Source: Bacillus sp. OxB-1
Lineage (GTDB): Bacteria; Bacillota; Bacilli; Bacillales_A; Planococcaceae
Assembly (NCBI RefSeq): GCF_000829195.1
Contig: NZ_AP013294.1
Coordinates: forward strand, 2,739,001 to 2,803,000
Length of the DNA stretch: 64,000 nucleotides
Direction of reading: 5' to 3'
Shown: piece after piece, positions 1 to 64,000 of the stretch
How positions within the stretch are numbered: position 1 is the first letter of the stretch
How the letters are laid out: the number at the start of each line of letters is the position of its first letter
Notes under the pieces: generated by a model
Database searches by the model: none
What the model was told of the DNA's origin: nothing
What the model saw: the letters and a program-made list of their open reading frames with translations, nothing else
Position numbers and translations under genes: made by a program

Positions 1-194
1 TCGAGCATATTTATCACTGTCAAATTCTCTCCAAATGTCGCATCTGGCAAAGATTTTCGGAATTCCGCTTCCCACTGCGCATAATGCAAATAATAAAAAT
101 ATTGTTTGTAAAATTATTGACAATCCACTAACTTCGCTTTACTATGTTTGTTTTTGATTAAACAATTATTAAATTCGTTTGCTGTATTTCATTA

Positions 195-971
195 TTGATA
201 GGATGTGTATATGCGGTGGATATTTCAGATCAGTTTTGGAACGCCACGTTGGATGAACTGAAACAGGGATATAGGGAAGAGGCGAATTCCTATACTTGCC
301 TGTTATGCGGGGAGGAAATTGAAAAAGGGATCATATACCCGGTTGATGGGATCTTTTACGAAGCAGAGCGATATATCCGGATTCATATCGAGCGTACCCA
401 CCAATCCGTTTTTGAGTATCTCCTGAATTTGGATAAGAAACTGACAGGGCTTACCGATCATCAGAATCTCCTGCTCCGTCATTTTTACGAGGGGAAGAGC
501 GATAAAGAGATCCAAACGGAAATGGGGATCGGCAGCACTTCCACAATTAGGCATCACCGTTTTTCATTAAAAGAGAAAGAGCGCCAGGCGAAGACCTTTT
601 TAGCGATCATGGAGCTGTTAAAGGAAAAAGATCAATACGCGCCAGCCTTTGTCCCGCCCCATAAAACAGCCAAAATGGTCGATGATCGCTATGCCGTCAC
701 GGAAGAGGAGCGACGTGAGATCGTCCAAAAGTTTTTACCGGAAGGGACCCAAGGCCGATTGACCAAATTCCCGCCTAAAGAAAAACAGCGATATATCGTT
801 CTGCGGGAAATGGCCAAACGATTCGATCGTGACACGACCTATACCGAACATGAAGTCAATCAAATGTTGGAAAGTATGTATGACGATTATATAAAGATTC
901 GGCGCTATTTAATCGAATATGGCTTTTTAGGAAGAAAGCCCGATGGAAGTCAATATTGGCTGAACCAATAA
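195..971 (+). CDS. DUF2087-type transcriptional regulator with N-terminal zinc-knuckle-like motif
   Basis: A 258-residue protein with three visible parts. Near the N-terminus (about residues 33-70) is a CLLC pair followed by H-x4-H, resembling a zinc knuckle. Residues about 85-140 look like a LuxR-type helix-turn-helix (LTDHQNLLLRHF followed by a second helix pair). The C-terminal 90 residues match the DUF2087 pattern, with the block FPPKEKQRYIVL and a final RRYLIEYGFLGR. DUF2087 proteins are usually DNA-binding regulators, so transcription control is the inferred role; the target is unknown. No ATG is in frame near the start. TTG at 195 or GTG at 216 are the candidates and neither has a strong ribosome site. 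The next gene follows 18 bases later on the same strand and is probably co-transcribed. Confidence 0.75.
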   Translation: MIGCVYAVDISDQFWNATLDELKQGYREEANSYTCLLCGEEIEKGIIYPVDGIFYEAERYIRIHIERTHQSVFEYLLNLDKKLTGLTDHQNLLLRHFYEGKSDKEIQTEMGIGSTSTIRHHRFSLKEKERQAKTFLAIMELLKEKDQYAPAFVPPHKTAKMVDDRYAVTEEERREIVQKFLPEGTQGRLTKFPPKEKQRYIVLREMAKRFDRDTTYTEHEVNQMLESMYDDYIKIRRYLIEYGFLGRKPDGSQYWLNQ

Positions 972-989
972 GAGTAAGGAGTGGCCCAA

Positions 990-1346
990 ATGGAGAGAAA
1001 AAAGCAGTTAAAACAGATGTACAAGGAAACCCCGATAGAAGGCGGCATTTTTCAAATAAAAAATAATGAAAACGGTAAACTATTCGTCGGCAGCACAAGG
1101 AATTTCAAAACAATAAACGGACTGAAATTCAGTTTGGAAGCCGGCACTGCCCCACCGACAACTACAGAACTTCAGCAAGACTGGAGTCATTTTGGCGCAA
1201 GTGCGTTCAGCATCGACAAACTTGAAACTCTCAAAAAGAAAGACGAACCATACTTTAATGAAAAAGAAGCATTGCAGGAAATGGAAAACAAATGGCTAGA
1301 CCAGCTTCAACCTTATGGCGAAAGAGGATACAACCGAAAGAAGTAA
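990..1346 (+). CDS. GIY-YIG nuclease-like protein, catalytic motif degenerate
   Basis: A 118-residue protein. The block GIFQIKNNENGKLFVGSTRN matches the two beta strands of the GIY-YIG fold (GIYxI...GKxYVGST). The tyrosines of the canonical GIY and YIG elements are replaced by F, so nuclease activity is doubtful. ATG at 990 is chosen because AAGGAG ends 8 bases upstream; the in-frame GTG at 981 lies on the ribosome site itself. In Bacillales, similar short GIY-YIG proteins occur next to DUF2087 regulators, as here. A shared function is inferred but unknown. Confidence 0.7.
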   Translation: MERKKQLKQMYKETPIEGGIFQIKNNENGKLFVGSTRNFKTINGLKFSLEAGTAPPTTTELQQDWSHFGASAFSIDKLETLKKKDEPYFNEKEALQEMENKWLDQLQPYGERGYNRKK

Positions 1347-1354
1347 CGCAGCGA

Positions 1355-1404
1355 CAAAAATACACCTCCCTTCGATCGCTATTCCAGCCGATCAAGGGGA
1401 GGTG
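1355..1404 (-). terminator. Intrinsic terminator of the thiolase operon
   Basis: A stem pairs CACCTCCC/GGGGAGGTG and GATCG/CGATC (positions 1363-1404). Read on the minus strand it is followed by TATTTTTG, so it ends transcription coming from the thiolase gene. On the plus strand there is no clear T run after the stem, so termination of the GIY-YIG gene there is less certain. Confidence 0.6.
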
Positions 1405-1549
1405 TCCGTATGGTAGAGCAGCAAGTTTCTTGCTCCTCAATCATTCATCTTTTGATATAAATAGAGCATTTGCTGCTGCTCCTCCAATTGCGGTGACAAT
1501 TGCACCTTCCGCCTGGCGTCTTGGTGACAGTCACCTCATAAAGCTGTCT

Positions 1550-2644
1550 TCATCGGATCACTTCAAATAAAACCGCAAGCCCGATTCCGCCGGCACTACC
1601 AATTGCGGCGAGCACATAATTTACGTCCTGCCTTCTCTGCACTTCATAAAAAAGTCGCGTCACTAAAATGGCTCCCGAGGCGCCGTAAGGATGGCCTGTC
1701 GTCAACGCACCGCCGGATACATTCAATTTCCCGTACGGAATCGACAGTTCCGTAGCGCATGCAATCATTTTAGATGCAAATGCTTCGTTGATTTCAATCA
1801 AATCGATATCTTCCATCGTCAATCCGTTACGTGCCAACAATGCTCGAATGGCCGGGATCGGCGACATGCCCGGATAATTCGGATGGATTCCGCTCACTTC
1901 ACTGTCCGCGAAGCGAAGCACTGCGCGCATGCCGAGTTCCGCGGCCAATTGTTCTTCCATGACGACAACCGCGGCAGCACCATCATGAATGCCGCAACTG
2001 TTCGCCGCCGTCACGGTGCCGTCCGCGTCAACTAGCGGCTTCGCCCTTTCTATTAATCGCGCCATATCCCGTTTTTTCTGAAACACTTCGTCCGACCGGA
2101 ATTCACCGAACGGAAGCACCTCTTCCGAATAAAACCCTTTCGTATACGCATCCCAGCTCAGCTCGTAACTCCGGAGCGCATACGCATCTTGCACATCCCG
2201 CGTCAACCCGTAATGCCGCGCGACATTTTCCGCCGCTACGACCATATCCGGATCCCCAAGAGCCGCCGGAGAGAATCGTGCCCGTTTCGGAAATGGCGAG
2301 GTGCTGGCGCTTTCCACCCCTCCCGCGATGTAGCACGTCCCGGCACCGGCCCGAATGAAAAGACACGCCGTTCGGATCGCTTCAAGGCCTGCGCTGCATT
2401 GCCGGTCAATTGTCATCCCGGAAACCGACAGGGCAAGCCCCGCCTCCAGGGCGGCGAAACGCGCCATATTTCCACCCGGACCGACGACATTGCCCAAAAT
2501 CACTTCATTCAGATGCTCCGTCACATTTCCGGCCACATGCCGAAGCAGCGGAGCAGCCAGCTGATGCGGCTCCACGTCTTTCAACACGCCGCCTTTTTTT
2601 CCGATCGGCGTCCGTTTCGCTTGCACGATGACTGCATTTTTAAT
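1550..2644 (-). CDS. yhfS: Thiolase-family protein (YhfS-like), probable ATT start
   Basis: A thiolase of about 364 residues. The acyl-accepting cysteine is visible in RQCSAGLEA, as are NEAFA and the catalytic histidine block GGALTTGHPYGASGA. The C-terminal CxG motif that supplies the second catalytic cysteine in biosynthetic and degradative thiolases is missing: the sequence reads AIGSAGGIG, with G where Cys is expected. Classical Claisen chemistry may therefore be impaired or altered. The natural N-terminus (KNAVIVQAKRTPIG) is preceded only by ATT at 2644, which overlaps the upstream stop as ATTAA and lies 9 bases after GGGGGAGG. An ATT start is therefore inferred; an upstream in-frame codon inside the ligase gene is less likely. 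The bioY-ligase-thiolase order matches B. subtilis yhfU-yhfT-yhfS. Confidence 0.8.
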   Translation of the reverse strand: MKNAVIVQAKRTPIGKKGGVLKDVEPHQLAAPLLRHVAGNVTEHLNEVILGNVVGPGGNMARFAALEAGLALSVSGMTIDRQCSAGLEAIRTACLFIRAGAGTCYIAGGVESASTSPFPKRARFSPAALGDPDMVVAAENVARHYGLTRDVQDAYALRSYELSWDAYTKGFYSEEVLPFGEFRSDEVFQKKRDMARLIERAKPLVDADGTVTAANSCGIHDGAAAVVVMEEQLAAELGMRAVLRFADSEVSGIHPNYPGMSPIPAIRALLARNGLTMEDIDLIEINEAFASKMIACATELSIPYGKLNVSGGALTTGHPYGASGAILVTRLFYEVQRRQDVNYVLAAIGSAGGIGLAVLFEVIR

Positions 2645-4100
2645 GTTCCATCGCCTCCCCCGGCAACAATTGCCGTAATCGATGCCGTTCAATTTTCCCG
2701 CTCGTCGTATAAGGGAATTGGTCGATGAATTGCCAGCGCCGCGGGCATTTGAATGTGGATAGATGCGCAAGGCAATGTTTTTGCAGTTGCTGTTTCGAAG
2801 CATCTCCGCGAATAAATGCGACAGGCACTTGCCCCCAATACGAATCCTCCACGCCGATTACCGCCGCTTCCTCCACCCCAGGATGGGCGTGCAAAATCGC
2901 CTCAATCTCTTCCGGATACACATTCTCCCCTCCGCAAATGATCATGCTGTTTTCACGTCCGTTCAGATAAAGAAATCCTTCTTCATCCAAATAGCCGATA
3001 TCATCCACAGTGATCCAGCCCGCTTCATCTTCAATGGACCGCAATTCATCATGAGGCGGCTGGATATATCCTGAAAAGAGGAATGGACTCCTGACATAAA
3101 CTTTGCCGACGCACCCGGTTTCGACTACTCTTCCATCGGCATCCCGAATTTGGAGTTCTACATGTTTACAAGCTTCACCGACAGAAGCCGGCTTCTTGCG
3201 ATTCGATTCATTATTGGAATAGGTAATGAAGCTCGTCTCGCTCGAACCGTAAAACTCATACATCGTAATATTCGGGAACTGAGAATGAATCTTCTCCTTG
3301 GAATGCTCATTCCATTTTGCACCAGATGAAATGATCGTCAGATGCTTCACCATACGTGTTCCGTTGGCAGCCATCGCCTCCACCATCGTCGGCACGACAT
3401 ACAATACAGAAATAGGGTAATCGTTTATCCGCTGCAATGCGGTCACCGGCGAAAACGTCTCCAATATGTATACCGAACTACCAAAATACAGTCCACAAAT
3501 CGCCCCATATAAAAAATGGGAATGGACAAGCGCTCCCGGAATGAGCACTTCATCCATCCCATTCAACTGAAAGTCGTATTGACTGCTTGAAAAACTCTGC
3601 ACCCACGATCGATCCGACCTGACAAACGCTTTCGGCCGACCTGTCGTGCCAGACGTGAAGCCCATGTAAAACAACCGTTCCTCGTCCTCTTCTTCATTCC
3701 ACGAATTCACCGCCCGCTGAATCTCCTCAACGATTTCTTCCCAGAAGAAGACTTCGGTATCCGTTCCATGGAATCGGCTAGCCAAACGTTTCGTTGTAAT
3801 TAAAAAAGAGGGTTTTGCTAAATCGAGGCGTTGCTGCAATTCATTCGCCTTCCATTTGACGTCGAAGGGAACTGCGATTTGACCCGCCATTGCCGCCCCT
3901 GCAAACAATTGTAAGAAGGGGATTCCATTGGGCACGAAAAGGCCGACTTTGCCCCGCCCTTCGATCTTTTCAGAAAACCAATTAGCTGTTCGGCAAACCA
4001 GTTCATGCCACGCGCGATACGTAATTTGCTCTCCCGCCGTATGGATGGCTATCTTATCAGGATGCGCCTCAGCATGGCGCGCGTATGTACTCGTAATCAA
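2640..4100 (-). CDS. yhfT: Acyl-CoA synthetase, AMP-forming (YhfT-like)
   Basis: A 486-residue member of the ANL superfamily that activates carboxylic acids via acyl-AMP to acyl-CoA. The P-loop-like motif YMGFTSGTTGRPKAF (about residues 147-161), the YEFYGSSE block, the TVDDIGYLD hinge region and the C-terminal lysine block PYTTSGKIERHRL are all present. The substrate cannot be read from sequence. Linkage to bioY and a thiolase suggests fatty-acid or pimelate-type chemistry linked to biotin supply, as proposed for the yhfUTS locus. The start is TTG at 4100 with GAGGAGG 8 bases upstream. It lies 21 bases after bioY and its stop overlaps the inferred thiolase start by one base, indicating translational coupling. 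Confidence 0.85.
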   Translation of the reverse strand: MITSTYARHAEAHPDKIAIHTAGEQITYRAWHELVCRTANWFSEKIEGRGKVGLFVPNGIPFLQLFAGAAMAGQIAVPFDVKWKANELQQRLDLAKPSFLITTKRLASRFHGTDTEVFFWEEIVEEIQRAVNSWNEEEDEERLFYMGFTSGTTGRPKAFVRSDRSWVQSFSSSQYDFQLNGMDEVLIPGALVHSHFLYGAICGLYFGSSVYILETFSPVTALQRINDYPISVLYVVPTMVEAMAANGTRMVKHLTIISSGAKWNEHSKEKIHSQFPNITMYEFYGSSETSFITYSNNESNRKKPASVGEACKHVELQIRDADGRVVETGCVGKVYVRSPFLFSGYIQPPHDELRSIEDEAGWITVDDIGYLDEEGFLYLNGRENSMIICGGENVYPEEIEAILHAHPGVEEAAVIGVEDSYWGQVPVAFIRGDASKQQLQKHCLAHLSTFKCPRRWQFIDQFPYTTSGKIERHRLRQLLPGEAMEH

Positions 4101-4121
4101 TTCCTCAGCCTCCTCGATCTG

Positions 4122-4673
4122 TTAACTATGAATCATACGTCGGTTGAATACCGGATACTTCTGCAATTGGACAATCAGTAAGGAAGCGATGGTTGCTTTC
4201 AGGGCATCCCCAGGCAAAAATAGCAAACTCGCTTTCGCCACATCCATGATCCCAAGCTCCATCACAAATGCCTGTACAGGCACCCCGATAGCATAAATAA
4301 GGAAAATACCGACCGTGAGATTCAACGGCAGCACGTTCCATAACTGGATTTTCGAAAAGCGCGCCTGAATCGCCCCGATACAAAAAGCCGTCACAGGCCA
4401 GGACAATAAATACCCCGCACTTGGACCTACAAAAACACCCAATCCTCCCCGACCGCCGGATAACAGCGGCAGTCCCGCCGCGACAACTAGCAAAAAGACG
4501 ATTTGGCTCATCGCTCCGAGCCGGGCCCCTAGCAAGCCCCCAGCCAACAGCACTCCTAACGTTTGCAGCGTAATCGGCACAGGCATCACCCCAATTGGAA
4601 TCGGCGGCATCAGCCCCAACACCCCCATCACCGCTGCAAACAACGCCACATTCGTCATGTCTCTCACATTCAT
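4122..4673 (-). CDS. bioY: Biotin transporter substrate-binding membrane protein BioY
   Basis: A hydrophobic protein of about 183 residues with roughly six membrane segments. It carries the BioY signature: a glycine-rich PIPIGVMPVPITLQTLGVLL stretch and the loop GGRGGLGVFVGPSAGYLL. BioY is the S component of ECF-type biotin uptake and can also work alone. ATG at 4673 is preferred over GTG at 4685 because AAGGTGGGG ends about 8 bases before it. It is the first gene of the bioY-yhfT-yhfS operon and has a good sigma-A-type promoter upstream. No convincing BirA operator was found. Confidence 0.9.
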   Translation of the reverse strand: MNVRDMTNVALFAAVMGVLGLMPPIPIGVMPVPITLQTLGVLLAGGLLGARLGAMSQIVFLLVVAAGLPLLSGGRGGLGVFVGPSAGYLLSWPVTAFCIGAIQARFSKIQLWNVLPLNLTVGIFLIYAIGVPVQAFVMELGIMDVAKASLLFLPGDALKATIASLLIVQLQKYPVFNRRMIHS

Positions 4674-4711
4674 CCATTTCCCCACCTTACAATACTTCGG
4701 TAATATTCACA

Positions 4712-4740
4712 ATAATACGATGGATGAACTATTGAGTCAA
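4712..4740 (-). promoter_or_regulatory. Sigma-A-type promoter of bioY operon
   Basis: On the minus strand, TTGACT (4740-4735) and TATTAT (4717-4712) are separated by exactly 17 bases, 39 bases upstream of the bioY start. This is a near-consensus vegetative promoter. Confidence 0.75.
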
Positions 4741-4783
4741 CAGCGTTTTTCACATCGTTAACCATAGAGAAGAAATCCGAATG

Positions 4784-4815
4784 AAAAAACCCATTTTCCA
4801 CGTCACGGAAAATGG
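4784..4815 (-). terminator. Intrinsic terminator between bioY promoter and aromatic operon
   Basis: Perfect stem CCCATTTTCC / GGAAAATGGG with a 7-base loop, followed on the minus strand by TTTTTTC. It ends the aromatic operon (flavin reductase side) before the bioY promoter. Confidence 0.8.
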
Positions 4816-4851
4816 GCTGTGCCAGCTGCTATTCAAATTGGGGGATTTTAT

Positions 4852-5325
4852 TCACACAGTGGCGTTCAGCGCAGCCGTGCTCCCAAATTCGCCTGTATAA
4901 TACGTTAGCGCATCAGCATTCGTATACTCGAAGTTTCTCACTAAGCCGATATAAAGGACATGGTCCCCTCCGTCATATTCGGCCCAAGGCGTACATTCGA
5001 TGTACGCGAGCGACTCCGAAAGACGTGGGGCATGTTCGCCATTCACCCATCCCACCGGCTCCATTTCTTGCGGACGTCCCGCAAAATGCAGAGCCACCTC
5101 TTCCTGGGTAGAGGTGAGTATATTTACCGTAAATGAGTTGTCTTTCATATGACTGTACGCCTTCGTTTTGCGATCTATGGAGACCAACACGAGGGGAGGG
5201 TCTAACGATACGGACGTGAATGAATTTGCCGTAATTCCATGATTGCCGTTCTCTGTCCTGCATGTAACAACCGTGACACCCGTTGCAAACCGCCCCATGC
5301 AATTTCGAAACTCTCTCGGGTCCAT
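4852..5325 (-). CDS. Flavin reductase component of the two-component phenol/4-HPA monooxygenase
   Basis: A 157-residue protein of the flavin-reductase-like (HpaC/PheA2) family. It has the flavin-binding block ATGVTVVT near residue 15, then ITANSFTSVSLDPPLVLVS and the C-terminal DHVLYIGLV segment. It would reduce free FAD or FMN with NAD(P)H and hand the reduced flavin to the monooxygenase encoded at 6227-7771. The start is ATG with AAGGAGG upstream. A hairpin with a T run lies between it and the dioxygenase gene, so its level may be set lower than that of the genes before it. Confidence 0.88.
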   Translation of the reverse strand: MDPREFRNCMGRFATGVTVVTCRTENGNHGITANSFTSVSLDPPLVLVSIDRKTKAYSHMKDNSFTVNILTSTQEEVALHFAGRPQEMEPVGWVNGEHAPRLSESLAYIECTPWAEYDGGDHVLYIGLVRNFEYTNADALTYYTGEFGSTAALNATV

Positions 5326-5371
5326 TTTTACAACCTCCTTTTCATTCAGCTAATATAACGGATGATATAAA

Positions 5372-5397
5372 AACAAGGGGATTGCAACATCCCCTCG
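5372..5397 (-). terminator. Terminator or attenuator between dioxygenase and flavin reductase
   Basis: Stem GAGGGGAT / ATCCCCTTG with a 6-base loop. Read on the minus strand it is followed by TTTTTATATC. It lies inside the otherwise continuous monooxygenase-dioxygenase-reductase series and could cause partial termination. Confidence 0.6.
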
Positions 5398-5410
5398 TCT
5401 TGTAAGAGTT

Positions 5411-6193
5411 TCAATTTTTACGCATTACAAAATCCAATGAGGATACTTTATAGCCATCCTTCTCTTCCAGCGTTGTCATCAAGTCCAAACGCACCCCATC
5501 TGCCACGTCCGTCTCAAGCCATTCATCGCCTTCAAAGAACACTTGCGTAATGAGCGTTTCATGCCCCTCCGCTTCGAACATTAGATGCAGATGCGCCGGA
5601 CGCATCGGATGCTGATCGGTGTACTCCAAAAACTCTCCTGTCGGGCCATCCGTCGGAATGGAATACGGAAGCGGAACGATTGTTTTCACTGTAAAATTCC
5701 CATTTTCATCTGTGAAGAAATGTCCCCTGAAATTATATCGAGGTGCATCCGAATCAAAGGCAGAATATTTTCCGGACGCATCATTTTGCCACATTTCCAC
5801 GCGGGCATTCGCAAGCGGTTTGCCGTCCGTACTGCTCACATTCCCGCTAAAGTACATCACTTCCCCAGCCTCATCAGGACGCTGCGTCAATTCAAGCGGT
5901 TTGCCGTCCTTCGCCTCGATTAAAGGCGATCCCTCAATGAAATACGGGCCCAAAAGGGAAGGCTGAGTGCCGGGCTTGTCTGTATACATCGCTCGCAGCA
6001 CATGGGTTTCCAAAAACACGTCCGCAAACAGCGGCAATTCCCCTTTGCGCCCCAGGCGATCCGCCCAATTCACGAAGTTTGTATATTCCTCGTGGTTCAA
6101 CTTCGCTTCTTGTAAGAAATTTTTCACGTGCTTAATAAATAAATCGAATACCTCTTCGACACGTTCGTTCTTTTTCGCGACCTGTTTAACCAT
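5411..6193 (-). CDS. catA: Intradiol ring-cleavage dioxygenase (catechol or hydroxyquinol 1,2-dioxygenase)
   Basis: A 260-residue member of the intradiol dioxygenase family, which opens catechols between the hydroxyl groups using Fe(III). The N-terminal dimerisation helices (about residues 1-90) are followed by the beta-sandwich core. Visible iron-ligand blocks are PRYNFRG, VPLPYSIPTDGPTG (Tyr) and RPAHLHL (two His). Length and layout fit catechol 1,2-dioxygenase or hydroxyquinol 1,2-dioxygenase. The muconate cycloisomerase in the same cluster favours catechol as substrate, giving cis,cis-muconate. ATG at 6193 has GGGGAGG upstream. It follows the monooxygenase gene by 33 bases and is probably co-transcribed with it. 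Confidence 0.87.
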   Translation of the reverse strand: MVKQVAKKNERVEEVFDLFIKHVKNFLQEAKLNHEEYTNFVNWADRLGRKGELPLFADVFLETHVLRAMYTDKPGTQPSLLGPYFIEGSPLIEAKDGKPLELTQRPDEAGEVMYFSGNVSSTDGKPLANARVEMWQNDASGKYSAFDSDAPRYNFRGHFFTDENGNFTVKTIVPLPYSIPTDGPTGEFLEYTDQHPMRPAHLHLMFEAEGHETLITQVFFEGDEWLETDVADGVRLDLMTTLEEKDGYKVSSLDFVMRKN

Positions 6194-6226
6194 TCTAAAT
6201 TCCTCCCCATTGTTATAGTATGTTTG

Positions 6227-7771
6227 TCATTTGTTCCGGTAAGCTTGGATATCATCATTATTGATCCAAGTCGGATTCACCCAGCCATCCAAGTCGTAGT
6301 CATCCATGCATTGCTGGACAAAGTCCTCGAACCCTTGGGCATTCCCGTTCGCTTGGGCGACAATCAAATTCTCCATTCGGATATTCTCGTTATTGCCCGA
6401 ATAATTCCGCTCATACAGTTCGTGACGGCCACCGTATTCCGTACCGATCGCGTCCCAAAGCAATTTAATCACTTTGATCTTCTCTTCCGCCTCAATCCCG
6501 TTGGATCCGCGGTACAGTTTGTCGATGAGTGGACGCAGCTCAGCATTTTTGAAGTCCATCGAACTGGAAGGCTGTACAATCAAGCTGCCTCCGACGACTG
6601 TCTCTACAATGTTTTTCACATGCGACCAGCCTTCCGACATGAACACGCGGTATGCCAACCCATAATTCAAGTTCGGCAGTACCGTTCCGTTTGCGCTTTT
6701 TTCCGGATTCAATGCCATCGCATCACTGAGTGCCCAGAACATATTCCGGTACGCGATGACTTCCCCTAAATTGGCTTGTACCCCCCGGAAGGTATCGGTT
6801 CCATTCCCTCGAAGCGCCTTGATTAACAAACCGGCAATAAAATCGAGCTTTACTGCGAACCTTGTCACGCCATGGAAAGTGAAGCGATGCAGGAAGCCGC
6901 TTTCCGCAAAGAAGCTGTTCGCTTTTTCGATATCCCGGTAAACGAGGACGTTTTCCCATGGTATGAGAGCGTTTTCAAAAACTAGCACAGAGTCATTTTC
7001 GTCGAAACGGCTGCTCAGCGGATAATCAAAAGGACTTCCTGTCACAGCTGCATTCATTTCGTAGGAGGAGCGGCAGACCAGTTTTACGCCAGGTGTATTC
7101 ATATCTGCGATAAAGACAAGTGCGTGTTCTTCCTTTGGAACGGCAAGGGCACCGTAATGTGCGACGAAGTTATAGTTGGTCAGCGCCGATCCGGTAGCGA
7201 CCATCTTTGCCCCGCTGACGAGGATGCCTTCTTCCGTCTCGCCAGTCGCGTGAACAAAGACATCTTTCACTTCGTCCAGCGGCTTATTGCGGTCGACTGG
7301 CGGATTGATGATTGCGTGATTGAAGAACCAGTTTTTCTCCTGTGCTTCTTTATACCATCTCCTCGCGTTGGCCTCGTATTTTCCGTAATATTGCGGATTG
7401 GCGCCTAATGTGGCCAGAAAGGAAGCTTTGTAATCTGGGGATCTTCCCATTTGCCCGTAGGACATTTTCGCCCAGGCCGCAATGGCATCCCGTGTTTTGA
7501 ATAAATCTTCCGCTGTTGTATCGGGCTGGAAAAACCGCTGCGTGAACCCGCCATTTCCTGTATCGGTTTTTCGTGTTAATGTAGCTTGATGTTCTGGATC
7601 ATGCAAAGCGTCATAAAGGCGTGCAATCGAACGGGCACTGTTCCGGAATGCCGGATGGGTCGTCACGTCTTTCACTCTCTCGCCGTGCAGCCAAATCTCA
7701 CGGTTGTCCTTGAGACTTTCAAGATACTCAGCGCCCGTCAACGGGACTCTAACAGCTTGTTGAGTTTTCAA
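6227..7771 (-). CDS. Flavin-dependent aromatic monooxygenase, HpaB/PheA1 family large component
   Basis: A 514-residue protein of the 4-hydroxyphenylacetate 3-monooxygenase family (acyl-CoA dehydrogenase fold). Characteristic blocks are the N-terminal TGAEYLESLKDNREIWLHGE, the mid region MNTPGVKLVCR and PWENVLVYRD, and the C-terminal GGRHELYERNYSGN. Such enzymes use reduced flavin from a separate reductase to ortho-hydroxylate phenols. The neighbours (intradiol dioxygenase, muconate cycloisomerase, XylR_N-type sensor) point to phenol -> catechol. 4-HPA or a chlorophenol cannot be excluded by sequence alone. The start is TTG at 7771 with AGGAGG 8 bases upstream. It is the first gene of the operon and lies directly downstream of its probable regulator. 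Confidence 0.88.
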   Translation of the reverse strand: MKTQQAVRVPLTGAEYLESLKDNREIWLHGERVKDVTTHPAFRNSARSIARLYDALHDPEHQATLTRKTDTGNGGFTQRFFQPDTTAEDLFKTRDAIAAWAKMSYGQMGRSPDYKASFLATLGANPQYYGKYEANARRWYKEAQEKNWFFNHAIINPPVDRNKPLDEVKDVFVHATGETEEGILVSGAKMVATGSALTNYNFVAHYGALAVPKEEHALVFIADMNTPGVKLVCRSSYEMNAAVTGSPFDYPLSSRFDENDSVLVFENALIPWENVLVYRDIEKANSFFAESGFLHRFTFHGVTRFAVKLDFIAGLLIKALRGNGTDTFRGVQANLGEVIAYRNMFWALSDAMALNPEKSANGTVLPNLNYGLAYRVFMSEGWSHVKNIVETVVGGSLIVQPSSSMDFKNAELRPLIDKLYRGSNGIEAEEKIKVIKLLWDAIGTEYGGRHELYERNYSGNNENIRMENLIVAQANGNAQGFEDFVQQCMDDYDLDGWVNPTWINNDDIQAYRNK

Positions 7772-7828
7772 AATTATTCCTCCTCTTTTGTAATCGCTTA
7801 CTTAATCGAATATTACACCAATTCCCAA

Positions 7829-7852
7829 CTATCTGTAACTGCAAATAGATAG
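7829..7852. promoter_or_regulatory. Candidate operator upstream of monooxygenase
   Basis: Inverted repeat CTATCT(G) ... AGATAG with a 12-base centre, about 60-80 bases upstream of the monooxygenase start. A TAATAT -10-like box (+ strand ATATTA near 7810) lies just downstream. It is a reasonable binding site for the adjacent XylR_N-V4R regulator, but this is inference from position and symmetry only. Confidence 0.35.
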
Positions 7853-7922
7853 GTAATAATTCACGATGACTAGCAGTTTTTGCGGAGGATAAAATTCACC
7901 ACGACCCAGAGCGTCAAAAAAT

Positions 7923-7960
7923 TCATCTGTCCGGTTAAAAACCGATACAGATGACGAGTA
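7923..7960 (-). terminator. Terminator after the XylR_N-V4R regulator
   Basis: On the minus strand TCATCTGT-ATCGGTTTTTAACCGG-ACAGATGA is followed by ATTTTTTG. The long stem plus T run separates the regulator gene from the monooxygenase operon. Confidence 0.75.
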
Positions 7961-7968
7961 GAATGCTA

Positions 7969-9780
7969 TTATACTTCAATGGCGGTGTTCGAAGCATTAA
8001 TGATTTTCAAACCGAAGTAAATCCTGGTAGCGAGCTGCGCATTAAAGCGGCCCGAACCGGTCTTCAAATCAATATCGCTCAGCGATTCGATTTTCTCAAT
8101 CCGGTAACGCAAGCCTGCGATGGATAAATGCAGATCACATGCTGTCTGTTGAAGATTTCCGTTATTCTCCAAATACGATTTCAATGTAATGAGCAGATTA
8201 CCCGAATTTTCATCATCATAGTCCACTAACGTGCCTATGGTTTTCTTATAAAACTTGATCAGTTCTTGATGGTCGGCGCCATTTAAAAACATCATGATCC
8301 CTTCCAAATCATTGTAGGTCGCCACCCTGCTGCTTATCGGATACGTTAGTTGCACAAAATCACAAATCCGCGTGGCATCCACATAACTTTTCCCCATATC
8401 ATGGACTGTCTCCGCAATCCGTCCGGAACCGATATGCACAATAACATCCGGTAAATTCCGTTTAATGCAATTCATTAACCTCATCGAAATCTCTTGAACT
8501 TCTTGATCGTCGCTAGCGCCGACGATGATCACAATATAGTGATCTTTCATGAACAAATCCAATTTAGCATCGTTTTTCGTTAAGAAATGAAGCACTCGTT
8601 CTTTCATTGTTTCAGGAATAATTTTAAGGGTGATAATACAATGCGGTTCTTTTGTATTGAAGCCGAAAATAGCGGCTTGCCGGCTCAAATTCATAGTATC
8701 GATAAATTTATTTTCAATCATTTCATCAAAAAAATGCTCTCGTTTCGTCAACAGTGATTCAGTCATCTTACTTTGGTGATACATTTGAATGGTAAATACC
8801 ATGAGGGCCCGTTTAATAATTAAAATTTCCCTCTGGTTCGGCTTGCATTTTCCGATGATGGTCAAATTCCCAAGTTGCGTATTATGACTTTTCATCGTAA
8901 ACGATTCGAAAAACAACCCCTCCTGCTGATTTGTGATAACTCCGCTGTTCTTCCATTTTTGATAGGCGGCTTCCTCTCGGGGACAATGGAAATAAGAGGA
9001 ATACACCTCCTGATAATGATCGATGACAATGCTGCGGCCAAGGATGCGGCCCATCGCACTTGTCGTTTCGTTAATATCCTTCCCTTGCAGAAAAAGCTCT
9101 GTCAGCTGATTTTGCGCTTCTTCGGATTCGATGATATTTTTATTCAATTGTTCGATCTCTGAATAGACATCATCCAAAACAGCCTGCAAGGATTCGTTTT
9201 TATAGTAGCGCAAGTCTTTTAAATGTTCTTCATCGCAATGCGCTACCGTTTCAGCGACGAAATAACAGACCGTGTCCCCTTTTCCACAGCAGTATTTTTC
9301 GTACGCAACAACTTCTTTTTCAAATGCACTCGTTAAATAACCGCTGGCATAGCCGATCAGCGTCCAGCAAACCGCCTCACTGCTAATCTCTTTTTCCGTT
9401 AGGTGATTGATCACTTCGAATGAGTTTTTCCAGTACCCTGTAAAATACAAATGATCTCCATCGATTTCCAAAATATCGGGTTCCACCGTGACAATCCCTT
9501 CGAGGGTGTGCATGGCTGTCCCCGACATCACCAGTTCTTTTATACGTTTCCATTCATAGTTTTCCTTTAACGATTCGGCGGCTTGTTTCCCGCAAGCCCA
9601 TCCATAGCGCATTAAGAAACCTTTGGCCCGTTCTTTTCCGAGCGTATTTATTAAATCATGCCGTAAAATCCCTAAAGCCTGTATGGGAATTAACCCCATC
9701 CGTTTGTCATGGAGTTTAATGATTCCGGTGCGAGGATTGACATCAATCAAGTTTTGCAGCAATAACTGATTCGCTTTCAT
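7969..9780 (-). CDS. Aromatic-sensing regulator: XylR_N + V4R domains joined to a CdaR/PucR-type C-terminal HTH
   Basis: A regulator of about 603 residues. Residues 1-100 resemble XylR_N, the effector-binding domain of DmpR/XylR/MopR (RTGIIKLHDKRMGLIPIQAL, then RYGWACGKQAAESL). Residues about 125-190 resemble V4R, with the metal-site pattern E-x2-C-C-x3-G-x3-C (YEKYCCGKGDTVCYF), as in phenol sensors. There is no AAA+ sigma-54 module. Instead the middle resembles a GGDEF-like/PucR linker and the C-terminus (GNLQQTACDLHLSIAGLRYR) is a PucR/CdaR HTH. It is inferred to be a phenol-responsive activator of the downstream operon. ATG at 9780 is chosen because GGGAGAAGGA precedes it; the TTG at 9825 has no ribosome site. 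Confidence 0.8.
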   Translation of the reverse strand: MKANQLLLQNLIDVNPRTGIIKLHDKRMGLIPIQALGILRHDLINTLGKERAKGFLMRYGWACGKQAAESLKENYEWKRIKELVMSGTAMHTLEGIVTVEPDILEIDGDHLYFTGYWKNSFEVINHLTEKEISSEAVCWTLIGYASGYLTSAFEKEVVAYEKYCCGKGDTVCYFVAETVAHCDEEHLKDLRYYKNESLQAVLDDVYSEIEQLNKNIIESEEAQNQLTELFLQGKDINETTSAMGRILGRSIVIDHYQEVYSSYFHCPREEAAYQKWKNSGVITNQQEGLFFESFTMKSHNTQLGNLTIIGKCKPNQREILIIKRALMVFTIQMYHQSKMTESLLTKREHFFDEMIENKFIDTMNLSRQAAIFGFNTKEPHCIITLKIIPETMKERVLHFLTKNDAKLDLFMKDHYIVIIVGASDDQEVQEISMRLMNCIKRNLPDVIVHIGSGRIAETVHDMGKSYVDATRICDFVQLTYPISSRVATYNDLEGIMMFLNGADHQELIKFYKKTIGTLVDYDDENSGNLLITLKSYLENNGNLQQTACDLHLSIAGLRYRIEKIESLSDIDLKTGSGRFNAQLATRIYFGLKIINASNTAIEV

Positions 9781-9899
9781 CCTGTCCTTCTCCCTTTTTG
9801 TCGCAATTATTGTAAACGCTTTCAATACACTTCAAAGAACTTACAGCACGGGCATAAAGCATTCTTCCGACCAGGTTTCGTACGCACAGACTATCATTA

Positions 9900-9947
9900 A
9901 GAAAAAATGATGATGTATCAGAAGTACGTATACATCACCATTTTTCA
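9900..9947 (-). terminator. Terminator of the CoA-transferase operon
   Basis: Near-perfect stem AAAAATGGTGATGTAT / ATACATCATCATTTTT. On the minus strand it is followed by TTTTTTC. It separates the CoA-transferase operon from the regulator gene. Confidence 0.75.
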
Positions 9948-10011
9948 CTAATCATTGCTATCAACCTATTTGAATACATAAATCCTACAAGCCTCCAGTG
10001 AACTCATTTCC

Positions 10012-10665
10012 TCACACTTTTTCTTGCTGGAAAACCTGCTCGCTGATGGTGTAAGCTGCCGTGGTGTTCGCTTGGACTTCTTCCAATGTGCTGTTTCCCA
10101 TCAGTTCCACAAGTTCATAATGATCGTCGCGCCATTGAAATACGGCCAAATCGGTAATGATCGTATCCGCCACCCGTTCGGATGTAATCGGGAACGTGCA
10201 TGTATCTACAAACTTAGGGCTGCCGTCATTCGCTGTATGGTTTGTTGTAATGATGATTCTTTTCGCACCTTCCAGCAAATCCATCGCGCCGCCGACACCG
10301 ATAATGTCTTTCCCCGGAATGGCCCAGTTCGCAATCCGTCCTTTCTCATCAATTTGCAGGGCACCGAGGATCGCCACGTCAATATGGCCCCCGCGGATCA
10401 TCCCGAACGAATCCGCACTGCTGAAATAAGAAGCACCGACCGCCTCCCCGACAGGCAGTTTCCCCGCATTCACAATCAGGGGATCGACATCTTTCTCTTC
10501 CACCGACGTGACTCCAAGCATGCCGTTTTCCGTGTGTAAAATATGCTGCGTGTCGTCAATATAATCCGCAACTAGCGTCGGAATCCCGATGCCCAGATTA
10601 ACAATCGAATGAGGAGACAATTCCTGCACCGCCCGTTTTGCGATCAGTTCCCTGCTGTTATCCAA
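10012..10665 (-). CDS. pcaJ: 3-oxoacid (3-oxoadipate) CoA-transferase subunit B
   Basis: A 217-residue beta subunit of a family I CoA-transferase. It shows SIVNLGIGIPTLVADY, the catalytic glutamate block HTENGMLGV (Glu attacks the CoA thioester) and the GGAMDLLEGAKRIIITT segment. With subunit A it would move CoA from succinyl-CoA to 3-oxoadipate. Specificity for 3-oxoadipate rather than acetoacetate is inferred from the catechol-branch neighbours. The start is TTG at 10665, after GGGGTGAGG, overlapping the end of subunit A by 8 bases. Confidence 0.85.
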   Translation of the reverse strand: MDNSRELIAKRAVQELSPHSIVNLGIGIPTLVADYIDDTQHILHTENGMLGVTSVEEKDVDPLIVNAGKLPVGEAVGASYFSSADSFGMIRGGHIDVAILGALQIDEKGRIANWAIPGKDIIGVGGAMDLLEGAKRIIITTNHTANDGSPKFVDTCTFPITSERVADTIITDLAVFQWRDDHYELVELMGNSTLEEVQANTTAAYTISEQVFQQEKV

Positions 10666-11350
10666 TCTGCCTCACCCCTTCTTTCGTTAACTCCCACTCA
10701 CTTTTGACGATGGCATCGACGAATAAATGAGGTGTCGTAATTTCTTCCGGAGACAACTCCCCCACCTCCACGATTTCGTCCACTTCCGCGATGACGAACG
10801 AAGCAGCTGTCGCCATATTCGGATTGAAATTACGCGCCGTTTTGTAATAAACCAAGTTGCCTAAACGATCCGCTTTCCAAGCCTTCACAATCGCGACATC
10901 CGCTGTCAAGCTCTCTTGCAGCAAGTAGGTCTCCCCTTTCAATTCCTTGACCTCTTTCCCTGCCGCCAAATCCGTTCCGACGGCCGTCTTCGTATAAAAT
11001 CCGCCGATCCCTGCTCCTCCGGCCCGGATTGCTTCGGACAACGTTCCTTGCGGCAACAGCTCCAGCTCGATCTTTCCTTCGTTATAAAATTTCGCCACGT
11101 CTCGGTTGCTTGTAAAATAAGAACCGATCGCCTTTTTTATTTTCCCTTGTCTTAGCAGCATGCCAAGACCTTTTCCGGCTTCCCCTACGTTGTTACTGAT
11201 CACGGTCAATTCATTCACATCATGCTCCGTCAAAGATTGAATGAGCGTCAGCGGACAGCCGATCAACCCAAACCCACCGACCATGATGGTTTGTCCCGAT
11301 TGAATATGGGCAAGCGCATCCGAAACGGACATTTGTTTGTCTTTATACAT
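10658..11350 (-). CDS. pcaI: 3-oxoacid (3-oxoadipate) CoA-transferase subunit A
   Basis: A 230-residue alpha subunit of a family I CoA-transferase. It has the glycine-rich GQTIMVGGFGLIGCPLTLI near residue 20, SNNVGEAGKGLGMLLRQGKI and SYFTSNRDVAKFY. It forms the heterodimer with the product of the overlapping downstream gene. ATG at 11350 has GAGGTGAAGGC just upstream and begins 4 bases after the stop of the hydrolase gene. The hydrolase, subunit A and subunit B are therefore tightly coupled. Confidence 0.86.
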   Translation of the reverse strand: MYKDKQMSVSDALAHIQSGQTIMVGGFGLIGCPLTLIQSLTEHDVNELTVISNNVGEAGKGLGMLLRQGKIKKAIGSYFTSNRDVAKFYNEGKIELELLPQGTLSEAIRAGGAGIGGFYTKTAVGTDLAAGKEVKELKGETYLLQESLTADVAIVKAWKADRLGNLVYYKTARNFNPNMATAASFVIAEVDEIVEVGELSPEEITTPHLFVDAIVKSEWELTKEGVRQIG

Positions 11351-11354
11351 GCCT

Positions 11355-12194
11355 TCACCTCTTCACAAATTGTCTTAAAAACGCACCAATGCTGTCTTCG
11401 ACTTCGGGTTGTTTTTCGAACATGAGCGTGTAATGGTTTGCCGGCACTTCTATTGTGGTGATATCCTTTGCTGCTGCAATGGTATCTGTATACGTTTCTT
11501 TGGTGAATAGAGACCCTTTTTCTCCTAATTTGCCGTTTGCAATTACCAGAAGGATGGGACAAGAAATCTTTTCAAACACCTTTTTCGGATGAAATTCATA
11601 AAAACTGTTAAAATCCTTCTCCATGTCGGATGATTCTGACTTATGTCGGTAGCCTTCCGCCGTTTTCTTCACTTCATATCGGGCAATGTCTTCAATGATT
11701 TCATCCCACTTGATATGCAGCGATTCATAAATCTTCCTCGTTTGGGCGACATAATCGTCTGGAGATTCATATGTCCTCTCCAATCGGCTCAACGAAGGTA
11801 GGATCAACTCGCGTTGCCGCTCTTCAGCCGTCCCTGCCCCATCCAGCAAAATCAGTGCTGCCACATCGATTTCGCTCGCCACTTGGGCGCAAATATAAGC
11901 TCCCATGGAATAGCCCATGAGGATCGGGCGTTCAATTTCATTTTTGGCAATAAACGCTTTCAAATCTTCCGCATGCCGAAACAAAGAACTCTGTTCATCT
12001 GCTGGACTGCTGTTCCCTCTGCCGCGCAAATCGTAAGTAATAAACCGGTATTCGTTTTCCAGCAGCTTTCTATAATGATAAAACGTTTTATGATTGCCTG
12101 TAAGTCCGTGCAGCGCAATGATGGTCCCTTTTTCTCCCGGCGTGTCGCGGCCCGCCAGTGTGACATCTTGTTCAAGATGAAATTCTTTTATCAT
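11355..12194 (-). CDS. Alpha/beta hydrolase, probable 3-oxoadipate enol-lactonase
   Basis: A 279-residue alpha/beta-hydrolase. It shows the oxyanion block LHGLTGNHKTF, the nucleophile elbow GYSMGAY, an acid in the strand before the late helices, and the catalytic-His region NHYTLMF. The cap domain (about residues 125-205) is helical. Its place between the muconate cycloisomerase/DUF3237 pair and the CoA-transferase is what would be expected for PcaD-like hydrolysis of 3-oxoadipate enol-lactone to 3-oxoadipate. The function rests on context, because the family is very broad. ATG at 12194 has GGCGGTGG upstream. Confidence 0.72.
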   Translation of the reverse strand: MIKEFHLEQDVTLAGRDTPGEKGTIIALHGLTGNHKTFYHYRKLLENEYRFITYDLRGRGNSSPADEQSSLFRHAEDLKAFIAKNEIERPILMGYSMGAYICAQVASEIDVAALILLDGAGTAEERQRELILPSLSRLERTYESPDDYVAQTRKIYESLHIKWDEIIEDIARYEVKKTAEGYRHKSESSDMEKDFNSFYEFHPKKVFEKISCPILLVIANGKLGEKGSLFTKETYTDTIAAAKDITTIEVPANHYTLMFEKQPEVEDSIGAFLRQFVKR

Positions 12195-12208
12195 ATGTCC
12201 ACCGCCTC

Positions 12209-12676
12209 TTAATCTACTTGATAAACAGAATATTTTACTCCCGTTGCCAACCGCTGTCCTGTGGAAACGAAGATTCTTTTATTCAGCCAATCGTATTTTT
12301 CAGATGCTGTCTCAAATACTGGATTCGTTCTGAAATAATACTCGTCGACAGCTACTTCTTCGCTTCGATCCAGCCGGGCCAGTACCTCTTTCGGCCCCGT
12401 CCGGATTCCTCTGTAAGACATCATGATCAGTTCTTCATCATCGGTTTGAAGTAAAATACGAACGTCCTGGATAATGGTCCCGTCTTCCCGAACCGTGATC
12501 CAGTCGTCTCCGCCGGGGATGACTTTTCCACTTACGTCCCCACCGCCAAAACGACCGCCCTCCACCCGGATAATCCGTCTCGTTCCGATCGGCGTCGTCC
12601 CGGGCAAATGCGCTTTTTCAACTTGCAGCTCCAGGTCAAATAAAAATGTTAAACGAGGTGCTTCAAAATAAGCCAT
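12209..12676 (-). CDS. DUF3237 family protein in the position of muconolactone isomerase
   Basis: A protein of about 155 residues matching the DUF3237 pattern: an N-terminal APRLTFLFDLELQVEKA strand, then GTRRIIRVEGGRFGGGDVSGKVIPGGDDW, IIQDVRILLQTDD, MMSYRGIRTGP and a C-terminal YDWLNKRIFVSTGQR. DUF3237 proteins form a small beta-barrel and have no confirmed enzymatic role known to me. ATG at 12676 is preferred: AGGTGG lies 9 bases upstream, and it overlaps the end of the cycloisomerase gene by 14 bases, implying translational coupling. No CatC-like muconolactone isomerase is found in the window. This is the only unassigned gene in the pathway operon, so a role on muconolactone or the enol-lactone is suggested. 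Confidence 0.8.
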   Translation of the reverse strand: MAYFEAPRLTFLFDLELQVEKAHLPGTTPIGTRRIIRVEGGRFGGGDVSGKVIPGGDDWITVREDGTIIQDVRILLQTDDEELIMMSYRGIRTGPKEVLARLDRSEEVAVDEYYFRTNPVFETASEKYDWLNKRIFVSTGQRLATGVKYSVYQVD

Positions 12677-13805
12677 TGGCGAGTGCCACCTGCTTTCTTT
12701 TATATTTTTCAATCTTCAACTCATCCAATTCGACACCTAATCCCGGTCCGGAAGGGATCAAGATTTTGCCATCCTGAAACTCCAGCGGATTTTTCACTAG
12801 ATCATCTGCAAGCCATTGCGGCCCGAATGTTTCGCAACCGTAGTCCAAATTTCTCAGCACGCCGAACGCATGGATACTTGCCGCCGATCCAATGGAACTT
12901 TCAAGCGACGTCCCGCCGAAACAGGAAATCCCCGCTGCCTCTGCAATCGCTGCCACTTTCAGCGTGTTTCGCATCCCACCCGATTTATGGATTTTAAGGG
13001 AGAAAATATCCGCTGCTCTTTCTTGGGCGAGGCGTTGCGCATCTTGAATGGTCGCGACGCTTTCGTCCGCCATGACAGGTACTTTTTTCATCTCCACCAA
13101 TTTGGCTGCCCCTTCAAAATCCAACGGAGAGAGCGGCTGTTCCAGGAAGTCGACCCCCGCTTCGTTTAGCCGATCCATCCATCTGACCGTCGTACCTCTG
13201 TCCCACGAACCATTCGGGTCAATCCCGATTGTGGAAATTCCCCGCAGGCCCTCCGCAATTTTAACTGCACGTTCCGCATCCGCAGCCGGCTCGAATTTTC
13301 CTGCTTTAATTTTAAAATTTTTATATTGCTTGCTGCGGACAAGCTCTTTACCTTCTTCGATATCGCCGTCCGCATCTCCTGTCGCCAACGCCCATTTCAC
13401 ATCGATCGCTTCTTGATATAAACCGCCCAGTAATTGGTGGACCGGTGCATTGTAGATTTTGCCGACGACATCAAAAAGCGCCATTTCCACTGTCGCTTTT
13501 GCAAATGGATTGGCGCGTACATGACGATCGAACGACTGCAATAACCGCTCTATATTTCTTGGGTCCTGTCCGATGAGAAGCGGTTTGATGTATTGCTCAA
13601 TGACAAGCTGCATCGTCTCGGTACTTTCGCCATTCCACCAAATGCCCGGTGTCGTTCCTTCTCCAATCCCAATAAGACCATTCTCCAACTCTACTTGAAT
13701 GATGACGAAACTTTTCGTTGATACAATTTCGGTGGAAAATTGATGAGGTCTCTTGATGGGAACATCCACAATGACGGATTGAAGCTGTTTAATCGCTGTT
13801 TTCAT
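12663..13805 (-). CDS. catB: Muconate cycloisomerase (enolase superfamily)
   Basis: A 380-residue muconate-lactonising enzyme. It shows the KxK base motif in FKIKAGK, metal ligands in IDPNGSW, FLEQPL and MADES, and the second catalytic lysine in SLKIHKSGG. These define the MLE subgroup of the enolase superfamily. The reaction inferred is cis,cis-muconate to muconolactone. Dipeptide epimerase or N-succinylamino-acid racemase activity is possible in this subgroup, but the flanking aromatic genes favour muconate. ATG at 13805 follows GAGGAGAATCAGG. It is the first gene of the operon, opposite an IclR regulator. Confidence 0.85.
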   Translation of the reverse strand: MKTAIKQLQSVIVDVPIKRPHQFSTEIVSTKSFVIIQVELENGLIGIGEGTTPGIWWNGESTETMQLVIEQYIKPLLIGQDPRNIERLLQSFDRHVRANPFAKATVEMALFDVVGKIYNAPVHQLLGGLYQEAIDVKWALATGDADGDIEEGKELVRSKQYKNFKIKAGKFEPAADAERAVKIAEGLRGISTIGIDPNGSWDRGTTVRWMDRLNEAGVDFLEQPLSPLDFEGAAKLVEMKKVPVMADESVATIQDAQRLAQERAADIFSLKIHKSGGMRNTLKVAAIAEAAGISCFGGTSLESSIGSAASIHAFGVLRNLDYGCETFGPQWLADDLVKNPLEFQDGKILIPSGPGLGVELDELKIEKYKRKQVALANGLF

Positions 13806-13860
13806 CCTGATTCTCCTCTACTGTTTTTAATTCGTGACTCTTGCAAGGAGTCAGTATCTA

Positions 13861-13900
13861 TTGTACGATTAACGTACAACAAATCCGCATATCGTACATC
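13861..13900. promoter_or_regulatory. IclR-type operator between catB and its regulator
   Basis: TTGTACG-ATTAA-CGTACAA (13861-13879) is a perfect 7-bp inverted repeat with a 5-base centre. A third half-site, TCGTAC, follows at 13892-13897. It lies between the divergent catB and iclR-family genes, so both could be controlled from it. Confidence 0.65.
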
Positions 13901-13932
13901 TTAATATAAACATGAAAGTAAGGAGATTGTCA

Positions 13933-14733
13933 ATGGAACTTTCAAATAATTCTATTAATAATGCTGATTTTATCCAATCATTGGAACGCGGTTTACTGGT
14001 AATTCAAGCATTTTCACATGAACATCCAACACTCACTGTAACCGACGCTGCGAAAATTACGGGATTGAGCCGGCCAGCGGTACGCAGAATATTGCTGACA
14101 TTGGAAAGTTTAGGGTTTGCTACATCGGAGGAAGGCCATTTTTCGCTAACCGCCCGAGTCCTTTCATTAGGCTACTCTTATCTGTCTTCCAAAAACATTT
14201 GGGAAATCGTCCATCCTCATATGAGAAAACTAGTCGAACAAACAGGAGAATCGACTTCCATTTCCGTTTTGGATGGAACAGACATTATCTATGTCGCCAG
14301 AATCCCGACAAAACGGATCATGACCATTTCTTTGGAAGTGGGCTCCAAATTGCCGGCCTACGCAACCTCCATGGGACAAGTGTTGCTGGCGTATTTATCT
14401 GAAGAAGAAAAGGAGCAGTTTTTCAAGGAGATTCATCTACAATCATTCACTAAACAAACAGTGGTCGATCCAGACTCCTTACGGGCACGACTGGAGCGAA
14501 TAAAGAAAGATGGCTGGGTATTGGTGGAACAGCAATTGGAAGAAGGACTCAGCTCGTTAGCAGCTCCCATCCGGAATCATGAAGGGAAAACAGTGGCTGC
14601 GATCAATATTTCATCGCATGCCGATCGGATAAATAGCGAGCTCATCGAAGAAAAATTTCTTCCCCTGTTGTTGCAAGCCGCCGATCATATCAGCTCGGAC
14701 CTGTCCAAATCACATCGGATCACCCACCTATGA
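13933..14733 (+). CDS. IclR-family transcriptional regulator (PcaR/CatR-like role)
   Basis: A regulator of about 266 residues. The N-terminal winged HTH (SLERGLLVIQAFSHEHPTLTV, then DAAKITGLSRPAVRRILLTL) is followed by the IclR effector domain, with LGYSYLSS, LEVGSKLPAYATSMGQVLLA and the late EGLSSLAAPI block. The IclR/PcaR group commonly controls protocatechuate and catechol degradation and binds beta-ketoadipate or muconate-type effectors. ATG at 13933 is chosen because AAGGAG lies 7 bases before it; an in-frame ATG at 13912 lacks a site. It is transcribed away from catB across the palindromic operator. Confidence 0.87.
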   Translation: MELSNNSINNADFIQSLERGLLVIQAFSHEHPTLTVTDAAKITGLSRPAVRRILLTLESLGFATSEEGHFSLTARVLSLGYSYLSSKNIWEIVHPHMRKLVEQTGESTSISVLDGTDIIYVARIPTKRIMTISLEVGSKLPAYATSMGQVLLAYLSEEEKEQFFKEIHLQSFTKQTVVDPDSLRARLERIKKDGWVLVEQQLEEGLSSLAAPIRNHEGKTVAAINISSHADRINSELIEEKFLPLLLQAADHISSDLSKSHRITHL

Positions 14734-14776
14734 AAAAAGAAGTCACTTGGCTGCAATCAACCAAGTGACTTCTTTT
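14734..14776 (+). terminator. Terminator after the IclR regulator
   Basis: Perfect stem AAAGAAGTCACTTGG / CCAAGTGACTTCTTTT with a short loop, starting one base after the stop codon. Confidence 0.85.
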
Positions 14777-14778
14777 GA

Positions 14779-14825
14779 GGTTCCAGGTTCCGGAACAATT
14801 CTAAATTCATTGGGAACCTGGCACT
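14779..14825. repeat. Copy 1 of the GGTTCC(A)GG...GGAACCTGGCAC repeat
   Basis: An imperfect palindromic unit: GGTTCCAGGTTCC, an A/T-rich centre containing TCTAAATTCATT, then GGGAACCTGGCAC. Two further copies lie at 14968 and 21301 in this window. Confidence 0.7.
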
Positions 14826-14831
14826 GTAATA

Positions 14832-14960
14832 CTATTGCGGAGCTTTACTTTCCAGCTCTTCCGTTTTGGCATAACGGAATAAAATCGCCACGAATTGCGC
14901 TTCCGTTAAAGGATCCATCGGTTTCAAATATCTTCGATCATTGACAACTGTGCCGGAAAT
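14832..14960 (-). pseudogene. Decayed C-terminal remnant of an S-layer-homology (SLH) domain protein
   Basis: The minus strand is open for about 42 codons ending in TAG at 14834-14832. It translates to DRRYLKPMDPLTEAQFVAIL and then FRYAKTEELESKAPQ. This matches the SLH consensus (F.P.DP.TRAEFAAML.R). There is no start codon and no upstream domain, and a repeat copy abuts each end. It is a gene relic. The flanking GGTTCC repeats may have taken part in the deletion. Confidence 0.6.
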
Positions 14961-14967
14961 TCAAAAA

Positions 14968-15013
14968 GGTGCCAGGTTCCCAAACAATTTGGAATTAAAT
15001 GAAACCCCGGCAC
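14968..15013. repeat. Copy 2 of the GGTGCCAGGTTCC repeat
   Basis: GGTGCCAGGTTCC, then CAAACAATTTGGAATTAAAT, then a diverged right arm AACCCCGGCACC. The copy at 14779 is about 140 bases away, on the other side of the SLH remnant. Confidence 0.65.
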
Positions 15014-15019
15014 CCTTGC

Positions 15020-15057
15020 AAAAAGGAGCCCATCACAATACGCTGTGATGGACTCCC
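15020..15057 (-). terminator. Terminator of the 220-residue hypothetical gene
   Basis: Stem GGAGTCCATCACA / TGTGATGGGCTCC with a 6-base loop, followed on the minus strand by TTTTTG. Confidence 0.8.
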
Positions 15058-15098
15058 CTTCGATTTATTCTCTTGTCGTCATTTAGTTATTCAATATG

Positions 15099-15761
15099 TT
15101 ACAAAGGCACGTGGGCAATTAAGCTCCAGGCATCACTGTTCGTCAATGTATCCACATGAACTTCCATATTTCCTCCTAAATAGACCGTCTCGCCTCGAAT
15201 CGCAACGACCATTGCCTGAATGACGGGATCGCTATTATTTTTTTGAAAAACATCGCCTATTTTAGGGATATAGATTGGACGCGACTCGTGTTCTTGACTT
15301 TTCGCTTCGTTTTCTTCCGAAGTTACGGCACTCGGATCTGCCAGATCGATGATTGTCGCCCCTTCTTCCAGACCCGGTACCATTACCCAATATTCGCTAT
15401 GTTTGATGCCATTCGATTTATTGCTAATCACACCATTCGCTTCTATGGAAGATACGATTTCAATGGCGTGAAGATGGTGATGATCGAGGGAGTCAGGTTT
15501 AGGATTGATGATCAATATATAATCACCGACTTTCGCCTTCACTTCTTTATGAAGCGTATATCGTTGATAATTGAACCGAAAACTATCCAAATGCTTCGGT
15601 TTGTACAATGTAATTTCTTTCGCCGTTACGAGTTCCTGTTCCAAGTCCTCCAGTCGAATCAAATGAACAGACTTCTTAAAAAAAGGTTTTACAGAGTACA
15701 CTTTGTGTAGCTTATTACGATAATAGACAAACTGTCCTTTTCTGACGTTTAATAGATTCAC
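15099..15761 (-). CDS. Hypothetical protein, two small beta-type repeats
   Basis: A 220-residue protein I do not recognise. It seems to have two similar halves, each starting with a short V/I-G-x-x-Y-x-x-N/K motif (VRKGQFVYYRNKLHKVYSV near the start and IPKIGDVFQKNNSDP near residue 165). These resemble small SH3-like barrels. An acidic linker (about residues 140-160) joins the halves. There is no signal peptide or membrane segment. GTG at 15761 is the likely start. It has its own terminator and stands alone between the aromatic island and the BCCT carrier. Confidence 0.6.
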   Translation of the reverse strand: MNLLNVRKGQFVYYRNKLHKVYSVKPFFKKSVHLIRLEDLEQELVTAKEITLYKPKHLDSFRFNYQRYTLHKEVKAKVGDYILIINPKPDSLDHHHLHAIEIVSSIEANGVISNKSNGIKHSEYWVMVPGLEEGATIIDLADPSAVTSEENEAKSQEHESRPIYIPKIGDVFQKNNSDPVIQAMVVAIRGETVYLGGNMEVHVDTLTNSDAWSLIAHVPL

Positions 15762-15819
15762 TATGGATCCCGCCTTATGATTTTTTTGCTTGTTGTCACT
15801 TTCATCCCCATATTACCCA

Positions 15820-17292
15820 TCACTCTTTTTGCTGAATGACCTTATAAAAAGATACGACCATGAAAACGACAATAAGGGAGAGGGGCAACGCCGATATGAT
15901 GAGCATATTTTGAAACCCTTTAATGCCGCCGGAGTACAAGACAATGGCGGCCATCGCCGCTAAGGCAAGTCCCCACACAATTTTCACAACGTTGGAAGGA
16001 TTCAATTGTCCCCCCGTACTGAACATGCCAAGTACAAATGTTGCAGAATCTGCAGACGTTATGAAAAATATCGCAATGACAAATATGGTAATGAAGGACA
16101 GGACGGTTCCCAGTGGATAATGCTCATACATGCCGAATGTCACCGTTTCAGTAACCAATGCGGACAGCTTGGCAAGCCCATTTTGCTCTAAGTATAATGC
16201 CGATCCGCCAAACACGGCAAAGAAGATGAATGTGACAAGGGTTGGGGCAAGGAGTACGCCCGCGACAAACTCTCGAATCGTCCGGCCTTTGGAAACACGC
16301 GCAATGAACATACCTACAAATGGCGCCCACGAAATCCACCATGCCCAATAAAAGATCGTCCAATCATTGATCCACTGGCGCTGTTCTCCATTCAACGGTT
16401 TCAGTTCAAAACTCATCTCAATGAAATTCCCTGCATATTTACCGATGGAAGTTGTGAAAAGGTTTAAAATGTACATGGACGGACCAACAAGAAACAAGAG
16501 AAATAACAGGATGAATGCTACTACAATATTGATGGTGCTTAAGTATTTTATGCCCCTACCGATCCCAGACCATGCGGATAAAATAAATAATATCGTTGCA
16601 ATCACGAGAATGATCATTTGAAACCAGAATGTTTTAGGAGCGTCAAACAAATACGTCAAGCCGCTATTAATTTGCGCTGATCCGAATCCGAGCGTGGATG
16701 CGACACCCACGACAGTCGCAAAGATTGCCAGCGTATCCACGACATGCCCCACTGTGCCTCGCATGATTCTCTTGCCAAATAACGGCTCAAGCGTAGCGCT
16801 GATCAATCCCTGAGCACCCACGCGAAATTTAAAGTAAGCAAGAACAAGCGCGACAATGCTATACAACCCCCAGCCATGAAGACCCCAGTGAAACATCGCA
16901 TATTGTAGAGATTCGATAATTGCCTGATCCGATCCCGGCGCTGCATTCGGTGAACTGATGAAAGCATGTGAAATGGTTTCGGCGGTTGTAAAGAACATCA
17001 GCCCGATACCCATACCCGCGCTGAACAACATCGCAAACCAGGCAAGCAAACTAAAATCAGGACTGTCAGTTTCCTTCCCTAATTTCACCTTGCCAAAACG
17101 AGAAAACATCATATATATACAAAAGCCGATCATCGCAACAATTACAAAAATGTAAAACCATCCAAAATGATCATAAATAAATGATGTCGCTGCTACAGTC
17201 GAATCGTTTAATTGATCTGGAGCAAGAGAACCCCATAGTACAACCGCTATACAAATAACGACTGCGTACCAAAATACCCTAGTGATATGCAA
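15820..17292 (-). CDS. BCCT-family osmoprotectant transporter (OpuD/BetT-like)
   Basis: A carrier of about 490 residues with twelve predicted membrane segments. BCCT hallmarks are the glycine-rich AGMGIGLMFFTTAE (Na+ site region), HWGLHGWGLYSIVALVLAYF, and the signature WTIFYWAWWISWAPFVGMFIARVSKGRTIREF. It takes up betaine-type trimethylammonium compounds, usually with Na+. TTG at 17292 is preferred because GGAAAGGGGA lies just upstream; the TTG at 17310 precedes that ribosome site. It ends without the long C-terminal osmosensing tail of BetP-type members. The exact substrate (glycine betaine, choline, carnitine) cannot be read. Confidence 0.88.
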   Translation of the reverse strand: MHITRVFWYAVVICIAVVLWGSLAPDQLNDSTVAATSFIYDHFGWFYIFVIVAMIGFCIYMMFSRFGKVKLGKETDSPDFSLLAWFAMLFSAGMGIGLMFFTTAETISHAFISSPNAAPGSDQAIIESLQYAMFHWGLHGWGLYSIVALVLAYFKFRVGAQGLISATLEPLFGKRIMRGTVGHVVDTLAIFATVVGVASTLGFGSAQINSGLTYLFDAPKTFWFQMIILVIATILFILSAWSGIGRGIKYLSTINIVVAFILLFLLFLVGPSMYILNLFTTSIGKYAGNFIEMSFELKPLNGEQRQWINDWTIFYWAWWISWAPFVGMFIARVSKGRTIREFVAGVLLAPTLVTFIFFAVFGGSALYLEQNGLAKLSALVTETVTFGMYEHYPLGTVLSFITIFVIAIFFITSADSATFVLGMFSTGGQLNPSNVVKIVWGLALAAMAAIVLYSGGIKGFQNMLIISALPLSLIVVFMVVSFYKVIQQKE

Positions 17293-17827
17293 ACAAATTC
17301 CCCTTTCCAATTGTTCCTGCTTTCAAGTTCCTCGGTTTCCATTCAGTTTACCGGTCGATGATTGCGGCTACCTAGTTAGCAGTTAATATTACCCGTTCGA
17401 ACAGCAGTCTAAACACATTGCCGTGTTGTCTATGTGAAATAACAACGTTTTATTTTATTAAACCGATTTGTTTCATGCACGTGCTAGATGAAAAGATGGC
17501 CAACCAAATTTCATTTGGCAAACGCAAAGCGCCAGACACCCGTGTGGACAGGTGTCTGGCGCTTTCCAATGCTTCCGGTCAATGAGCATAACTCGGAAAT
17601 GCGTATACGTTCACAATCGAGCCGATGATCCGGACGTTTACTTGCAGGACAATTCCGTTCAACCAACTGTTGCGTTGACTGCACAACTGTTCGTTTATAC
17701 CATCATCACCGCGATCTTCCTTTTTATCACCCGATGTGATGGCCATCGGCACAAGCGGCAACGTATAGTTAAAGATGAAATCATTTTCTGAAGTCGGCTT
17801 AAGGTTCCAGTGGAATTCCACCGTCTT
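17293..17827. other. Intergenic region upstream of the BCCT gene and downstream of the kinase operon
   Basis: About 535 bases. The left 230 bases are A/T-rich leader for the BCCT gene with no strong promoter call. A clear 14-bp stem-loop (17526-17565) divides the region. From 17579 to 17821 the minus strand is open for 80 codons (GTG start, no good ribosome site) directly after the kinase stop. Its product has no recognised similarity and may be a relic or chance reading frame. Confidence 0.4.
17526..17565. terminator. Strong stem-loop, probable terminator of the kinase operon
   Basis: Perfect stem AAAGCGCCAGACACC / GGTGTCTGGCGCTTT with a 10-base loop. The A/T ends can serve either strand, but the minus-strand operon ending at 17828 is the likely user. 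Confidence 0.7.
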
Positions 17828-18739
17828 CTACGATCCCCATTTTCTGAATGAAACCTCCAAGGTGAATGTATCGCCATCCACGTCAGCAACCGCCTGCCCG
17901 CCTAAATTCCCGATGAGCTGCCGGACGATATGCAGGCCGAGTCCGAGCTGGCCGTCCGCTCGGCTGCCATCCATCCTGAACGTCCTGTCGAAAATCCGTT
18001 CGACCTGTGCAGCATCGATGGATTCGAAATCATTGGTCACGTGCAGGCGGATATAGCCCCCTTCTTCCGTCAGTCGGATCGTCACCGTGCTTTTACTGTA
18101 GGAGAGGGCATTCTGGATGATATTGGCGACGATTCGGCTCACGGCTTTTTGATCCGCCAAAATGGGAGGAACCGTGCTTTCCTCGAAATGAACCTCTAAT
18201 TGCTTCTTCTCAAACTCATCATAGAACGAGAGGAGGACATCGATGACGGTTTGATTTAAATCCACTTTCTCGATCAACATATGCTGGTCCGATGAATTCA
18301 GCTGCGACAATTCATAAAACAGGTCCACGATGTCAATCAAATGATCGATTTTCTTCTGGACAACCGCCAAGTATTCCTTCTTTTCACTTTCCGTCAAGGA
18401 AGGGTCTGACAGCAGTTCCGAAAATCCTTTCATCGATGTCAAAGGCGTACGGAAGTCATGCGAAATGTTCGTGATCTCCTGTTTCAAATTTACTTCCCGG
18501 GCAATCCCCCGCTGCTGATCCTGTTTGAACGCGAAGATAAGTTTGTTGATGTTGGCGGCGAATTTGGACAAGCTTCGATTATGCGTGCTCGTCCGTACGA
18601 TTTCATTCGTCCCGAAGTTCTCAATAATCCCGTCAAGCTGTTTCGTCATCATGCGGATGTCGTAGCGCAAAAGCAGATAGGAGGCAAACAGGATGAGCAG
18701 GAGCCCTATTAAGATTGCGATGATCAGCCAGCTGCCCAT
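17828..18739 (-). CDS. Sensor histidine kinase of a peptide-sensing-type two-component system
   Basis: A 303-residue kinase. One membrane helix (residues about 3-24) with almost no extracellular part is followed by a HAMP-like linker, the HisKA helix with NISHDFRTPLTSMKG (phospho-acceptor His), and the HATPase domain with NIIQNALSYS (N box), FDRTFRMDGSR (F box) and GQLGLGLHIV (G2 box). A very short sensor region plus a neighbouring ABC transporter is typical of intramembrane-sensing kinases of lantibiotic/bacitracin resistance modules. It partners the regulator at 20514-21203. It is the last gene of the four-gene operon. Confidence 0.87.
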   Translation of the reverse strand: MGSWLIIAILIGLLLILFASYLLLRYDIRMMTKQLDGIIENFGTNEIVRTSTHNRSLSKFAANINKLIFAFKQDQQRGIAREVNLKQEITNISHDFRTPLTSMKGFSELLSDPSLTESEKKEYLAVVQKKIDHLIDIVDLFYELSQLNSSDQHMLIEKVDLNQTVIDVLLSFYDEFEKKQLEVHFEESTVPPILADQKAVSRIVANIIQNALSYSKSTVTIRLTEEGGYIRLHVTNDFESIDAAQVERIFDRTFRMDGSRADGQLGLGLHIVRQLIGNLGGQAVADVDGDTFTLEVSFRKWGS

Positions 18740-18755
18740 ATGTTTTCATCCTCCC

Positions 18756-19505
18756 TCAGTCAATTGGTTTTTTCGAGAACTGCACAATCCCGATGACGAT
18801 CGCTGCTGCCGCCAACAATCCGCCCGTCAGGTAGTACGGGAAGCCTATGTGCGCCGTCTTGTCCATGAATTCCAGCAGATTCCGGCTCATGAGTGTATCG
18901 GGCGCATACTCATACAGCGTTTTAAAGAATGCGAACTTCTTCGATAACACCCATAGAAGGTTGCCGGCAAAGCCGTATATGCCGAGCAGGATCACCAAAA
19001 TATATACTTCACCTATTTTCAACAGCTTCAACGTATGAATCAGCAGAAACGCGCTGAGAATGATCGGCACCATGTTCACCACCGCTGTCATCAGATTACG
19101 GATAGAACCGCTGTCTGTCTGCAATACTGTTTCCCCGATGCCGATCAAGAGACAGAGTCCTACGATGCAAAGGAGCAGGAAATAGCCGAAAGTGAGAATC
19201 AGTTTGGACCAGTATACCGTCATCCTCGTAATCCCGAACGAAATCGTGTTCTTCAGCACGGACGTATCTTTGCCGGTCAAGCTGATATTGACGATGAACG
19301 CTATCAAAATGATGAGCCCAGCCCCGCCGAGCACATTCGAATAATAAAATGTGGACGTGGCGTAAGGGAAGGAAGGTTCGGACTTTCCGAAATAAGCGAG
19401 CACCGCTCCGGCCGCACTGATGAGCAGAAGGCAGACAAGACTCGTCAAATGCAATGATTTTTTCCGCAGCAGCCTGTACTGTTCACTTTTCAAATAATTG
19501 ATCAT
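18756..19505 (-). CDS. ABC transporter permease, ABC-2 type
   Basis: A 249-residue integral membrane protein with about six membrane segments (starting near residues 20, 50, 95, 140, 170 and 220). It is of the ABC-2 permease type seen in lantibiotic self-protection and similar exporters. The start overlaps the ATPase stop (ATGA), showing coupling. Substrate unknown; export or removal of an antimicrobial peptide is inferred from the linked two-component system. Confidence 0.78.
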   Translation of the reverse strand: MINYLKSEQYRLLRKKSLHLTSLVCLLLISAAGAVLAYFGKSEPSFPYATSTFYYSNVLGGAGLIILIAFIVNISLTGKDTSVLKNTISFGITRMTVYWSKLILTFGYFLLLCIVGLCLLIGIGETVLQTDSGSIRNLMTAVVNMVPIILSAFLLIHTLKLLKIGEVYILVILLGIYGFAGNLLWVLSKKFAFFKTLYEYAPDTLMSRNLLEFMDKTAHIGFPYYLTGGLLAAAAIVIGIVQFSKKPID

Positions 19506-20416
19506 ATCGCTGCACCCCCGACCAACTCTAAAAAGTATTCTTCCAAGTTCCGGGCCTCCGCGCGAAATTCCATGACCGTCACGCCGTTCATCGTAAACAA
19601 GCGGTTGATCTCCCCGCTGTTCTCCATGTGACCATGAATGGCGATCACCTGATTCGGCATCACCTGATAGGAAATCGCAGAATAGTTCTGTTCCAACAGG
19701 CGTACCGCTTTTGCCGCATCATCCACCGTCACGATCAGCTGTTTCCGGCTTTTCTCCTGCAGTGCCTCTTTCGTGATATCTTCCACAACTGCGCCGTCCT
19801 TCAGAAAGACGAACCGGGTCGCCAATAAATGCAATTCGGTCAGAATATGGCTTGAAATGAATATCGTAATCTGCTTCTCCTCATTCAACCTGATCAGCAA
19901 GTTGCGGATTTCGCGAATGCCTTCCGCGTCCAGACCATTGATCGGCTCATCCAGCACTAAGCAGTCCGGACTGCTGAGCAGACAGAGGGCGAGGCCCAAT
20001 CGCTGCTTCATCCCCATCGAATACTCTTTGAACCGCTTCCTCTTCTCATTGGCCAACCCGACGATCGCCAACACCTCGGCAATCCGGTTCTTTTCCACGA
20101 TGCCCCGTTGAAGCGCATAGTATTTCAAATTCTGTTTGGCTGTGAAGTCGGCAAAGAAAGCTGGCGTCTCGATCAAGAACCCCATGCGCCGTCTCGCATC
20201 CGCCATGTCCTGTCCCATCTTCCCGAATAACCGGATTTCGCCCGACGTCGGGATCAGCTGGCCCGACAGCATTTTAAAGATCGTCGATTTCCCTGCCCCG
20301 TTCTGGCCGATCAGTGCACAAATCTCTCCCTTATACAACGTGAAGTCGAGCGGTTTGATCACATTTGTCCCTTTGAAACCTTTCGTCAGCTGCGCTGTCC
20401 GAATGACCGTCTCCAT
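19502..20416 (-). CDS. ABC transporter ATP-binding protein
   Basis: A 304-residue ATPase with Walker A GQNGAGKS, Q-loop region LIETPAFF, signature YSMGMKQRL (S replaces the leading L of LSGGQ; M for G), Walker B CLVLDEPINGLD and a switch histidine in FISSHILTEL. The C-terminal 80 residues form the extra domain seen in CcmA/BcrA-type exporters. It pairs with the overlapping permease. ATG at 20416 has AAAGGGG upstream. Confidence 0.88.
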   Translation of the reverse strand: METVIRTAQLTKGFKGTNVIKPLDFTLYKGEICALIGQNGAGKSTIFKMLSGQLIPTSGEIRLFGKMGQDMADARRRMGFLIETPAFFADFTAKQNLKYYALQRGIVEKNRIAEVLAIVGLANEKRKRFKEYSMGMKQRLGLALCLLSSPDCLVLDEPINGLDAEGIREIRNLLIRLNEEKQITIFISSHILTELHLLATRFVFLKDGAVVEDITKEALQEKSRKQLIVTVDDAAKAVRLLEQNYSAISYQVMPNQVIAIHGHMENSGEINRLFTMNGVTVMEFRAEARNLEEYFLELVGGAAI

Positions 20417-20513
20417 ATGAGTAACCCCTTTTCAAAAGTAGTTGGTACCTATATGGTAGCGCAGACCCCTTTAACATCCTGTAAGCAAATCATAAAGAAT
20501 TCTTAAAGATGCC

Positions 20514-21203
20514 TTACACGAGCATGAAGCCGACGCCCCATATGGTTTTTATGTATTCCTCGGAAGTGTGTTCGGCCATTTTCCGGCGCAAGTTCGAAAT
20601 ATGCACGCTGATCGTGTTATCGTCGCCATAATACGTGTCTTTCCAAATGCTTTCATAGATCTCCCTTTTCGAAAAGGCGCGCTCCGGCTGACGCATCAAT
20701 AAAAACAGGATGTCAAACTCGGCATTCGTCATTTGCAGCAGGCGGCCCGACAGGAAAACGGACCTCCTTTCCGTATGCAGCTGCAAGTCCCGCCACACAA
20801 GTTCCACCGGCTTTTGTGTTGATGGACCCGCTTTCCTCAACTGCACGTCCACCCTCGCCGCCACTTCCCGCTGGTGGAACGGCTTCGTAATATAATCGTC
20901 CGCGCCGATCTTCAGGACGCTTACTTTATCATCCACATCCGTTTTCGCCGAAATGACGATAATCGGAATCTCACTCTCCTTGCGAATCTCCCCGATCAGC
21001 TCCTCGCCGCTTTTGCCCGGAAGCATCAAATCCAACAAGATCAGATCGAACCGGTCCATCTGCAGCTGCAGCAGCCCTTCCGTCCCTGAATACGCCTGCA
21101 CGGTTTCCACCGTCTTATCCGTCAGCATGATCCGCAGCAGCTTATTGATCTCCGAATCATCTTCGATAATTAAAATCCTCTTTTTTTCCTCCATCATCTT
21201 CAC
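20514..21203 (-). CDS. OmpR-family response regulator
   Basis: A response regulator of about 229 residues. Receiver domain: IIEDD acidic pair, phospho-acceptor Asp in LILLDLMLPG, Thr/Ser in VISAKT, Lys in ITKPF. OmpR/PhoB winged-helix domain: NAEFDILFLLMRQPERAFSKREIYESIW and DDNTISVHISNLRRKM. The start may be GTG at 21203 or either ATG at 21197/21194, since AGGTGA overlaps this stretch. It is first in the operon RR-ATPase-permease-kinase. Confidence 0.88.
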   Translation of the reverse strand: MKMMEEKKRILIIEDDSEINKLLRIMLTDKTVETVQAYSGTEGLLQLQMDRFDLILLDLMLPGKSGEELIGEIRKESEIPIIVISAKTDVDDKVSVLKIGADDYITKPFHQREVAARVDVQLRKAGPSTQKPVELVWRDLQLHTERRSVFLSGRLLQMTNAEFDILFLLMRQPERAFSKREIYESIWKDTYYGDDNTISVHISNLRRKMAEHTSEEYIKTIWGVGFMLV

Positions 21204-21300
21204 CTGTCCATTCTGCGTACTGTCTATTCAGTATACATAAATTCTATCAGTCTTACAGATTCGTAGAGTACTATCACAAACTAGTGGGTGGTCATAGTGA

Positions 21301-21347
21301 AGGGTGCCAGGTTCTGGAACATTTCTAAATTCATTGGGAACCTGCAC
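21301..21347. repeat. Copy 3 of the GGTGCCAGGTTC repeat
   Basis: GGTGCCAGGTTCTGGAAC, then TTTCTAAATTCATT, then GGGAACCTGCAC. It is closest in sequence to the copy at 14779 and lies in the gap between the response regulator and the VWA gene. Confidence 0.7.
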
Positions 21348-21365
21348 TTTAAAAAGTTAACAACG

Positions 21366-21406
21366 AAAAAAGGAACTACCGCCCCGTAATCGGGCGGCAG
21401 CCCTTT
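21366..21406 (-). terminator. Terminator of the VWA-HTH gene pair
   Basis: Stem GCCGCCCG / CGGGGCGG-like with outer AAAGG/CCTTT pairing. On the minus strand it ends in CCTTTTTTCG, 10 bases after the VWA stop. Confidence 0.75.
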
Positions 21407-21414
21407 CCTCCACC

Positions 21415-22068
21415 CTATCTGTTCGAAACCCTGCTATTGAAATCCGCCTCAATCCGTTCTTTCCAGTTTTTTTTGATCTCGCTATGTTCCCTGAACGAGC
21501 TGATTGTCTCACTGATCACATCATAGTTCAGTTCCGTCCCTTCGCCGTCCGCATGGAAATTCGCGGCGCGGTCTTTCGGGATTCCGAACTGGTTCGCGGT
21601 CGCAATCGCATCGATATTGGCGCCAAGAAAGATAAATTCCCAGCCTCGTTTGCTTTTATGCACGTCAATCAGCTCCCGGATCTTTTCATAGGTGAACTCG
21701 CGGCTCGCATTTTCCAATCCATCTGTCGTAATGACAAACAAGACATTCCCTGCATGCTTCCCTTCCGCCGCCTGCTCCTCGGCATGGCTGATTCTTAGAA
21801 TCGTCTTCCCGATCGCATCCAGCAGCGCGGTCGTTCCCCGAACATAATACTCATTGCCCGTCAATGGCTGTATATCTTGGAGATCAACACTGTCATGTAG
21901 CAATTCATACGCATCGTCAAACAGAACCGTAGTGACACGGGCTTCCCCTGCCTCTTTCTTCTGTTTTTCCAGCATCCCGTTATAACCGCCGATCGTATCA
22001 CTTTCCAATCCGCTCATCGACCCGCTTCTGTCCAGAATAAAAACTAGTTCAGTTCTACAATTTTTCAT
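21415..22068 (-). CDS. Von Willebrand factor A domain protein
   Basis: A single VWA domain of about 217 residues. The metal-ion-dependent adhesion site is intact: DRSGSMSG (DxSxS), a Thr in VRGTTALLDAIG, and Asp in ITTDGLENAS. There is no signal peptide, so it acts in the cytoplasm. ATG at 22068 is chosen because GGAGGAGTG lies just upstream; longer in-frame starts lack a site. The HTH gene lies 80 bases upstream and the two share a terminator. Cytoplasmic VWA proteins usually scaffold complexes with AAA+ ATPases, but none is encoded nearby. Confidence 0.8.
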   Translation of the reverse strand: MKNCRTELVFILDRSGSMSGLESDTIGGYNGMLEKQKKEAGEARVTTVLFDDAYELLHDSVDLQDIQPLTGNEYYVRGTTALLDAIGKTILRISHAEEQAAEGKHAGNVLFVITTDGLENASREFTYEKIRELIDVHKSKRGWEFIFLGANIDAIATANQFGIPKDRAANFHADGEGTELNYDVISETISSFREHSEIKKNWKERIEADFNSRVSNR

Positions 22069-22148
22069 GTTGCACTCCTCCTCAACGTTATTGTAAGTTG
22101 AGGATACCACTGCGATATCGTCAGCGGGTCGCTTGCAAAGCGACAAAT

Positions 22149-22658
22149 TCAGGCACCCAGCACGCTTTGACCAAACTCAAACAGCGTCTCATTGATCTCG
22201 AAGATGTCATAGTTCCGCTGACTAATGAAAAACTCGATAATCAAGTCCGACTTACTGCTTGGAGATAAAGCGAACCCTGCCCGCAACAGCAAATCTTGCG
22301 TTTCATTCAAATCCAGTTGCAATGCAAGCGCAAAGGCGATCACAGTCGGCTTACTCGGCCTGTACTCTTTATCATTGCGGATCTTCGAAAAGAGTTTCCG
22401 GTCAATCTGCGCTTTTTTATACGTTTCGCTGTCCGTCATCCCTCTTTCATCGATTTTGCGAAGCAACATTTCAGAAAAGCTCTCATCCACTTGCTCCAAT
22501 ACATCTTCCAAGCTCCGGCTGCTTTCCTGAATGATCACTTCCGCCTCGTACAGCTCATGATAGTCTTCCCTAAGCTGGTTTTGCAGAATAAGTTCGTCTA
22601 TATAATTCTTATCCAGATAGTGCTGGATTTTTAACTTCATTTCGTGTGAAAGAGACAT
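22149..22658 (-). CDS. Helix-turn-helix (XRE-like) protein paired with VWA gene
   Basis: A 169-residue protein. The C-terminal half holds an XRE-like HTH ([20 protein letters not shown], then [26 protein letters not shown]). The N-terminal half is acidic and helical (about residues 1-75). The promoter-proximal position and shared strand with the VWA gene suggest a two-gene unit. ATG at 22658 has AAAAGGAGC upstream. Whether it regulates transcription or is a structural partner of the VWA protein is unknown. Confidence 0.7.
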
Positions 22659-22699
22659 AAAATGCTCCTTTTCTTTTTAGTAGCCGGCCGACACTTTAG

Positions 22700-22843
22700 T
22701 TGCGGCTGGATCGGGACACAATTGAAGATTGCTTTCTCGGGAAAGTGTCAGATGAAGTGATTCATGCAGCCGAGAAGATGAATGCACTTGAATCGGTGAA
22801 CGCATTAAGAAAAGTGGGAAGGCTATTCAAAAGGCTATGTTAA
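22700..22843 (+). pseudogene. Unidentified C-terminal coding relic
   Basis: An open stretch of 47 codons between TAG (22697) and TAA (22841). It translates to LRLDRDTIEDCFLGKVSDEV, then a helical tail ending VGRLFKRLC. It looks like the C-terminal end of a lost protein: balanced composition, amphipathic helices, own terminator. Family not recognised. There is no ATG; TTG at 22700 is the only possible start and lacks a ribosome site. Confidence 0.35.
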
Positions 22844-22872
22844 ATAATATTGTTGATAAACATCAATAAAGA

Positions 22873-22899
22873 AAAAGAACCTACTAAAGGTCCTTTTTT
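22873..22899 (+). terminator. Plus-strand terminator behind the coding relic
   Basis: AAAAGAACC-TACTAAA-GGTCCTTTTTTC: an 8-9-bp stem with one G-T type mismatch followed by six T. Confidence 0.6.
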
Positions 22900-22985
22900 C
22901 CTGTTTGCTTCGTCTGCACTCTTTTTTGGTTGAAGAAGAAAGTAAAGTTGATTCCACAATCGCACCCGATTGCGGAAATTGCTTA

Positions 22986-23426
22986 TTAGTGTATTTGCAA
23001 GTTGGAACATCGTTTTTTTAACTCAGCTATAAATTCATTTTTATTCTTAGGTGATACTTTTACGCTTCCTAGAGCTGAGTTTTTATAAAAAATCTCAAGT
23101 CCATTCCTTGACGACAATATTCTGTATCCCGTGAAAATTTCTGTTGTAGGTGAAATTTTTGTAATATTTTCATATGGAATTCGACTTCTAAAAGGTCCAC
23201 CTTTCACAACTAAATAATCTTGATTAAATACATATTTAACTGAGAAAGCAGTCCATAAAATAAAACCTATCACAATAAGAAGTATCGCACTCCATATCAA
23301 AACTGTTGCTAATTCGTTTCGAACATCTTCGAAAAATAGAGGGAGGAATACCAATGAACCAATAATTAAAACCGCTATCACTATAAATCTAATAAAGAAC
23401 CTATCTACTTTTGAACTAAATGTCAT
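22986..23426 (-). CDS. Bacterial PH-domain membrane protein (YyaB-like)
   Basis: A 146-residue protein. Two membrane helices (about residues 10-30 and 40-62) are followed by a small beta-rich domain with YLVVKGGPFRSRIPYENITKI, typical of bacterial PH (DUF304/bPH) domains. The C-terminus has NKNEFIAELKKRC, also typical. Probably a membrane-anchored domain of unknown role. It lies alone in an A/T-rich stretch. ATG at 23426 has GGTGGGG upstream. Confidence 0.72.
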   Translation of the reverse strand: MTFSSKVDRFFIRFIVIAVLIIGSLVFLPLFFEDVRNELATVLIWSAILLIVIGFILWTAFSVKYVFNQDYLVVKGGPFRSRIPYENITKISPTTEIFTGYRILSSRNGLEIFYKNSALGSVKVSPKNKNEFIAELKKRCSNLQIH

Positions 23427-23692
23427 TATATAACCCCACCTCCTTTTTCCACAATTTTGCTACAATAGTTGAGTAATACGAGCACTACTATTGATACGGC
23501 CTTAATGACCGATAAGTTTCATTAATTGGAAATAAAAAACATTCTTACCCCGATTGCAGAACGTGCGTTCCTGCTAGTCAAATACCAACAGAGTTATTTA
23601 ACGTAACCATTCAAAAGTCAATTCTCATCGACTTTCCGAATAGCCTCTTTCGTTAGTTATACGTCCCCTCTGGAAAGTAAGAAGCGGATCTA

Positions 23693-24100
23693 TTACTCCA
23701 GTTCCGAAACACCTGGATATGTCCGATCCAGACAATCATCCTTATCCAGCCCGTAAAGCTCACTTGCTCCCTCTTCCGAATCAAGGAGTTGTTCCAATTG
23801 AAATTTTTCTAGCCGGCTAAGCAACAGCGGTAACCCTTCTTCATGCCAAAACTTCATACTTACATCTCCGCTTGACATGCCGCCTTTGTCGAATTCCGGA
23901 ACGAATATTGCTTCGATTTCCGCTTCAAACGAGCAGTCAGTCGCCTCTAGGAAAAAACGCTTGAAATGTTCTAAAAAGCTAGCCTTATCGCACGGAAGTG
24001 CAACGCTTTCAAAGGAATTCGCAAGCCTATCCCACAAATGAGGATCCCCGCGAAGCCCCCATCTTTCCGGCTTCGGTGTAAATATATTTAACACGGTCAT
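23693..24100 (-). CDS. Hypothetical acidic protein, 135 residues
   Basis: The N-terminus contains FTPKPERWGLRGDPHLWDRL, a conserved-looking motif that I associate with small uncharacterised Bacillales proteins, sometimes near toxin-immunity loci; that association is weak. The protein is soluble and acidic, with no signal peptide. ATG at 24100 has a good AGGAGGAATG site. It lies in the accessory stretch of small, isolated minus-strand genes. Confidence 0.6.
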   Translation of the reverse strand: MTVLNIFTPKPERWGLRGDPHLWDRLANSFESVALPCDKASFLEHFKRFFLEATDCSFEAEIEAIFVPEFDKGGMSSGDVSMKFWHEEGLPLLLSRLEKFQLEQLLDSEEGASELYGLDKDDCLDRTYPGVSELE

Positions 24101-24483
24101 GATTTCATTCCTCCTTCAGGCATAAGACCGTTTGGTGCAACAGGCCTACAAACTTTCTCCTCTTCCTTCATAAATATCCACTTAATCTCCGCATGGAAGC
24201 TGTTCGTTTTTTACTCGAATCCAGTAAGTATGTTGCTGTCCATTACTAATTGCTCAAGAGCTTCCCGATCGGTCATGCTCCGAGAAGTGAATATGGGATT
24301 GCAGCCGCACTTGGGAAACTGAAGATATGATTTTCTGTAAATAACAATACATCTTCTCTTACAACCAACACTTGATTTTCTATAAGATCTTTCCTCATAT
24401 TTTCAAGCCACGGACCCGCGGATGCCGATTCAATTAAATTGCATACCGATACTTTGAATACGACAATCCCCTCATCTCTATAC
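24101..24483. other. Gap with decayed coding sequence
   Basis: Apart from the reading frame described at 24273-24506, no complete gene is visible. A second short minus-strand frame starts at ATG 24276 (overlapping the first stop as ATGA) and runs 21 codons with coding-like composition, as if one frameshift separates two parts of one protein. Confidence 0.4.
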
Positions 24484-24506
24484 TCACCACGGGTTGATCC
24501 TACTGA
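24273..24506 (-). pseudogene. Frameshifted or truncated hypothetical gene
   Basis: Open for 78 codons on the minus strand, from just after a TAG (24509) to TGA at 24275-24273. It has no ATG near its 5' end and overlaps the end of the upstream gene by about 23 bases. The product contains EGIVVFKVSVCNLIESASAG, then a strand-rich segment VLVVREDVLLFTENHIFSF. It continues one frame over after ATGA. Composition is protein-like, but the family is not recognised. It is probably a broken copy of a small immunity- or phage-type protein. Confidence 0.35.
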
Positions 24507-24948
24507 CTATATTTTGTAGCATTGATAAGAAATCCGGCGACGTTTTATCAAATTGCTGTAACTCTTCGTTTCGCAAACAGAGTGTGAAGGTATTGAAATC
24601 AGACCCCACTTTATAACGCCAATATGATTTTGTTAACGGAGCTTTAATACGACTGTCAACTTCTAGGATAGATTGGTACCTAGTCATAATTTCCCGCACC
24701 TGATTTTCCGAAAGCGCTCTCGGTAGAAAATCGATATCTAAGCGAATCCCTTTGGCTTGCTCGTCTATGTACCCAATTTTGTTTGGCATTTCATTATATT
24801 GCGGTTTTAAAGCATTTGCCCAAGGCACTGGATTGGCACTCGCAATCATTGCCCTTCTCGCATTCCCTTTAAAAGGATACTCTATTTTACAACCCATTAA
24901 CCGGTCAAGTACATGTAACCAGTTCATGAATTCTGTATGTAAATTCAT
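24484..24948 (-). CDS. Hypothetical protein, 154 residues
   Basis: Not recognised. Soluble, mixed alpha/beta, with MNWLHVLDRLMGCKIEYPFK at the N-terminus and a basic middle. No signal or membrane segment. ATG at 24948 has AAAGGGG about 13 bases upstream. Genes on both sides are also of unknown function or broken, so no role can be inferred. Sequence conservation would have to be tested by database search. Confidence 0.55.
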   Translation of the reverse strand: MNLHTEFMNWLHVLDRLMGCKIEYPFKGNARRAMIASANPVPWANALKPQYNEMPNKIGYIDEQAKGIRLDIDFLPRALSENQVREIMTRYQSILEVDSRIKAPLTKSYWRYKVGSDFNTFTLCLRNEELQQFDKTSPDFLSMLQNIVSRINPW

Positions 24949-25296
24949 AATGATTTAATACCCCTTTCACTATGGATGGCCTATCGTTTAAACCTTCCGA
25001 CAAGTCCGTCTCTCCGCGTAGGCACAATATTGCAAGCAAATCCTGCTAACCTGATTCCTATTGCTCGGCAGCCTGTATCGCCTCTTTTCCACTGCTCTCT
25101 TCTTACAAATCCCGCGCCTAGGCCCCAAGAAACGCAACAATCCATTGTCCATCCGTTTTACCTGATTCTCTATTTGGTTATATTATGCCACGGAAAGTGA
25201 TGGAAATCGACATGAGTAGATCGAAGATTATAATTATACTTTCAAATGGTTGCCCCTTCCCTGGAAGTTAGGAAGAGGCGCCGAAGTAGCAAAGAA
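24949..25296. other. Intergenic region, no gene seen
   Basis: About 350 bases. On the minus strand, TGGCATAAT (extended -10-like, near 25185-25193) could serve the 154-residue gene. Nothing else could be supported. Confidence 0.35.
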
Positions 25297-26367
25297 TCAA
25301 AGACTAACCAAGCTCGAAAATTCGCCACTCTTCACTTTCAATTGGGTAAACAGATTCGCCAATGCGACCTCACCCACATTCTGGTATTTCCCTAGCAACA
25401 CTAACTCCTTTGGCAAATCCGCAACTTTTTCAAAACCCTGTTCATGTAAAGCTTTCAACAAACTCGTCTGCCCTACAAAGTTTTCTGACGTCAACGGAAC
25501 TTGTCCAAGCATTTCAGTTAAAATTATGTAATCCTCTTTATAGAAGAACAATGTTTCCCCGGCGTGTTGTTCTATCAATTCTTTCCGTACGGTTTCTTCT
25601 TGAATAAATTGGCAGAGCTCCTCGAAAAATTGCTCATCGTTCGCTTCTTTGAAACGTTTTACATGTTTATGGAGACCTTCTAATTGATAAGGCAGCTCAC
25701 TCATGAGCCGCGCCTGTTGCTCGCCATTTAAACGGATTAAGAATGTTACTGATTTCGGAAAACGCTGAGGCAATAGGAAGGCATCCCGCAAAAAATAAGG
25801 AACGCCTACACAACGGTCCTTGTAACAGATTTCACGCACCGTGGCCGAAGGCATGCTTGGACGGTTTCCCGCGCTTCCTTTATTCCCCAATCGCTCCATT
25901 AATTCCTGAATGTGCTGAAGAAGGGCGGCAGTCTCTTCCTCTTTCTGCGGAGGTGCCGGCTCAACATAAGACGGCATATGGATATCAGGCGAGGCGTATG
26001 TCTCAATATACCAGGTCAGTATCAAATGTTGGTATTCCCAGCAGGTCAACGCTTCGCGTATTAACATTTTCCGTGTCCCATCATGGCTTGCAATGTTGCC
26101 ATTCCTACGGACAAATTGAAATGCTTGATCCGCAGATGGTGTCAAAATCCCTTCCGCTTTCAACTTCATTAGCAGTTCCGCGAAGTTAAGCTCTCTACTT
26201 TCAATCTTCTCCATTTCTGCTACATGCCTTGCCAACGTTTCAGCCATTGTTCTCGTCGTCTGCATCGCCGCGCGAGGTGAACTGAATATCAATCTTTCAA
26301 TATCTGCTGTTAATTCCGCTAAATCCGCGTGGATATCAAGTAAAACCTCATATAATCTTCCTGTCAT
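25297..26367 (-). CDS. DUF4145-like protein with C-terminal helix-hairpin-helix-like region, partner of JAMM protease
   Basis: A protein of about 356 residues. Residues about 15-130 are helical with the DUF4145-like pattern (ETLARHV, FAELLMKLKAEGIL, ADQAFQFVRRNGNIASHDG), a domain often fused to or found beside restriction enzymes. A proline/glutamate linker follows (about 135-170). The middle part is unassigned. The last 40 residues (GFEKVADLPKELVLLGKY, then NVGEVALANLF) resemble the HhH-like C-terminal fold of RNA polymerase alpha. ATG at 26367 is chosen because GAGGTGAG lies 5 bases upstream. It starts 47 bases after the JAMM gene. Function unknown; an accessory, possibly defensive role is a hypothesis. 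Confidence 0.68.
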   Translation of the reverse strand: MTGRLYEVLLDIHADLAELTADIERLIFSSPRAAMQTTRTMAETLARHVAEMEKIESRELNFAELLMKLKAEGILTPSADQAFQFVRRNGNIASHDGTRKMLIREALTCWEYQHLILTWYIETYASPDIHMPSYVEPAPPQKEEETAALLQHIQELMERLGNKGSAGNRPSMPSATVREICYKDRCVGVPYFLRDAFLLPQRFPKSVTFLIRLNGEQQARLMSELPYQLEGLHKHVKRFKEANDEQFFEELCQFIQEETVRKELIEQHAGETLFFYKEDYIILTEMLGQVPLTSENFVGQTSLLKALHEQGFEKVADLPKELVLLGKYQNVGEVALANLFTQLKVKSGEFSSLVSL

Positions 26368-26414
26368 TTTCTCACCTCGTAAGTCTTTGTTTGCAGTATG
26401 TGATTCGGGCCGAA

Positions 26415-27209
26415 TCATTGAGCGGGTTGCTGATCCAGCTTCTCAACTTGGTAAGTTGCCCTGATCTTCTCAATTAAATAAGGAATCTTCTCTTTGTATT
26501 TTTCCTTGTTTGCCAGACGCAGAGAGTACTCCAGCTTCTTTAGATAATACATCGCTTCTTTTGGCAGATCCTCAATGGAAAGCCCCGCCTCCGCTAGTGC
26601 CCTATTCATTTCAACTTCGGAGGAATAGAGCGACAGTTCTTCCAACGCCTCACCTGTCCATTTATAGGCCCGCACTTCAAAATCATAATCCTTATAGTGG
26701 CCATGGATGAACTGTCCTAATTCATCCATATAATCCGCATTATATTCTGTTGCATTCGGCCCTTCCCAAAATCGGCTTTTCGGCTCATCCTGGTATTTCA
26801 ACATCAACTTTGCTGTCGCATCCACGCTGCTTCTTTTGGTCAGCGCAACTATTATTTCAATGTTCGACTCAATCGCTTTGGCTGTACGGAGATCGGCCAG
26901 ACTAGGGTCCGCCCAATTATCGAACATCTCTTCATATGGATGACTATGGTAATAGGCAACCACTTCACTCATGGAAACTAGTTTTTTAGCATCCGCGATA
27001 ACGCCATTCACCTCTTCATTCGCCTGAACGGATGTGGAAGTCTTTTTTACAACATTCCCGACCGGAAACGTGTACTCGCCCGTAAAATTCTCTCCAGTGT
27101 CTCCAAATACAATTCCGAAGCATTCTTTTTGTTTCTTGCTTTTATGATAATGGCCAATGCTGTCCAGCAGCATTGTGGAAAATGCGTTGTTTACCAATTC
27201 TAAATACAT
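26415..27209 (-). CDS. JAB1/MPN (JAMM) metalloprotease-domain protein
   Basis: A 264-residue protein whose first 130 residues carry a JAMM zinc site: Glu29 (KKQKECFG), His88 and His90 in YYHSHP, and Ser103/Asp106 in DPSLADL. The spacing between HSHP and SxxD is a few residues longer than the usual eight. The C-terminal 100 residues are helical and charged, and unassigned. Bacterial JAMM proteins cleave isopeptide or peptide bonds of ubiquitin-like or sulfur-carrier proteins. No E1, E2 or ubiquitin-like gene is seen in the window. ATG has GGAGGAGCGAAC upstream. It forms a two-gene unit with the DUF4145-like gene. Confidence 0.75.
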   Translation of the reverse strand: MYLELVNNAFSTMLLDSIGHYHKSKKQKECFGIVFGDTGENFTGEYTFPVGNVVKKTSTSVQANEEVNGVIADAKKLVSMSEVVAYYHSHPYEEMFDNWADPSLADLRTAKAIESNIEIIVALTKRSSVDATAKLMLKYQDEPKSRFWEGPNATEYNADYMDELGQFIHGHYKDYDFEVRAYKWTGEALEELSLYSSEVEMNRALAEAGLSIEDLPKEAMYYLKKLEYSLRLANKEKYKEKIPYLIEKIRATYQVEKLDQQPAQ

Positions 27210-27298
27210 GTTCGCTCCTCCTGCGGGCTAGTAGATTTCGTGTGTCATGTTTAACATAAAGAAAGGGTTAAGTCATTACAGTCAACTGAATCGGATTA

Positions 27299-27697
27299 TC
27301 ATTTAACTCTCCTTAAGTAAGATAAAAAATGTTTACGCAAAAACGAAATGAATCCGTCATCCGAAAAATCAATCGGTTCATTGGAAAATACCGCCAAATC
27401 AACTGCATCGCCATTTGTATTTAAACGGATTCTAGTCTTTTTTAACGGACTTCCATTTGTACTGATAAGTTCGGGAAGATCACTTTGTTGTAAATCACCG
27501 GATTGATGATCCATGACAATAGACAAACGTTCGGCTCCCGAATCAATCTGCATCCATCGTTTATCTCGTTTATCGTTTGGTACGTAAGGAGAGATACGCA
27601 GTTTGTCCGATTTCATTTCAGGTCTATGATAAAGCACAGTTGGAAATTCCCTCTCCAGCACTTCAATAAATTGTTCACGAAGATTTTCTACATTCAA
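27299..27697 (-). CDS. Hypothetical protein, about 132 residues
   Basis: Not recognised. A soluble protein with blocks YVPNDKRDKRWMQIDSGAER and FSDDGFISFLRKHFLSYLRR. TTG at 27697 is the probable start because AGAGAGGATGG precedes it; the longer frame to 27763 starts inside what would be a leader. It lies 90 bases upstream of the JAMM gene on the same strand and could belong to the same unit. Confidence 0.5.
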   Translation of the reverse strand: MNVENLREQFIEVLEREFPTVLYHRPEMKSDKLRISPYVPNDKRDKRWMQIDSGAERLSIVMDHQSGDLQQSDLPELISTNGSPLKKTRIRLNTNGDAVDLAVFSNEPIDFSDDGFISFLRKHFLSYLRRVK

Positions 27698-27799
27698 GAT
27701 TTCAGTCCATCCTCTCTTTAAGACGTTTGAATTTATGTTCAACAAAAAACATCTACATATCAACGACCTTCCTGGAAATCATTAAACATAAGTGGATGT

Positions 27800-27898
27800 T
27801 CAATCTTCTTTCAAAAGTTCTCTCTCCATATATTCTTCGCGTAGCTCTGCCAATGTCTTCCCCGATTCTTTATGAACCGCAAAGACATATGTCTGATT
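27800..27898 (-). pseudogene. C-terminal coding relic
   Basis: Thirty-two open codons on the minus strand, bounded upstream by TGA. The product reads NQTYVFAVHKESGKTLAELR and EEYMERELLKED, clearly protein-like, but there is no start codon and no identified family. Confidence 0.35.
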
Positions 27899-28006
27899 TC
27901 AGGGAAATATCAGCAATAATAAATAAGTGAACAAATATTCCTACTTCCATTTTACCATATTCCGCTTCGTCAAATGTTCTAAATCTGTCAGAATAATTGT
28001 ATTATA

Positions 28007-28042
28007 AAAAGCCGGATTCTAGAAAATCGAAATCCGGCTTTC
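28007..28042 (-). terminator. Terminator of the small membrane protein gene
   Basis: Perfect stem AAAGCCGGATT / AATCCGGCTTT with a 14-base loop, followed on the minus strand by TTATAAT. Confidence 0.75.
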
Positions 28043-28075
28043 ATGCTTGATTCTTTCCCCCCGCCTCCCAATCAC

Positions 28076-28264
28076 CTACTCCTCCCCAACCTCCCCTTTA
28101 GTCAACCCAAAACAGCCGATAAACACAATGGCAAACAACAAAACCTTCCTCCACTCCAAGAGATCCGGCATCTCTTTCGCAATCACAAACTGAACAAGAC
28201 TATGCACGCCCACTACCAACAATGCCATAACCGAACTTCCGATGATCGCCGTCAACACCTTCAT
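28076..28264 (-). CDS. Small two-helix membrane protein
   Basis: A 62-residue protein with two hydrophobic helices (about residues 4-25 and 38-55) joined by a charged loop (KEMPDLLEWRK). ATG at 28264 is chosen for its strong GGAAGGAGG site. No family recognised. It has its own terminator. Confidence 0.6.
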   Translation of the reverse strand: MKVLTAIIGSSVMALLVVGVHSLVQFVIAKEMPDLLEWRKVLLFAIVFIGCFGLTKGEVGEE

Positions 28265-28421
28265 AACCGCGCTCCTCCTTCCAAACACTCTTCCTTAACG
28301 ATACCAATAGCCGACGTTTCACCTTTGATCCATCTTGCGATAGGCACGGTCCAATTTCGCACGATTAATCAAATTACGTAGACTGCCGTACGTTATAATC
28401 ATTTGCAAGGGGGTGAACGTT

Positions 28422-29297
28422 TTGGAAGATGAAGAAATTGTCCAACGGGCGGTGGAATGGATTGAGGAAAATTTGCATCGGGATATTCAACTAGCGGATG
28501 TGGCGCGCTTTTCCGGCTATTCGAAGTTCCACTTCCACCGGATGTTTCAGTCCGTTTTGAATCGGAGCGTGGATCAATACGTCCGCACCCGCCGACTTGC
28601 GGCAGCGGCGGTTTTGTTGATCCATTCGGACGAGCGGATCCTGGATATTGCCCTACATGCTTCATTCAACTCACAGGAGGCGTTCAGCCGGGCTTTTAAA
28701 AAGGTATATCATTTAGCGCCGGGGGAATATCGCCGGCTCATGAGGAGCGTCATTTTCAAACAAGAGGAGGAATTCAAGATGGAAGAAATGAAAGGTTGGT
28801 TTTTAAGCGGGAGCCATCCGCATAACTATCGGATAGGGATCGATCGGCAAGTCGTCCATACCGGGAACGCTTCAGGCTATCTCCATTCGCAGTTTGTCAC
28901 GGAACAAGAGGAGTTTGCCACAATGATGCAGCAATTCAAGGCGGACCAGTACGTCGGGAAGCGGTTGAAACTTTCCTGTTTTCTTAAATGTGAAGACGTC
29001 GACGCATTTGCAGGGGCTTGGATGCGCGTCGACAATCAATTGGGCGATGTGCTGCAGTTCGATAATATGAGCAATCGCCCTCTTCACGGCACGCTCGACT
29101 GGAATTATTATTCCCTTGTGCTCGACGTCCCGGCCGGCAGCAAAACCATCTCATTCGGGGTGCTTTTGCAAGGGCCGGGAAAGCTATGGGCGAACCAATT
29201 TCAATTCGAAGAAGTTCCCGATACCTATCCGACTACCAATTTGGAAGTCATGCCCGAGCTGCTGGATGAACCGGTGAACCTGTCGTTCGATGAATGA
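28422..29297 (+). CDS. AraC-family transcriptional regulator with C-terminal beta-sandwich-like domain
   Basis: A protein of about 291 residues. The first 105 are an AraC/XylS double HTH (DVARFSGYSKFHFHRMFQSV and DIALHASFNSQEAFSRAFKKVYHLAPGEYR). The rest (about residues 125-291) looks like a GyrI/effector-type or carbohydrate-binding-like beta domain, with WMRVDNQLGD and LDVPAGSKTISFGVLLQGPGKLW. The order, with HTH at the N-terminus, is that of the Rob/TipA-like subgroup. TTG at 28422 is preferred because AAGGGGGTG lies 7 bases upstream; GTG at 28413 is inside that ribosome site. It converges on the UspA gene. Confidence 0.82.
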   Translation: MEDEEIVQRAVEWIEENLHRDIQLADVARFSGYSKFHFHRMFQSVLNRSVDQYVRTRRLAAAAVLLIHSDERILDIALHASFNSQEAFSRAFKKVYHLAPGEYRRLMRSVIFKQEEEFKMEEMKGWFLSGSHPHNYRIGIDRQVVHTGNASGYLHSQFVTEQEEFATMMQQFKADQYVGKRLKLSCFLKCEDVDAFAGAWMRVDNQLGDVLQFDNMSNRPLHGTLDWNYYSLVLDVPAGSKTISFGVLLQGPGKLWANQFQFEEVPDTYPTTNLEVMPELLDEPVNLSFDE

Positions 29298-29340
29298 AAA
29301 CATAGTAAAGCATTTCTGGCTGGCAGACATAAATAATCCC

Positions 29341-29754
29341 CTACTTCACCACTGTCACCGGGCAGTCGACATGTTTCATCACCTTATGGCTGACACTCCC
29401 GAGCATCATTTCCTGGAACGTATTCAAGCCCCGGCTGCCGATGACGAGGTGATCGACCGCTTCGGCGTTCACGTATTTTATAATTTCCTGGCTCGGGTTC
29501 CCTTTGAGTACTGACACCTTTGCCTTCACGCCAGAAGCGTTCGCGAGTTCCAGAACGGGATCCGTTTTTTGCTTTCGCTTCAGCAGGAGGCTTTCCTCGC
29601 TTTGCGCCAAGAGCCGTTCGTCTTTCGCTTTATTGAAATCCGCCACATGGATGATCTCCAACTGCGCCTCCGGGAAGTGCTGGGCGAGCGTAATCGCGTG
29701 CCGCGCAGCACGGAGCGCATTTTCCGAACCGTCGATGGCAACCGCAATCTTCAT
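29341..29754 (-). CDS. Universal stress protein UspA family
   Basis: A 137-residue single Usp domain: MKIAVAIDGSENALRAARHA at the start and the ATP-binding motif GSRGLNTFQEMMLGSVSHKV near the end (G-2x-G-9x-G-S). Usp proteins bind ATP and dimerise. It lies 13 bases downstream of the SulP transporter gene, so co-expression with the carrier is likely, an arrangement seen in other bacteria. Confidence 0.9.
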   Translation of the reverse strand: MKIAVAIDGSENALRAARHAITLAQHFPEAQLEIIHVADFNKAKDERLLAQSEESLLLKRKQKTDPVLELANASGVKAKVSVLKGNPSQEIIKYVNAEAVDHLVIGSRGLNTFQEMMLGSVSHKVMKHVDCPVTVVK

Positions 29755-29767
29755 GTAGATTCCTCCC

Positions 29768-31177
29768 TCATCCTAACTTTTCGAATAATTGTTCACTTGA
29801 AGAATTCAGACCTCGGATCGTGACGATCACGCCTTCTTCCTCCAACTTCTGTTTCACTCTACTGATCGCGCCGACGGAAGATTCATCCCATAGCTGGCTA
29901 TCTGCAAAGTCGATCACAATCTCCTTTTCCTTCACGTCGCGAAATGCTTGGATGAATTTTGTCGTGGATGCGAAAAATAAAGGCCCCTTTATCTTGTAAA
30001 CGCCCGCCTCATTCGTCACCGTCACCCGAGATATGTTGGCGACGAAAAATAGGGAACTCAAAATTACACCGACAACGACACCGATTGCCAAATTATGCGT
30101 ATATAAAATGATTGCGACGGTGATCAACATGACGAGTGATTCCGTCTTCGGCGCCTGTTTCAAGAACTTGATCGAACCCCAGTTGAACGTCGTCATCGCC
30201 ACCATGACCATGACTCCTGCGAGGACGGGCATCGGAATTTTGACGACGACATCGCCCAACACAATGATCAAGAACATGAGAAATACGCCCGCTGTCAACG
30301 TGGAAAGACGTCCGCGCCCCCCTGATTTGATATTAATCACCGATTGGCCGATCAACGCGCAACCTGCCATCCCGCCGAAAAAGCCCGTGATGAAGTTGGC
30401 GATTCCTTGCCCGCGCGCCTCCCGATTTTTATCGCTCGATGTATCCGTCATATCATCGAGCACTTGCGAAGTGAGCAGCGATTCCAACAGACCGACGATC
30501 GATAATGCCAACGAATACGGGAAGATGATTTTCAATGTTTCCCAATTTAACGGAATATCCGGAAGGAAAAAAGTCGGCAACGAGCTCGGCATCTTCCCTA
30601 AATCACCGATTGTCTGCAGCGAGACACCGCTCATCAGCGCAATGGCCGTCATGACGACAATGGCAATCAGCGGCGCAGGAATCACAGTGAAAAAGCGCGG
30701 TACCGCATAAACCAGAATCAGTGTGGCAATCGCAAAAATATACGTCATCGCATCCGTTCCCCGCAAATACGGAAGTTGGGTGATGAAAATCATGATGCCG
30801 AGCGCATTCACGAATCCGAGCATGACGGAGTTGGGAATGAAACGCATCAAATTCGCAACCCCAAACGCCCCGAGGATCAATTGAATGATCCCGGTCAAAA
30901 CCGTGGCCGCCAACACGTACTGCAAGCCATGGTCCGCCATCAAATTGACGAGCACCAAAGCCATCGCACCGGTTGCCGCTGAAATCAGCCCCGGACGGCC
31001 GCCGACAAACGAAGTGATGACCGCAATCGTGAACGACGCATAGAGCGCGACACGCGGATCCACTCCTACTATGAACGCGAATGCCAGCGCTTCCGGAATG
31101 AGTGCCAGCCCTACGACGATTCCCGCTAACAGATCGGCGCGCACATTCCCGAACCATTGTTGTTTCAAAGTATGCAT
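29768..31177 (-). CDS. SulP-family anion transporter with STAS domain
   Basis: A protein of about 469 residues. The membrane part (about residues 15-385) starts with RADLLAGIVVGLALIPEALA, the SulP signature, and contains GGMAGCALIGQSVINIKSGGRGRLST. A cytoplasmic STAS domain (about 390-469; IVIDFADSQLWDESSVGAIS) follows. SulP carriers move sulfate or bicarbonate, often with Na+ or H+. Substrate cannot be assigned. ATG at 31177 has AGAGGAG upstream. Confidence 0.88.
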   Translation of the reverse strand: MHTLKQQWFGNVRADLLAGIVVGLALIPEALAFAFIVGVDPRVALYASFTIAVITSFVGGRPGLISAATGAMALVLVNLMADHGLQYVLAATVLTGIIQLILGAFGVANLMRFIPNSVMLGFVNALGIMIFITQLPYLRGTDAMTYIFAIATLILVYAVPRFFTVIPAPLIAIVVMTAIALMSGVSLQTIGDLGKMPSSLPTFFLPDIPLNWETLKIIFPYSLALSIVGLLESLLTSQVLDDMTDTSSDKNREARGQGIANFITGFFGGMAGCALIGQSVINIKSGGRGRLSTLTAGVFLMFLIIVLGDVVVKIPMPVLAGVMVMVAMTTFNWGSIKFLKQAPKTESLVMLITVAIILYTHNLAIGVVVGVILSSLFFVANISRVTVTNEAGVYKIKGPLFFASTTKFIQAFRDVKEKEIVIDFADSQLWDESSVGAISRVKQKLEEEGVIVTIRGLNSSSEQLFEKLG

Positions 31178-31272
31178 ATGTAGTTCTCCTCTTAGTAGCA
31201 ATTGCGCTCATTATAACAAAATGGCACCTGTCTTGCTTGCGATGGACATGTCTGTTTTAAAGTGGACTACAG

Positions 31273-31300
31273 AAAAAGCATGCTTTAATTTGGCATGCTC
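31273..31300 (-). terminator. Terminator after the PH-domain gene
   Basis: Stem AGCATGCC / GGCATGCT-like around AAATTAA, followed on the minus strand by TTTTTC. Confidence 0.6.
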
Positions 31301-31475
31301 CTGTAATGGATTATTTTCCTAATTCCCAATGGACAGCTTCCCGTGCATGGATGACGGTTGTATCAAATAGTGCAACTATATCATATGCCATTCGACTCTA
31401 AACGTGATGTCATCCCGCCAATAGCCCTATCGTTATCAAGATGATCTCCCCTTATCGAAGCAGATCCGCGCCTAG

Positions 31476-32090
31476 TTAATTGTTAATATACTTTTCAAAC
31501 ACATCGCCGAAATCTTTCACATGGTATTTCGTGTGGGCCGACGTGAGCCAAGTAAAACCAAATTCGGTTAATTGCTTATACTGATCAGCCATTTGGATGT
31601 CGGACGGTCTAGAATTGTGCAGCACGTGAGCCGCCTTATCAAGACTTTGCGTCGCCATCTCATAAAGGATATTGTTGTCATGGGCTTTTTCAGAAATATA
31701 CACTAATGCTTTGTATAGATCATTCAATTTTTCAAGTTGCTTTTTATCGACATCAATACTGTATGATTGATTGCCCAACGTGAACTTGATTTCAACATCC
31801 AGATCCACTTTGCCCGCCGTTTCCAACAGGACATCCGTAATTTGGTATTGCGAATAAGGGTAGCGTTTCAGCACGCGCTTCGAAGAAATCGCACTTTCCC
31901 CATCGACGTGAATGAATGCGATATTCGTAAAGCAATACTCATCCGCTTTCGTCTTAATCAAAAAATAAATTTTTTCATTATCTTCATGTCGGATATAATC
32001 ATCCGCATCTGTTTTATCATAGTCTTCCGGGCCAATGATTTTCCCGATATCCGATAAGCCCAACGCATCCGAAGCAAATTTTTTCAGCAT
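31476..32090 (-). CDS. PH-domain protein, YvbH-like
   Basis: A 204-residue protein. Residues about 1-125 are a bacterial PH domain (DUF1696-like: LSDIGKIIGPEDYDKTDADDYI, SAISSKRVLKRYPYSQYQI). Residues about 130-204 form a helical tail resembling the YvbH oligomerisation region. It is soluble, with no signal peptide. ATG at 32090 has AGAGGGCG upstream. Role unknown in the family. Confidence 0.8.
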   Translation of the reverse strand: MLKKFASDALGLSDIGKIIGPEDYDKTDADDYIRHEDNEKIYFLIKTKADEYCFTNIAFIHVDGESAISSKRVLKRYPYSQYQITDVLLETAGKVDLDVEIKFTLGNQSYSIDVDKKQLEKLNDLYKALVYISEKAHDNNILYEMATQSLDKAAHVLHNSRPSDIQMADQYKQLTEFGFTWLTSAHTKYHVKDFGDVFEKYINN

Positions 32091-32243
32091 ATGAACGCCC
32101 TCTTCCGATTTAATTCTTGCACCTCAATTATACCATTTCTTCAGTTGAACGGAATCTATGGAAATAAAAAAAGGGAAATGAACTGACAAGGTTATGTGCA
32201 TCAGTGTAAAATAAGGAAAACTGATTAAAAGAGGAACAAATAA

Positions 32244-33113
32244 ATGCCAAAAACTCAACAAAAAGCACCTATTTGGAAAGCATTTGCGCGCGGCGCTTGG
32301 GTGATGGTCGGCGCATTCATCGCAGCTTACGGATTAGAATCGATCCTCATTCCAAACCAAGTATCCGACGGAGGCGTAACAGGCCTAAGTATCGTCGGAT
32401 CACAATTATTCGGTTTACCGTTAGGCCTCCTCATCGCGATTTTAAATATTCCATTTGTCATTTTAGGCTACAAACAAATCGGAAAAAGATTTGCCATTTA
32501 CTCCATTCTGGGGATTGCAACGCTGGCGGTCAGCACGAGTTTAATGCATCGCGTGCCGACGATTATCCAGGGAGATACGCTATTGGTCACCGTTGTCGGT
32601 GGAATTATCCTCGGTATGGGAATGGGGATCGCTTTGCGTAATGGGGGTGCACTTGACGGGATTGATATGTTGGCTGTCTTGCTTTCCCGGCGGATGCCGT
32701 TCGGGACAAGTGACTTAATCCTATTTTTGAACGTTTTCGTTTTCGCCATCGTTTCGATCGTTTTCGGTCTTCAGGGAGCTTTCTTATCCGCGATCGCCTA
32801 CTACATCGCCACCAAAGTGATCGCAGTTGTAGAAGAAGGGTTGAGCGGTTCCAAGACTTATAAAATCATCACTAGCCAGCCCGAAGAAATGGTGGAAACG
32901 ATCCGTGACCGTCTAGGCCGGAGTGCGACATACAAGATTGTGCAAGGCGGGTATTCCAATGAACAATTCAAGGAAATTACGTGCATTATCAACCGACTCG
33001 AAGATAGCAAGATGAAGGAAATCATCCTCGATATCGACCCGTCAGCGTTTGTCACTGTTTATGAAGTCGCTGAAGTAAGAGGCGGAAGTTTCAGTAAGCG
33101 GAACATCCATTAA
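32244..33113 (+). CDS. YitT family membrane protein with DUF2179 domain
   Basis: A 289-residue protein. Five to six membrane segments (about residues 15-195) include PNQVSDGGVTGLSIVGSQLFG and the signature NGGALDGIDMLAVLLSRR. A soluble C-terminal DUF2179 domain follows, with SKTYKIITSQPEEM and DPSAFVTVYEVAEVRGGSF. The family is widespread in Bacillales (YitT, YpjC, YvjA) and its transported molecule is not established. ATG has AGAGGAAC upstream. Confidence 0.9.
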   Translation: MPKTQQKAPIWKAFARGAWVMVGAFIAAYGLESILIPNQVSDGGVTGLSIVGSQLFGLPLGLLIAILNIPFVILGYKQIGKRFAIYSILGIATLAVSTSLMHRVPTIIQGDTLLVTVVGGIILGMGMGIALRNGGALDGIDMLAVLLSRRMPFGTSDLILFLNVFVFAIVSIVFGLQGAFLSAIAYYIATKVIAVVEEGLSGSKTYKIITSQPEEMVETIRDRLGRSATYKIVQGGYSNEQFKEITCIINRLEDSKMKEIILDIDPSAFVTVYEVAEVRGGSFSKRNIH

Positions 33114-33123
33114 ATAAGTACAA

Positions 33124-33334
33124 CGGGAAGGGGCTGTCCGAAAAGTCCAGGCACAGAGTTGGATACTAGCAAAAAGCAAGGGCGCCGGGAGACTCCTGCG
33201 GGAAAGCCGGCCGACGAGACCCCGCACGGCTGTATGCCGGAGGAGGCTCGTCGGCTGGCCCGCGGAAAGCGACCAGAGCCCTTGCTTTTTGCGTGTTTAG
33301 CCGGAAAATCCACTTTCTGGACAACCCCTTCCCG
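33124..33334. repeat. 211-bp nested inverted-repeat (MITE/REP-like) element
   Basis: The outer ends are near-perfect inverted repeats of 23 bases (CGGGAAGGGGCTGTCCGAAA and, inverted at the right end, CGGGAAGGGGTTGTCCAGAA). Inside them is a perfect 15-bp pair, GCAAAAAGCAAGGGC / GCCCTTGCTTTTTGC. The centre holds CGGGAGACTCCTGCGGGA, a motif common in intergenic repeats of Bacillaceae. The whole folds into one long stem and is followed by TTTTTC, so it can also act as a terminator between yitT and the convergent SDR gene. No coding capacity. Confidence 0.75.
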
Positions 33335-33352
33335 TTTTTCATTTCAACCGAC

Positions 33353-34114
33353 TTACGAATCCCCTTTCAAATGAAAAAACTTGCGGCCCACCCGTTCCAC
33401 AAACGCAGGCGCCACCGCATATAATTTGCTTGTGATTCCCATATACCCAGGCAGATTAACTTCCCTGACCGGGCGCTCGATCGCCTGAAGGACGGCGTTC
33501 GTCACTGTTTCAACAGATAGGATCCGCTTGCCTAGCGCTTTCCGGTAATTCCCCGACGAGTCGGCTAGGTCGATGAACGGTGTATCGATCGGCCCGGGGT
33601 TGATCGTCGTGATATGTACGCCGAACGGGGCCGCTTCCATCCGCAGCGCGTTGGCGTAGCCGAGAATCGCATGTTTCGTCGCGGCATAAATTGCGCTTTG
33701 CGGCGTAGCGACCTTCCCCGCCTGAGATCCGATGAAGATCAGCTGCCCACTCCCCCGCTCCATCATGCCGGGCATGAGGCGCTTGGCAAGCAACATCGGT
33801 GCCTTGACGTTCAAATCGAGCATGTTGTCAATCGCGTCATCCGGCATCTCATGCGCTGGACCGAACAAGCCGAGCCCCGCTGAGAAAATGGCGACATCCG
33901 GAGTGTCGATCCGTTCTACCAGGCGTTCCGCTTCCCCGATTTCCGCCAAATCCGCCGGAATGGCATGGGCTCCATCATTTTGCAGCTCCCACAGGACGTC
34001 TTTCGATCGCCCGGTCGCCGTCACTTGGTGCCCTACCGCCAATAGCTGTTTCGTCAAAGCGAATCCGACGCCGCTCGTCGCGCCGGTAATGAGGATCGTT
34101 TTACGCCTGCTCAT
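33353..34114 (-). CDS. yqjQ: Short-chain dehydrogenase/reductase (YqjQ-like)
   Basis: An SDR of about 253 residues. The cofactor motif is TGATSGVG, followed by NMLDLNVKAP, catalytic Ser in FIGSQAGK and YAATKHA (YxxxK). It belongs to the DltE/YqjQ group of classical NAD(P)-dependent SDRs; substrate unknown. ATG at 34114 overlaps the end of the metallo-hydrolase gene by 14 bases, so translation is likely coupled. The yqjP-yqjQ neighbourhood is conserved with B. subtilis. Confidence 0.85.
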   Translation of the reverse strand: MSRRKTILITGATSGVGFALTKQLLAVGHQVTATGRSKDVLWELQNDGAHAIPADLAEIGEAERLVERIDTPDVAIFSAGLGLFGPAHEMPDDAIDNMLDLNVKAPMLLAKRLMPGMMERGSGQLIFIGSQAGKVATPQSAIYAATKHAILGYANALRMEAAPFGVHITTINPGPIDTPFIDLADSSGNYRKALGKRILSVETVTNAVLQAIERPVREVNLPGYMGITSKLYAVAPAFVERVGRKFFHLKGDS

Positions 34115-35045
34115 ATTGGAGAAGTCCATTTTCATCCATATATTCGCGTATCAATCCCTGCTCCAGCAAGTAATCGGTTTGGCCGATCGTTTCGGATAAT
34201 GTCAATCCTAACTCTTTTTGATAGACTGTCGGGAATAACTCGCGCGTTAACTCGAAAACGGTCCGGGGCCCTCCGCTCAACATAGACCATACGTTCATCG
34301 CCCGTTCATGCTGCTTCGCAAAGCGGGTTTTGATCAAGTCATGGACACCCCTCACTTCATTGCCATGCCCCGAATAAATCACTTCAATCGGCAGATCGAG
34401 CAAGCGCTTCAAGGACTGATTATATTGCAGCAAGGAACGGGGACGCCCCTCTTTCGGATCAAGCGGCGGCTCAATGATCGGATTGGAAGACACTTTTTCC
34501 AGTACGAGGTCTCCCCCGATCAGCTTGCCTGTTTCCTCTTCCCATAACGCGATATGGCTTTGGGCGTGACCTAATGTTTCCAAAACGGTCCATCCGTGAT
34601 GTCCCGGAAGTTCATCGCCCTCTTTCAGCAATATATCTAGCGGACGTTCGCCAACGTAGCGAAGCGTCCCCCTCATCTTCTTAGCTGCAACCAAATAGTC
34701 ATCGGGCACCCCTTCTTCCACCATCCGATCATAATAAAATTCATCGTGATGCTTCAAGAACGCCTCATCCCGCGTCAAATAGGGATGATTATAAGCATGA
34801 CCCAGCACCTTGGCATGATCGAACGCGTCGATCCATCCGGCATGGTCCGGATGGTGATGCGTCAATATGACCTGCTCGATTTCATCGAGTGTATAGCCGG
34901 CTTCCTTGATGCCATGCTGGATCGCTTCGTAAGCTTCCGGTGTTCTCGGGCCGGCGTCAATCAGTGAAAGGGCATCCCCTTTCAATAGAAAAGAATTCAC
35001 GTCACCGACCGGAAAGGGGGTCGGAATTATAATTTTATGGATCAT
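34101..35045 (-). CDS. yqjP: Metallo-beta-lactamase-fold hydrolase (YqjP-like)
   Basis: A protein of about 314 residues with the binuclear metal motif THHHPDHAG near residue 64, a downstream His in LGHAQSHIALW and Asp in IGGDLVLEK. A C-terminal helical region (about 235-314) is typical of the YqjP/glyoxalase-II-like group. Substrate unknown. ATG at 35045, with AAGGAG 8 bases upstream, is preferred to GTG at 35048. It is the first gene of the yqjP-yqjQ pair. Confidence 0.86.
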   Translation of the reverse strand: MIHKIIIPTPFPVGDVNSFLLKGDALSLIDAGPRTPEAYEAIQHGIKEAGYTLDEIEQVILTHHHPDHAGWIDAFDHAKVLGHAYNHPYLTRDEAFLKHHDEFYYDRMVEEGVPDDYLVAAKKMRGTLRYVGERPLDILLKEGDELPGHHGWTVLETLGHAQSHIALWEEETGKLIGGDLVLEKVSSNPIIEPPLDPKEGRPRSLLQYNQSLKRLLDLPIEVIYSGHGNEVRGVHDLIKTRFAKQHERAMNVWSMLSGGPRTVFELTRELFPTVYQKELGLTLSETIGQTDYLLEQGLIREYMDENGLLQYEQA

Positions 35046-35214
35046 CACAAAATCTCCTTCGACAAACTGAATGGTTATTCATTTCATTGTACCTCTTTTC
35101 CGATACGGCGTCATATGTTTTGTTCCATTTGTTTGAAAAGCCGATGATTTACATGCAGAAAACCTCCCCGAATATTGACAATCCTGAAGAACCATGTATA
35201 TAATCATTCTAATT

Positions 35215-35466
35215 CAACGTACTTGTAAGCGTAGACGAAGACGAGTAGTTGCGGTGATGGAGAGAAGAGAGTGTGGCCACCGGCTGAAAGCCACATATCC
35301 CGCTCCCGCGGCGAACCTGCTTCCGAGCTGCTGTGGAAACACGGCCGTGCCTCTCGCGTTAAGAGAGGAAATGAGATGTGCTGGTCGCAGAACCGGCAAA
35401 TTTAGGTGGCACCGCGGAAACATGCGTTTTCGTCCTGATTATAAGGACGGGGACGCATTTTTTATT
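35215..35466 (+). promoter_or_regulatory. T-box riboswitch upstream of proI (probably proline-specific)
   Basis: The T-box sequence AATTTAGGTGGCACCGCGG lies at 35398-35416. It is followed by a terminator hairpin (ATGCGTTTTCGTCCT / AGGACGGGGACGCAT, then T6) at about 35423-35466. Stem I is recognised by AGTAG, an AG-rich segment and the 3' side GAACCTGC of a loop-E type specifier bulge, from which CCT (Pro) is read as specifier. The downstream gene makes proline, in agreement with the T-box control known for B. subtilis proI. Uncharged tRNA-Pro would favour the antiterminator. Confidence 0.85.
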
Positions 35467-35514
35467 GCCAAAAAAGGGCAATATGTTTTGGTACGGAATG
35501 AAAGGATGAAGAAA

Positions 35515-36324
35515 ATGGAAACGATCGTATTCATAGGAGCGGGATCCATGGCGGAAGCCATTATCGCCGGAATTGTAGAACAAGGGGCATTGAAACCGGA
35601 GCAAGTATTCGTGACGAATAAATCCGATTATGCGCGGCTCGAAGAGTTGCAAGCCAAGTACGGGGTTTCTATCTTGGATGAAGAGAAAGAAGCGCTCACA
35701 AAAGCCGATCTGATTGTCATGGCTACGAAACCGAAAGACATCCACAAAGCGATGGCTGAAACCGCACCTTATTTGAAGGAGGAGGCGGCTGTCTTATCGG
35801 TCATCGCCGGCGTTTCCCTACAGACGCTCGAAGACGGTTTCGGAGCTCGGCCGATTGCACGGTCGATGCCGAACACCTCTGCTACGATCGGCAAATCGGC
35901 GAGTGGCGTGGCATGGAATGCGGCAGTCGACTCCTCGATGAAACAACATGTTCTCGGTTTGCTGGAATCGATCGGGATTGTCAAAGAGTTCGAGGAAGAT
36001 GACCTGCATACGGTTACCGCCCTATCCGGCAGCGGTCCTGCCTATGTTTATTATTTAGTGGAGGCGATGGAAGAAGCCGCGATTGACAAAGGACTTTCCA
36101 AAGACGTGGCCCGCGAGCTCATCATCCAGACATTGGAAGGTGCCGCAGCCATGCTGAAGCAGACGAAAACAGAACCTGCCGAGTTACGGAAAAACATCAC
36201 CAGTCCGGGAGGCACAACAGAGGCCGGATTGAAAGCCCTTGAAATCCGGCTCTTCAAACAAGCGATCGGCGACTGCATCAACGAGGCAGAGTCCCGCTCC
36301 CGTGAATTGGGCGCCCTATCCTAA
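35515..36324 (+). CDS. proI: Pyrroline-5-carboxylate reductase
   Basis: A 269-residue enzyme that reduces pyrroline-5-carboxylate to L-proline with NAD(P)H. It has the Rossmann motif FIGAGSMAEAIIAG, ATKPKD, the conserved RSMPNTSATIG and the C-terminal signature ALSGSGPAYVYYLVEAMEEAA ... SPGGTTEAGL. ATG at 35515 is chosen because AAAGGA is 8 bases upstream; the open frame continues back through the T-box leader but that part is not translated. Expression is controlled by the T-box. Confidence 0.92.
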   Translation: METIVFIGAGSMAEAIIAGIVEQGALKPEQVFVTNKSDYARLEELQAKYGVSILDEEKEALTKADLIVMATKPKDIHKAMAETAPYLKEEAAVLSVIAGVSLQTLEDGFGARPIARSMPNTSATIGKSASGVAWNAAVDSSMKQHVLGLLESIGIVKEFEEDDLHTVTALSGSGPAYVYYLVEAMEEAAIDKGLSKDVARELIIQTLEGAAAMLKQTKTEPAELRKNITSPGGTTEAGLKALEIRLFKQAIGDCINEAESRSRELGALS

Positions 36325-36399
36325 AGCCAATCAATTTGCTATACTTTATTCAGCTTACTTTCCTGCCTTTATGTCGGTAGGAGTTTACTTACTTCCCGA

Positions 36400-36468
36400 T
36401 TCAGCGGCTGTCCCAAAGACCGCTGAATGAAACGCCTCCGGTGGATGTAACGAAGTATCCGCCGAGGC
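36400..36468. repeat. Two adjacent inverted repeats between proI and namA
   Basis: ATTCAGCGG ... CCGCTGAAT (36400-36428) is followed by GCCTCCGGTGGAT ... ATCCGCCGAGGC (36434-36468). Neither is followed by a clear T run on the plus strand. They may be relic REP-type units or a weak terminator for proI. Confidence 0.45.
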
Positions 36469-36502
36469 TCAATGGATATTATAGTCAAGGGGGTTGTTGG
36501 AA

Positions 36503-37522
36503 ATGGCAAAGCTTTTTGAACCGTATACAATCCGCGGCGTCGAACTGAAAAACCGGATTGTCATGTCTCCGATGTGCATGTATTCCAGCCATCAGGAGGA
36601 CGGCATGGTAGAAGATTGGCATAAGATTCATTATGCGACACGGGCAGTCGGACGAGTCGGCCTTCTTATCGTGGAAGCGACGGCGGTACTGCCTCAAGGG
36701 CGAATCTCCGCACAAGATCTCGGAATCTGGAGCGACGACCATATTGAAGGGCTCGCCGAAGTAGTTCGGCTAGCAAAACAGCATGGAGCGAAAATGGGTA
36801 TCCAGCTGGCCCATGCCGGGCGGAAAGCGACAGTGGAAGGGAACATTTATGCGCCATCCGCGATAGCTTACAATGAAAAATATAAAACACCTTTAGAAAT
36901 GACCGTCGAAGAAATTTTGGCTGCAGTGCAGGCATTCAAAGACGCAGCGATCCGTGCAAAAAAAGCCGGATTCGATGTCATTGAACTGCACGGAGCTCAC
37001 GGATACCTCATCAATGAATTTCTCTCGCCGCTCTCGAATAAAAGGACAGATCACTACGGCGGCTCGGCTGCAAATCGTTATCGGTTCCTGCGGGAAATCA
37101 TCGATGCCGTCCGCGAAGGATGGGACGGCCCGTTGTTCGTCCGCGTCTCCGCCCATGATCACGTGGAGGGCGGCATGACTCCGCAGACGTATATGGAAAT
37201 GGTGAAATGGATGAAGGAACAAGGAGTCGACCTGATCGACGTCAGTTCGGGGGCAGTCGTCTCTGCGAGAATCAATATTTATCCGGGCTATCAAGTCCCC
37301 TTCGCAGAAGCGATCCGGCACGGCGCCCAAATTCCGACAGGCGCTGTCGGTCTGATTACGACGGGCATCCAAGCAGAAGAAATCTTGCAAAGCGGTCGCG
37401 CGGATCTCGTCTTCCTTGCACGCGAATTATTGCGCAACCCGTATTGGCCATTTGCCGCCGCCAAAGAACTCGGCGTCACCATTCCATCACCGGAACAATA
37501 CGAGCGGGGTTGGCGCTTTTAA
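36503..37522 (+). CDS. namA: NADPH dehydrogenase NamA (old yellow enzyme, YqjM-like)
   Basis: A 339-residue FMN-binding TIM-barrel ene-reductase. YqjM-type features are visible: the N-terminal [13 protein letters not shown] with the Cys that tunes FMN, HAGRKA, the [17 protein letters not shown] catalytic His pair, [10 protein letters not shown] and the FMN-phosphate region [13 protein letters not shown]. It reduces activated C=C bonds of enals, enones and nitro compounds. ATG at 36503 has AGGGGG 9 bases upstream. It corresponds to yqjM in the syntenic B. subtilis region. Confidence 0.92.
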
Positions 37523-37540
37523 TCTAAATAAGGCTTAAAT

Positions 37541-37577
37541 AAAATCCACGGAGGAGCTAGGTCCCTTCGTGGATTTT
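37541..37577 (+). terminator. Terminator of namA
   Basis: Stem AAAATCCACG / CGTGGATTTTT with a 17-base loop containing a smaller internal pairing, ending in TTTTTC. Confidence 0.75.
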
Positions 37578-37617
37578 TCATTGGCATGGAGATGTTGAAT
37601 TTTTGGCATATGAGAGG

Positions 37618-37725
37618 GGTGTCATGACGGTTTGTCGGCTTGCCCTTACAGTTCGAAGTCTAGCCCTCACAGTTTCCCGATTTGCCATGACAATTCCTGC
37701 GAGCCATGACAGTTCCCGGTTACCG
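37618..37725. repeat. Degenerate short tandem repeat (about 18-24-bp units)
   Basis: Five diverged units containing (C)ATGACRGTT or YACAGTT, followed by TCGGCTTGCCC-, TCTAGCCCT- or CGATTTGC-like segments. In one plus-strand frame they read RLALT, SLALT, RFAMT. They occur in the gap between namA and rnz. This is not a CRISPR: the units are too diverged and there are no unique spacers. Confidence 0.5.
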
Positions 37726-37783
37726 GGAAAATTTCAAGCATCCCTCACGTTCCCCATCCCCCTCCAACTTTGCCTTTATCCTT

Positions 37784-38734
37784 CTACCCCTGTTCCCTAA
37801 CCGGCAGCACCTCGCCCTGCTTCCATTCAAACCTCGAAAAATCTTCCGCAATATACAACTTCGGATGAATGGCCTGCCCCTGCTCCCTTAATTTAACAAG
37901 ATCGCCCGACATGAAACGGGCGCTAATATGAGTGGCGATCAATGTCCCCGCATTTGCCTCTTGCGCTGTTCTTGCCGCATCGCCGATCGTGGAATGGCCG
38001 TATTCCTTGGCCAACTTCCCCGTTTCCATGTCAAACGTCGCTTCATGCACGAGTGCATCCGCATTTTCCGCAAGCTCGACCGCGTTTGCGCAGTACCGGG
38101 TGTCACCTACTATCGCTACAGTGAACCCGGGCTGCGGTTCGCCCGTCACGTCCCGACTGCGGACAAAGCGCCCGTCCGGCAGCGTTATATCTTTCCCATC
38201 CTTCAGTTGCTTCAGCCACGGCCCTTTCGGAATCCCCGCTTCCGCAATCTTTTCCATCAATAACTTGCCCGGCAGCGGTTGTTGCTCAATCCGGTATCCG
38301 AAGCACGGGATGACATGCTGAAGCGAACCTGCCGTGACCCGGAAATCAGACGTTTCGAAAACGATTCCTACCTCTATTTCATGGATCCGGAGTTCATAGG
38401 TCAAATGGGTTTTGGAAATGCGGAGACTCATCTCGACCCACTCTTTAATCCCCTGCGGCCCGTAAAGTTCGAGCGGCTCATCCCCTCCAAGAAAGGAACG
38501 GGACCCGAGCAAGCCAGGCAAGCCGAAAATATGGTCCCCATGCAGATGAGTGATGAAGATTTTACTGATTTTCCGCGGCTTTAACGTCGTATGTAGAATT
38601 TGATGCTGTGTCGCCTCTCCGCAATCAAACAGCCAGTACCCTTCCCCTTCCGCCGAAAGATTCAAGAGGACCGCCGACGTGTTGCGCTGCTTGGAAGGCA
38701 TGCCTGCTCCCGTTCCTAAAAATTGAAGTTCCAA
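37784..38734 (-). CDS. rnz: Ribonuclease Z
   Basis: A 316-residue tRNA 3'-processing endonuclease of the MBL fold. It has FLGTGAGMPSKQRNTSAVLL, LFDCGEATQHQIL and the zinc motif THLHGDHIFGLPGLL, a flexible-arm region near residues 150-190, AIVGDTRYC and late HISAR. It cleaves pre-tRNA after the discriminator base. TTG at 38734 has AAAGGAGGAGGG upstream. It corresponds to yqjK in B. subtilis and lies 15 bases downstream of dinB. Confidence 0.92.
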   Translation of the reverse strand: MELQFLGTGAGMPSKQRNTSAVLLNLSAEGEGYWLFDCGEATQHQILHTTLKPRKISKIFITHLHGDHIFGLPGLLGSRSFLGGDEPLELYGPQGIKEWVEMSLRISKTHLTYELRIHEIEVGIVFETSDFRVTAGSLQHVIPCFGYRIEQQPLPGKLLMEKIAEAGIPKGPWLKQLKDGKDITLPDGRFVRSRDVTGEPQPGFTVAIVGDTRYCANAVELAENADALVHEATFDMETGKLAKEYGHSTIGDAARTAQEANAGTLIATHISARFMSGDLVKLREQGQAIHPKLYIAEDFSRFEWKQGEVLPVREQG

Positions 38735-38749
38735 CTTGCCCTCCTCCTT

Positions 38750-39946
38750 TCATCGCGTGCCCCGCTTGACAGTGCCGTCACCGAATTTCTTTTCCAGCCG
38801 CGCGACCAATTCATTCATTTCCACGTCCTTCGAATGTTCTTCAAAATTATAGATCGATAACTGCTCATGCAGCTCTTGGATTGGGATGACGTTCGAAACC
38901 GTAATGCCAAGCAGGCGCACAGGATCCCCACTCCAATTTTTTTGGAATAAATCCGCCGCCTCTGCATAGATGTCATCGGCTTGATAAATTGGGTTGACGA
39001 GCGAGCGGCTCCTCGAATGGTTCCGCCAATCCGCTGTCCGAATCTGGATCATGACGACCGATCCGGTGAGCTCCGATTTGGCCAGCCGGTTTGCCACTTT
39101 TTCCGCCAGCCAGCGGAATGTCTGAAGACAGGCGGCCAAGTCGGTTTCGTCAATCGCCAACGTCGTGGAACTCCCGACGCTTTTCCGGTCTTCCGCCGCT
39201 TCCGGATCGACCGGCCGGGAATCGATGCCATTGGCCCGCTTTCGCAGGCGCAGCCCATTTTTCCCCAGCGATTGCTTGAGCAGCAGTTCCTCACAAGCGG
39301 CCAAATCACCGATTGTCCGGATTCCGAGTTCATGCAGTTTCTTTTCCGTACTCTTCCCGATTCCGTGCATTTCAATAACGGGCAATGGCCATAGAACATC
39401 CGCGATTTCCCGTTTACGTAAAATCGTGATGCCTAGCGGTTTCTTCATATCCGAGGCCGTTTTGGCTAGGAATTTATTCGGAGCGATGCCGATGGAGCAG
39501 GGCAGATCCAACTCTCCCAGAATCCGCTGCTGCATATTCGCAGCGATCGACACAGCGTCCGTCAAGCCCCCGATGTCCGTAATATCGATATACGCTTCAT
39601 CGATGGAGACGGGTTCGACGAGATCCGTGTAAGAGCGCAAGATGGCAAAGACAGCAGCGGAAGCCGTCCGGTACTTCTCGAAATCGGGCGGGACAATGAC
39701 GAGCGTCGGACAAATGCGTTTGGCCTCGCCGACGGTCATCGTCGTATAGATGCCGAGTGCCCGCGCCTCATAGGAACACGTCACCAAAATGCCGCGCCGC
39801 TCCTTCGGACTACCCGCAACGGCCATCGGAATGCCCTTTAGCGATGGATCATGAGCTTGCTCGACCGATGCAAAAAAGCTGTTCATATCCAAATGCAGGA
39901 TGACACGGGGCCCTCCCTTTCCGCGTGGATTGCCGTCTGTTGCCAT
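38750..39946 (-). CDS. dinB: DNA polymerase IV (Y-family)
   Basis: A 398-residue translesion polymerase. The catalytic core has LHLDMNSFFASVE (first Asp), YEARALGI and the SIDEAYID motif with the other two acidic residues. HhH-type segments (EMHGIGKSTEKKL) and a little-finger domain follow. The C-terminal QELHEQLSIYNF resembles a beta-clamp-binding segment (QxxLxxF-like). It is the counterpart of polYA/yqjH. ATG has TGGAGGAAGG upstream. It is first in a dinB-rnz pair. Confidence 0.92.
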   Translation of the reverse strand: MATDGNPRGKGGPRVILHLDMNSFFASVEQAHDPSLKGIPMAVAGSPKERRGILVTCSYEARALGIYTTMTVGEAKRICPTLVIVPPDFEKYRTASAAVFAILRSYTDLVEPVSIDEAYIDITDIGGLTDAVSIAANMQQRILGELDLPCSIGIAPNKFLAKTASDMKKPLGITILRKREIADVLWPLPVIEMHGIGKSTEKKLHELGIRTIGDLAACEELLLKQSLGKNGLRLRKRANGIDSRPVDPEAAEDRKSVGSSTTLAIDETDLAACLQTFRWLAEKVANRLAKSELTGSVVMIQIRTADWRNHSRSRSLVNPIYQADDIYAEAADLFQKNWSGDPVRLLGITVSNVIPIQELHEQLSIYNFEEHSKDVEMNELVARLEKKFGDGTVKRGTR

Positions 39947-39983
39947 ACGTTCCTTCCTCCAACTTTTTTCTTTATGTAATCAT

Positions 39984-40012
39984 ACAAAAACCGGACGGAG
40001 AAGTCGTCCGGC
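39984..40012 (-). terminator. Terminator after the CheW-like gene
   Basis: Perfect stem CCGGACG / CGTCCGG with a 7-base loop; the minus strand continues with TTTTTG. Confidence 0.8.
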
Positions 40013-40019
40013 ATTTGTA

Positions 40020-40490
40020 TTATTTTGCTGCTTGCGCTTCTACATAGGCTCCGATTTCATCCATCCCGGCAAGTGTTTCGGACAGCACTTCCGGATCGAC
40101 GACCGTCACCATCCGATCCTCTAAATTGGCGACCGTCTTGAAATAAGGAGTCCTGGAATATGCCATCAGGCTGGTGTCTGTCAAAGTGTTTTCCGGGATG
40201 TCGATAATTTCCTTCGCATCCAGGACGAGCAAGCCGATGAATAGCTTGGTCGTCTGAACGACGACAACACGGGCATCCGGCTCCCCTTTTGCACTTCTTC
40301 CATAGAGGATTTGTTCAAAATCGAGAATCGGCACCAACTCCCCACGAATCCGCATCAACCCGAGCATATAGTCGGGCAGATGGGGAATCGGGTTCACTTG
40401 TTCCAACCGTTCGATGGAAACGACCGAGTCGACAGGCAAGGCATATTCCTCATTCCCACACTGGACGATGACCACTTTTAATTCAGCCAT
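40020..40490 (-). CDS. Stand-alone CheW-domain protein
   Basis: A 156-residue single CheW domain: VVIVQCGNEEYALPVDSVVSI, LMRIRGELVPILDFEQIL and VVVVQTTKLFIGLLVLDAKEI. CheW adapters link chemoreceptors to the CheA kinase. There is no receiver domain, so it is not CheV. ATG at 40490 has AAAGGAGTG upstream and starts 4 bases after the peptidase stop, so it belongs to the mce-carboxylase-peptidase operon. No other chemotaxis gene is in the window, which makes this context unusual. Confidence 0.85.
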   Translation of the reverse strand: MAELKVVIVQCGNEEYALPVDSVVSIERLEQVNPIPHLPDYMLGLMRIRGELVPILDFEQILYGRSAKGEPDARVVVVQTTKLFIGLLVLDAKEIIDIPENTLTDTSLMAYSRTPYFKTVANLEDRMVTVVDPEVLSETLAGMDEIGAYVEAQAAK

Positions 40491-40494
40491 GATT

Positions 40495-41625
40495 TCACTC
40501 CTTTCGATTTGTTGCGACAACTTCTACGATTTCAATCAACAGTTCCGCCAGTTTATTTAATTCCTCTACGGGCATCCGTTCGTTTTTCGTATGGATCTCC
40601 TCATAGCCTACCGATAAAGTCACGGTCGGGACGCCGGCACCGTTAAAAATATTGCCATCGCTCCCGCCTCCGCTCACCATCAGCTCCGGTGTACGTCCAA
40701 TCGCGCGAATCGCTGTCATCGCCGTCTGAACGACTTCCGCGTCTTCTCCAAAACGGAATCCCGGGTACATGACCTGAACTTCCGTTTCCGCTTTTCCACC
40801 CATCAACGCCGCGGTCCGTTCAAACACCCGCACCATGTGCTCCGTCTGGCTATCCAGCTTCTGCTGATCGATGGAACGTGCTTCGGCGAGGATATGAACT
40901 TTATCACAAACGATATTCGTCGCTTTACCGCCCTCAAACCGTCCAATGTTCGCCGTCGTCTCTTCGTCGATCCGGCCAAGCGACATGGCGGAAATCGCCT
41001 TGGCCGCAATGTTGATGGCCGAGACCCCTTTTTCCGGTGCTACACCGGCATGGGCGGTTTTCCCGTGGATGGTCGTCCAAAGCTTCGCCTGATAAGGAGC
41101 CGCGATGACGATTCCACCGACTTTCCCGTCACTGTCGACGGCAAAACCGTATTTCGCTTTCAGCAATGAAGGATCCATCGCCTTCGCACCGACCAAGCCG
41201 CTCTCTTCCCCGGCCGTGATGATGAATTGAATATCGCCGTGCGGTTTTCCGCTTTCTTTCAACGTTCTCGCCATTTCGAACAAAGCGGCGATCCCCGCCT
41301 TATCATCGGCACCGAGAATGGTTGAACCATCCGAATAGATATAGCCGTCATCCCGCAGCACCGGCTTGATGCCTTGTCCAGGCACGACCGTGTCCATATG
41401 GCAAGTGAAGTAGATCGGATCGGCCCCTTCCGCCGTTCCTTTCAACGTCGCAATCAGATTTCCTGCACCATGTCCGGTCCGCCCGGCTGAATCATCTTCG
41501 ATCACTTCGAATCCAAGTGCTTCCATTTTGACGATCAAATGATCCGCAATGAACCGTTCATCCCCGGTTTCGGAATCAATCTGAACAAGTTCGAAAAACT
41601 CATCGAGCAGTCGTTGTCTATTCAG
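40495..41625 (-). CDS. yqjE: M20-family peptidase (YqjE, tripeptidase-like), probable CTG start
   Basis: A di-zinc peptidase of about 376 residues. CHMDTVVPG, GADDKAGIAALFEMA, TAGEESGLVGAKAM and a dimerisation domain with GKTAHAGVAPEKG are present. The late metal ligand lies in VGYEEIHTKNE. YqjE-like enzymes are annotated as tripeptidases. The only GTG (41634) lies on the last G of the TAAGGAG ribosome site, too close to be used. CTG at 41625, 8 bases after GGAG, fits both spacing and the family N-terminus (xNRQRLLDEF). A CTG start is therefore inferred. The gene follows the carboxyltransferase. Confidence 0.85.
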   Translation of the reverse strand: MNRQRLLDEFFELVQIDSETGDERFIADHLIVKMEALGFEVIEDDSAGRTGHGAGNLIATLKGTAEGADPIYFTCHMDTVVPGQGIKPVLRDDGYIYSDGSTILGADDKAGIAALFEMARTLKESGKPHGDIQFIITAGEESGLVGAKAMDPSLLKAKYGFAVDSDGKVGGIVIAAPYQAKLWTTIHGKTAHAGVAPEKGVSAINIAAKAISAMSLGRIDEETTANIGRFEGGKATNIVCDKVHILAEARSIDQQKLDSQTEHMVRVFERTAALMGGKAETEVQVMYPGFRFGEDAEVVQTAMTAIRAIGRTPELMVSGGGSDGNIFNGAGVPTVTLSVGYEEIHTKNERMPVEELNKLAELLIEIVEVVATNRKE

Positions 41626-41637
41626 TGTAAACACTCC

Positions 41638-43185
41638 TTACAACGGAATATTTCCGTGTTTCTTTTTCGGTCGGGTCTCCTGTTTATTGCGCATCATATC
41701 TAGCGCTTGCAGCAACTTGATACGCGTCTCACGCGGATCGATGACATCATCCACCATTCCATGGGACGCCGCTACATACGGATTCGAGAATTTTGTCCGG
41801 TATTCCTCTATTTTTTCCGCTCTTGTCTCTTCCGGATTGTCGCTGTTCGCGATATCCCGGGCAAAAATGATATTGGCCGCGCCTTCCGCACCCATCACGG
41901 CGATTTCCGCATTCGGCCACGCATATACCACGTCCGCACCAATCGACTTCGAATTTAAGGCGACATAGGCACCGCCGAAAGCTTTACGTAGGATGACCGT
42001 CATTTTCGGAACGGTCGCCTCTGAATAAGCATACAGGATTTTGGCACCGTGACGGATGATCCCGCCGTGCTCCTGCTTAATGCCCGGGAAGAAACCGGTC
42101 ACATCTTCAAACGTGATCAACGGAATATTGAACGAATCACAGAAACGGATGAACCGTGCAATCTTATCGGATGAATCGATGTCGAGTCCACCCGCCATCA
42201 CTCTCGGCTGGTTGCAAATCAACCCAACCGATTCCCCTTTCATCCGGGCAAGGCCGACAACCGCATTTTTCGCGAATTCCGGCTGCACTTCCATAAAGGA
42301 TTCCGCATCCACTACCTGTTCAATCACTTTCCGGACATCGTACGGACGAATCGTCTCGTATGGGACGATATCCGTCAAATCCGGACGATAATCATCCGCC
42401 CCATCATAAGGGACGACAGGCGGTTTTTCCGTATTGCTTTGCGGCAGATAGGACAACAGGCGGCGGACATCCGACAAGACCGTCTCTTCGTCCTTGCCCC
42501 GGAAATGGGCATTCCCGCTAATTGCATTATGTACTTTGGATCCACCTAAATCTTCCGAAGTGATTTTCTCGCCAGTCACCGTCTCAATGACTTTCGGCCC
42601 CGTGATGAACATTTGGCTCGTTTCGTCCGTCATGAAAACGAAATCCGTGATCGCCGGGGAATAGACTGCCCCGCCCGCACAAGGTCCCAGAATGACGGAA
42701 ATTTGAGGAATGACACCTGAAAAGATTGCGTTCCGATAGAAAATTTCACCATAGCCATCCAGCGAGACGACCCCTTCTTGGATCCGGGCCCCGCCGGAAT
42801 CATTCAGACCGATGAACGGCGCTCCGTTCTTCGCCGCCAAATCCATCACATTGGCGATTTTCATCGCATGCATCTCACCAAGCGCCCCGCCAAAGACTGT
42901 GAAATCTTGGGAGAATAAATAAACCGGTCTCCCTTCGATTTTTCCATATCCCGTCACGACGCCATCCCCTGGACCGACTTGGGTATCCATCCCGAAATCC
43001 CGGGTGCGGTGCGTGACGAATGGATTCAACTCCACAAATGTGCCTTCATCGAGCAATAGGTCGATCCGCTCGCGTGCCGTCAGCTTGCCTTTTTCATGCT
43101 GTTTGGCGATGCGGTCATCGCCGCCGCCCAATTCAATTTCCCGCTTTTTATCATACAATTCATTAATTTTATCGTAAATATCCAT
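41638..43185 (-). CDS. yqjD: Acyl-CoA carboxyltransferase (propionyl-CoA carboxylase beta / methylmalonyl-CoA decarboxylase alpha type)
   Basis: A 515-residue biotin-dependent carboxyltransferase with both crotonase-fold halves. The N-terminal half has TARERIDLLLDEGTFVELNP, FIGLNDSGGARIQEGV and ILGPCAGGAVYSPA. The C-terminal half has FEDVTGFFPGIKQEHGGIIRHGAK and LRKAFGGAYVALNSKSIG. The biotin carboxylase and biotin carrier are not in the window. With epimerase and mutase nearby, propionyl-CoA to methylmalonyl-CoA is the inferred step. ATG at 43185 has AAAGGGGAATAAGG upstream. It is 2 bases downstream of the epimerase gene. Confidence 0.9.
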   Translation of the reverse strand: MDIYDKINELYDKKREIELGGGDDRIAKQHEKGKLTARERIDLLLDEGTFVELNPFVTHRTRDFGMDTQVGPGDGVVTGYGKIEGRPVYLFSQDFTVFGGALGEMHAMKIANVMDLAAKNGAPFIGLNDSGGARIQEGVVSLDGYGEIFYRNAIFSGVIPQISVILGPCAGGAVYSPAITDFVFMTDETSQMFITGPKVIETVTGEKITSEDLGGSKVHNAISGNAHFRGKDEETVLSDVRRLLSYLPQSNTEKPPVVPYDGADDYRPDLTDIVPYETIRPYDVRKVIEQVVDAESFMEVQPEFAKNAVVGLARMKGESVGLICNQPRVMAGGLDIDSSDKIARFIRFCDSFNIPLITFEDVTGFFPGIKQEHGGIIRHGAKILYAYSEATVPKMTVILRKAFGGAYVALNSKSIGADVVYAWPNAEIAVMGAEGAANIIFARDIANSDNPEETRAEKIEEYRTKFSNPYVAASHGMVDDVIDPRETRIKLLQALDMMRNKQETRPKKKHGNIPL

Positions 43186-43187
43186 CC

Positions 43188-43598
43188 TTATTCCCCTTTT
43201 CCGCTTTTGTCGCATAGTTCATACAATACGCCGAATGAGGATTTCGGATGTAAAAAGGCGACTTCCGCTCCCCCGGCACCCGGTCTTGGCTCGTCCTGCA
43301 ACAACTGAACTCCTTTTTCTTTCAGTTCCGCCATGCGAGAACGGATGTCGGTGACACCGAATGCAATATGATGGACACCTTCCCCACGCTTCTCTATGAA
43401 TTTCGCAACGGCGCCATCTTCCCCCATCGGCTCCAGCAATTCCAACTTCACATTCCCGGCATCCAGAAACGCCACACGCACTTGTTGGCTGGCGACTTCT
43501 TCCGTCGCCAACAATTTCAGACCGAGCGTATCAATATAGTATCCGATAGAAGCATCGATACTTTTTACCGCAATCCCAACGTGATCCACTTTTCGCAT
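43188..43598 (-). CDS. mce: Methylmalonyl-CoA epimerase
   Basis: A 136-residue glyoxalase/VOC-fold protein: VDHVGIAVKSIDASIGYYID (metal His), LELLEPMGEDG (metal Glu region), GVHHIAFGVTDI (second His) and LHPKSSFGVLYELC (Glu). These are the metal ligands of methylmalonyl-CoA epimerase, which interconverts (2S)- and (2R)-methylmalonyl-CoA between carboxylase and mutase. ATG at 43598 has AAAGGGGGAATTG upstream. It is the first gene of mce-yqjD-yqjE-cheW. Confidence 0.9.
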   Translation of the reverse strand: MRKVDHVGIAVKSIDASIGYYIDTLGLKLLATEEVASQQVRVAFLDAGNVKLELLEPMGEDGAVAKFIEKRGEGVHHIAFGVTDIRSRMAELKEKGVQLLQDEPRPGAGGAEVAFLHPKSSFGVLYELCDKSGKGE

Positions 43599-43713
43599 CG
43601 TCAATTCCCCCTTTTCTCCATTGTACATTTTTATTTGAAAAATCTCTACAGGTTGTGAAATCCTCGGATTCTGTTAAAATAGGTATATCTGTGATGAAGG
43701 AGAGTCCGGGAAA

Positions 43714-43809
43714 ATGAGCAATAAGAAAATACAGAAGGTCATCGTCTACCTCATGATCATCGCGATGGTCGCTTCCAGCGTGCTATTTGGATTAAGCGTA
43801 CTTTTTTAA
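43714..43809 (+). CDS. Stressosome-associated small membrane protein Prli42
   Basis: A 31-residue protein, too short for routine gene calling: MSNKKIQKVIVYLMIIAMVA followed by SSVLFGLSVLF. A basic cytoplasmic N-terminus and one membrane helix match Prli42, the miniprotein that anchors the stressosome component RsbR in Listeria. AAGGAG lies 11 bases upstream and a strong terminator follows 25 bases after the stop. It is divergent to mce. Confidence 0.85.
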   Translation: MSNKKIQKVIVYLMIIAMVASSVLFGLSVLF

Positions 43810-43833
43810 ACCGCAAAAGTGACAACAAACTTA

Positions 43834-43876
43834 AAAACAGTCCGTCCGTGCGTTTTGCACGGACGGACTGTTTTTT
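43834..43876 (+). terminator. Terminator of the Prli42 gene
   Basis: Perfect stem AACAGTCCGTCCGTGC / GCACGGACGGACTGTT with a 5-base loop, then TTTTTT. Confidence 0.9.
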
Positions 43877-43879
43877 CAT

Positions 43880-44059
43880 CGGCCAGGCTCCGGACGCTAG
43901 AGGGAGGATGCCTTAATTTCTGCAAAACACGCGCAGAAATACGGCAAATCGAACCCTTTGCTGTTCGATTGGCTCAGGGTCATAAGCCAAAGCCGCTCCG
44001 TGGCAAAAAGCGCCACGCCGCATCTTCGTCCTATGCCTGTCGCCTCTGCGCTTTTGTTC
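43880..44059 (-). repeat. Intergenic repeat element copy A, abutting the brxB stop
   Basis: Read on the minus strand it begins AACAAAAGCGCAGAGGCG right after the brxB stop codon and ends in CTAGCGTCCGGAGCCTGG. Both ends resemble those of the element at 44565-44722 (AACAAAAGCGCAGGGCGCC ... GCCAGCGCCCGGAGCTAGACG). The interior has several small hairpins (TTTCTGC/GCGCAGAAA, AATCGAAC/GTTCGATT, GGCGCTTTTTGCC). Non-coding. Confidence 0.55.
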
Positions 44060-44500
44060 TCAAACCTCTTCGCAGTATTCCTCGAATTGGCTTTGCAAGT
44101 TCGCCACGACGGACATCGGATCATGCCCTTCGATTTCATGACGGCCGATTTCCGCAACGAGTTTCCCGTCCTTCAAAAGGGCGAACGACGGAGAGGATGG
44201 AAGATGATCATCACCGAAGTGCATGCGAGCTTGCGCTGTCGCTTCTTTGTCCTGTCCGGCAAATACCGTGACAAGATGATCCGGACGCTTATCATAATGG
44301 ATCGAATGCGCTGCGGCCGGACGCGCAATGCCTCCCGCACAACCACAAACTGAATTCACCATGACGAGAGTAGTGCCTTTACGACTGAAGGCTTCATCCA
44401 CTTGCTCCGGTGTCTGCAATTGCTCATAGCCGCTTGCTTCCATCTCGGAACGTGCTGTTCTAAGAATATCATCCATATACAGATTGAAATTCATATTCAT
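44060..44500 (-). CDS. brxB: Bacilliredoxin BrxB (YqiW-like)
   Basis: A 146-residue protein of the BrxA/BrxB (DUF1094) family. The redox motif is [12 protein letters not shown] (Cys-Gly-Cys). A thioredoxin-like fold is suggested by [18 protein letters not shown] and [13 protein letters not shown]. It removes bacillithiol from S-bacillithiolated proteins. A member in this position matches yqiW of B. subtilis. It is flanked on both sides by related, oppositely oriented intergenic repeat elements. Confidence 0.92.
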
Positions 44501-44564
44501 CGGATCCTCAAACCCCTTTCTATACTTACAACTTTATCATAACAGGTGGAAAGTGGACATGCAA

Positions 44565-44722
44565 AAAAACAAAAGCGCAGGGCGCCTGTTCAGCCCCGAC
44601 AAGCGCTGGCCGAACCCGCCGCGTCCTGCGGCAACGTCGACACTAATAAAGGCGCTTTTTGACTTTTTCGAAAGACCGAAGCGACTCGAGGGGCCAGCGC
44701 CCGGAGCTAGACGTGAACAGCT
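44565..44722 (+). repeat. Intergenic repeat element copy B between brxB and meaB
   Basis: AACAAAAGCGCAGGGCGCC, then TTCAGCCCCGACAAGCGCTGG, a CCGCGTCCTGCGGCAACG hairpin, AAAGGCGCTTTTTGAC, GACCGAAGCGACTCGAGGGGC and a terminal GCGCCCGGAGCTAGACG. This pattern is a frequent intergenic element of Bacillaceae and Planococcaceae as far as I know. GCGCC/GGCGC complementarity allows an overall fold. Non-coding. Confidence 0.6.
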
Positions 44723-44730
44723 GTCTGCAA

Positions 44731-45834
44731 TCAATCCCCCGCGATGCAGCGATTTTCCGGAAACAGCTGATCTACAGCTCTGGCAACGGTCACTTGCCCA
44801 TCGGCCACGGCGGCTTCCAGCGCCGCAACCTGCTCCTTCTTCCCCGGCTCGGCGAAGAAGGAGTCGATGAGCCGATCGCGGATCATCTGACGGAACCAGT
44901 CCTTCGTCTGTGCCTGGCGCCGTTCCTTCCAATAGCCGACCTTTTCCATCTCCTGCTTGAATGCCTGCACCGTCTCCCACACATCCTCCAGCCCCGTCTT
45001 CTTCAATGAAGAGACCGGCAATGCCGTCGAGGTCCAGCCGGGGGATGCGGGCTGCAGGAAATGAAGGATCTGGCGATATTCCCGCACCGTTTTCTTCGCA
45101 AGCTTCAGATTATCTCCATCCGCCTTATGGACGACAATCCCATCCGCCAACTCCATGATCCCCTTTTTCATCCCTTGCAGTTCGTCTCCCGCACCAGTGA
45201 GAACGAGCAGCATGAAATAATCGACCATTCCACGGACCATCGTCTCACTTTGACCGACGCCGACGGTTTCAATCAAAATCACATCATAGCCGGCCGCTTC
45301 ACAAAGAAGCATCGTTTCCCTGGACTTCTTATGCACCCCGCCGAGCGTTCCGGCCGAAGGGGACGGACGGATGAACGCGTTCGGATGCTTGGCGAGTTCC
45401 TCCATCCTTGTCTTGTCCCCTAAAATGCTGCCCCCCGATAGCGTCGAGCTCGGGTCGATCGCGAGGACAGCGACTTTATGGCCGGCTTCCGCAAGCATGA
45501 GCCCGAACGCTTCGATGAACGTGCTCTTTCCCGCCCCCGGCACGCCGGTGATCCCAATGCGGACGCTGTTGCCCGTTTGCGGAAGCAGATCAAGCAATAA
45601 TTGCTGCCCCGCCTGTTTATCCGCCGCTCTCAAACTTTCCAGCAAGGTGATCCCTTTCGCCAAATCGAGACGGGAGCCTTGCAAAATGTTCTCCCGAAGC
45701 TCGTCGATCGGAACCGACTTGTCCTTCTTGACAAACCGTCGCCGACCGGAAGCGGCCATCCCGTCATGGGAGGAAGGGATTCCATCCATCACATGAAGTG
45801 CACTGTCATCGATCAAACGGTTGTTGTCTTTCAA
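44731..45834 (-). CDS. meaB: MeaB-type GTPase chaperone of methylmalonyl-CoA mutase
   Basis: A 367-residue G3E-family GTPase. Walker A is [15 protein letters not shown], the switch region has [18 protein letters not shown], and Walker B/G3 is [12 protein letters not shown]. MeaB loads and protects the adenosylcobalamin of the mutase. TTG at 45834 overlaps the mutB stop as TTGA, so the two are translationally coupled. The C-terminal 60 residues form the dimerisation extension of the family. Confidence 0.92.
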
Positions 45835-47990
45835 TCCGCCACTTCCTCATAGCCGAGCGTGCTGTAAATCTCTTCGATCACCTTTTGCGCGGCAACCGGG
45901 ATGACAGTGCCCGGCCCGAAGATGGCAGTCGCCCCGCTTTCACGCAGGAACGCGTAATCCTGCGCCGGAATGACGCCGCCGACGACGACAAGGATGTCCT
46001 CGCGTCCCAATTTCCGCAATTCCTCCCGCAGTGCAGGCACCAATGTCTTGTGACCTGCCGCCAGCGAACTGACTCCGATCACATGGACATCGTTTTCCGC
46101 CGCTTGTAAAGCGGTCTCTTCCGGTGTCTGGAATAAAGGGCCGATATCGACGTCGAACCCGAGATCCGCAAAGGAGGAAGCGATGACTTTCGCTCCGCGG
46201 TCATGACCGTCCTGCCCCATTTTTGCAATCAAGATCCGAGGACGGCGCCCTTCATTCTCCAGGAACTCGTCCGCCATCGCCTTCACTTCTTTAATTTCCT
46301 CCTCGTTGGAGAAGTTGGAACTATATACGCCGCTCACCGAACGGATCACCGCCTTGTGACGCCCCGAAACGCTTTCGATCGCGTCCGAAATTTCTCCGAT
46401 TGTAGCACGCGCCCGTGCCGCATCTACTGCCATCGCGAGCAGATTGCCTTCCCCGCTGCGCGCGCTTTCCGTCAAGGCCGCCAACGTTTGGGCAACCGCT
46501 GTTTCGTCGCGGCTCGCTTTCATTTCATTGATGCGGTCGATCTGTTTTTGACGGACGAGCGTATTGTCGATATCAAGGATGTCGATCGGATCTTCTTGTT
46601 CGAGCCGATATTTATTCACCCCGATGATTGCTTCCGATTTGGAGTCGATCTGGGCTTGGCGTTTCGCCGCCGCTTCTTCGATCTTCATCTTCGGCAGTCC
46701 GGTTTCAATCGCTTTCGCCATGCCGCCGAGGTCTTCAATCTCCTCGATCAATTCCCAAGCCTTTTCAATCAATTCATCCGTCAGCTTTTCGACATAGTAC
46801 GAGCCGCCCCACGGATCGATCACTTTTGTCATCAGCGTCTCTTCCTGCAGGAACAGCTGCGTATTCCGTGCAATCCGCGCGGAGAAGTCCGTCGGCAAGG
46901 CGATCGCCTCATCCAGCGCATTCGTATGAAGCGACTGGGTATGCCCCATCGCGGCGGCATTCGCTTCGATCAATGTCCGAGTGACATTGTTGAACGGATC
47001 CTGCTCGGTCAAGCTCCAGCCCGAAGTTTGCGAATGGGTCCGGAGCGCCAGGCTCTTCGGATTTTTCGGTTCGAACGTCTGCATCATTTGCGCCCAGATT
47101 TTCCGTGCTGCCCGCATCTTCGCGATTTCCATGAAATAATTCATGCCGATCGCCCAGAAGAACGACAGCCGCGGCGCGAATGAATCGATATCGATGCCCG
47201 CTTTCAAACCGGTTCGGACATATTCCAAGCCGTCCGCCAGCGTATAGGCGAGTTCGATATCCGCCGTGGCGCCCGCCTCCTGCATATGGTAGCCCGAGAT
47301 GGAAATCGAATTGAACTTCGGCATGTTTTTGGAAGTGTATTCAAAAATGTCTGCGATGATCCGCATCGACATATCAGGCGGGAAAATATACGTATTCCGA
47401 ACCATATATTCTTTTAGGATGTCGTTCTGGATAGTACCGGCCAGTTTTTCCGGTGATACGCCCTGTTCCTCGGCCGCTACGATGTAAAATGCCATGACCG
47501 GCAAAACGGCGCCGTTCATCGTCATCGAGACGGACATCTGGTCGAGCGGGATGCTGTCGAACAAGATTTTCATATCTTCGACCGAATCGATAGCAACGCC
47601 CGCTTTCCCGACATCGCCCGTCACCCTTGGGTGGTCGGAGTCATAACCCCGATGCGTCGCAAGATCGAATGCAACGGACAATCCTTTTTGTCCCATGGCG
47701 AGATTCCGTTTATAGAACGCATTACTCTCTTCCGCCGTAGAGAATCCGGCATACTGGCGCACGGTCCATGGACGGGAGACGTACATCGTCGGATAAGGCC
47801 CGCGCGTGTTCGGAGCGATGCCGGGGAAATCATTCAAATGCCCCACGCCCTCCAGATCTTCTTGCGAATAGATCGGTTTCACATCGATCCCTTCATTCGT
47901 CCGGAACGGATTGCCTGCCGACCCGTTTGCGAAAGCATCCGACTGTTTCAAATCGGTAATAGCCACTTGGCTGAAGTCCGGTTTATTCAA
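45831..47990 (-). CDS. mutB: Methylmalonyl-CoA mutase large (catalytic) subunit
   Basis: A 719-residue subunit. The TIM barrel spans about residues 30-400 ([52 protein letters not shown]). The C-terminal B12-binding domain has the base-off motif [11 protein letters not shown] with the cobalt-ligating His, then [14 protein letters not shown]. It isomerises (R)-methylmalonyl-CoA to succinyl-CoA. TTG at 47990, overlapping the mutA stop by 8 bases and preceded by GGAAGGAGGGG, is the start; the frame continuing upstream lies inside mutA. Confidence 0.93.
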
Positions 47991-49659
47991 TATGAGCCCC
48001 TCCTTCCACTTTGTGCGCGATTTCCAGCAGCTTTTCGATTTTATTCTGTCCGGCAAATACGAATCCGTCCAAGCCGGCGGACCGCCATTTTTCAGATAAC
48101 GCCGCATCCACCTTGCCTGCTGCATCCAGCACAACCTGCACCGGACGCTTGGCCAACAGCTCGTCCATCACTTGTTCCGTTTCAGCAGGCGATGCGCAGA
48201 CGACGGCATAATCCGGCTGCTCGGAAGCGAGCCAATCGAGCGCTTCTTGTGCATTGGCGAAGGCAGGACTCCATTCGGCGCGGATTCCGCCGGTCGCAAG
48301 GAAGCCCGTAACAAAGTCCGCACGTGGTTTGAAGTCTTTCAGCGCACCAAACGTCAAGACGGCGGCACGTGGCTGGGAATCTTCGAAACGCTGCCGCAAT
48401 TGTTCGAACGGAGCCGCGAGACGCTCCGCTGCAGCGACTAAGCCGGAATCGGAAAAATTGGTTGGTGTCAATTCTGCATACACATTCGTGCCGACCAATG
48501 ATTTTTTGCCCGTTGCCACTTCCTTTTTCCGGGATTCCATCGTTTGCTCGATCCGCCCGGTAGCGAGATAGGCATCATATCCTCCCATCGCATCGATTTC
48601 AAGGAACTGTTTCCAAGCCCTTTCCACTAGTTCCGCTGTCAATGTTTCAATGAAATAGGAGCCCCCGGATGGATCAGCCACTTTCGTGACATAGGTTTCC
48701 TCCTTGATGACCAATTGAATGTTCCGAGCCAACCGTACCGAATGATCTGTCACGCCGGTCAGTACGTCATGCGGATGGACGGTCAAAGCGTCCGCGCCAC
48801 CGAGGACGGCTGAAAATGCTTCATTTCCTGCCCGCAGCAAATTGACGTTCGGATCCAGCTTCGAATACGAGCGCAATGAAGTGATCGCCAAAAGCGGAAC
48901 CGATGGAGCATTCTCCTTGCCATACGCCTGGCTGAACGCTTGCCAGAGCACACGGAATGCCCGGAATTTCGCGATTTCCATGAAAAAATGGGTATCCACT
49001 GCGAAACGGACAAAAAATTGTTCCGCAAATTCATCGAAAGTTTCCTGCGATGCCGCAAGTTCCGACGCTTTCGCCAAAGAGAGTGCCAGTTCCGTCACCG
49101 CATCGGCCCCTTGGTGATGTACGTCCCATAGATCCGCGCCAAGCGTCCGCACTTGGTCGTAGCCTTGCGGAATCCTCCAGTCCTGCACCGACACGGCCCC
49201 TTTCACCGAGGAACGGAATTCGGCGGGAATCCGGTCGAACACTTTTAAAATTGGGTCATCCTTCGATGTGTCCGTAATGAAAACCGGATACTTTTGGATG
49301 AAATCCCCCAATTCATCCAAAAGCCGATCATTCCAACTAAGCTGTTTCCTGCCGTCATAGACGATCGCCTCATTTCCTCTTGCCAGCGAATCTTCCAATG
49401 TTTTCAAAAATCGCTGTCCGTCTTCCGCTATCGTCTGCTGCGCCACGATCCACCCCGATGTGCTGCTGACAGGCCGGACCGTTTGCAAGCGCGCCTCCAG
49501 CTCCCCCAGTGTATACAGAGGTCGCAGTGTAATCCCTTCCACTGTCTTTGTTAAAAGCGATTCAAATGGTTTCCCTTTCAGCGAGTGGACGGCCGTTTCC
49601 TTCCATTGCTCGTAACCGGCATCTGGAAATGAAGACGTTTTCATTTTATGTATCGCCAT
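47983..49659 (-). CDS. mutA: Methylmalonyl-CoA mutase small subunit
   Basis: A 558-residue non-catalytic partner. It keeps the barrel layout ([69 protein letters not shown]) but its C-terminal B12-like domain lacks the DxHxxG cobalamin motif, as expected for MutA. ATG at 49659 is very close to AGGAGGG; ATG at 49644 is an alternative. It begins the mutA-mutB-meaB block after the bkdB terminator. Confidence 0.9.
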
Positions 49660-49731
49660 ACCCTCCTACACCCCTTCCAAAAATGATAGTTCTTTCTATA
49701 GTTTACCTGAGTGGGAGAATTGTTTAAAGTG

Positions 49732-49762
49732 GAAAAACCCGGAGCCATTTTTCAGCCCCGGG
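49732..49762 (-). terminator. Terminator between bkdB and mutA
   Basis: Stem CCCCGGGGC / GCTCCGGGT with an 8-base loop, then TTTTTCC on the minus strand. Some read-through to mutA is possible, or mutA has its own promoter in the 70-base gap. Confidence 0.65.
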
Positions 49763-49778
49763 GGAATCACGCTGCACT

Positions 49779-51095
49779 TCAATAAATCGAAGTAGTTTCA
49801 GCGGAAATATTTTCTAGGATCTCTTTCACACGTGCAAGGAATTTTCCGCTGACCAAGCCATCCAATACGCGATGATCCAACGACAGGCAGAGATTGACCA
49901 TATCCCGTGCAGCGATCATCCCATTGTCCATGATGACCGGACGTTTGACGATCGATTCGACCTGCAAAATGGCGGCCTGCGGGTAATTGATGATGCCCAT
50001 CGACTGCACCGAGCCGAATGATCCGGTATTATTCACTGTGAATGTCCCGCCTTGCATTTCCGCAGATGTCAGTTTACCCGAACGCACTTTGCCGGCCAAT
50101 TCATTGATTTCCCGGCCGATTCCTTTAATCGTTTTTTCGTCCGCACTTTTAATGACAGGAACGTACAGGGCCTCCTCGGTCGCCACCGCAATGGAGAGGT
50201 TGATATCTTTCTTTTGGATGATCTTGTCACCCGCCCACATGGAATTCATCATCGGATATTCCTTCAACGCTTGCGCCACCGCTTTCACAAAGAAAGCGAA
50301 ATACGTCAAGTTGAAACCTTCCCGCTGTTTGAATTCAGTTTTCAAGGAATCGCGGTATTGGACGAGGTTCGTCACGTCGACTTCAATCATCGTCCACGCA
50401 TGCGGCGCTTCATGTTTGGACCGCAGCATATTGGTTGCAATCGCACGGCGGACGCCGGAAACCGGTATTTCGATGTCGCCGGCTGCTGTCGGAATCTCGA
50501 TAGGTTGCAGTGCCGTTTTCACCGGTTCAGCTGCCGCTTGCGATGCCGGGCGTTCTTCCGTCATGGACGGCTGCTGTTCCGGTTGAGGGGCCGCGGCTTT
50601 CGGTATATTTCCGCTCTCTATGATTGCTAGAATATCCTTGCGTGTAATCCGGCCTTCCCGTCCCGACCCTTCGACGAGTGACAGGTCGATATCGTTCTCC
50701 TGCGCCAGGCGCATGACCGCCGGGGAATAACGCCCAGCCGCTTTTCCGCGTCGGACCGGAGACGGCGGTTTCTGTGAACCTGCGGCCGGCATTTCATTCG
50801 CCGGTTCTTCTTTCGCCGGCACTGCCTCCGGTTGCGGTTCCTCAGTGCTCCCGCCTTCCGCCTCAATCGTGCAGACGACGACACCGACCTCGACCGTCTC
50901 CCCTTCTTGGACGATCAGTTCCTTGATCGTTCCCGAAAAAGAGGACGGAATCTCGGCAGTCACTTTGTCCGTGTTCACTTCTGCAATCGGATCGTATTTA
51001 TTGACAGTGTCACCAGGCTTGACGAGCCATCTTTCTATCGTCCCTTCTGTGACGCTTTCACCAAGTTTCGGCATTTCAATATGTTGAATGGCCAT
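49779..51095 (-). CDS. bkdB: Branched-chain 2-oxoacid dehydrogenase E2 (lipoamide acyltransferase)
   Basis: A 438-residue E2. The lipoyl domain (residues 1-80) has the lipoylated Lys in VNTDKVTAEIPSS. A Pro/Ala/Glu-rich linker follows, then the E3-binding domain (about residues 115-160, SPAVMRLAQENDIDLSLVEGSGREGRITRKDI), a second linker and the catalytic domain ending with LSLDHRVLDGLVSGKFL (His and Asp). It transfers branched acyl groups to CoA. ATG at 51095 has GGAGGGAGG upstream. Confidence 0.92.
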   Translation of the reverse strand: MAIQHIEMPKLGESVTEGTIERWLVKPGDTVNKYDPIAEVNTDKVTAEIPSSFSGTIKELIVQEGETVEVGVVVCTIEAEGGSTEEPQPEAVPAKEEPANEMPAAGSQKPPSPVRRGKAAGRYSPAVMRLAQENDIDLSLVEGSGREGRITRKDILAIIESGNIPKAAAPQPEQQPSMTEERPASQAAAEPVKTALQPIEIPTAAGDIEIPVSGVRRAIATNMLRSKHEAPHAWTMIEVDVTNLVQYRDSLKTEFKQREGFNLTYFAFFVKAVAQALKEYPMMNSMWAGDKIIQKKDINLSIAVATEEALYVPVIKSADEKTIKGIGREINELAGKVRSGKLTSAEMQGGTFTVNNTGSFGSVQSMGIINYPQAAILQVESIVKRPVIMDNGMIAARDMVNLCLSLDHRVLDGLVSGKFLARVKEILENISAETTSIY

Positions 51096-51138
51096 TGGGC
51101 ATGCCTCCCTCCTTATTCAATACCTTTGCTACGTCCTT

Positions 51139-52122
51139 TTAAAATTCCGCAAGTTCCCTTGCCGCTTTTTCGACTTTATCGGGATTGACCATGAAGAATT
51201 TCTCCATCGTCGGTGCATACGGCATGGCCGGAATGTCCGGACCGGCTAACCGTTTGATCGGCGCATCGAGTTCGAACAGGCAGTTTTCTGCAATGATAGC
51301 CGACACTTCACTCAAGACGCTGCCTTCCAGATTGTCTTCTGTCACAAGCAGCACTTTCCCTGTCTTGGACGCCGCTTCGATGATCGCTTCTTTATCAAGC
51401 GGATAAATGGTGCGTAAATCGAGGATATGCGCGGAAATGCCATCTTCCGCCAACCGCTCTGCCGCCTGCAATGCAAAATGCACGCATAATCCGTACGTAA
51501 TAATCGTAATATCGTCGCCTTCGCGTTTGACATCCGCTTTGCCGATCGGCAGGACGTACTCCTCATCCGGGACTTCCCCTTTGATGAGACGGTAGGCGCG
51601 TTTATGTTCAAAGAACAGCACTGGATCGTCATCACGGATGGCGGCTTTCAACAAACCTTTCGCGTCGAATGGCGTCGAAGGAATGACGATTTTCAACCCC
51701 GGCGTGCTCGCGAACATCGATTCCACCGATTGTGAATGATACAGGGCACCATGGATACCGCCGCCGAAAGGAGCTCGGAAGACGATCGGACAAGACCAGT
51801 CATTATTTGACCGATATCGGATTTTGGCCGCTTCGGAAACGATTTGATTGACTGCTGGCATGATGAAATCCGCAAACTGCATTTCGGCGATCGGACGCAT
51901 GCCGTACATTGCTGCCCCGATCCCGACTCCCGCGATGGCCGACTCCGCCAAAGGAGTATCGAGAGCGCGATATTCGCCGAATTGATCATAGAGCCCGGTC
52001 GTCGCTTTGAAGACGCCGCCTTTCCGCCCCACGTCTTCTCCGAGAACGAAGACATTTTCATCCCGTTCCATCTCTTCTTTCATCGCCAACGTGATGGCAT
52101 CGATATAAGATAATACGGCCAT
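51139..52122 (-). CDS. bkdAB: Branched-chain 2-oxoacid dehydrogenase E1 beta subunit
   Basis: A 327-residue transketolase-like beta subunit: VFVLGEDVGRKGGVFKAT, DTPLAESAIAGVGIGAAM (conserved Glu near TPP), FRAPFGGGIHGALYHSQS, and a C-terminal transketolase domain with LRTIYPLDKEAI. The start overlaps the bkdAA stop (TAATG). Together with the alpha subunit it decarboxylates the keto acids of Val, Leu and Ile. Confidence 0.92.
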   Translation of the reverse strand: MAVLSYIDAITLAMKEEMERDENVFVLGEDVGRKGGVFKATTGLYDQFGEYRALDTPLAESAIAGVGIGAAMYGMRPIAEMQFADFIMPAVNQIVSEAAKIRYRSNNDWSCPIVFRAPFGGGIHGALYHSQSVESMFASTPGLKIVIPSTPFDAKGLLKAAIRDDDPVLFFEHKRAYRLIKGEVPDEEYVLPIGKADVKREGDDITIITYGLCVHFALQAAERLAEDGISAHILDLRTIYPLDKEAIIEAASKTGKVLLVTEDNLEGSVLSEVSAIIAENCLFELDAPIKRLAGPDIPAMPYAPTMEKFFMVNPDKVEKAARELAEF

Positions 52123-53129
52123 TATTCGTCTCCCCCTTCCTCGGCATACACATGGAGAAGCGCATCCTCGGGCGCGGCATATGGTGCGTTTTCCGCGTAG
52201 TCCGTCGCTTCATTCACCGTTTTCATGATCTCTTCATCGATTTCCTGTTCCAGTTCATCTGAGAGGACACCCGCCTCTTTCAAATAGGACGCGAATTTCG
52301 GGATTGGATCCAGTTTCCGCTCTTCCGCCAATTCTTCAGCATCCCGGTACAGTCGATGATCGTCATCCGATGAGTGGGCGGTCAGACGATAGCAAACCGC
52401 TTCCACAAGACTCGGCCCTTTCCCGCTCCGTGCCCGGTCTGCCGCTTCCTTGACGACTTTATACACTTCAAGCGGATCGGTTCCATCGACAGTGACTCCC
52501 GGCATGCCATAGGCGACGGCCCGGTCCGCAACATGTTCGCAAGCAAGCTGTTTTTCCACCGGAACGGAGATCGCATATTTATTGTTCTCCACCATGACGA
52601 CCGTCGGCAGCTTATGGACGCCCGCAAAGTTCATTCCTTCATGGAAATCCCCTTGGTTAGATGAACCTTCCCCAAGCGTCACAAACGTGATGAAGTCTTC
52701 CTCTTTCATTTTTGCCGCAAGCGCCACACCAACCGCGTGCGGTAGTTGCGTTGTAACAGGAGAAGATCCCGTCAAAATCCGGTTTTTCCGTTGCCCGAAA
52801 TGGCCGGGCATCTGGCGTCCACCCGAGTTCGGGTCCTCTGCTTTGGCGAATGCGGACAGCATCAGCTCTTGCGGCGTCATGCCGAAATGGAGGACGACCC
52901 CCATATCCCGGTAATACGGCGCAATCCAGTCTTTTTTCTCGTCCAAGGCAAATGCTGCCCCTACTTGTGCCGCTTCTTGACCTTGACAGGAGATGACGAA
53001 CGGGATCTTTCCGGCGCGGTTCAACAGCCACATCCGTTCGTCCAAGCGTCTTGCCGTCACCATCGTCTTATATATTTGGAGCGCTTCTTCATTCGTCAAA
53101 CCAAGCTCTTCATGACGTGTCTTTGCCAT
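52122..53129 (-). CDS. bkdAA: Branched-chain 2-oxoacid dehydrogenase E1 alpha subunit
   Basis: A 335-residue TPP-binding alpha subunit. The TPP motif reads GEGSSNQGDFHEGMNFAGVH ... VENN (Glu for Asp of GDG, as in other Bacillus BkdAA). The phospho-loop region is YRLTAHSSDDDHRLYR. RMPGHFG and GSSPVTTQLPHAVGVALA are also visible. It lies between lpdV and bkdAB in the operon. Confidence 0.92.
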   Translation of the reverse strand: MAKTRHEELGLTNEEALQIYKTMVTARRLDERMWLLNRAGKIPFVISCQGQEAAQVGAAFALDEKKDWIAPYYRDMGVVLHFGMTPQELMLSAFAKAEDPNSGGRQMPGHFGQRKNRILTGSSPVTTQLPHAVGVALAAKMKEEDFITFVTLGEGSSNQGDFHEGMNFAGVHKLPTVVMVENNKYAISVPVEKQLACEHVADRAVAYGMPGVTVDGTDPLEVYKVVKEAADRARSGKGPSLVEAVCYRLTAHSSDDDHRLYRDAEELAEERKLDPIPKFASYLKEAGVLSDELEQEIDEEIMKTVNEATDYAENAPYAAPEDALLHVYAEEGGDE

Positions 53130-53195
53130 TGTAACTCCCCCTATCGGTTACGTGTTTCCGGGTCCGTTCTGTCAAATGGTCCAGGACCGCGTAAT

Positions 53196-54623
53196 TTACA
53201 TATGAATTGCCAAGCCATCCACTGCCAGGGCAGCTTCCCCCATCACTTCCGACAGGGAAGGGTGCGGATGGATTGTGGAAGCGACTTCCCATGGCGTCGC
53301 ATCGAGCACCATTGCCAAGCCCGCTTCGGAAATCAAATCAGTGACGTGTGAACCGATCATATGGATTCCCAAAATATCATTGGAGGACTGATCGGCAACA
53401 ATCTTTACGAATCCGTCCGCATTGCCATTGACAAGCGCTTTGCCGATTGCCATGAACGGGAATTTTCCGACCTTGACATCGAATCCGCGTTCCCTCGCCT
53501 GCTTCTCCGTCAATCCGACGCTGGACGCTTCGGGACTGGAATAGATGCAGCGGGAGATTTTCGTATAATCGAACGGCTCCCGCTGCAATCCAGCGATATG
53601 TTCGATTGCTGCAATCCCTTCATGGGAGGCGACATGCGCCAGCTGAAGACCGCCGATGACATCCCCGATTGCGTAAATATGACTTTCTTTCGTTTGGAAA
53701 GTCGGCTTTGTCCGGATCGTTCCATTTTCGATTTCAATCTCGGTATTCTCGATTCCGATACCTTCGACATTCGCTTGACGGCCGACCGACACGAGCATTT
53801 TCTCGGCGTTGTATTCGACCTGCTCACCGTTAACTTCCGCAGTAATCGACACCGTTTCCTCCGATTTGACGAGGGTTTCCGGCAGCACCTTGGCGTCCGT
53901 GACAAACCGGATGCCCTTTTGCCCTAGCAGCTTCCGCATTTCTTTGGAAATGTCTTCATCTTCCGTCGGGATAATGCGGTCCGCGTATTCCAAGACAGTC
54001 ACTTCCACTCCGAAATCATGGAGCATGGAAGCCCACTCGATGCCGATTACACCGCCTCCGACGATAAGCATCGACTTTGGAAGCGCTTCCATCGATAGAG
54101 CCCCATCTGATGACATGACCTGTTCTTCGTCGATTTCGAGTCCCGGCAACGTTTTCGGCCTGGATCCCGTCGCAATGACTAAATTCTTCAGCACGAGCAT
54201 TTCATTTTCTTCTCCGCTTTTCATTTCAACGGATATCGTTCCCGGCATCGGAGAGAAGATCGATGGACCGAGCATTCTTCCAAGCCCTTCATAAATGTCA
54301 ATTTTCCCTTTTTTCATCAATGCCTGTACGCCGTTATGCAGTTGCTTGACTATTTTTTCTTTCCGTTCCTGCACTTTTGCAAAATTAAGCGCAACGTCCG
54401 CAGTATCCACACCAAATTCGGCGGCCTTATTTTTGGCCATATCATATACTTCCGCGCTTTTCAGCAATGCTTTGCTCGGGATGCAACCTTTATGAAGACA
54501 CGTACCCCCAAGCTTCCCTTTTTCAACGAGCGCAGTTTTCAATCCTAACTGGGCTGCACGGATGGCTGCCACATAGCCCCCGGTACCGCCGCCCAAAATG
54601 ACGACGTCGTATTCTTGTGCCAT
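53196..54623 (-). CDS. lpdV: Dihydrolipoamide dehydrogenase (E3) of the Bkd complex
   Basis: A 475-residue flavoprotein: FAD motif VVILGGGTGGYVAAIRAAQLG, redox disulfide GGTCLHKGCIPSKALL, NAD motif IVGGGVIGIEWASMLHDFG, second FAD motif YAIGDVIGGLQLAHVASHEG and the C-terminal His-Glu dyad in IHPHPSLSEVMGEAAL. It reoxidises the E2 dihydrolipoyl group. ATG has TTAGGAGG upstream. It follows bcd after a hairpin-containing gap. Confidence 0.93.
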   Translation of the reverse strand: MAQEYDVVILGGGTGGYVAAIRAAQLGLKTALVEKGKLGGTCLHKGCIPSKALLKSAEVYDMAKNKAAEFGVDTADVALNFAKVQERKEKIVKQLHNGVQALMKKGKIDIYEGLGRMLGPSIFSPMPGTISVEMKSGEENEMLVLKNLVIATGSRPKTLPGLEIDEEQVMSSDGALSMEALPKSMLIVGGGVIGIEWASMLHDFGVEVTVLEYADRIIPTEDEDISKEMRKLLGQKGIRFVTDAKVLPETLVKSEETVSITAEVNGEQVEYNAEKMLVSVGRQANVEGIGIENTEIEIENGTIRTKPTFQTKESHIYAIGDVIGGLQLAHVASHEGIAAIEHIAGLQREPFDYTKISRCIYSSPEASSVGLTEKQARERGFDVKVGKFPFMAIGKALVNGNADGFVKIVADQSSNDILGIHMIGSHVTDLISEAGLAMVLDATPWEVASTIHPHPSLSEVMGEAALAVDGLAIHM

Positions 54624-54670
54624 ATCTATTGCCTCCTAATCTAGTAAATGAACTATTCAGCATAGGGTGA

Positions 54671-54701
54671 ATCGGTCGGAGCAGCAGTTGCTCCAACCGA
54701 T
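54671..54701 (-). other. Intercistronic hairpin between bcd and lpdV
   Basis: ATCGGTTGGAGC-AACTGCT-GCTCCGACCGAT has one mismatch and no T run after it. It may set mRNA stability or processing rather than termination. Confidence 0.55.
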
Positions 54702-54717
54702 ACCTCATTGGGCTGAT

Positions 54718-55815
54718 TTATCGTCTCGATAGGACGCTTTTCTCATTTTGCAAAAATTGGCTGCGAACTTTTGCGACACGCGCGATCCGTTCTTCCGCTA
54801 AGCGGTCTGCAGCGACGTAGGACGGGATGTTGTCCCGTTTTGAAATGGCAAAAATCTTTTCAATGGTGTCATAGATAGTTGCCACCCGTTTCAATGCCCG
54901 TTCCCGGTTATAGCCATCCAATTCATCAGCGACGTTGATGACGCCGCCGGAATTGATGACGTAGTCCGGTGCATAGACAATGCCCATTTCATGGAGTTGA
55001 TCTCCATGGGATGGATCTTTCAATTGGTTGTTCGCCGATCCCGCAATCACTTTCACTTTCAATTGCGGGATAGTGTCATCATTGATGACGGCCCCGAGTG
55101 CGCAAGGGGCGAAAATGTCCGCTTCCTGTGAATAGATCTCATCGATCCCGACTGCCGTTGCACCAAACGCCTCCACTGCCCGTTGGACCGCTTCTTCGTT
55201 AATATCGGTGACAATCAGTTTGGCGCCTTCTTCATGCAAATATTCGCATAATGAGTAAGCGACATTCCCGACACCTTGGACAGCAATCGTCTTTCCTGCC
55301 AGCGAATCATCGCCGAACGCTTCCTTGGCGGTTGCTTTCATGCCTTTGTATATACCGAAAGCCGTTACAGGGGAAGGGTTTCCGGATGAACCCGAATCCG
55401 CAGCGGATGTTCCCGTGACATAATCGGTTTCCAAATGGATCAAGTCCATATCCTCTTCCGTCGTCCCCACGTCTTCCGCGGTGATATAGCGGCCATTCAA
55501 CCCTTCGATATAGCGGCCGAACGCGCGGAACATTTCGTCGTTCTTATCGGTCCGCGGATCGCCGATGATGACGGTTTTCCCTCCGCCGAGATTGAGTCCC
55601 GCTGCGGCATTTTTATACGTCATTCCCCGCGCCAAGCGAAGAGCGTCTTCGATCGCCGCTTCTTCACTTTCATACGTCCACATGCGGGCGCCGCCAAGGG
55701 CAGGGCCGAGTGTCGTGTCATGGATTGCAATGATCGCTTTGAGACCGGACGTTTTGTCCTGGCAGATCACCAATTGTTCGTAGTCATGTTCTTCTAATTT
55801 TTTGAAGATTTCCAA
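54718..55815 (-). CDS. bcd: Leucine (branched-chain amino acid) dehydrogenase
   Basis: A 365-residue enzyme of the Glu/Leu/Phe/Val dehydrogenase family. Catalytic lysines lie in [20 protein letters not shown] and in [19 protein letters not shown]. The NAD-binding domain has [16 protein letters not shown]. It deaminates Leu, Ile and Val to the keto acids used by the Bkd complex. The start is TTG at 55815 with GAGGAGG 7 bases upstream. It is the first gene of the operon; B. subtilis has ptb before and buk after it, but both are absent here. Confidence 0.93.
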
Positions 55816-55888
55816 TGCAATTCCTCCTCATAATATAAGTCCGTTTATAAGTATATAGGAAATGACAGGTACGTTGGTAGTTCTCAAT

Positions 55889-57931
55889 TCAGATCAAGTC
55901 ATATTTCTCCAATTTGTAGTAAAGGGAACGTAGCGAAATGCCGAGCCGGTTTGCTGTCAACGACTTGTTTCCGCCATTTTCCTTGAGCGCCGTATCAAGA
56001 ATTGTTTTTTCATAATCCTCCATGATCGATGCAAGCGTATTCGTCTCCAGCAGGGTCGATTCTAACTCTTTATTTCCCCTGGATGAAAGCGATTTAACCA
56101 CATTTCCCAGTCCGATGACCGATTCGCCCGGCTCCATATAGATCATCGCCCGACTGAGCACATTCTCCAATTCCCGCACGTTTCCCGGCCAATCATGCTG
56201 CTGCAAATGCTTCATCGCTTCCTCTGTAATTTCGCCGATATTCATGCCCAGCTCCCGATTCAGCTTTTCCAAGACCCGCCCGGCAATTTCGGGGATATCC
56301 GATTTCCTTGTGCGCAACGGAGGGACATGTATCGCAATCCGGTTGAGCGGGTAATACAACTCTTCAAGTAACTCACCCTGCTGCATCGCTTTTTCCAAGT
56401 TCCGCGAACTGGCCGTTATGATCCGAACATCGTACTGGACCGGTTCGGTACCCCCTTTTCTCGTAACGGCCCCCTCTGTGACGAAAGTGGCCAATTTCTG
56501 TTGAATTAAAAGCGGCAACTCCGCAACTTCGTCTAAAAATAACGTTCCGTTTTCCGCTTCGCCGATCAAGCCTTTCGTCACTTCCCATTTTCCCAAGCCG
56601 CTCAGTTCCTCTTGGCCGAAAATTTCCGCTTCCAACCGGGACGAATGGATCGCGGAACAGTTCACTCGTATGAATTTATTCGGTTTCCGTTCGCTGCCAC
56701 TATGAATGGCATGGGCAAACAGCTCTTTTCCGGTACCGACTTCCCCACGCAGCAGAACCGGCAAGGACGACTTGGCGGCAAGCTTCGCCAGTTCCACGGA
56801 AATCTCCAATTCATGCGAACTTCCGTAAATATCATCGAATGTGTATGTTTCTTCCAATTTACGAATAATGGTGCGGGCCTCTGCCAGTTCATTCATCAAG
56901 CTGCGCATCTCCGTTATGTCGTGAATGACGCCGACACTGCCCTTCACTTCCTGGTCTACTATTATCGGAGCGACATTGACGATGACATCCCGGCTATTCT
57001 CGCCGATCCTCATACTGACGCCACGGATCGGTTTTTTGGTTTGCAGCACCTTCATATGGATGCTTTCCCCTTCGATGATATCCTCGGATGCCGGCTTCCC
57101 GATGATTTCCTCCTCCGTCAGCCCCGTAATCCTCGTATACGCCGGATTGATGAGAATGCCGTTCCCATGCTCGTCAACGACCGAAATCGCATCATCGCTC
57201 GAATGGATGATTGCTTCGAGCATCGTTTTCATTTCATTGAGACCGGTCACTTCTTCGGCAAGTGCCACGACTTCCGAAATATCCTTGAATACGGCGAAAG
57301 CACCCACTTTATCTCCCGTATTGTTGAATAACGGATAGCGGGAGGTGACGATCTTCAATCCGTTGCCAAGGACCAGTTCCCGATTCATCTCGGCTTTGCC
57401 ACTTTCATAGACAGCGAGCAGATTGGACATGGGAATCACTTCGTTAATCGGTCTCCCAACAGCATCCTCGATTCGAATCCCCGTCATTTTGGAAGCGCTT
57501 TTATTAATGAAGTCGATTTGGCCGTTGGAACTGATGCCGATCATTCCTTCTTCGATCGAATCAAAGACCATCTGCTGCTTATGCATTTCCCCGCGGATCC
57601 GCTTTATGTATGTATTGTTCTCTTGGAGCAATTGGACGAGCAGATTGGCAACAGACCCCGGGATGATGACTGAATGGTCCTGCCTGGCTTCAATCAGTTG
57701 GGGAAAGATCGATTCGTCCCCCGTCACATCAAAGATGATGTGGACATCATCTGTGAGGAATGACCGCCAATCCGTTCCGTAGGGGATGCCCAATTCCTGC
57801 GCACGCCGTATCCCGGGTGCCTCGTTGTTTGTATCGACAATTGCAATTACATTCATGGATTCATGGTGTATGAGAAGGTTCAGCAGGACGGATCCCCCTT
57901 CCCCTGCTCCTACTATCAAAACGTTTTGCAA
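55889..57931 (-). CDS. bkdR: BkdR-like regulator: Rossmann-like + PAS + AAA+ + Fis HTH, with degenerate sigma-54 contact and arginine fingers
   Basis: A 680-residue protein. Residues 1-105 look like a nucleotide-binding Rossmann domain (VLIVGAGEGGSVLL). Two PAS domains follow (about 118-220 and 235-340), then an AAA+ domain (about 365-600) and a Fis-type HTH (NGGNKSLTANRLGISLRSLY). Walker A (GEVGTGKE, 395-402) and Walker B (LFLDEV, about 464-469) are intact. The GAFTGA loop is replaced by LSGLGKWEVTKG (about 443-454). The arginine-finger segment FRxDLYYRLN reads LLEELYYPLN (about 521-530). The position and domain order are those of BkdR, but sigma-54 activation looks lost. TTG start with AAGGGGG upstream. 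Confidence 0.85.
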   Translation of the reverse strand: MQNVLIVGAGEGGSVLLNLLIHHESMNVIAIVDTNNEAPGIRRAQELGIPYGTDWRSFLTDDVHIIFDVTGDESIFPQLIEARQDHSVIIPGSVANLLVQLLQENNTYIKRIRGEMHKQQMVFDSIEEGMIGISSNGQIDFINKSASKMTGIRIEDAVGRPINEVIPMSNLLAVYESGKAEMNRELVLGNGLKIVTSRYPLFNNTGDKVGAFAVFKDISEVVALAEEVTGLNEMKTMLEAIIHSSDDAISVVDEHGNGILINPAYTRITGLTEEEIIGKPASEDIIEGESIHMKVLQTKKPIRGVSMRIGENSRDVIVNVAPIIVDQEVKGSVGVIHDITEMRSLMNELAEARTIIRKLEETYTFDDIYGSSHELEISVELAKLAAKSSLPVLLRGEVGTGKELFAHAIHSGSERKPNKFIRVNCSAIHSSRLEAEIFGQEELSGLGKWEVTKGLIGEAENGTLFLDEVAELPLLIQQKLATFVTEGAVTRKGGTEPVQYDVRIITASSRNLEKAMQQGELLEELYYPLNRIAIHVPPLRTRKSDIPEIAGRVLEKLNRELGMNIGEITEEAMKHLQQHDWPGNVRELENVLSRAMIYMEPGESVIGLGNVVKSLSSRGNKELESTLLETNTLASIMEDYEKTILDTALKENGGNKSLTANRLGISLRSLYYKLEKYDLI

Positions 57932-57983
57932 GGAAATTCAAGCCCCCTTCGGATAACTTGCAATCTTTTGCAATTATAAGTTC

Positions 57984-58012
57984 ATCATACACGATTCCAC
58001 TGCCCTTGACAA
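57984..58012 (-). promoter_or_regulatory. Sigma-A-type promoter of bkdR
   Basis: On the minus strand, TTGTCA (58012-58007) and TATGAT (57989-57984) are separated by 17 bases, about 53 bases upstream of the bkdR start. Confidence 0.75.
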
Positions 58013-58291
58013 TTAAATTCATCTCGTCACATATATTTAAATGTTACGAACCGGGATAATGGCTTTTTTGCGGAAAGGGTACGCACTTCTTACAACGCAG
58101 GCGATGAAAGCAAACGATATTCACCTCCTCAATGAAGAGGTGGGAAGCGTTGAGGAATGAAGATAAAAGACCTGCAACTAAATTCATTTTGAGTTATAGT
58201 GGAAGTAAGTTTAGATAGGAGAACCGCAGAAAGAGTCTTCCGTGACTTGATTTAGTCCGGCTCTTTCTCTTTTTGGAGGGGTTATTGAGAC
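58013..58291 (+). other. Leader region of yqzF with two hairpins
   Basis: No gene seen. It holds CACCTCCTCAATGAAGAGGTG (about 58124-58145) and an attenuator-like stem AGAAAGAG ... CTCTTTCTC followed by TTTTTGG (about 58226-58276), which ends about 15 bases before yqzF. The second hairpin could terminate transcripts before the gene. Confidence 0.45.
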
Positions 58292-58528
58292 ATGGCGCGC
58301 CTAATGGCTTTTATCGTTCTGCTGATTCCTGGCCTGATTGCAGCCTGGGGCATCAAATTGATGAGGGATGCATTGTTCGGCATTTTGTATTCTCCGATTC
58401 CGTTCGGATGGTTGCAGTTTTTGATCGGTCTCCTCATGATGGCTGGAGGAATCGGCTTCTTTGCAGGTTTCCTTTTGCGTCGGGATCGGCGGACAGGCCG
58501 AGTTCAAGAGCGTTTTAAACAAAAATGA
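58292..58528 (+). CDS. yqzF: DUF2627 small membrane protein (YqzF-like)
   Basis: A 78-residue protein with two membrane helices (about residues 5-25 and 40-62) and a basic tail (RRDRRTGRVQERFKQK). The family (DUF2627) is found in this position, between the bkd and spo0A regions, in Bacillus. ATG at 58292 has GGAGGGG 13 bases upstream. Function not established. Confidence 0.85.
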   Translation: MARLMAFIVLLIPGLIAAWGIKLMRDALFGILYSPIPFGWLQFLIGLLMMAGGIGFFAGFLLRRDRRTGRVQERFKQK

Positions 58529-58565
58529 AAGAACCTGGACGAGCACATTCGTCTAGGTTCTTTTT
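58528..58565. terminator. Bidirectional terminator between yqzF and gdpD
   Basis: AAAGAACCTGGACGA ... TCGTCTAGGTTCTTTTT: a 14-bp stem with one mismatch, A run on the left and T run on the right. It serves both converging genes and overlaps the 3' end of gdpD. Confidence 0.8.
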
Positions 58566-59272
58566 CGATTGGTAAAACGTTTAGGAAAATCGGTGATCCA
58601 TCCCCCGATATAGGAAGGCGGCTGGAATGTCATCGGCTCGTTCCCCGTCACACCATAGATGCGGAGCACTTTCCCGGTGGCCTTCAATTCCCCAAGATAA
58701 GGCTCTTTTAAAAGCCGTTTATGCAGATGGAAACCATCCGCACAATGGTACCGGTCCAAATGTGCCCAGTCGACCCCTTTTTTTCGCAGCAAGTAGGCTG
58801 TCTCCATCTTCGGATCCAACTGTTTCACCTTTTCCAATACAGCATAGTCAAAGGACGAAATATGGACATGGTCCAATATGGACAGGTGGGACAGAATGCG
58901 GGCGATTGAATCGGGCCTTTCCGATACTGTCTCTTTCAGCTCCACATTGAGGACCAGGCTCCGTTGATGGCAAAACGTCACGGTTTCCAACAACGTCGGA
59001 ATCGGATGCCCCATAAATACCCGCAAAAAACGCTTCCCGACCCGGAGCGCTGCCACTTCCACACCGGTTATCGAAGACACCCTCCTCCGGATTCCAGCAA
59101 CTCTTGCAAAATCGGGGTCATGGATGACAATTGGAATCCCGTCCTCCGTTATTTGGACGTCCAATTCAATTCCATCGGCTCCGTCTTCATACGCCTTTTC
59201 AAAAGCAGCCATCGTGTTTTCAAACCGCGCACCGGATGCTCCGCGATGCGCTAAAATAAGAGGATTAGACAT
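58553..59272 (-). CDS. Glycerophosphodiester phosphodiesterase (YqiK-like)
   Basis: A 239-residue GDPD TIM-barrel enzyme. Catalytic and metal residues are visible: LAHRGASGARFENTMAAF (His, Glu), GIELDVQITEDG (Glu, Asp), IVIHD (His) and LNVELKE. It hydrolyses glycerophosphodiesters to glycerol-3-phosphate and an alcohol. There is no signal peptide, so it is cytoplasmic. ATG at 59272 overlaps the DUF342 gene stop. Confidence 0.9.
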   Translation of the reverse strand: MSNPLILAHRGASGARFENTMAAFEKAYEDGADGIELDVQITEDGIPIVIHDPDFARVAGIRRRVSSITGVEVAALRVGKRFLRVFMGHPIPTLLETVTFCHQRSLVLNVELKETVSERPDSIARILSHLSILDHVHISSFDYAVLEKVKQLDPKMETAYLLRKKGVDWAHLDRYHCADGFHLHKRLLKEPYLGELKATGKVLRIYGVTGNEPMTFQPPSYIGGWITDFPKRFTNRKRT

Positions 59273-60824
59273 TCAGCACCCCGTCGGCCATTTCAAAAAC
59301 GCCATTTGTTGAAATGTGCAATGTGGAAGACTTATTTCCGATCCTGATGACTACGCCTGGAAACGCCTCTTTCGTCACTTCGATCTTCGGTGGAGCGGCT
59401 TGTTTGATCCTGGCCATACCCAACTGGATTTCCTGGTCCATCTCTAAAATGACGCTCCGATTCTCTTCCAGCGTCTTTTTCAATTTCGTATACGCCTCAA
59501 GTTGGACGGCCATACGGCTCCCAGATTCTTGGAACTGTCCTTCGTGCTGCTCCAACCGCTGCACGAGTTCTCGGCGCTCTTTCAATTCTTTCGCCAGAGA
59601 CTGTATTTCCTTGTAGAGACCTTCTTTATCCGTCCCTTTGGCATGCAGGACCGTCATCCGTTCATGACTGTTTCCAGCGATTGCACACTCGATCAGATGA
59701 AGGGCCTCAATATGCCCACCGATAATTTTCCCTTTGTTCTTATCTACAAACACACAGTCCGCCACGACATCTGTACCAATCAAATACAAACCGATATGGA
59801 CGTTTTTCCCAAACAATTTGCAATTATTTGCGTGCTTGATAAAAATATCGCCTTGCGCCTCGAGGACCGTTTCCCCGCCTCCAAAGACGCCCCCTTTAAT
59901 GTAAATATCCCCTCCTGAAGAAAGCACCTCTTTGGCATTGGTGACCCCTTCATTCCCCTCAACTGAAATATCGCCCGTTGCCGTGACGGAAAACCCCGGC
60001 ATGATCGTTCCCCGGATAATAACGGTGCCATCGAATGAAATAGAACCTGTTTCCGGCCCTACATCTCCGTCGATGACTAGCTGCTTCCCAACCCCGACGA
60101 TGCCGTTCGTATATTCCAAAGCACCGGAATGGACAGCCCGCAACACGATTTTATCGCCTTCCCGGACTTCATAGACCGAAGTTCGGTCATAGTCCAATTT
60201 GGCATCTTGCCCTCTCAACGCCGGAACGGAATGGCCGAGTACGTCGGTTCCATCAATCCCTTCCTGCGGAGCTGTTTTCTCCCCCAGCCACTGGCCTTCT
60301 TGGATAGGGGTCACAAAATTCATCTCGTAATAATCCGCAGACCCATCTTCACGGATGATCGGCCTTTTCTCAGGCATTTCGATATAGCGTAATCGAGCGT
60401 CCGCCCCTTTTTCAGGAGGAGTCCCGATAGCTGCATCAATCGGTTGACCCGGCTCATAAGGATCTTCCCAATACGGTCTTCGTCCATGAATTATACCGGC
60501 CTCATCGAGCAATTTTTCCGCCTGTTGAATGATTTTCTCTTTCTCTTGATCAAAATCAGCAATCGGAATATTGATCACAAGCTGAGCCTTCATGCGGTCT
60601 TGTGCAATCACCACCTCGATCTCCGGCAGCCAACTGCCGATCACATGCACTTCTTCGGGTTCTGTAAGCGCTTTCCGTAATATTGCGAAGGAGTCAATCC
60701 TGAAACGCGGATATTCGCGTGTAATCGCATCAAATGATTTCATTGGAAAGCCGATCTTCTTGGTACGCATCAAAACCTGTTCTCCTTCAACATCCAATTC
60801 GAAATATTCGTTTTCGACTAACAA
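59265..60824 (-). CDS. FapA/DUF342 family protein
   Basis: A 519-residue protein. The N-terminal region (about 1-180) is followed by a right-handed beta-helix-like DUF342 core (about 200-400: GVGKQLVIDGDVGPETGSIS, GTVIIRGTIMPGFSVTATGD, GGDIYIKGGVFGGGETV) and a coiled coil (about 405-480). A final small beta part ends the protein. DUF342/FapA proteins are polymerising or scaffold-type proteins of uncertain role, first named from flagellar assembly. TTG at 60824 has GGGGGGAAGG upstream. It is coupled to gdpD downstream and lies after spo0A. Confidence 0.85.
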   Translation of the reverse strand: MLVENEYFELDVEGEQVLMRTKKIGFPMKSFDAITREYPRFRIDSFAILRKALTEPEEVHVIGSWLPEIEVVIAQDRMKAQLVINIPIADFDQEKEKIIQQAEKLLDEAGIIHGRRPYWEDPYEPGQPIDAAIGTPPEKGADARLRYIEMPEKRPIIREDGSADYYEMNFVTPIQEGQWLGEKTAPQEGIDGTDVLGHSVPALRGQDAKLDYDRTSVYEVREGDKIVLRAVHSGALEYTNGIVGVGKQLVIDGDVGPETGSISFDGTVIIRGTIMPGFSVTATGDISVEGNEGVTNAKEVLSSGGDIYIKGGVFGGGETVLEAQGDIFIKHANNCKLFGKNVHIGLYLIGTDVVADCVFVDKNKGKIIGGHIEALHLIECAIAGNSHERMTVLHAKGTDKEGLYKEIQSLAKELKERRELVQRLEQHEGQFQESGSRMAVQLEAYTKLKKTLEENRSVILEMDQEIQLGMARIKQAAPPKIEVTKEAFPGVVIRIGNKSSTLHISTNGVFEMADGVLNV

Positions 60825-60944
60825 CGTCCTTCCCCCCTCAACTTACTCCTCACTGTTAAGTATATACCTTTATGTCGAATGCCGCGAACCTTTTTAGTTG
60901 AAGGGGTATGAAAAGTCAGAAAGTTCGGAATGAAAAAGAGCAAC

Positions 60945-61739
60945 TCAGCTGGCCATATGCTCCAAGCGGATCTTGTCCGCAATCATCGCAATGAATTCAC
61001 TGTTGGTAGGCTTGCTTTTCAAATGATGGACGGTATAGCCGAACATTTTGGAAATGACTTCATAATTGCCTCGATTCCAAGCCACTTCGATTGCATGGCG
61101 AATCGCCCTTTCCACACGGGAAGGTGTGGTATTATATTTATCCGCAATTTCCGGATAGAGCACTTTAGTGACCGAGCCCAGCAAGTCAGCGTCCGTGTAT
61201 ACTTTCTGGATGGCTTCACGCAAAAAAGCATACCCTTTAATATGAGCGGGAACACCGATCTCCTTGATGATGGAAGTGATTGTCGTATCGAGCATTTTCT
61301 GGCTGACCGCCCCATCGCTTTCCACAATGCCGCTATTTTGCATAAGCGGCGGTGCCGGCTTCGCCGTGCCAGCCACTTTGAAAATCTGCTGGACAAGCCG
61401 ATCGAACTCGAATGGCTTCAACATGAAATAGGAAGCGCCTAAGGTAGCAGCGTGCGTCATGACGTCTTCCTGTCCGAAAGCGGTTAGCATGATGACATTC
61501 GGCATCGTCCCCCGTCCATTCAATGTTTCAAGAACTGCGATGCCATCCAGATGCGGCATGATGATATCCAACAACAGAACGTCCGGGACGTTTTCTTCCA
61601 TTTTCGTCAAGCACTCATTTCCGTTATGCGCCATCCAAAGAATTTCGATTTCCGGGTGCTTCTCAAAATAAGCGACCATCGTTTTCACAAGTTCTTTATT
61701 ATCATCAGCAATTGCAATTCTCACTTTTTCCATCCCCAT
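60945..61739 (-). CDS. spo0A: Sporulation master regulator Spo0A
   Basis: A response regulator of about 264 residues. Receiver: ADDN acidic pocket, phospho-Asp in [13 protein letters not shown], Thr in MLTAFG, Lys in LKPFEFD. After a variable linker comes the Spo0A C-terminal DNA-binding domain with [38 protein letters not shown] and [20 protein letters not shown]. It receives phosphate through the phosphorelay and starts sporulation. ATG at 61739 has AGGAGG 9 bases upstream. A sigma-H promoter and 0A boxes precede it. Confidence 0.96.
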
Positions 61740-61799
61740 TAGCGGTTCCCTCCTGTTTCGTTTCCCCAATTTCCTGAACTCCGTTACTAGCTCAAGAAA

Positions 61800-61828
61800 A
61801 AATTCGACAACGCATACACCATTCCTTT
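61800..61828 (-). promoter_or_regulatory. Sigma-H promoter (Ps) of spo0A with overlapping 0A box
   Basis: On the minus strand, AAAGGAATG (61828-61820) and GTCGAATTT (61808-61800) are separated by 11 bases. They match RnAGGAWWW-N11/12-RnnGAATWW with one mismatch. The -10 element overlaps a perfect 0A box TGTCGAA (61809-61803), the arrangement expected for autoregulated spo0A. Confidence 0.75.
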
Positions 61829-61873
61829 TTTCAGATATAGAAATGAATCTTCTGACCGATGGTTTCTCTATAA

Positions 61874-61911
61874 TTCGACGGATTCCAATATTTTCTATCG
61901 CAATTGTCGAA
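61874..61911. promoter_or_regulatory. Upstream 0A boxes of spo0A
   Basis: TGTCGAA on the plus strand at 61905-61911 is a perfect match. CGTCGAA on the minus strand at 61880-61874 has one mismatch. Together with the box in the promoter this gives three Spo0A sites within about 110 bases. Confidence 0.6.
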
Positions 61912-61935
61912 TGCTTCCTCTTGTAAGTGTACCAC

Positions 61936-61976
61936 CAAAAAAAAAAGGAGCCAACCCCATTTTTTGGGTTGGCTCT
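61936..61976 (-). terminator. Terminator of spoIVB
   Basis: Stem GAGCCAACCC / GGGTTGGCTC with a loop of about 7 bases, followed on the minus strand by CTTTTTTTTTTGG. Confidence 0.9.
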
Positions 61977-61985
61977 CCAAATCAG

Positions 61986-62954
61986 CTATTTTTCCCCGTT
62001 TCTCATCGTTTCCAAGAAAAGGCCTGCTCCTTTTTTGGGCTCATCGACGAACATATGGGTAATTGCGCCTGCAAACTTTCCGTTCTGTATAACGGGACTT
62101 CCACTCATGCCCTGTAAAATGCCGCCGGTCGCTTCCAACAATTTCGGATCGGTTATGACAAAATGGAATTGTTCTTTCTCGATTTTGGTGATACGAATGG
62201 AGAAGGACTCCACTTCAGTCCCCTTCACAGTTGTATAAATCACGGCCTCGCCCAATTTAAGATCACTGGCGTGCATAATCTCCAATGGTTCCGCCAACAC
62301 TTTTCTAGAAGTGTCTTTCCACGATCCGAAAATTCCGTACACGCTGTTGCGGTTGATCGTTCCTAAAAGTTTTTCATCGTCCACAATCGTAGAGATTTTA
62401 TAACCAGGGATACCAGGCACACTTTTTTTAATTTGCCCGATTTCCGACAGGTAAATGGACCCTGTTTTGAATAAAGGCGGCGACTTCAGAGAACTGTCGA
62501 TAATCTGATGACCGAGAGCGCCGTATGTCATTTTTTCCGGATCGACATACGTCAGAGTCCCTGTCCCTTCCGTACGGTCTTTAAGGAATGGAATGAGACG
62601 CTTCATTGCCCCGGTGTCCGCCAGGATTTCGCTCGGTTCACCATTACGAAGGACTTGCAATGTAATTTCCTTTTCCCCTTTGATGGAGGAGACGGCTTTC
62701 TCGAATTCGTTGAGGACACCGACCGAGTAGTCCTCGACTTGTTCAATCAAATCCCCTGCCTTCAGCCAATTGTCTTTGTCGATCATCACATCATTTGTAA
62801 CAAAGACACCCGAGAGATCCATTTTTATGCCGATCGAGTGTCCCATCGGAATCAGGCTGTCATGTTGTGCAAATGCTGCACTCGAAGAGAATGGCAAAAA
62901 AATGAACAGGAAGAACAACGATATGCCAAATTTCAAATGTCTATTCCATCCCAT
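61986..62954 (-). CDS. spoIVB: SpoIVB serine peptidase (sigma-K checkpoint)
   Basis: A 322-residue SA-family serine peptidase, shorter than the roughly 425-residue B. subtilis protein. An N-terminal signal/anchor helix (about residues 9-28) is followed by a PDZ domain (about 30-110) and the peptidase domain, with catalytic His in YGALGHQI and nucleophile Ser in GGILQGMSGSPVI. Secreted from the forespore, it cleaves SpoIVFA and so triggers pro-sigma-K processing. The shortening is mainly in the N-terminal part. ATG has GGGAGGTG upstream. The spo0A-spoIVB-recN order matches Bacillus. Confidence 0.93.
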   Translation of the reverse strand: MGWNRHLKFGISLFFLFIFLPFSSSAAFAQHDSLIPMGHSIGIKMDLSGVFVTNDVMIDKDNWLKAGDLIEQVEDYSVGVLNEFEKAVSSIKGEKEITLQVLRNGEPSEILADTGAMKRLIPFLKDRTEGTGTLTYVDPEKMTYGALGHQIIDSSLKSPPLFKTGSIYLSEIGQIKKSVPGIPGYKISTIVDDEKLLGTINRNSVYGIFGSWKDTSRKVLAEPLEIMHASDLKLGEAVIYTTVKGTEVESFSIRITKIEKEQFHFVITDPKLLEATGGILQGMSGSPVIQNGKFAGAITHMFVDEPKKGAGLFLETMRNGEK

Positions 62955-62981
62955 GGTTCACCTCCCGCTGTAAGATACTAA

Positions 62982-63010
62982 TGGTATGTCCGTTCGCGGG
63001 AATGTTATGA
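62982..63010 (-). promoter_or_regulatory. Possible sigma-G/F promoter of spoIVB
   Basis: Minus-strand TCATA (63010-63006) and CATACCA (62988-62982) with 17 bases between them, about 28 bases before the start. They resemble gHATR-N17/18-CATnHTA with two mismatches. Forespore expression of spoIVB is established for B. subtilis; the match here is only moderate. Confidence 0.35.
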
Positions 63011-63060
63011 GAGGATAAAATGAGCAATAGAAGGACGTGCATACAATTTCGGTGCACGTC

Positions 63061-64000
63061 TCATCGGAAGGTTTTTTTTCTTTCTATTGCCATTTTCAAC
63101 AATTCATCTGCATGTTGTAAGGTAAGTGGGGTGATCTCTGTGCCGGATAGCATGCGCGAGACCTCTTCAATCCTTTGTGAGCGGTCAATATCATGGATTG
63201 CGGTGCTTGTACGCTCATCCCTCACTTCTTTTTTGATCAAATAATGATGGTCCGCCATCGCGGCGACTTGCGGCAAATGCGAAATGCAGAGCACTTGGGA
63301 ATGGATTGCAATCGTCGCAATCTTTTCCGCAATCGCTTGGGCAACCCTTCCACTGACTCCCGTATCCACCTCGTCAAAAATGATGGAAGTGATCCCTTGG
63401 TGTTTTGAAAAAATCGTTTTCAAAGCGAGCATGAGCCGTGAGAGTTCTCCCCCCGAAGCGACTTTCGCCAATGGTTTCAACGGTTCACCCACATTCGTGG
63501 ATATGAGGAATTGTACGTCATCTATTCCGGTTCGATCGAAATGTCCGACAGGTCTCCTCTTGATTTCCACTTGAAATACCGCTTTTTCCATATGGAGCTG
63601 TTTCAACTGTTCCATTACCGCTTGCTCCAATGAACCGGCTGAGTCTTGTCGAATGATGGACAATTCTTCCGCTTCCACTTCCAGGTCCTGAGCCAATTGT
63701 CTCAGTTTCTCCTGTCCTTCCGCCATCCGTTCATCCCGGCTTACCAAATTATCGAGTTCTTCCGCAATCTGCTCCCGATACAGAACGATATCCTCAATCG
63801 TTTTTCCATATTTGCGTTTCAATGAAGTGAGCAAGGCGAGTCGATCTTCAACAGCTTCCAGACGATTCGGATCAAACTCCATGTCATCCAATATGTTTTT
63901 CAATTCGTGTGCAGTATCTTGCAAGGAATAAAAGCTGGATGCAACTACTTCTGCATGGGATTGCAAGTTCTTATCGACAGATGCCGCATCCTCTAAGTCG
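63061..64000 (-). CDS. recN: DNA repair protein RecN, C-terminal part (truncated by window end)
   Basis: At least 312 residues of the C-terminal portion; the start lies beyond 64000. A coiled-coil part (about the first 120 visible residues) is followed by the C-terminal ATPase half with the signature SGGELSRLMLALKTIF, Walker B ITSIIFDEVDTGVSGRVAQA and the late CISHLPQVAAMADHHYLI. RecN is an SMC-like protein of double-strand-break repair. A short hairpin (GACGTGCA/TGCACGTC) follows the stop. Confidence 0.93.
   Translation of the reverse strand, partial: DLEDAASVDKNLQSHAEVVASSFYSLQDTAHELKNILDDMEFDPNRLEAVEDRLALLTSLKRKYGKTIEDIVLYREQIAEELDNLVSRDERMAEGQEKLRQLAQDLEVEAEELSIIRQDSAGSLEQAVMEQLKQLHMEKAVFQVEIKRRPVGHFDRTGIDDVQFLISTNVGEPLKPLAKVASGGELSRLMLALKTIFSKHQGITSIIFDEVDTGVSGRVAQAIAEKIATIAIHSQVLCISHLPQVAAMADHHYLIKKEVRDERTSTAIHDIDRSQRIEEVSRMLSGTEITPLTLQHADELLKMAIERKKTFR

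Follow-up and report, generated by a model that had tools for sequence, protein, structure and literature searches.

The catabolic cluster of Bacillus sp. OxB-1 raises the question of which protein converts muconolactone to 3-oxoadipate enol-lactone when no gene for the isomerase CatC is present. This step is a 1,3 proton shift in which the gamma-hydrogen is taken off and the alpha-carbon is protonated. We analyzed a stretch of 64,000 nucleotides (the window), in which the initial annotation had noted a gene for a DUF3237 protein at the position expected for catC. We conclude that this protein is probably an analogous, non-homologous muconolactone delta-isomerase, a function that we infer from gene context.

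The gene order places the DUF3237 gene between catB and a hydrolase gene. catB (12663..13805, minus strand) codes for a muconate cycloisomerase that scored 405.3 bits against TIGR02534 (cut-off 334.95), and its best solved relative is a chloromuconate cycloisomerase (E 1.6e-92, vs 2e-47 for an Ala-Glu epimerase). The DUF3237 gene (12209..12676, minus strand) codes for 155 amino acids that belong to PF11578 by sequence (154.9 bits, cut-off 24). This was the sole family matched, with no match to the CatC family, PF02426. We assigned its start to the ATG at 12676; a TTG frame reaching 12712 is merely the longest mechanical reading frame. The ATG falls within the last catB codons, just downstream of a ribosome-binding-like AGGTGG, and the sequence agrees with the 14-bp overlap of the two genes described earlier (12663..12676). 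Another 14 bp separate the DUF3237 stop from the start of an alpha/beta hydrolase gene (11355..12194), which is followed by genes for 3-oxoacid CoA-transferase subunits A (10658..11350; above the TIGR02429 cut-off) and B (10012..10665; above that of TIGR02428), all on the minus strand.

The rest of the cluster also lies on the minus strand, apart from a PcaR/PcaU-type IclR regulator gene that is divergent from catB (13912..14733, plus strand; TIGR02431, 328 bits, above cut-off). A second regulator with XylR_N, V4R and PucR-type domains (7969..9825; PF06505, PF02830, PF13556) scored 109 bits against the NCBIfam MobR model, below its cut-off. It is followed by an HpaB-type flavin-dependent monooxygenase (6227..7771; PF11794/PF03241), which is probably a phenol hydroxylase, by the catechol 1,2-dioxygenase CatA (5411..6193; PF00775/PF04444) and by the flavin reductase of the monooxygenase (4852..5325; PF01613). 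Downstream of the reductase gene, at 2640-4685, an AMP-binding acyl-CoA synthetase gene adjoins a BioY biotin transporter gene. The cluster neighbors scanned included no thiolase gene.

The cluster was first described as covering every step from phenol to 3-oxoadipyl-CoA other than the CatC reaction. This stands for catB and both CoA-transferase subunits, whereas three other products fell below their model cut-offs. The HpaB-type protein reached 692 bits against HpaB-2 (cut-off 885), and CatA did not reach the NCBIfam equivalog cut-offs. The hydrolase scored 37.3 bits against the PcaD model TIGR02427 (cut-off 255.85) and matched PF00561. It is therefore not recognized as a PcaD, which counts against the isomerase reading, and we treat it as a candidate 3-oxoadipate enol-lactonase on the basis of its context. 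The low CatA and HpaB scores would also suit a pathway different from catechol degradation via muconolactone, in which DUF3237 and the CMD proteins described below would perform another step. We consider such a pathway very unlikely, since CatB is above its cut-off and closest to chloromuconate and muconate cycloisomerases, and the nearest solved relatives of CatA are chlorocatechol and catechol 1,2-dioxygenases.

The initial annotation saw no CatC gene in the window and named a phenol-induced catC elsewhere in the genome as grounds for dropping its proposal. We searched the whole genome, a single contig of 3,594,618 bp, with PF02426 and obtained 0 matches; the same search was positive in a C. 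glutamicum control. The absence thus extends to the entire genome, and a hidden CatC is ruled out as far as PF02426 is concerned. DUF3237 is single-copy in this genome. We also considered other stand-ins. The one EthD-family protein, a candidate for another ferredoxin-type isomerase, is encoded in the phenylacetate (paa) operon (G000:C1:1229837-1230073; L202:4721-5113). The two proteins with a carboxymuconolactone-decarboxylase (CMD) domain are small (130 and 147 amino acids), are encoded outside the cluster and did not match a query of the type found in the sister clusters described below.

We surveyed 261 genomes of the order, all from one family and spanning 19 genera. The nearest named relatives by protein, and the genomes of the same genus, are from Sporosarcina, which is probably also the genus of this strain. 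TIGR02534 exceeded its cut-off in 43 of them (339-476 bits; the next group scored 274 and below), PF11578 was present in 13 and PF02426 in 4. Each of the 43 cycloisomerase genomes contained either DUF3237 (11 genomes) or a CMD protein of about 240 amino acids (32 genomes). None contained both, none lacked both and none contained CatC. The association of DUF3237 with the cycloisomerase (Fisher p = 4.5e-8) and, within the 43, the mutual exclusion of DUF3237 and CMD proteins (p = 1.7e-10) are inflated in significance by kinship, as related genomes are not independent observations. Replacement of CatC by DUF3237 is well supported by comparative genomics (11 + 32 = 43 of 43, no overlap). The co-occurrence expected in CatB genomes without CatC was borne out for 11 of the 43, and the other 32 have the CMD protein instead.

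The catB neighborhoods repeated this division. Including the window, we examined 43 neighborhoods, of which 10 plus the window were of the DUF3237 type, 29 were of the CMD type and 3 contained neither gene in the catB stretch. The last three genomes each encode a CMD protein elsewhere, in a separate HpaB-CMD-catA cluster (G173, G204) or in a cluster truncated where the contig stops (G174). Outside the 43, DUF3237 occurred in two genomes (G235, G240). Their proteins, and second copies in G206 and G216, scored 63-114 against the window protein, vs 176-335 for the cluster proteins. The four genomes with PF02426 proteins are all outside the 43. In one of them, the gene lies among thioesterase, peptidase-type hydrolase, nitronate-monooxygenase-type and carotenoid-oxygenase-type genes (L083:3654-8084), apparently not a catechol pathway, and the other three show the same neighbor families.

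The CMD family is named after an enzyme that acts on carboxylated muconolactone and yields the same enol-lactone. The protein of about 240 amino acids occupies the CatC slot in loci L036-L039, L047-L054, L058-L060, L062-L066, L068-L071 and L073-L078 (for example L036:6847-7578, minus strand), and we regard it as a second candidate muconolactone isomerase. Three cluster CMD proteins scored 28.3, 21.5 and 23.1 bits against the PcaC model TIGR02425, far below its cut-off of 155.7. Many catB clusters also contain an SLC13-type (PF00939) transporter gene (L036:7600-9282), whose product may carry muconate or dicarboxylates. We searched the complete gene sets with one cluster CMD protein and obtained matches in 53 of the 261 genomes at E <= 1e-15, including one (G140) whose match is a 55-residue fragment.

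The CMD protein was also found in 21 genomes of the order sample that have no cycloisomerase. Modules without muconate cycloisomerase are found at L185-L189 and L194. Five such loci share a module of hydrolase, CMD, CoA-transferase and thiolase genes, followed by a second CMD protein, and one or two of the modules include a short-chain fatty acid transporter and a 3-hydroxyacyl-CoA dehydrogenase (Pfam). The occurrence of CMD proteins without a cycloisomerase counts against the isomerase reading. These modules lend some weight to the view that the clusters serve another pathway, and they indicate that the presence of a CMD protein alone does not mean muconolactone.

We built a quick tree of 67 CatB sequences, excluding fragments under 330 amino acids and duplicate loci. 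CatB of Bacillota falls into two deeply split lineages, both above the same model cut-off and separated by long branches of 1.45 and 1.55 with a support of 100. Lineage A, which includes the window CatB, comprises 24 sequences from DUF3237 clusters and 1 from a genome that has its DUF3237 elsewhere. Lineage B comprises 29 with CMD, 11 with DUF3237 and 2 with CMD elsewhere; L112 forms a long branch whose placement is unsure. A hybrid cluster in G206 (L055:7106-9749) combines a DUF3237 and a hydrolase that resemble those of the window with a CatB of lineage B, which groups with six CatBs from CMD clusters (support 99). No CMD protein was found in a whole-genome search of G206. The tree and the hybrid cluster indicate that DUF3237 works beside both kinds of CatB, and that one kind of CatB takes either partner.

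We extended the analysis beyond the family by scanning 84,980 species genomes with an alignment of 11 cluster DUF3237 proteins, requiring a match to one of two short peptides. All counts given here refer to the 80 of 90 loci kept. At 33 loci the protein was 54-88% identical, and these close loci are all from Bacillota, in about 20 genera; the other 47 showed 32-47% identity, and a CatA-like gene was present at just one of them (L152). The close loci contain CatB (30 of 33), CatA (29), a hydrolase gene directly downstream of DUF3237 (30), thiolase (27), CoA-transferase A (26), HpaB (16) and CMD (1). Gene orders vary, with DUF3237 after catB, after catA or after thiolase. Where the adjoining hydrolase gene is missing, the locus is at a contig end (L091), the gene is lost (L118) or, for L114, an IS110-type transposase occupies that position in L072, the other locus of this genome. 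HpaB was detected at just 16 close loci, so we rejected the idea that DUF3237 marks the presence of a phenol hydroxylase, and the clusters without detected HpaB argue further against a role in some other pathway.

CatC was absent from all 32 genomes of the close loci, of which seven are apparently also in the order sample. A CMD protein was found in one of the 26 such genomes searched, that of Aquisalibacillus. There, a DUF3237-hydrolase pair adjoins a distantly related CMD protein (29% identity), away from catA-catB (L103), which counts against the isomerase reading. Among 348 genomes sampled evenly across the class, 11 contained a cycloisomerase; two of these are outside the family, one with a DUF3237 cluster and one with a CMD cluster.

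Two further genomes also count against the isomerase reading. Filobacillus (L116:9125-11350) and Tenuibacillus (L118:9158-10465) have kept catA and DUF3237 and have lost catB and hpaB. Neither genome has a cycloisomerase above the cut-off, and no remnant of catB was found at either locus. Both DUF3237 proteins carry R34Q, one has W59C and the other Y88N. The loss of these conserved residues suggests decay, though dN is well below dS; the pattern fits either decay or a different role for DUF3237. One such role would be to lactonize muconate or to handle a mis-formed or substituted lactone, for example from chloro- or methylcatechol. PhnH, a DUF3237 relative described below, is reported to add oxygen to an alkene intramolecularly, which is in keeping with lactonization, as are these two genomes. 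We nevertheless judge this role improbable. With CatB at 30 of the 33 close loci there is no need for a second lactonizing enzyme, the isomerization step would be left without a gene, and the complementarity with CMD points past lactonization.

The best reading is that CatC is replaced by either of two unrelated proteins, DUF3237 or the CMD protein, both of which would shift the double bond in muconolactone. It is supported by the absence of CatC from the complete genome, from all 43 cycloisomerase genomes and from the 32 genomes of the wider loci, by the complementarity of DUF3237 and CMD in one slot, by the occurrence of DUF3237 with both CatB lineages and in several gene orders, mostly with the hydrolase next to it, including the partner swap at L055, and by the reaction after which the CMD family is named. 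CatB would make muconolactone, and DUF3237, translated right after it, would abstract the gamma-hydrogen from the lactone ring and protonate the alpha-carbon without a cofactor to give 3-oxoadipate enol-lactone. The downstream hydrolase would open the enol-lactone to 3-oxoadipate, which the CoA-transferase would activate. The CMD-domain protein would carry out the isomerization in other members of the family. With somewhat less confidence, we favor the broader view that CatC was displaced in Bacillota by two mutually unrelated and freely exchangeable proteins, and that DUF3237 accomplishes the proton shift in muconolactone with a third type of structure.

The predicted structure of the window protein is a confident all-beta barrel with the fold of solved PF11578 members. 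CatC has a ferredoxin-like fold and was not among the structure matches listed for the barrel model, a ranked list in which absence does not exclude a match. R33 and R92 are near-invariant in the DUF3237 alignment. Given an acid/base pair and one of these arginines to hold the anion, a small barrel could isomerize muconolactone without a cofactor. The initial annotation knew of no established catalysis by DUF3237 proteins, which proved wrong, since reactions have been reported for PhnH, PinX and PhcF/PhcG. PhnH from Penicillium herquei (PDB 6jjs/6jjt) is described as acting by phenol deprotonation with proton transfer from a glutamate. In our profile alignment, Glu104 of PhnH, which may be this residue, aligns with Tyr88 in the window protein. 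PinX, with a DUF3237 domain, is reported to catalyze decarboxylation with furan opening, and PhcG and PhcF are given as 42 and 38% identical to it. On these accounts, DUF3237 relatives carry out proton chemistry on oxygen heterocycles and alkenes without a cofactor, which further supports an isomerase.

These reported activities also bear on whether DUF3237 might be non-catalytic, with a lactone-binding, regulatory or protective role, while the hydrolase, CatB or an unrecognized protein isomerizes muconolactone. No activity is known in this DUF3237 clade, and a hydrolase that matches PcaD so poorly could have a broader role. However, DUF3237 and CMD clusters alike contain the hydrolase, so the either-or pattern would go unexplained, and the characterized relatives are enzymes. 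The location of the EthD protein in the phenylacetate operon, and the small size and different type of the two CMD proteins of the genome, likewise speak against another isomerase. We therefore regard a non-catalytic DUF3237 as unlikely.

Our literature search, which drew on partial texts, found no paper naming DUF3237 as a muconolactone isomerase. A 2017 article (PMC5595782) states that the literature contained no fungal muconolactone isomerase sequence. Another study reports that deleting AN4061 in A. nidulans causes muconolactone to accumulate on salicylate (PMC12388069). By this phenotype, a eukaryotic muconolactone isomerase is known genetically, and the novelty of the DUF3237 role may shrink, depending on the protein family of AN4061. 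If our reading is true, it fills a missing step of the catechol branch in many Bacillota, assigns a function to one clade of a family of unknown function and gives the DUF3237 barrel family its first role in central metabolism. It would also be a clear case of one enzyme being replaced repeatedly by unrelated ones. The reading predicts a testable activity for one small, well-folded protein and a second, independent isomerase in the CMD protein. Genome annotation pipelines currently score these catechol pathways as broken, and muconolactone-forming pathways are useful for making muconate and adipate precursors.

We compared the window protein with known systems. CatC (PF02426) shares the proposed reaction and the place in the pathway, between CatB and the enol-lactone hydrolase, but has no sequence match to the DUF3237 protein, which is modeled as a beta barrel. 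PhnH differs in acting in a fungal natural-product cyclization. The lignan and phenylcoumaran decarboxylases PinX, PhcF and PhcG, as far as the reports available describe them, share with the window protein a place in bacterial aromatics catabolism and chemistry at a ring oxygen; they differ in catalyzing decarboxylation with ring opening, in belonging to sphingomonads and in their gene neighbors. Five plasmid contexts of DUF3237 relatives were opened, two of them unannotated, and the three annotated ones contained no cat genes. On a Roseinatronobacter plasmid, two DUF3237 genes lie between GMC oxidoreductase, carotenoid oxygenase and aldehyde dehydrogenase genes (L200:7001-11102), a set that resembles that of the phenylcoumaran (Phc) pathway. 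PcaC, the 4-carboxymuconolactone decarboxylase, forms the same enol-lactone that we propose for DUF3237. PcaC and the cluster CMD proteins are unrelated in sequence to DUF3237, yet it is a CMD protein that holds the same slot in 32 of the 43 genomes.
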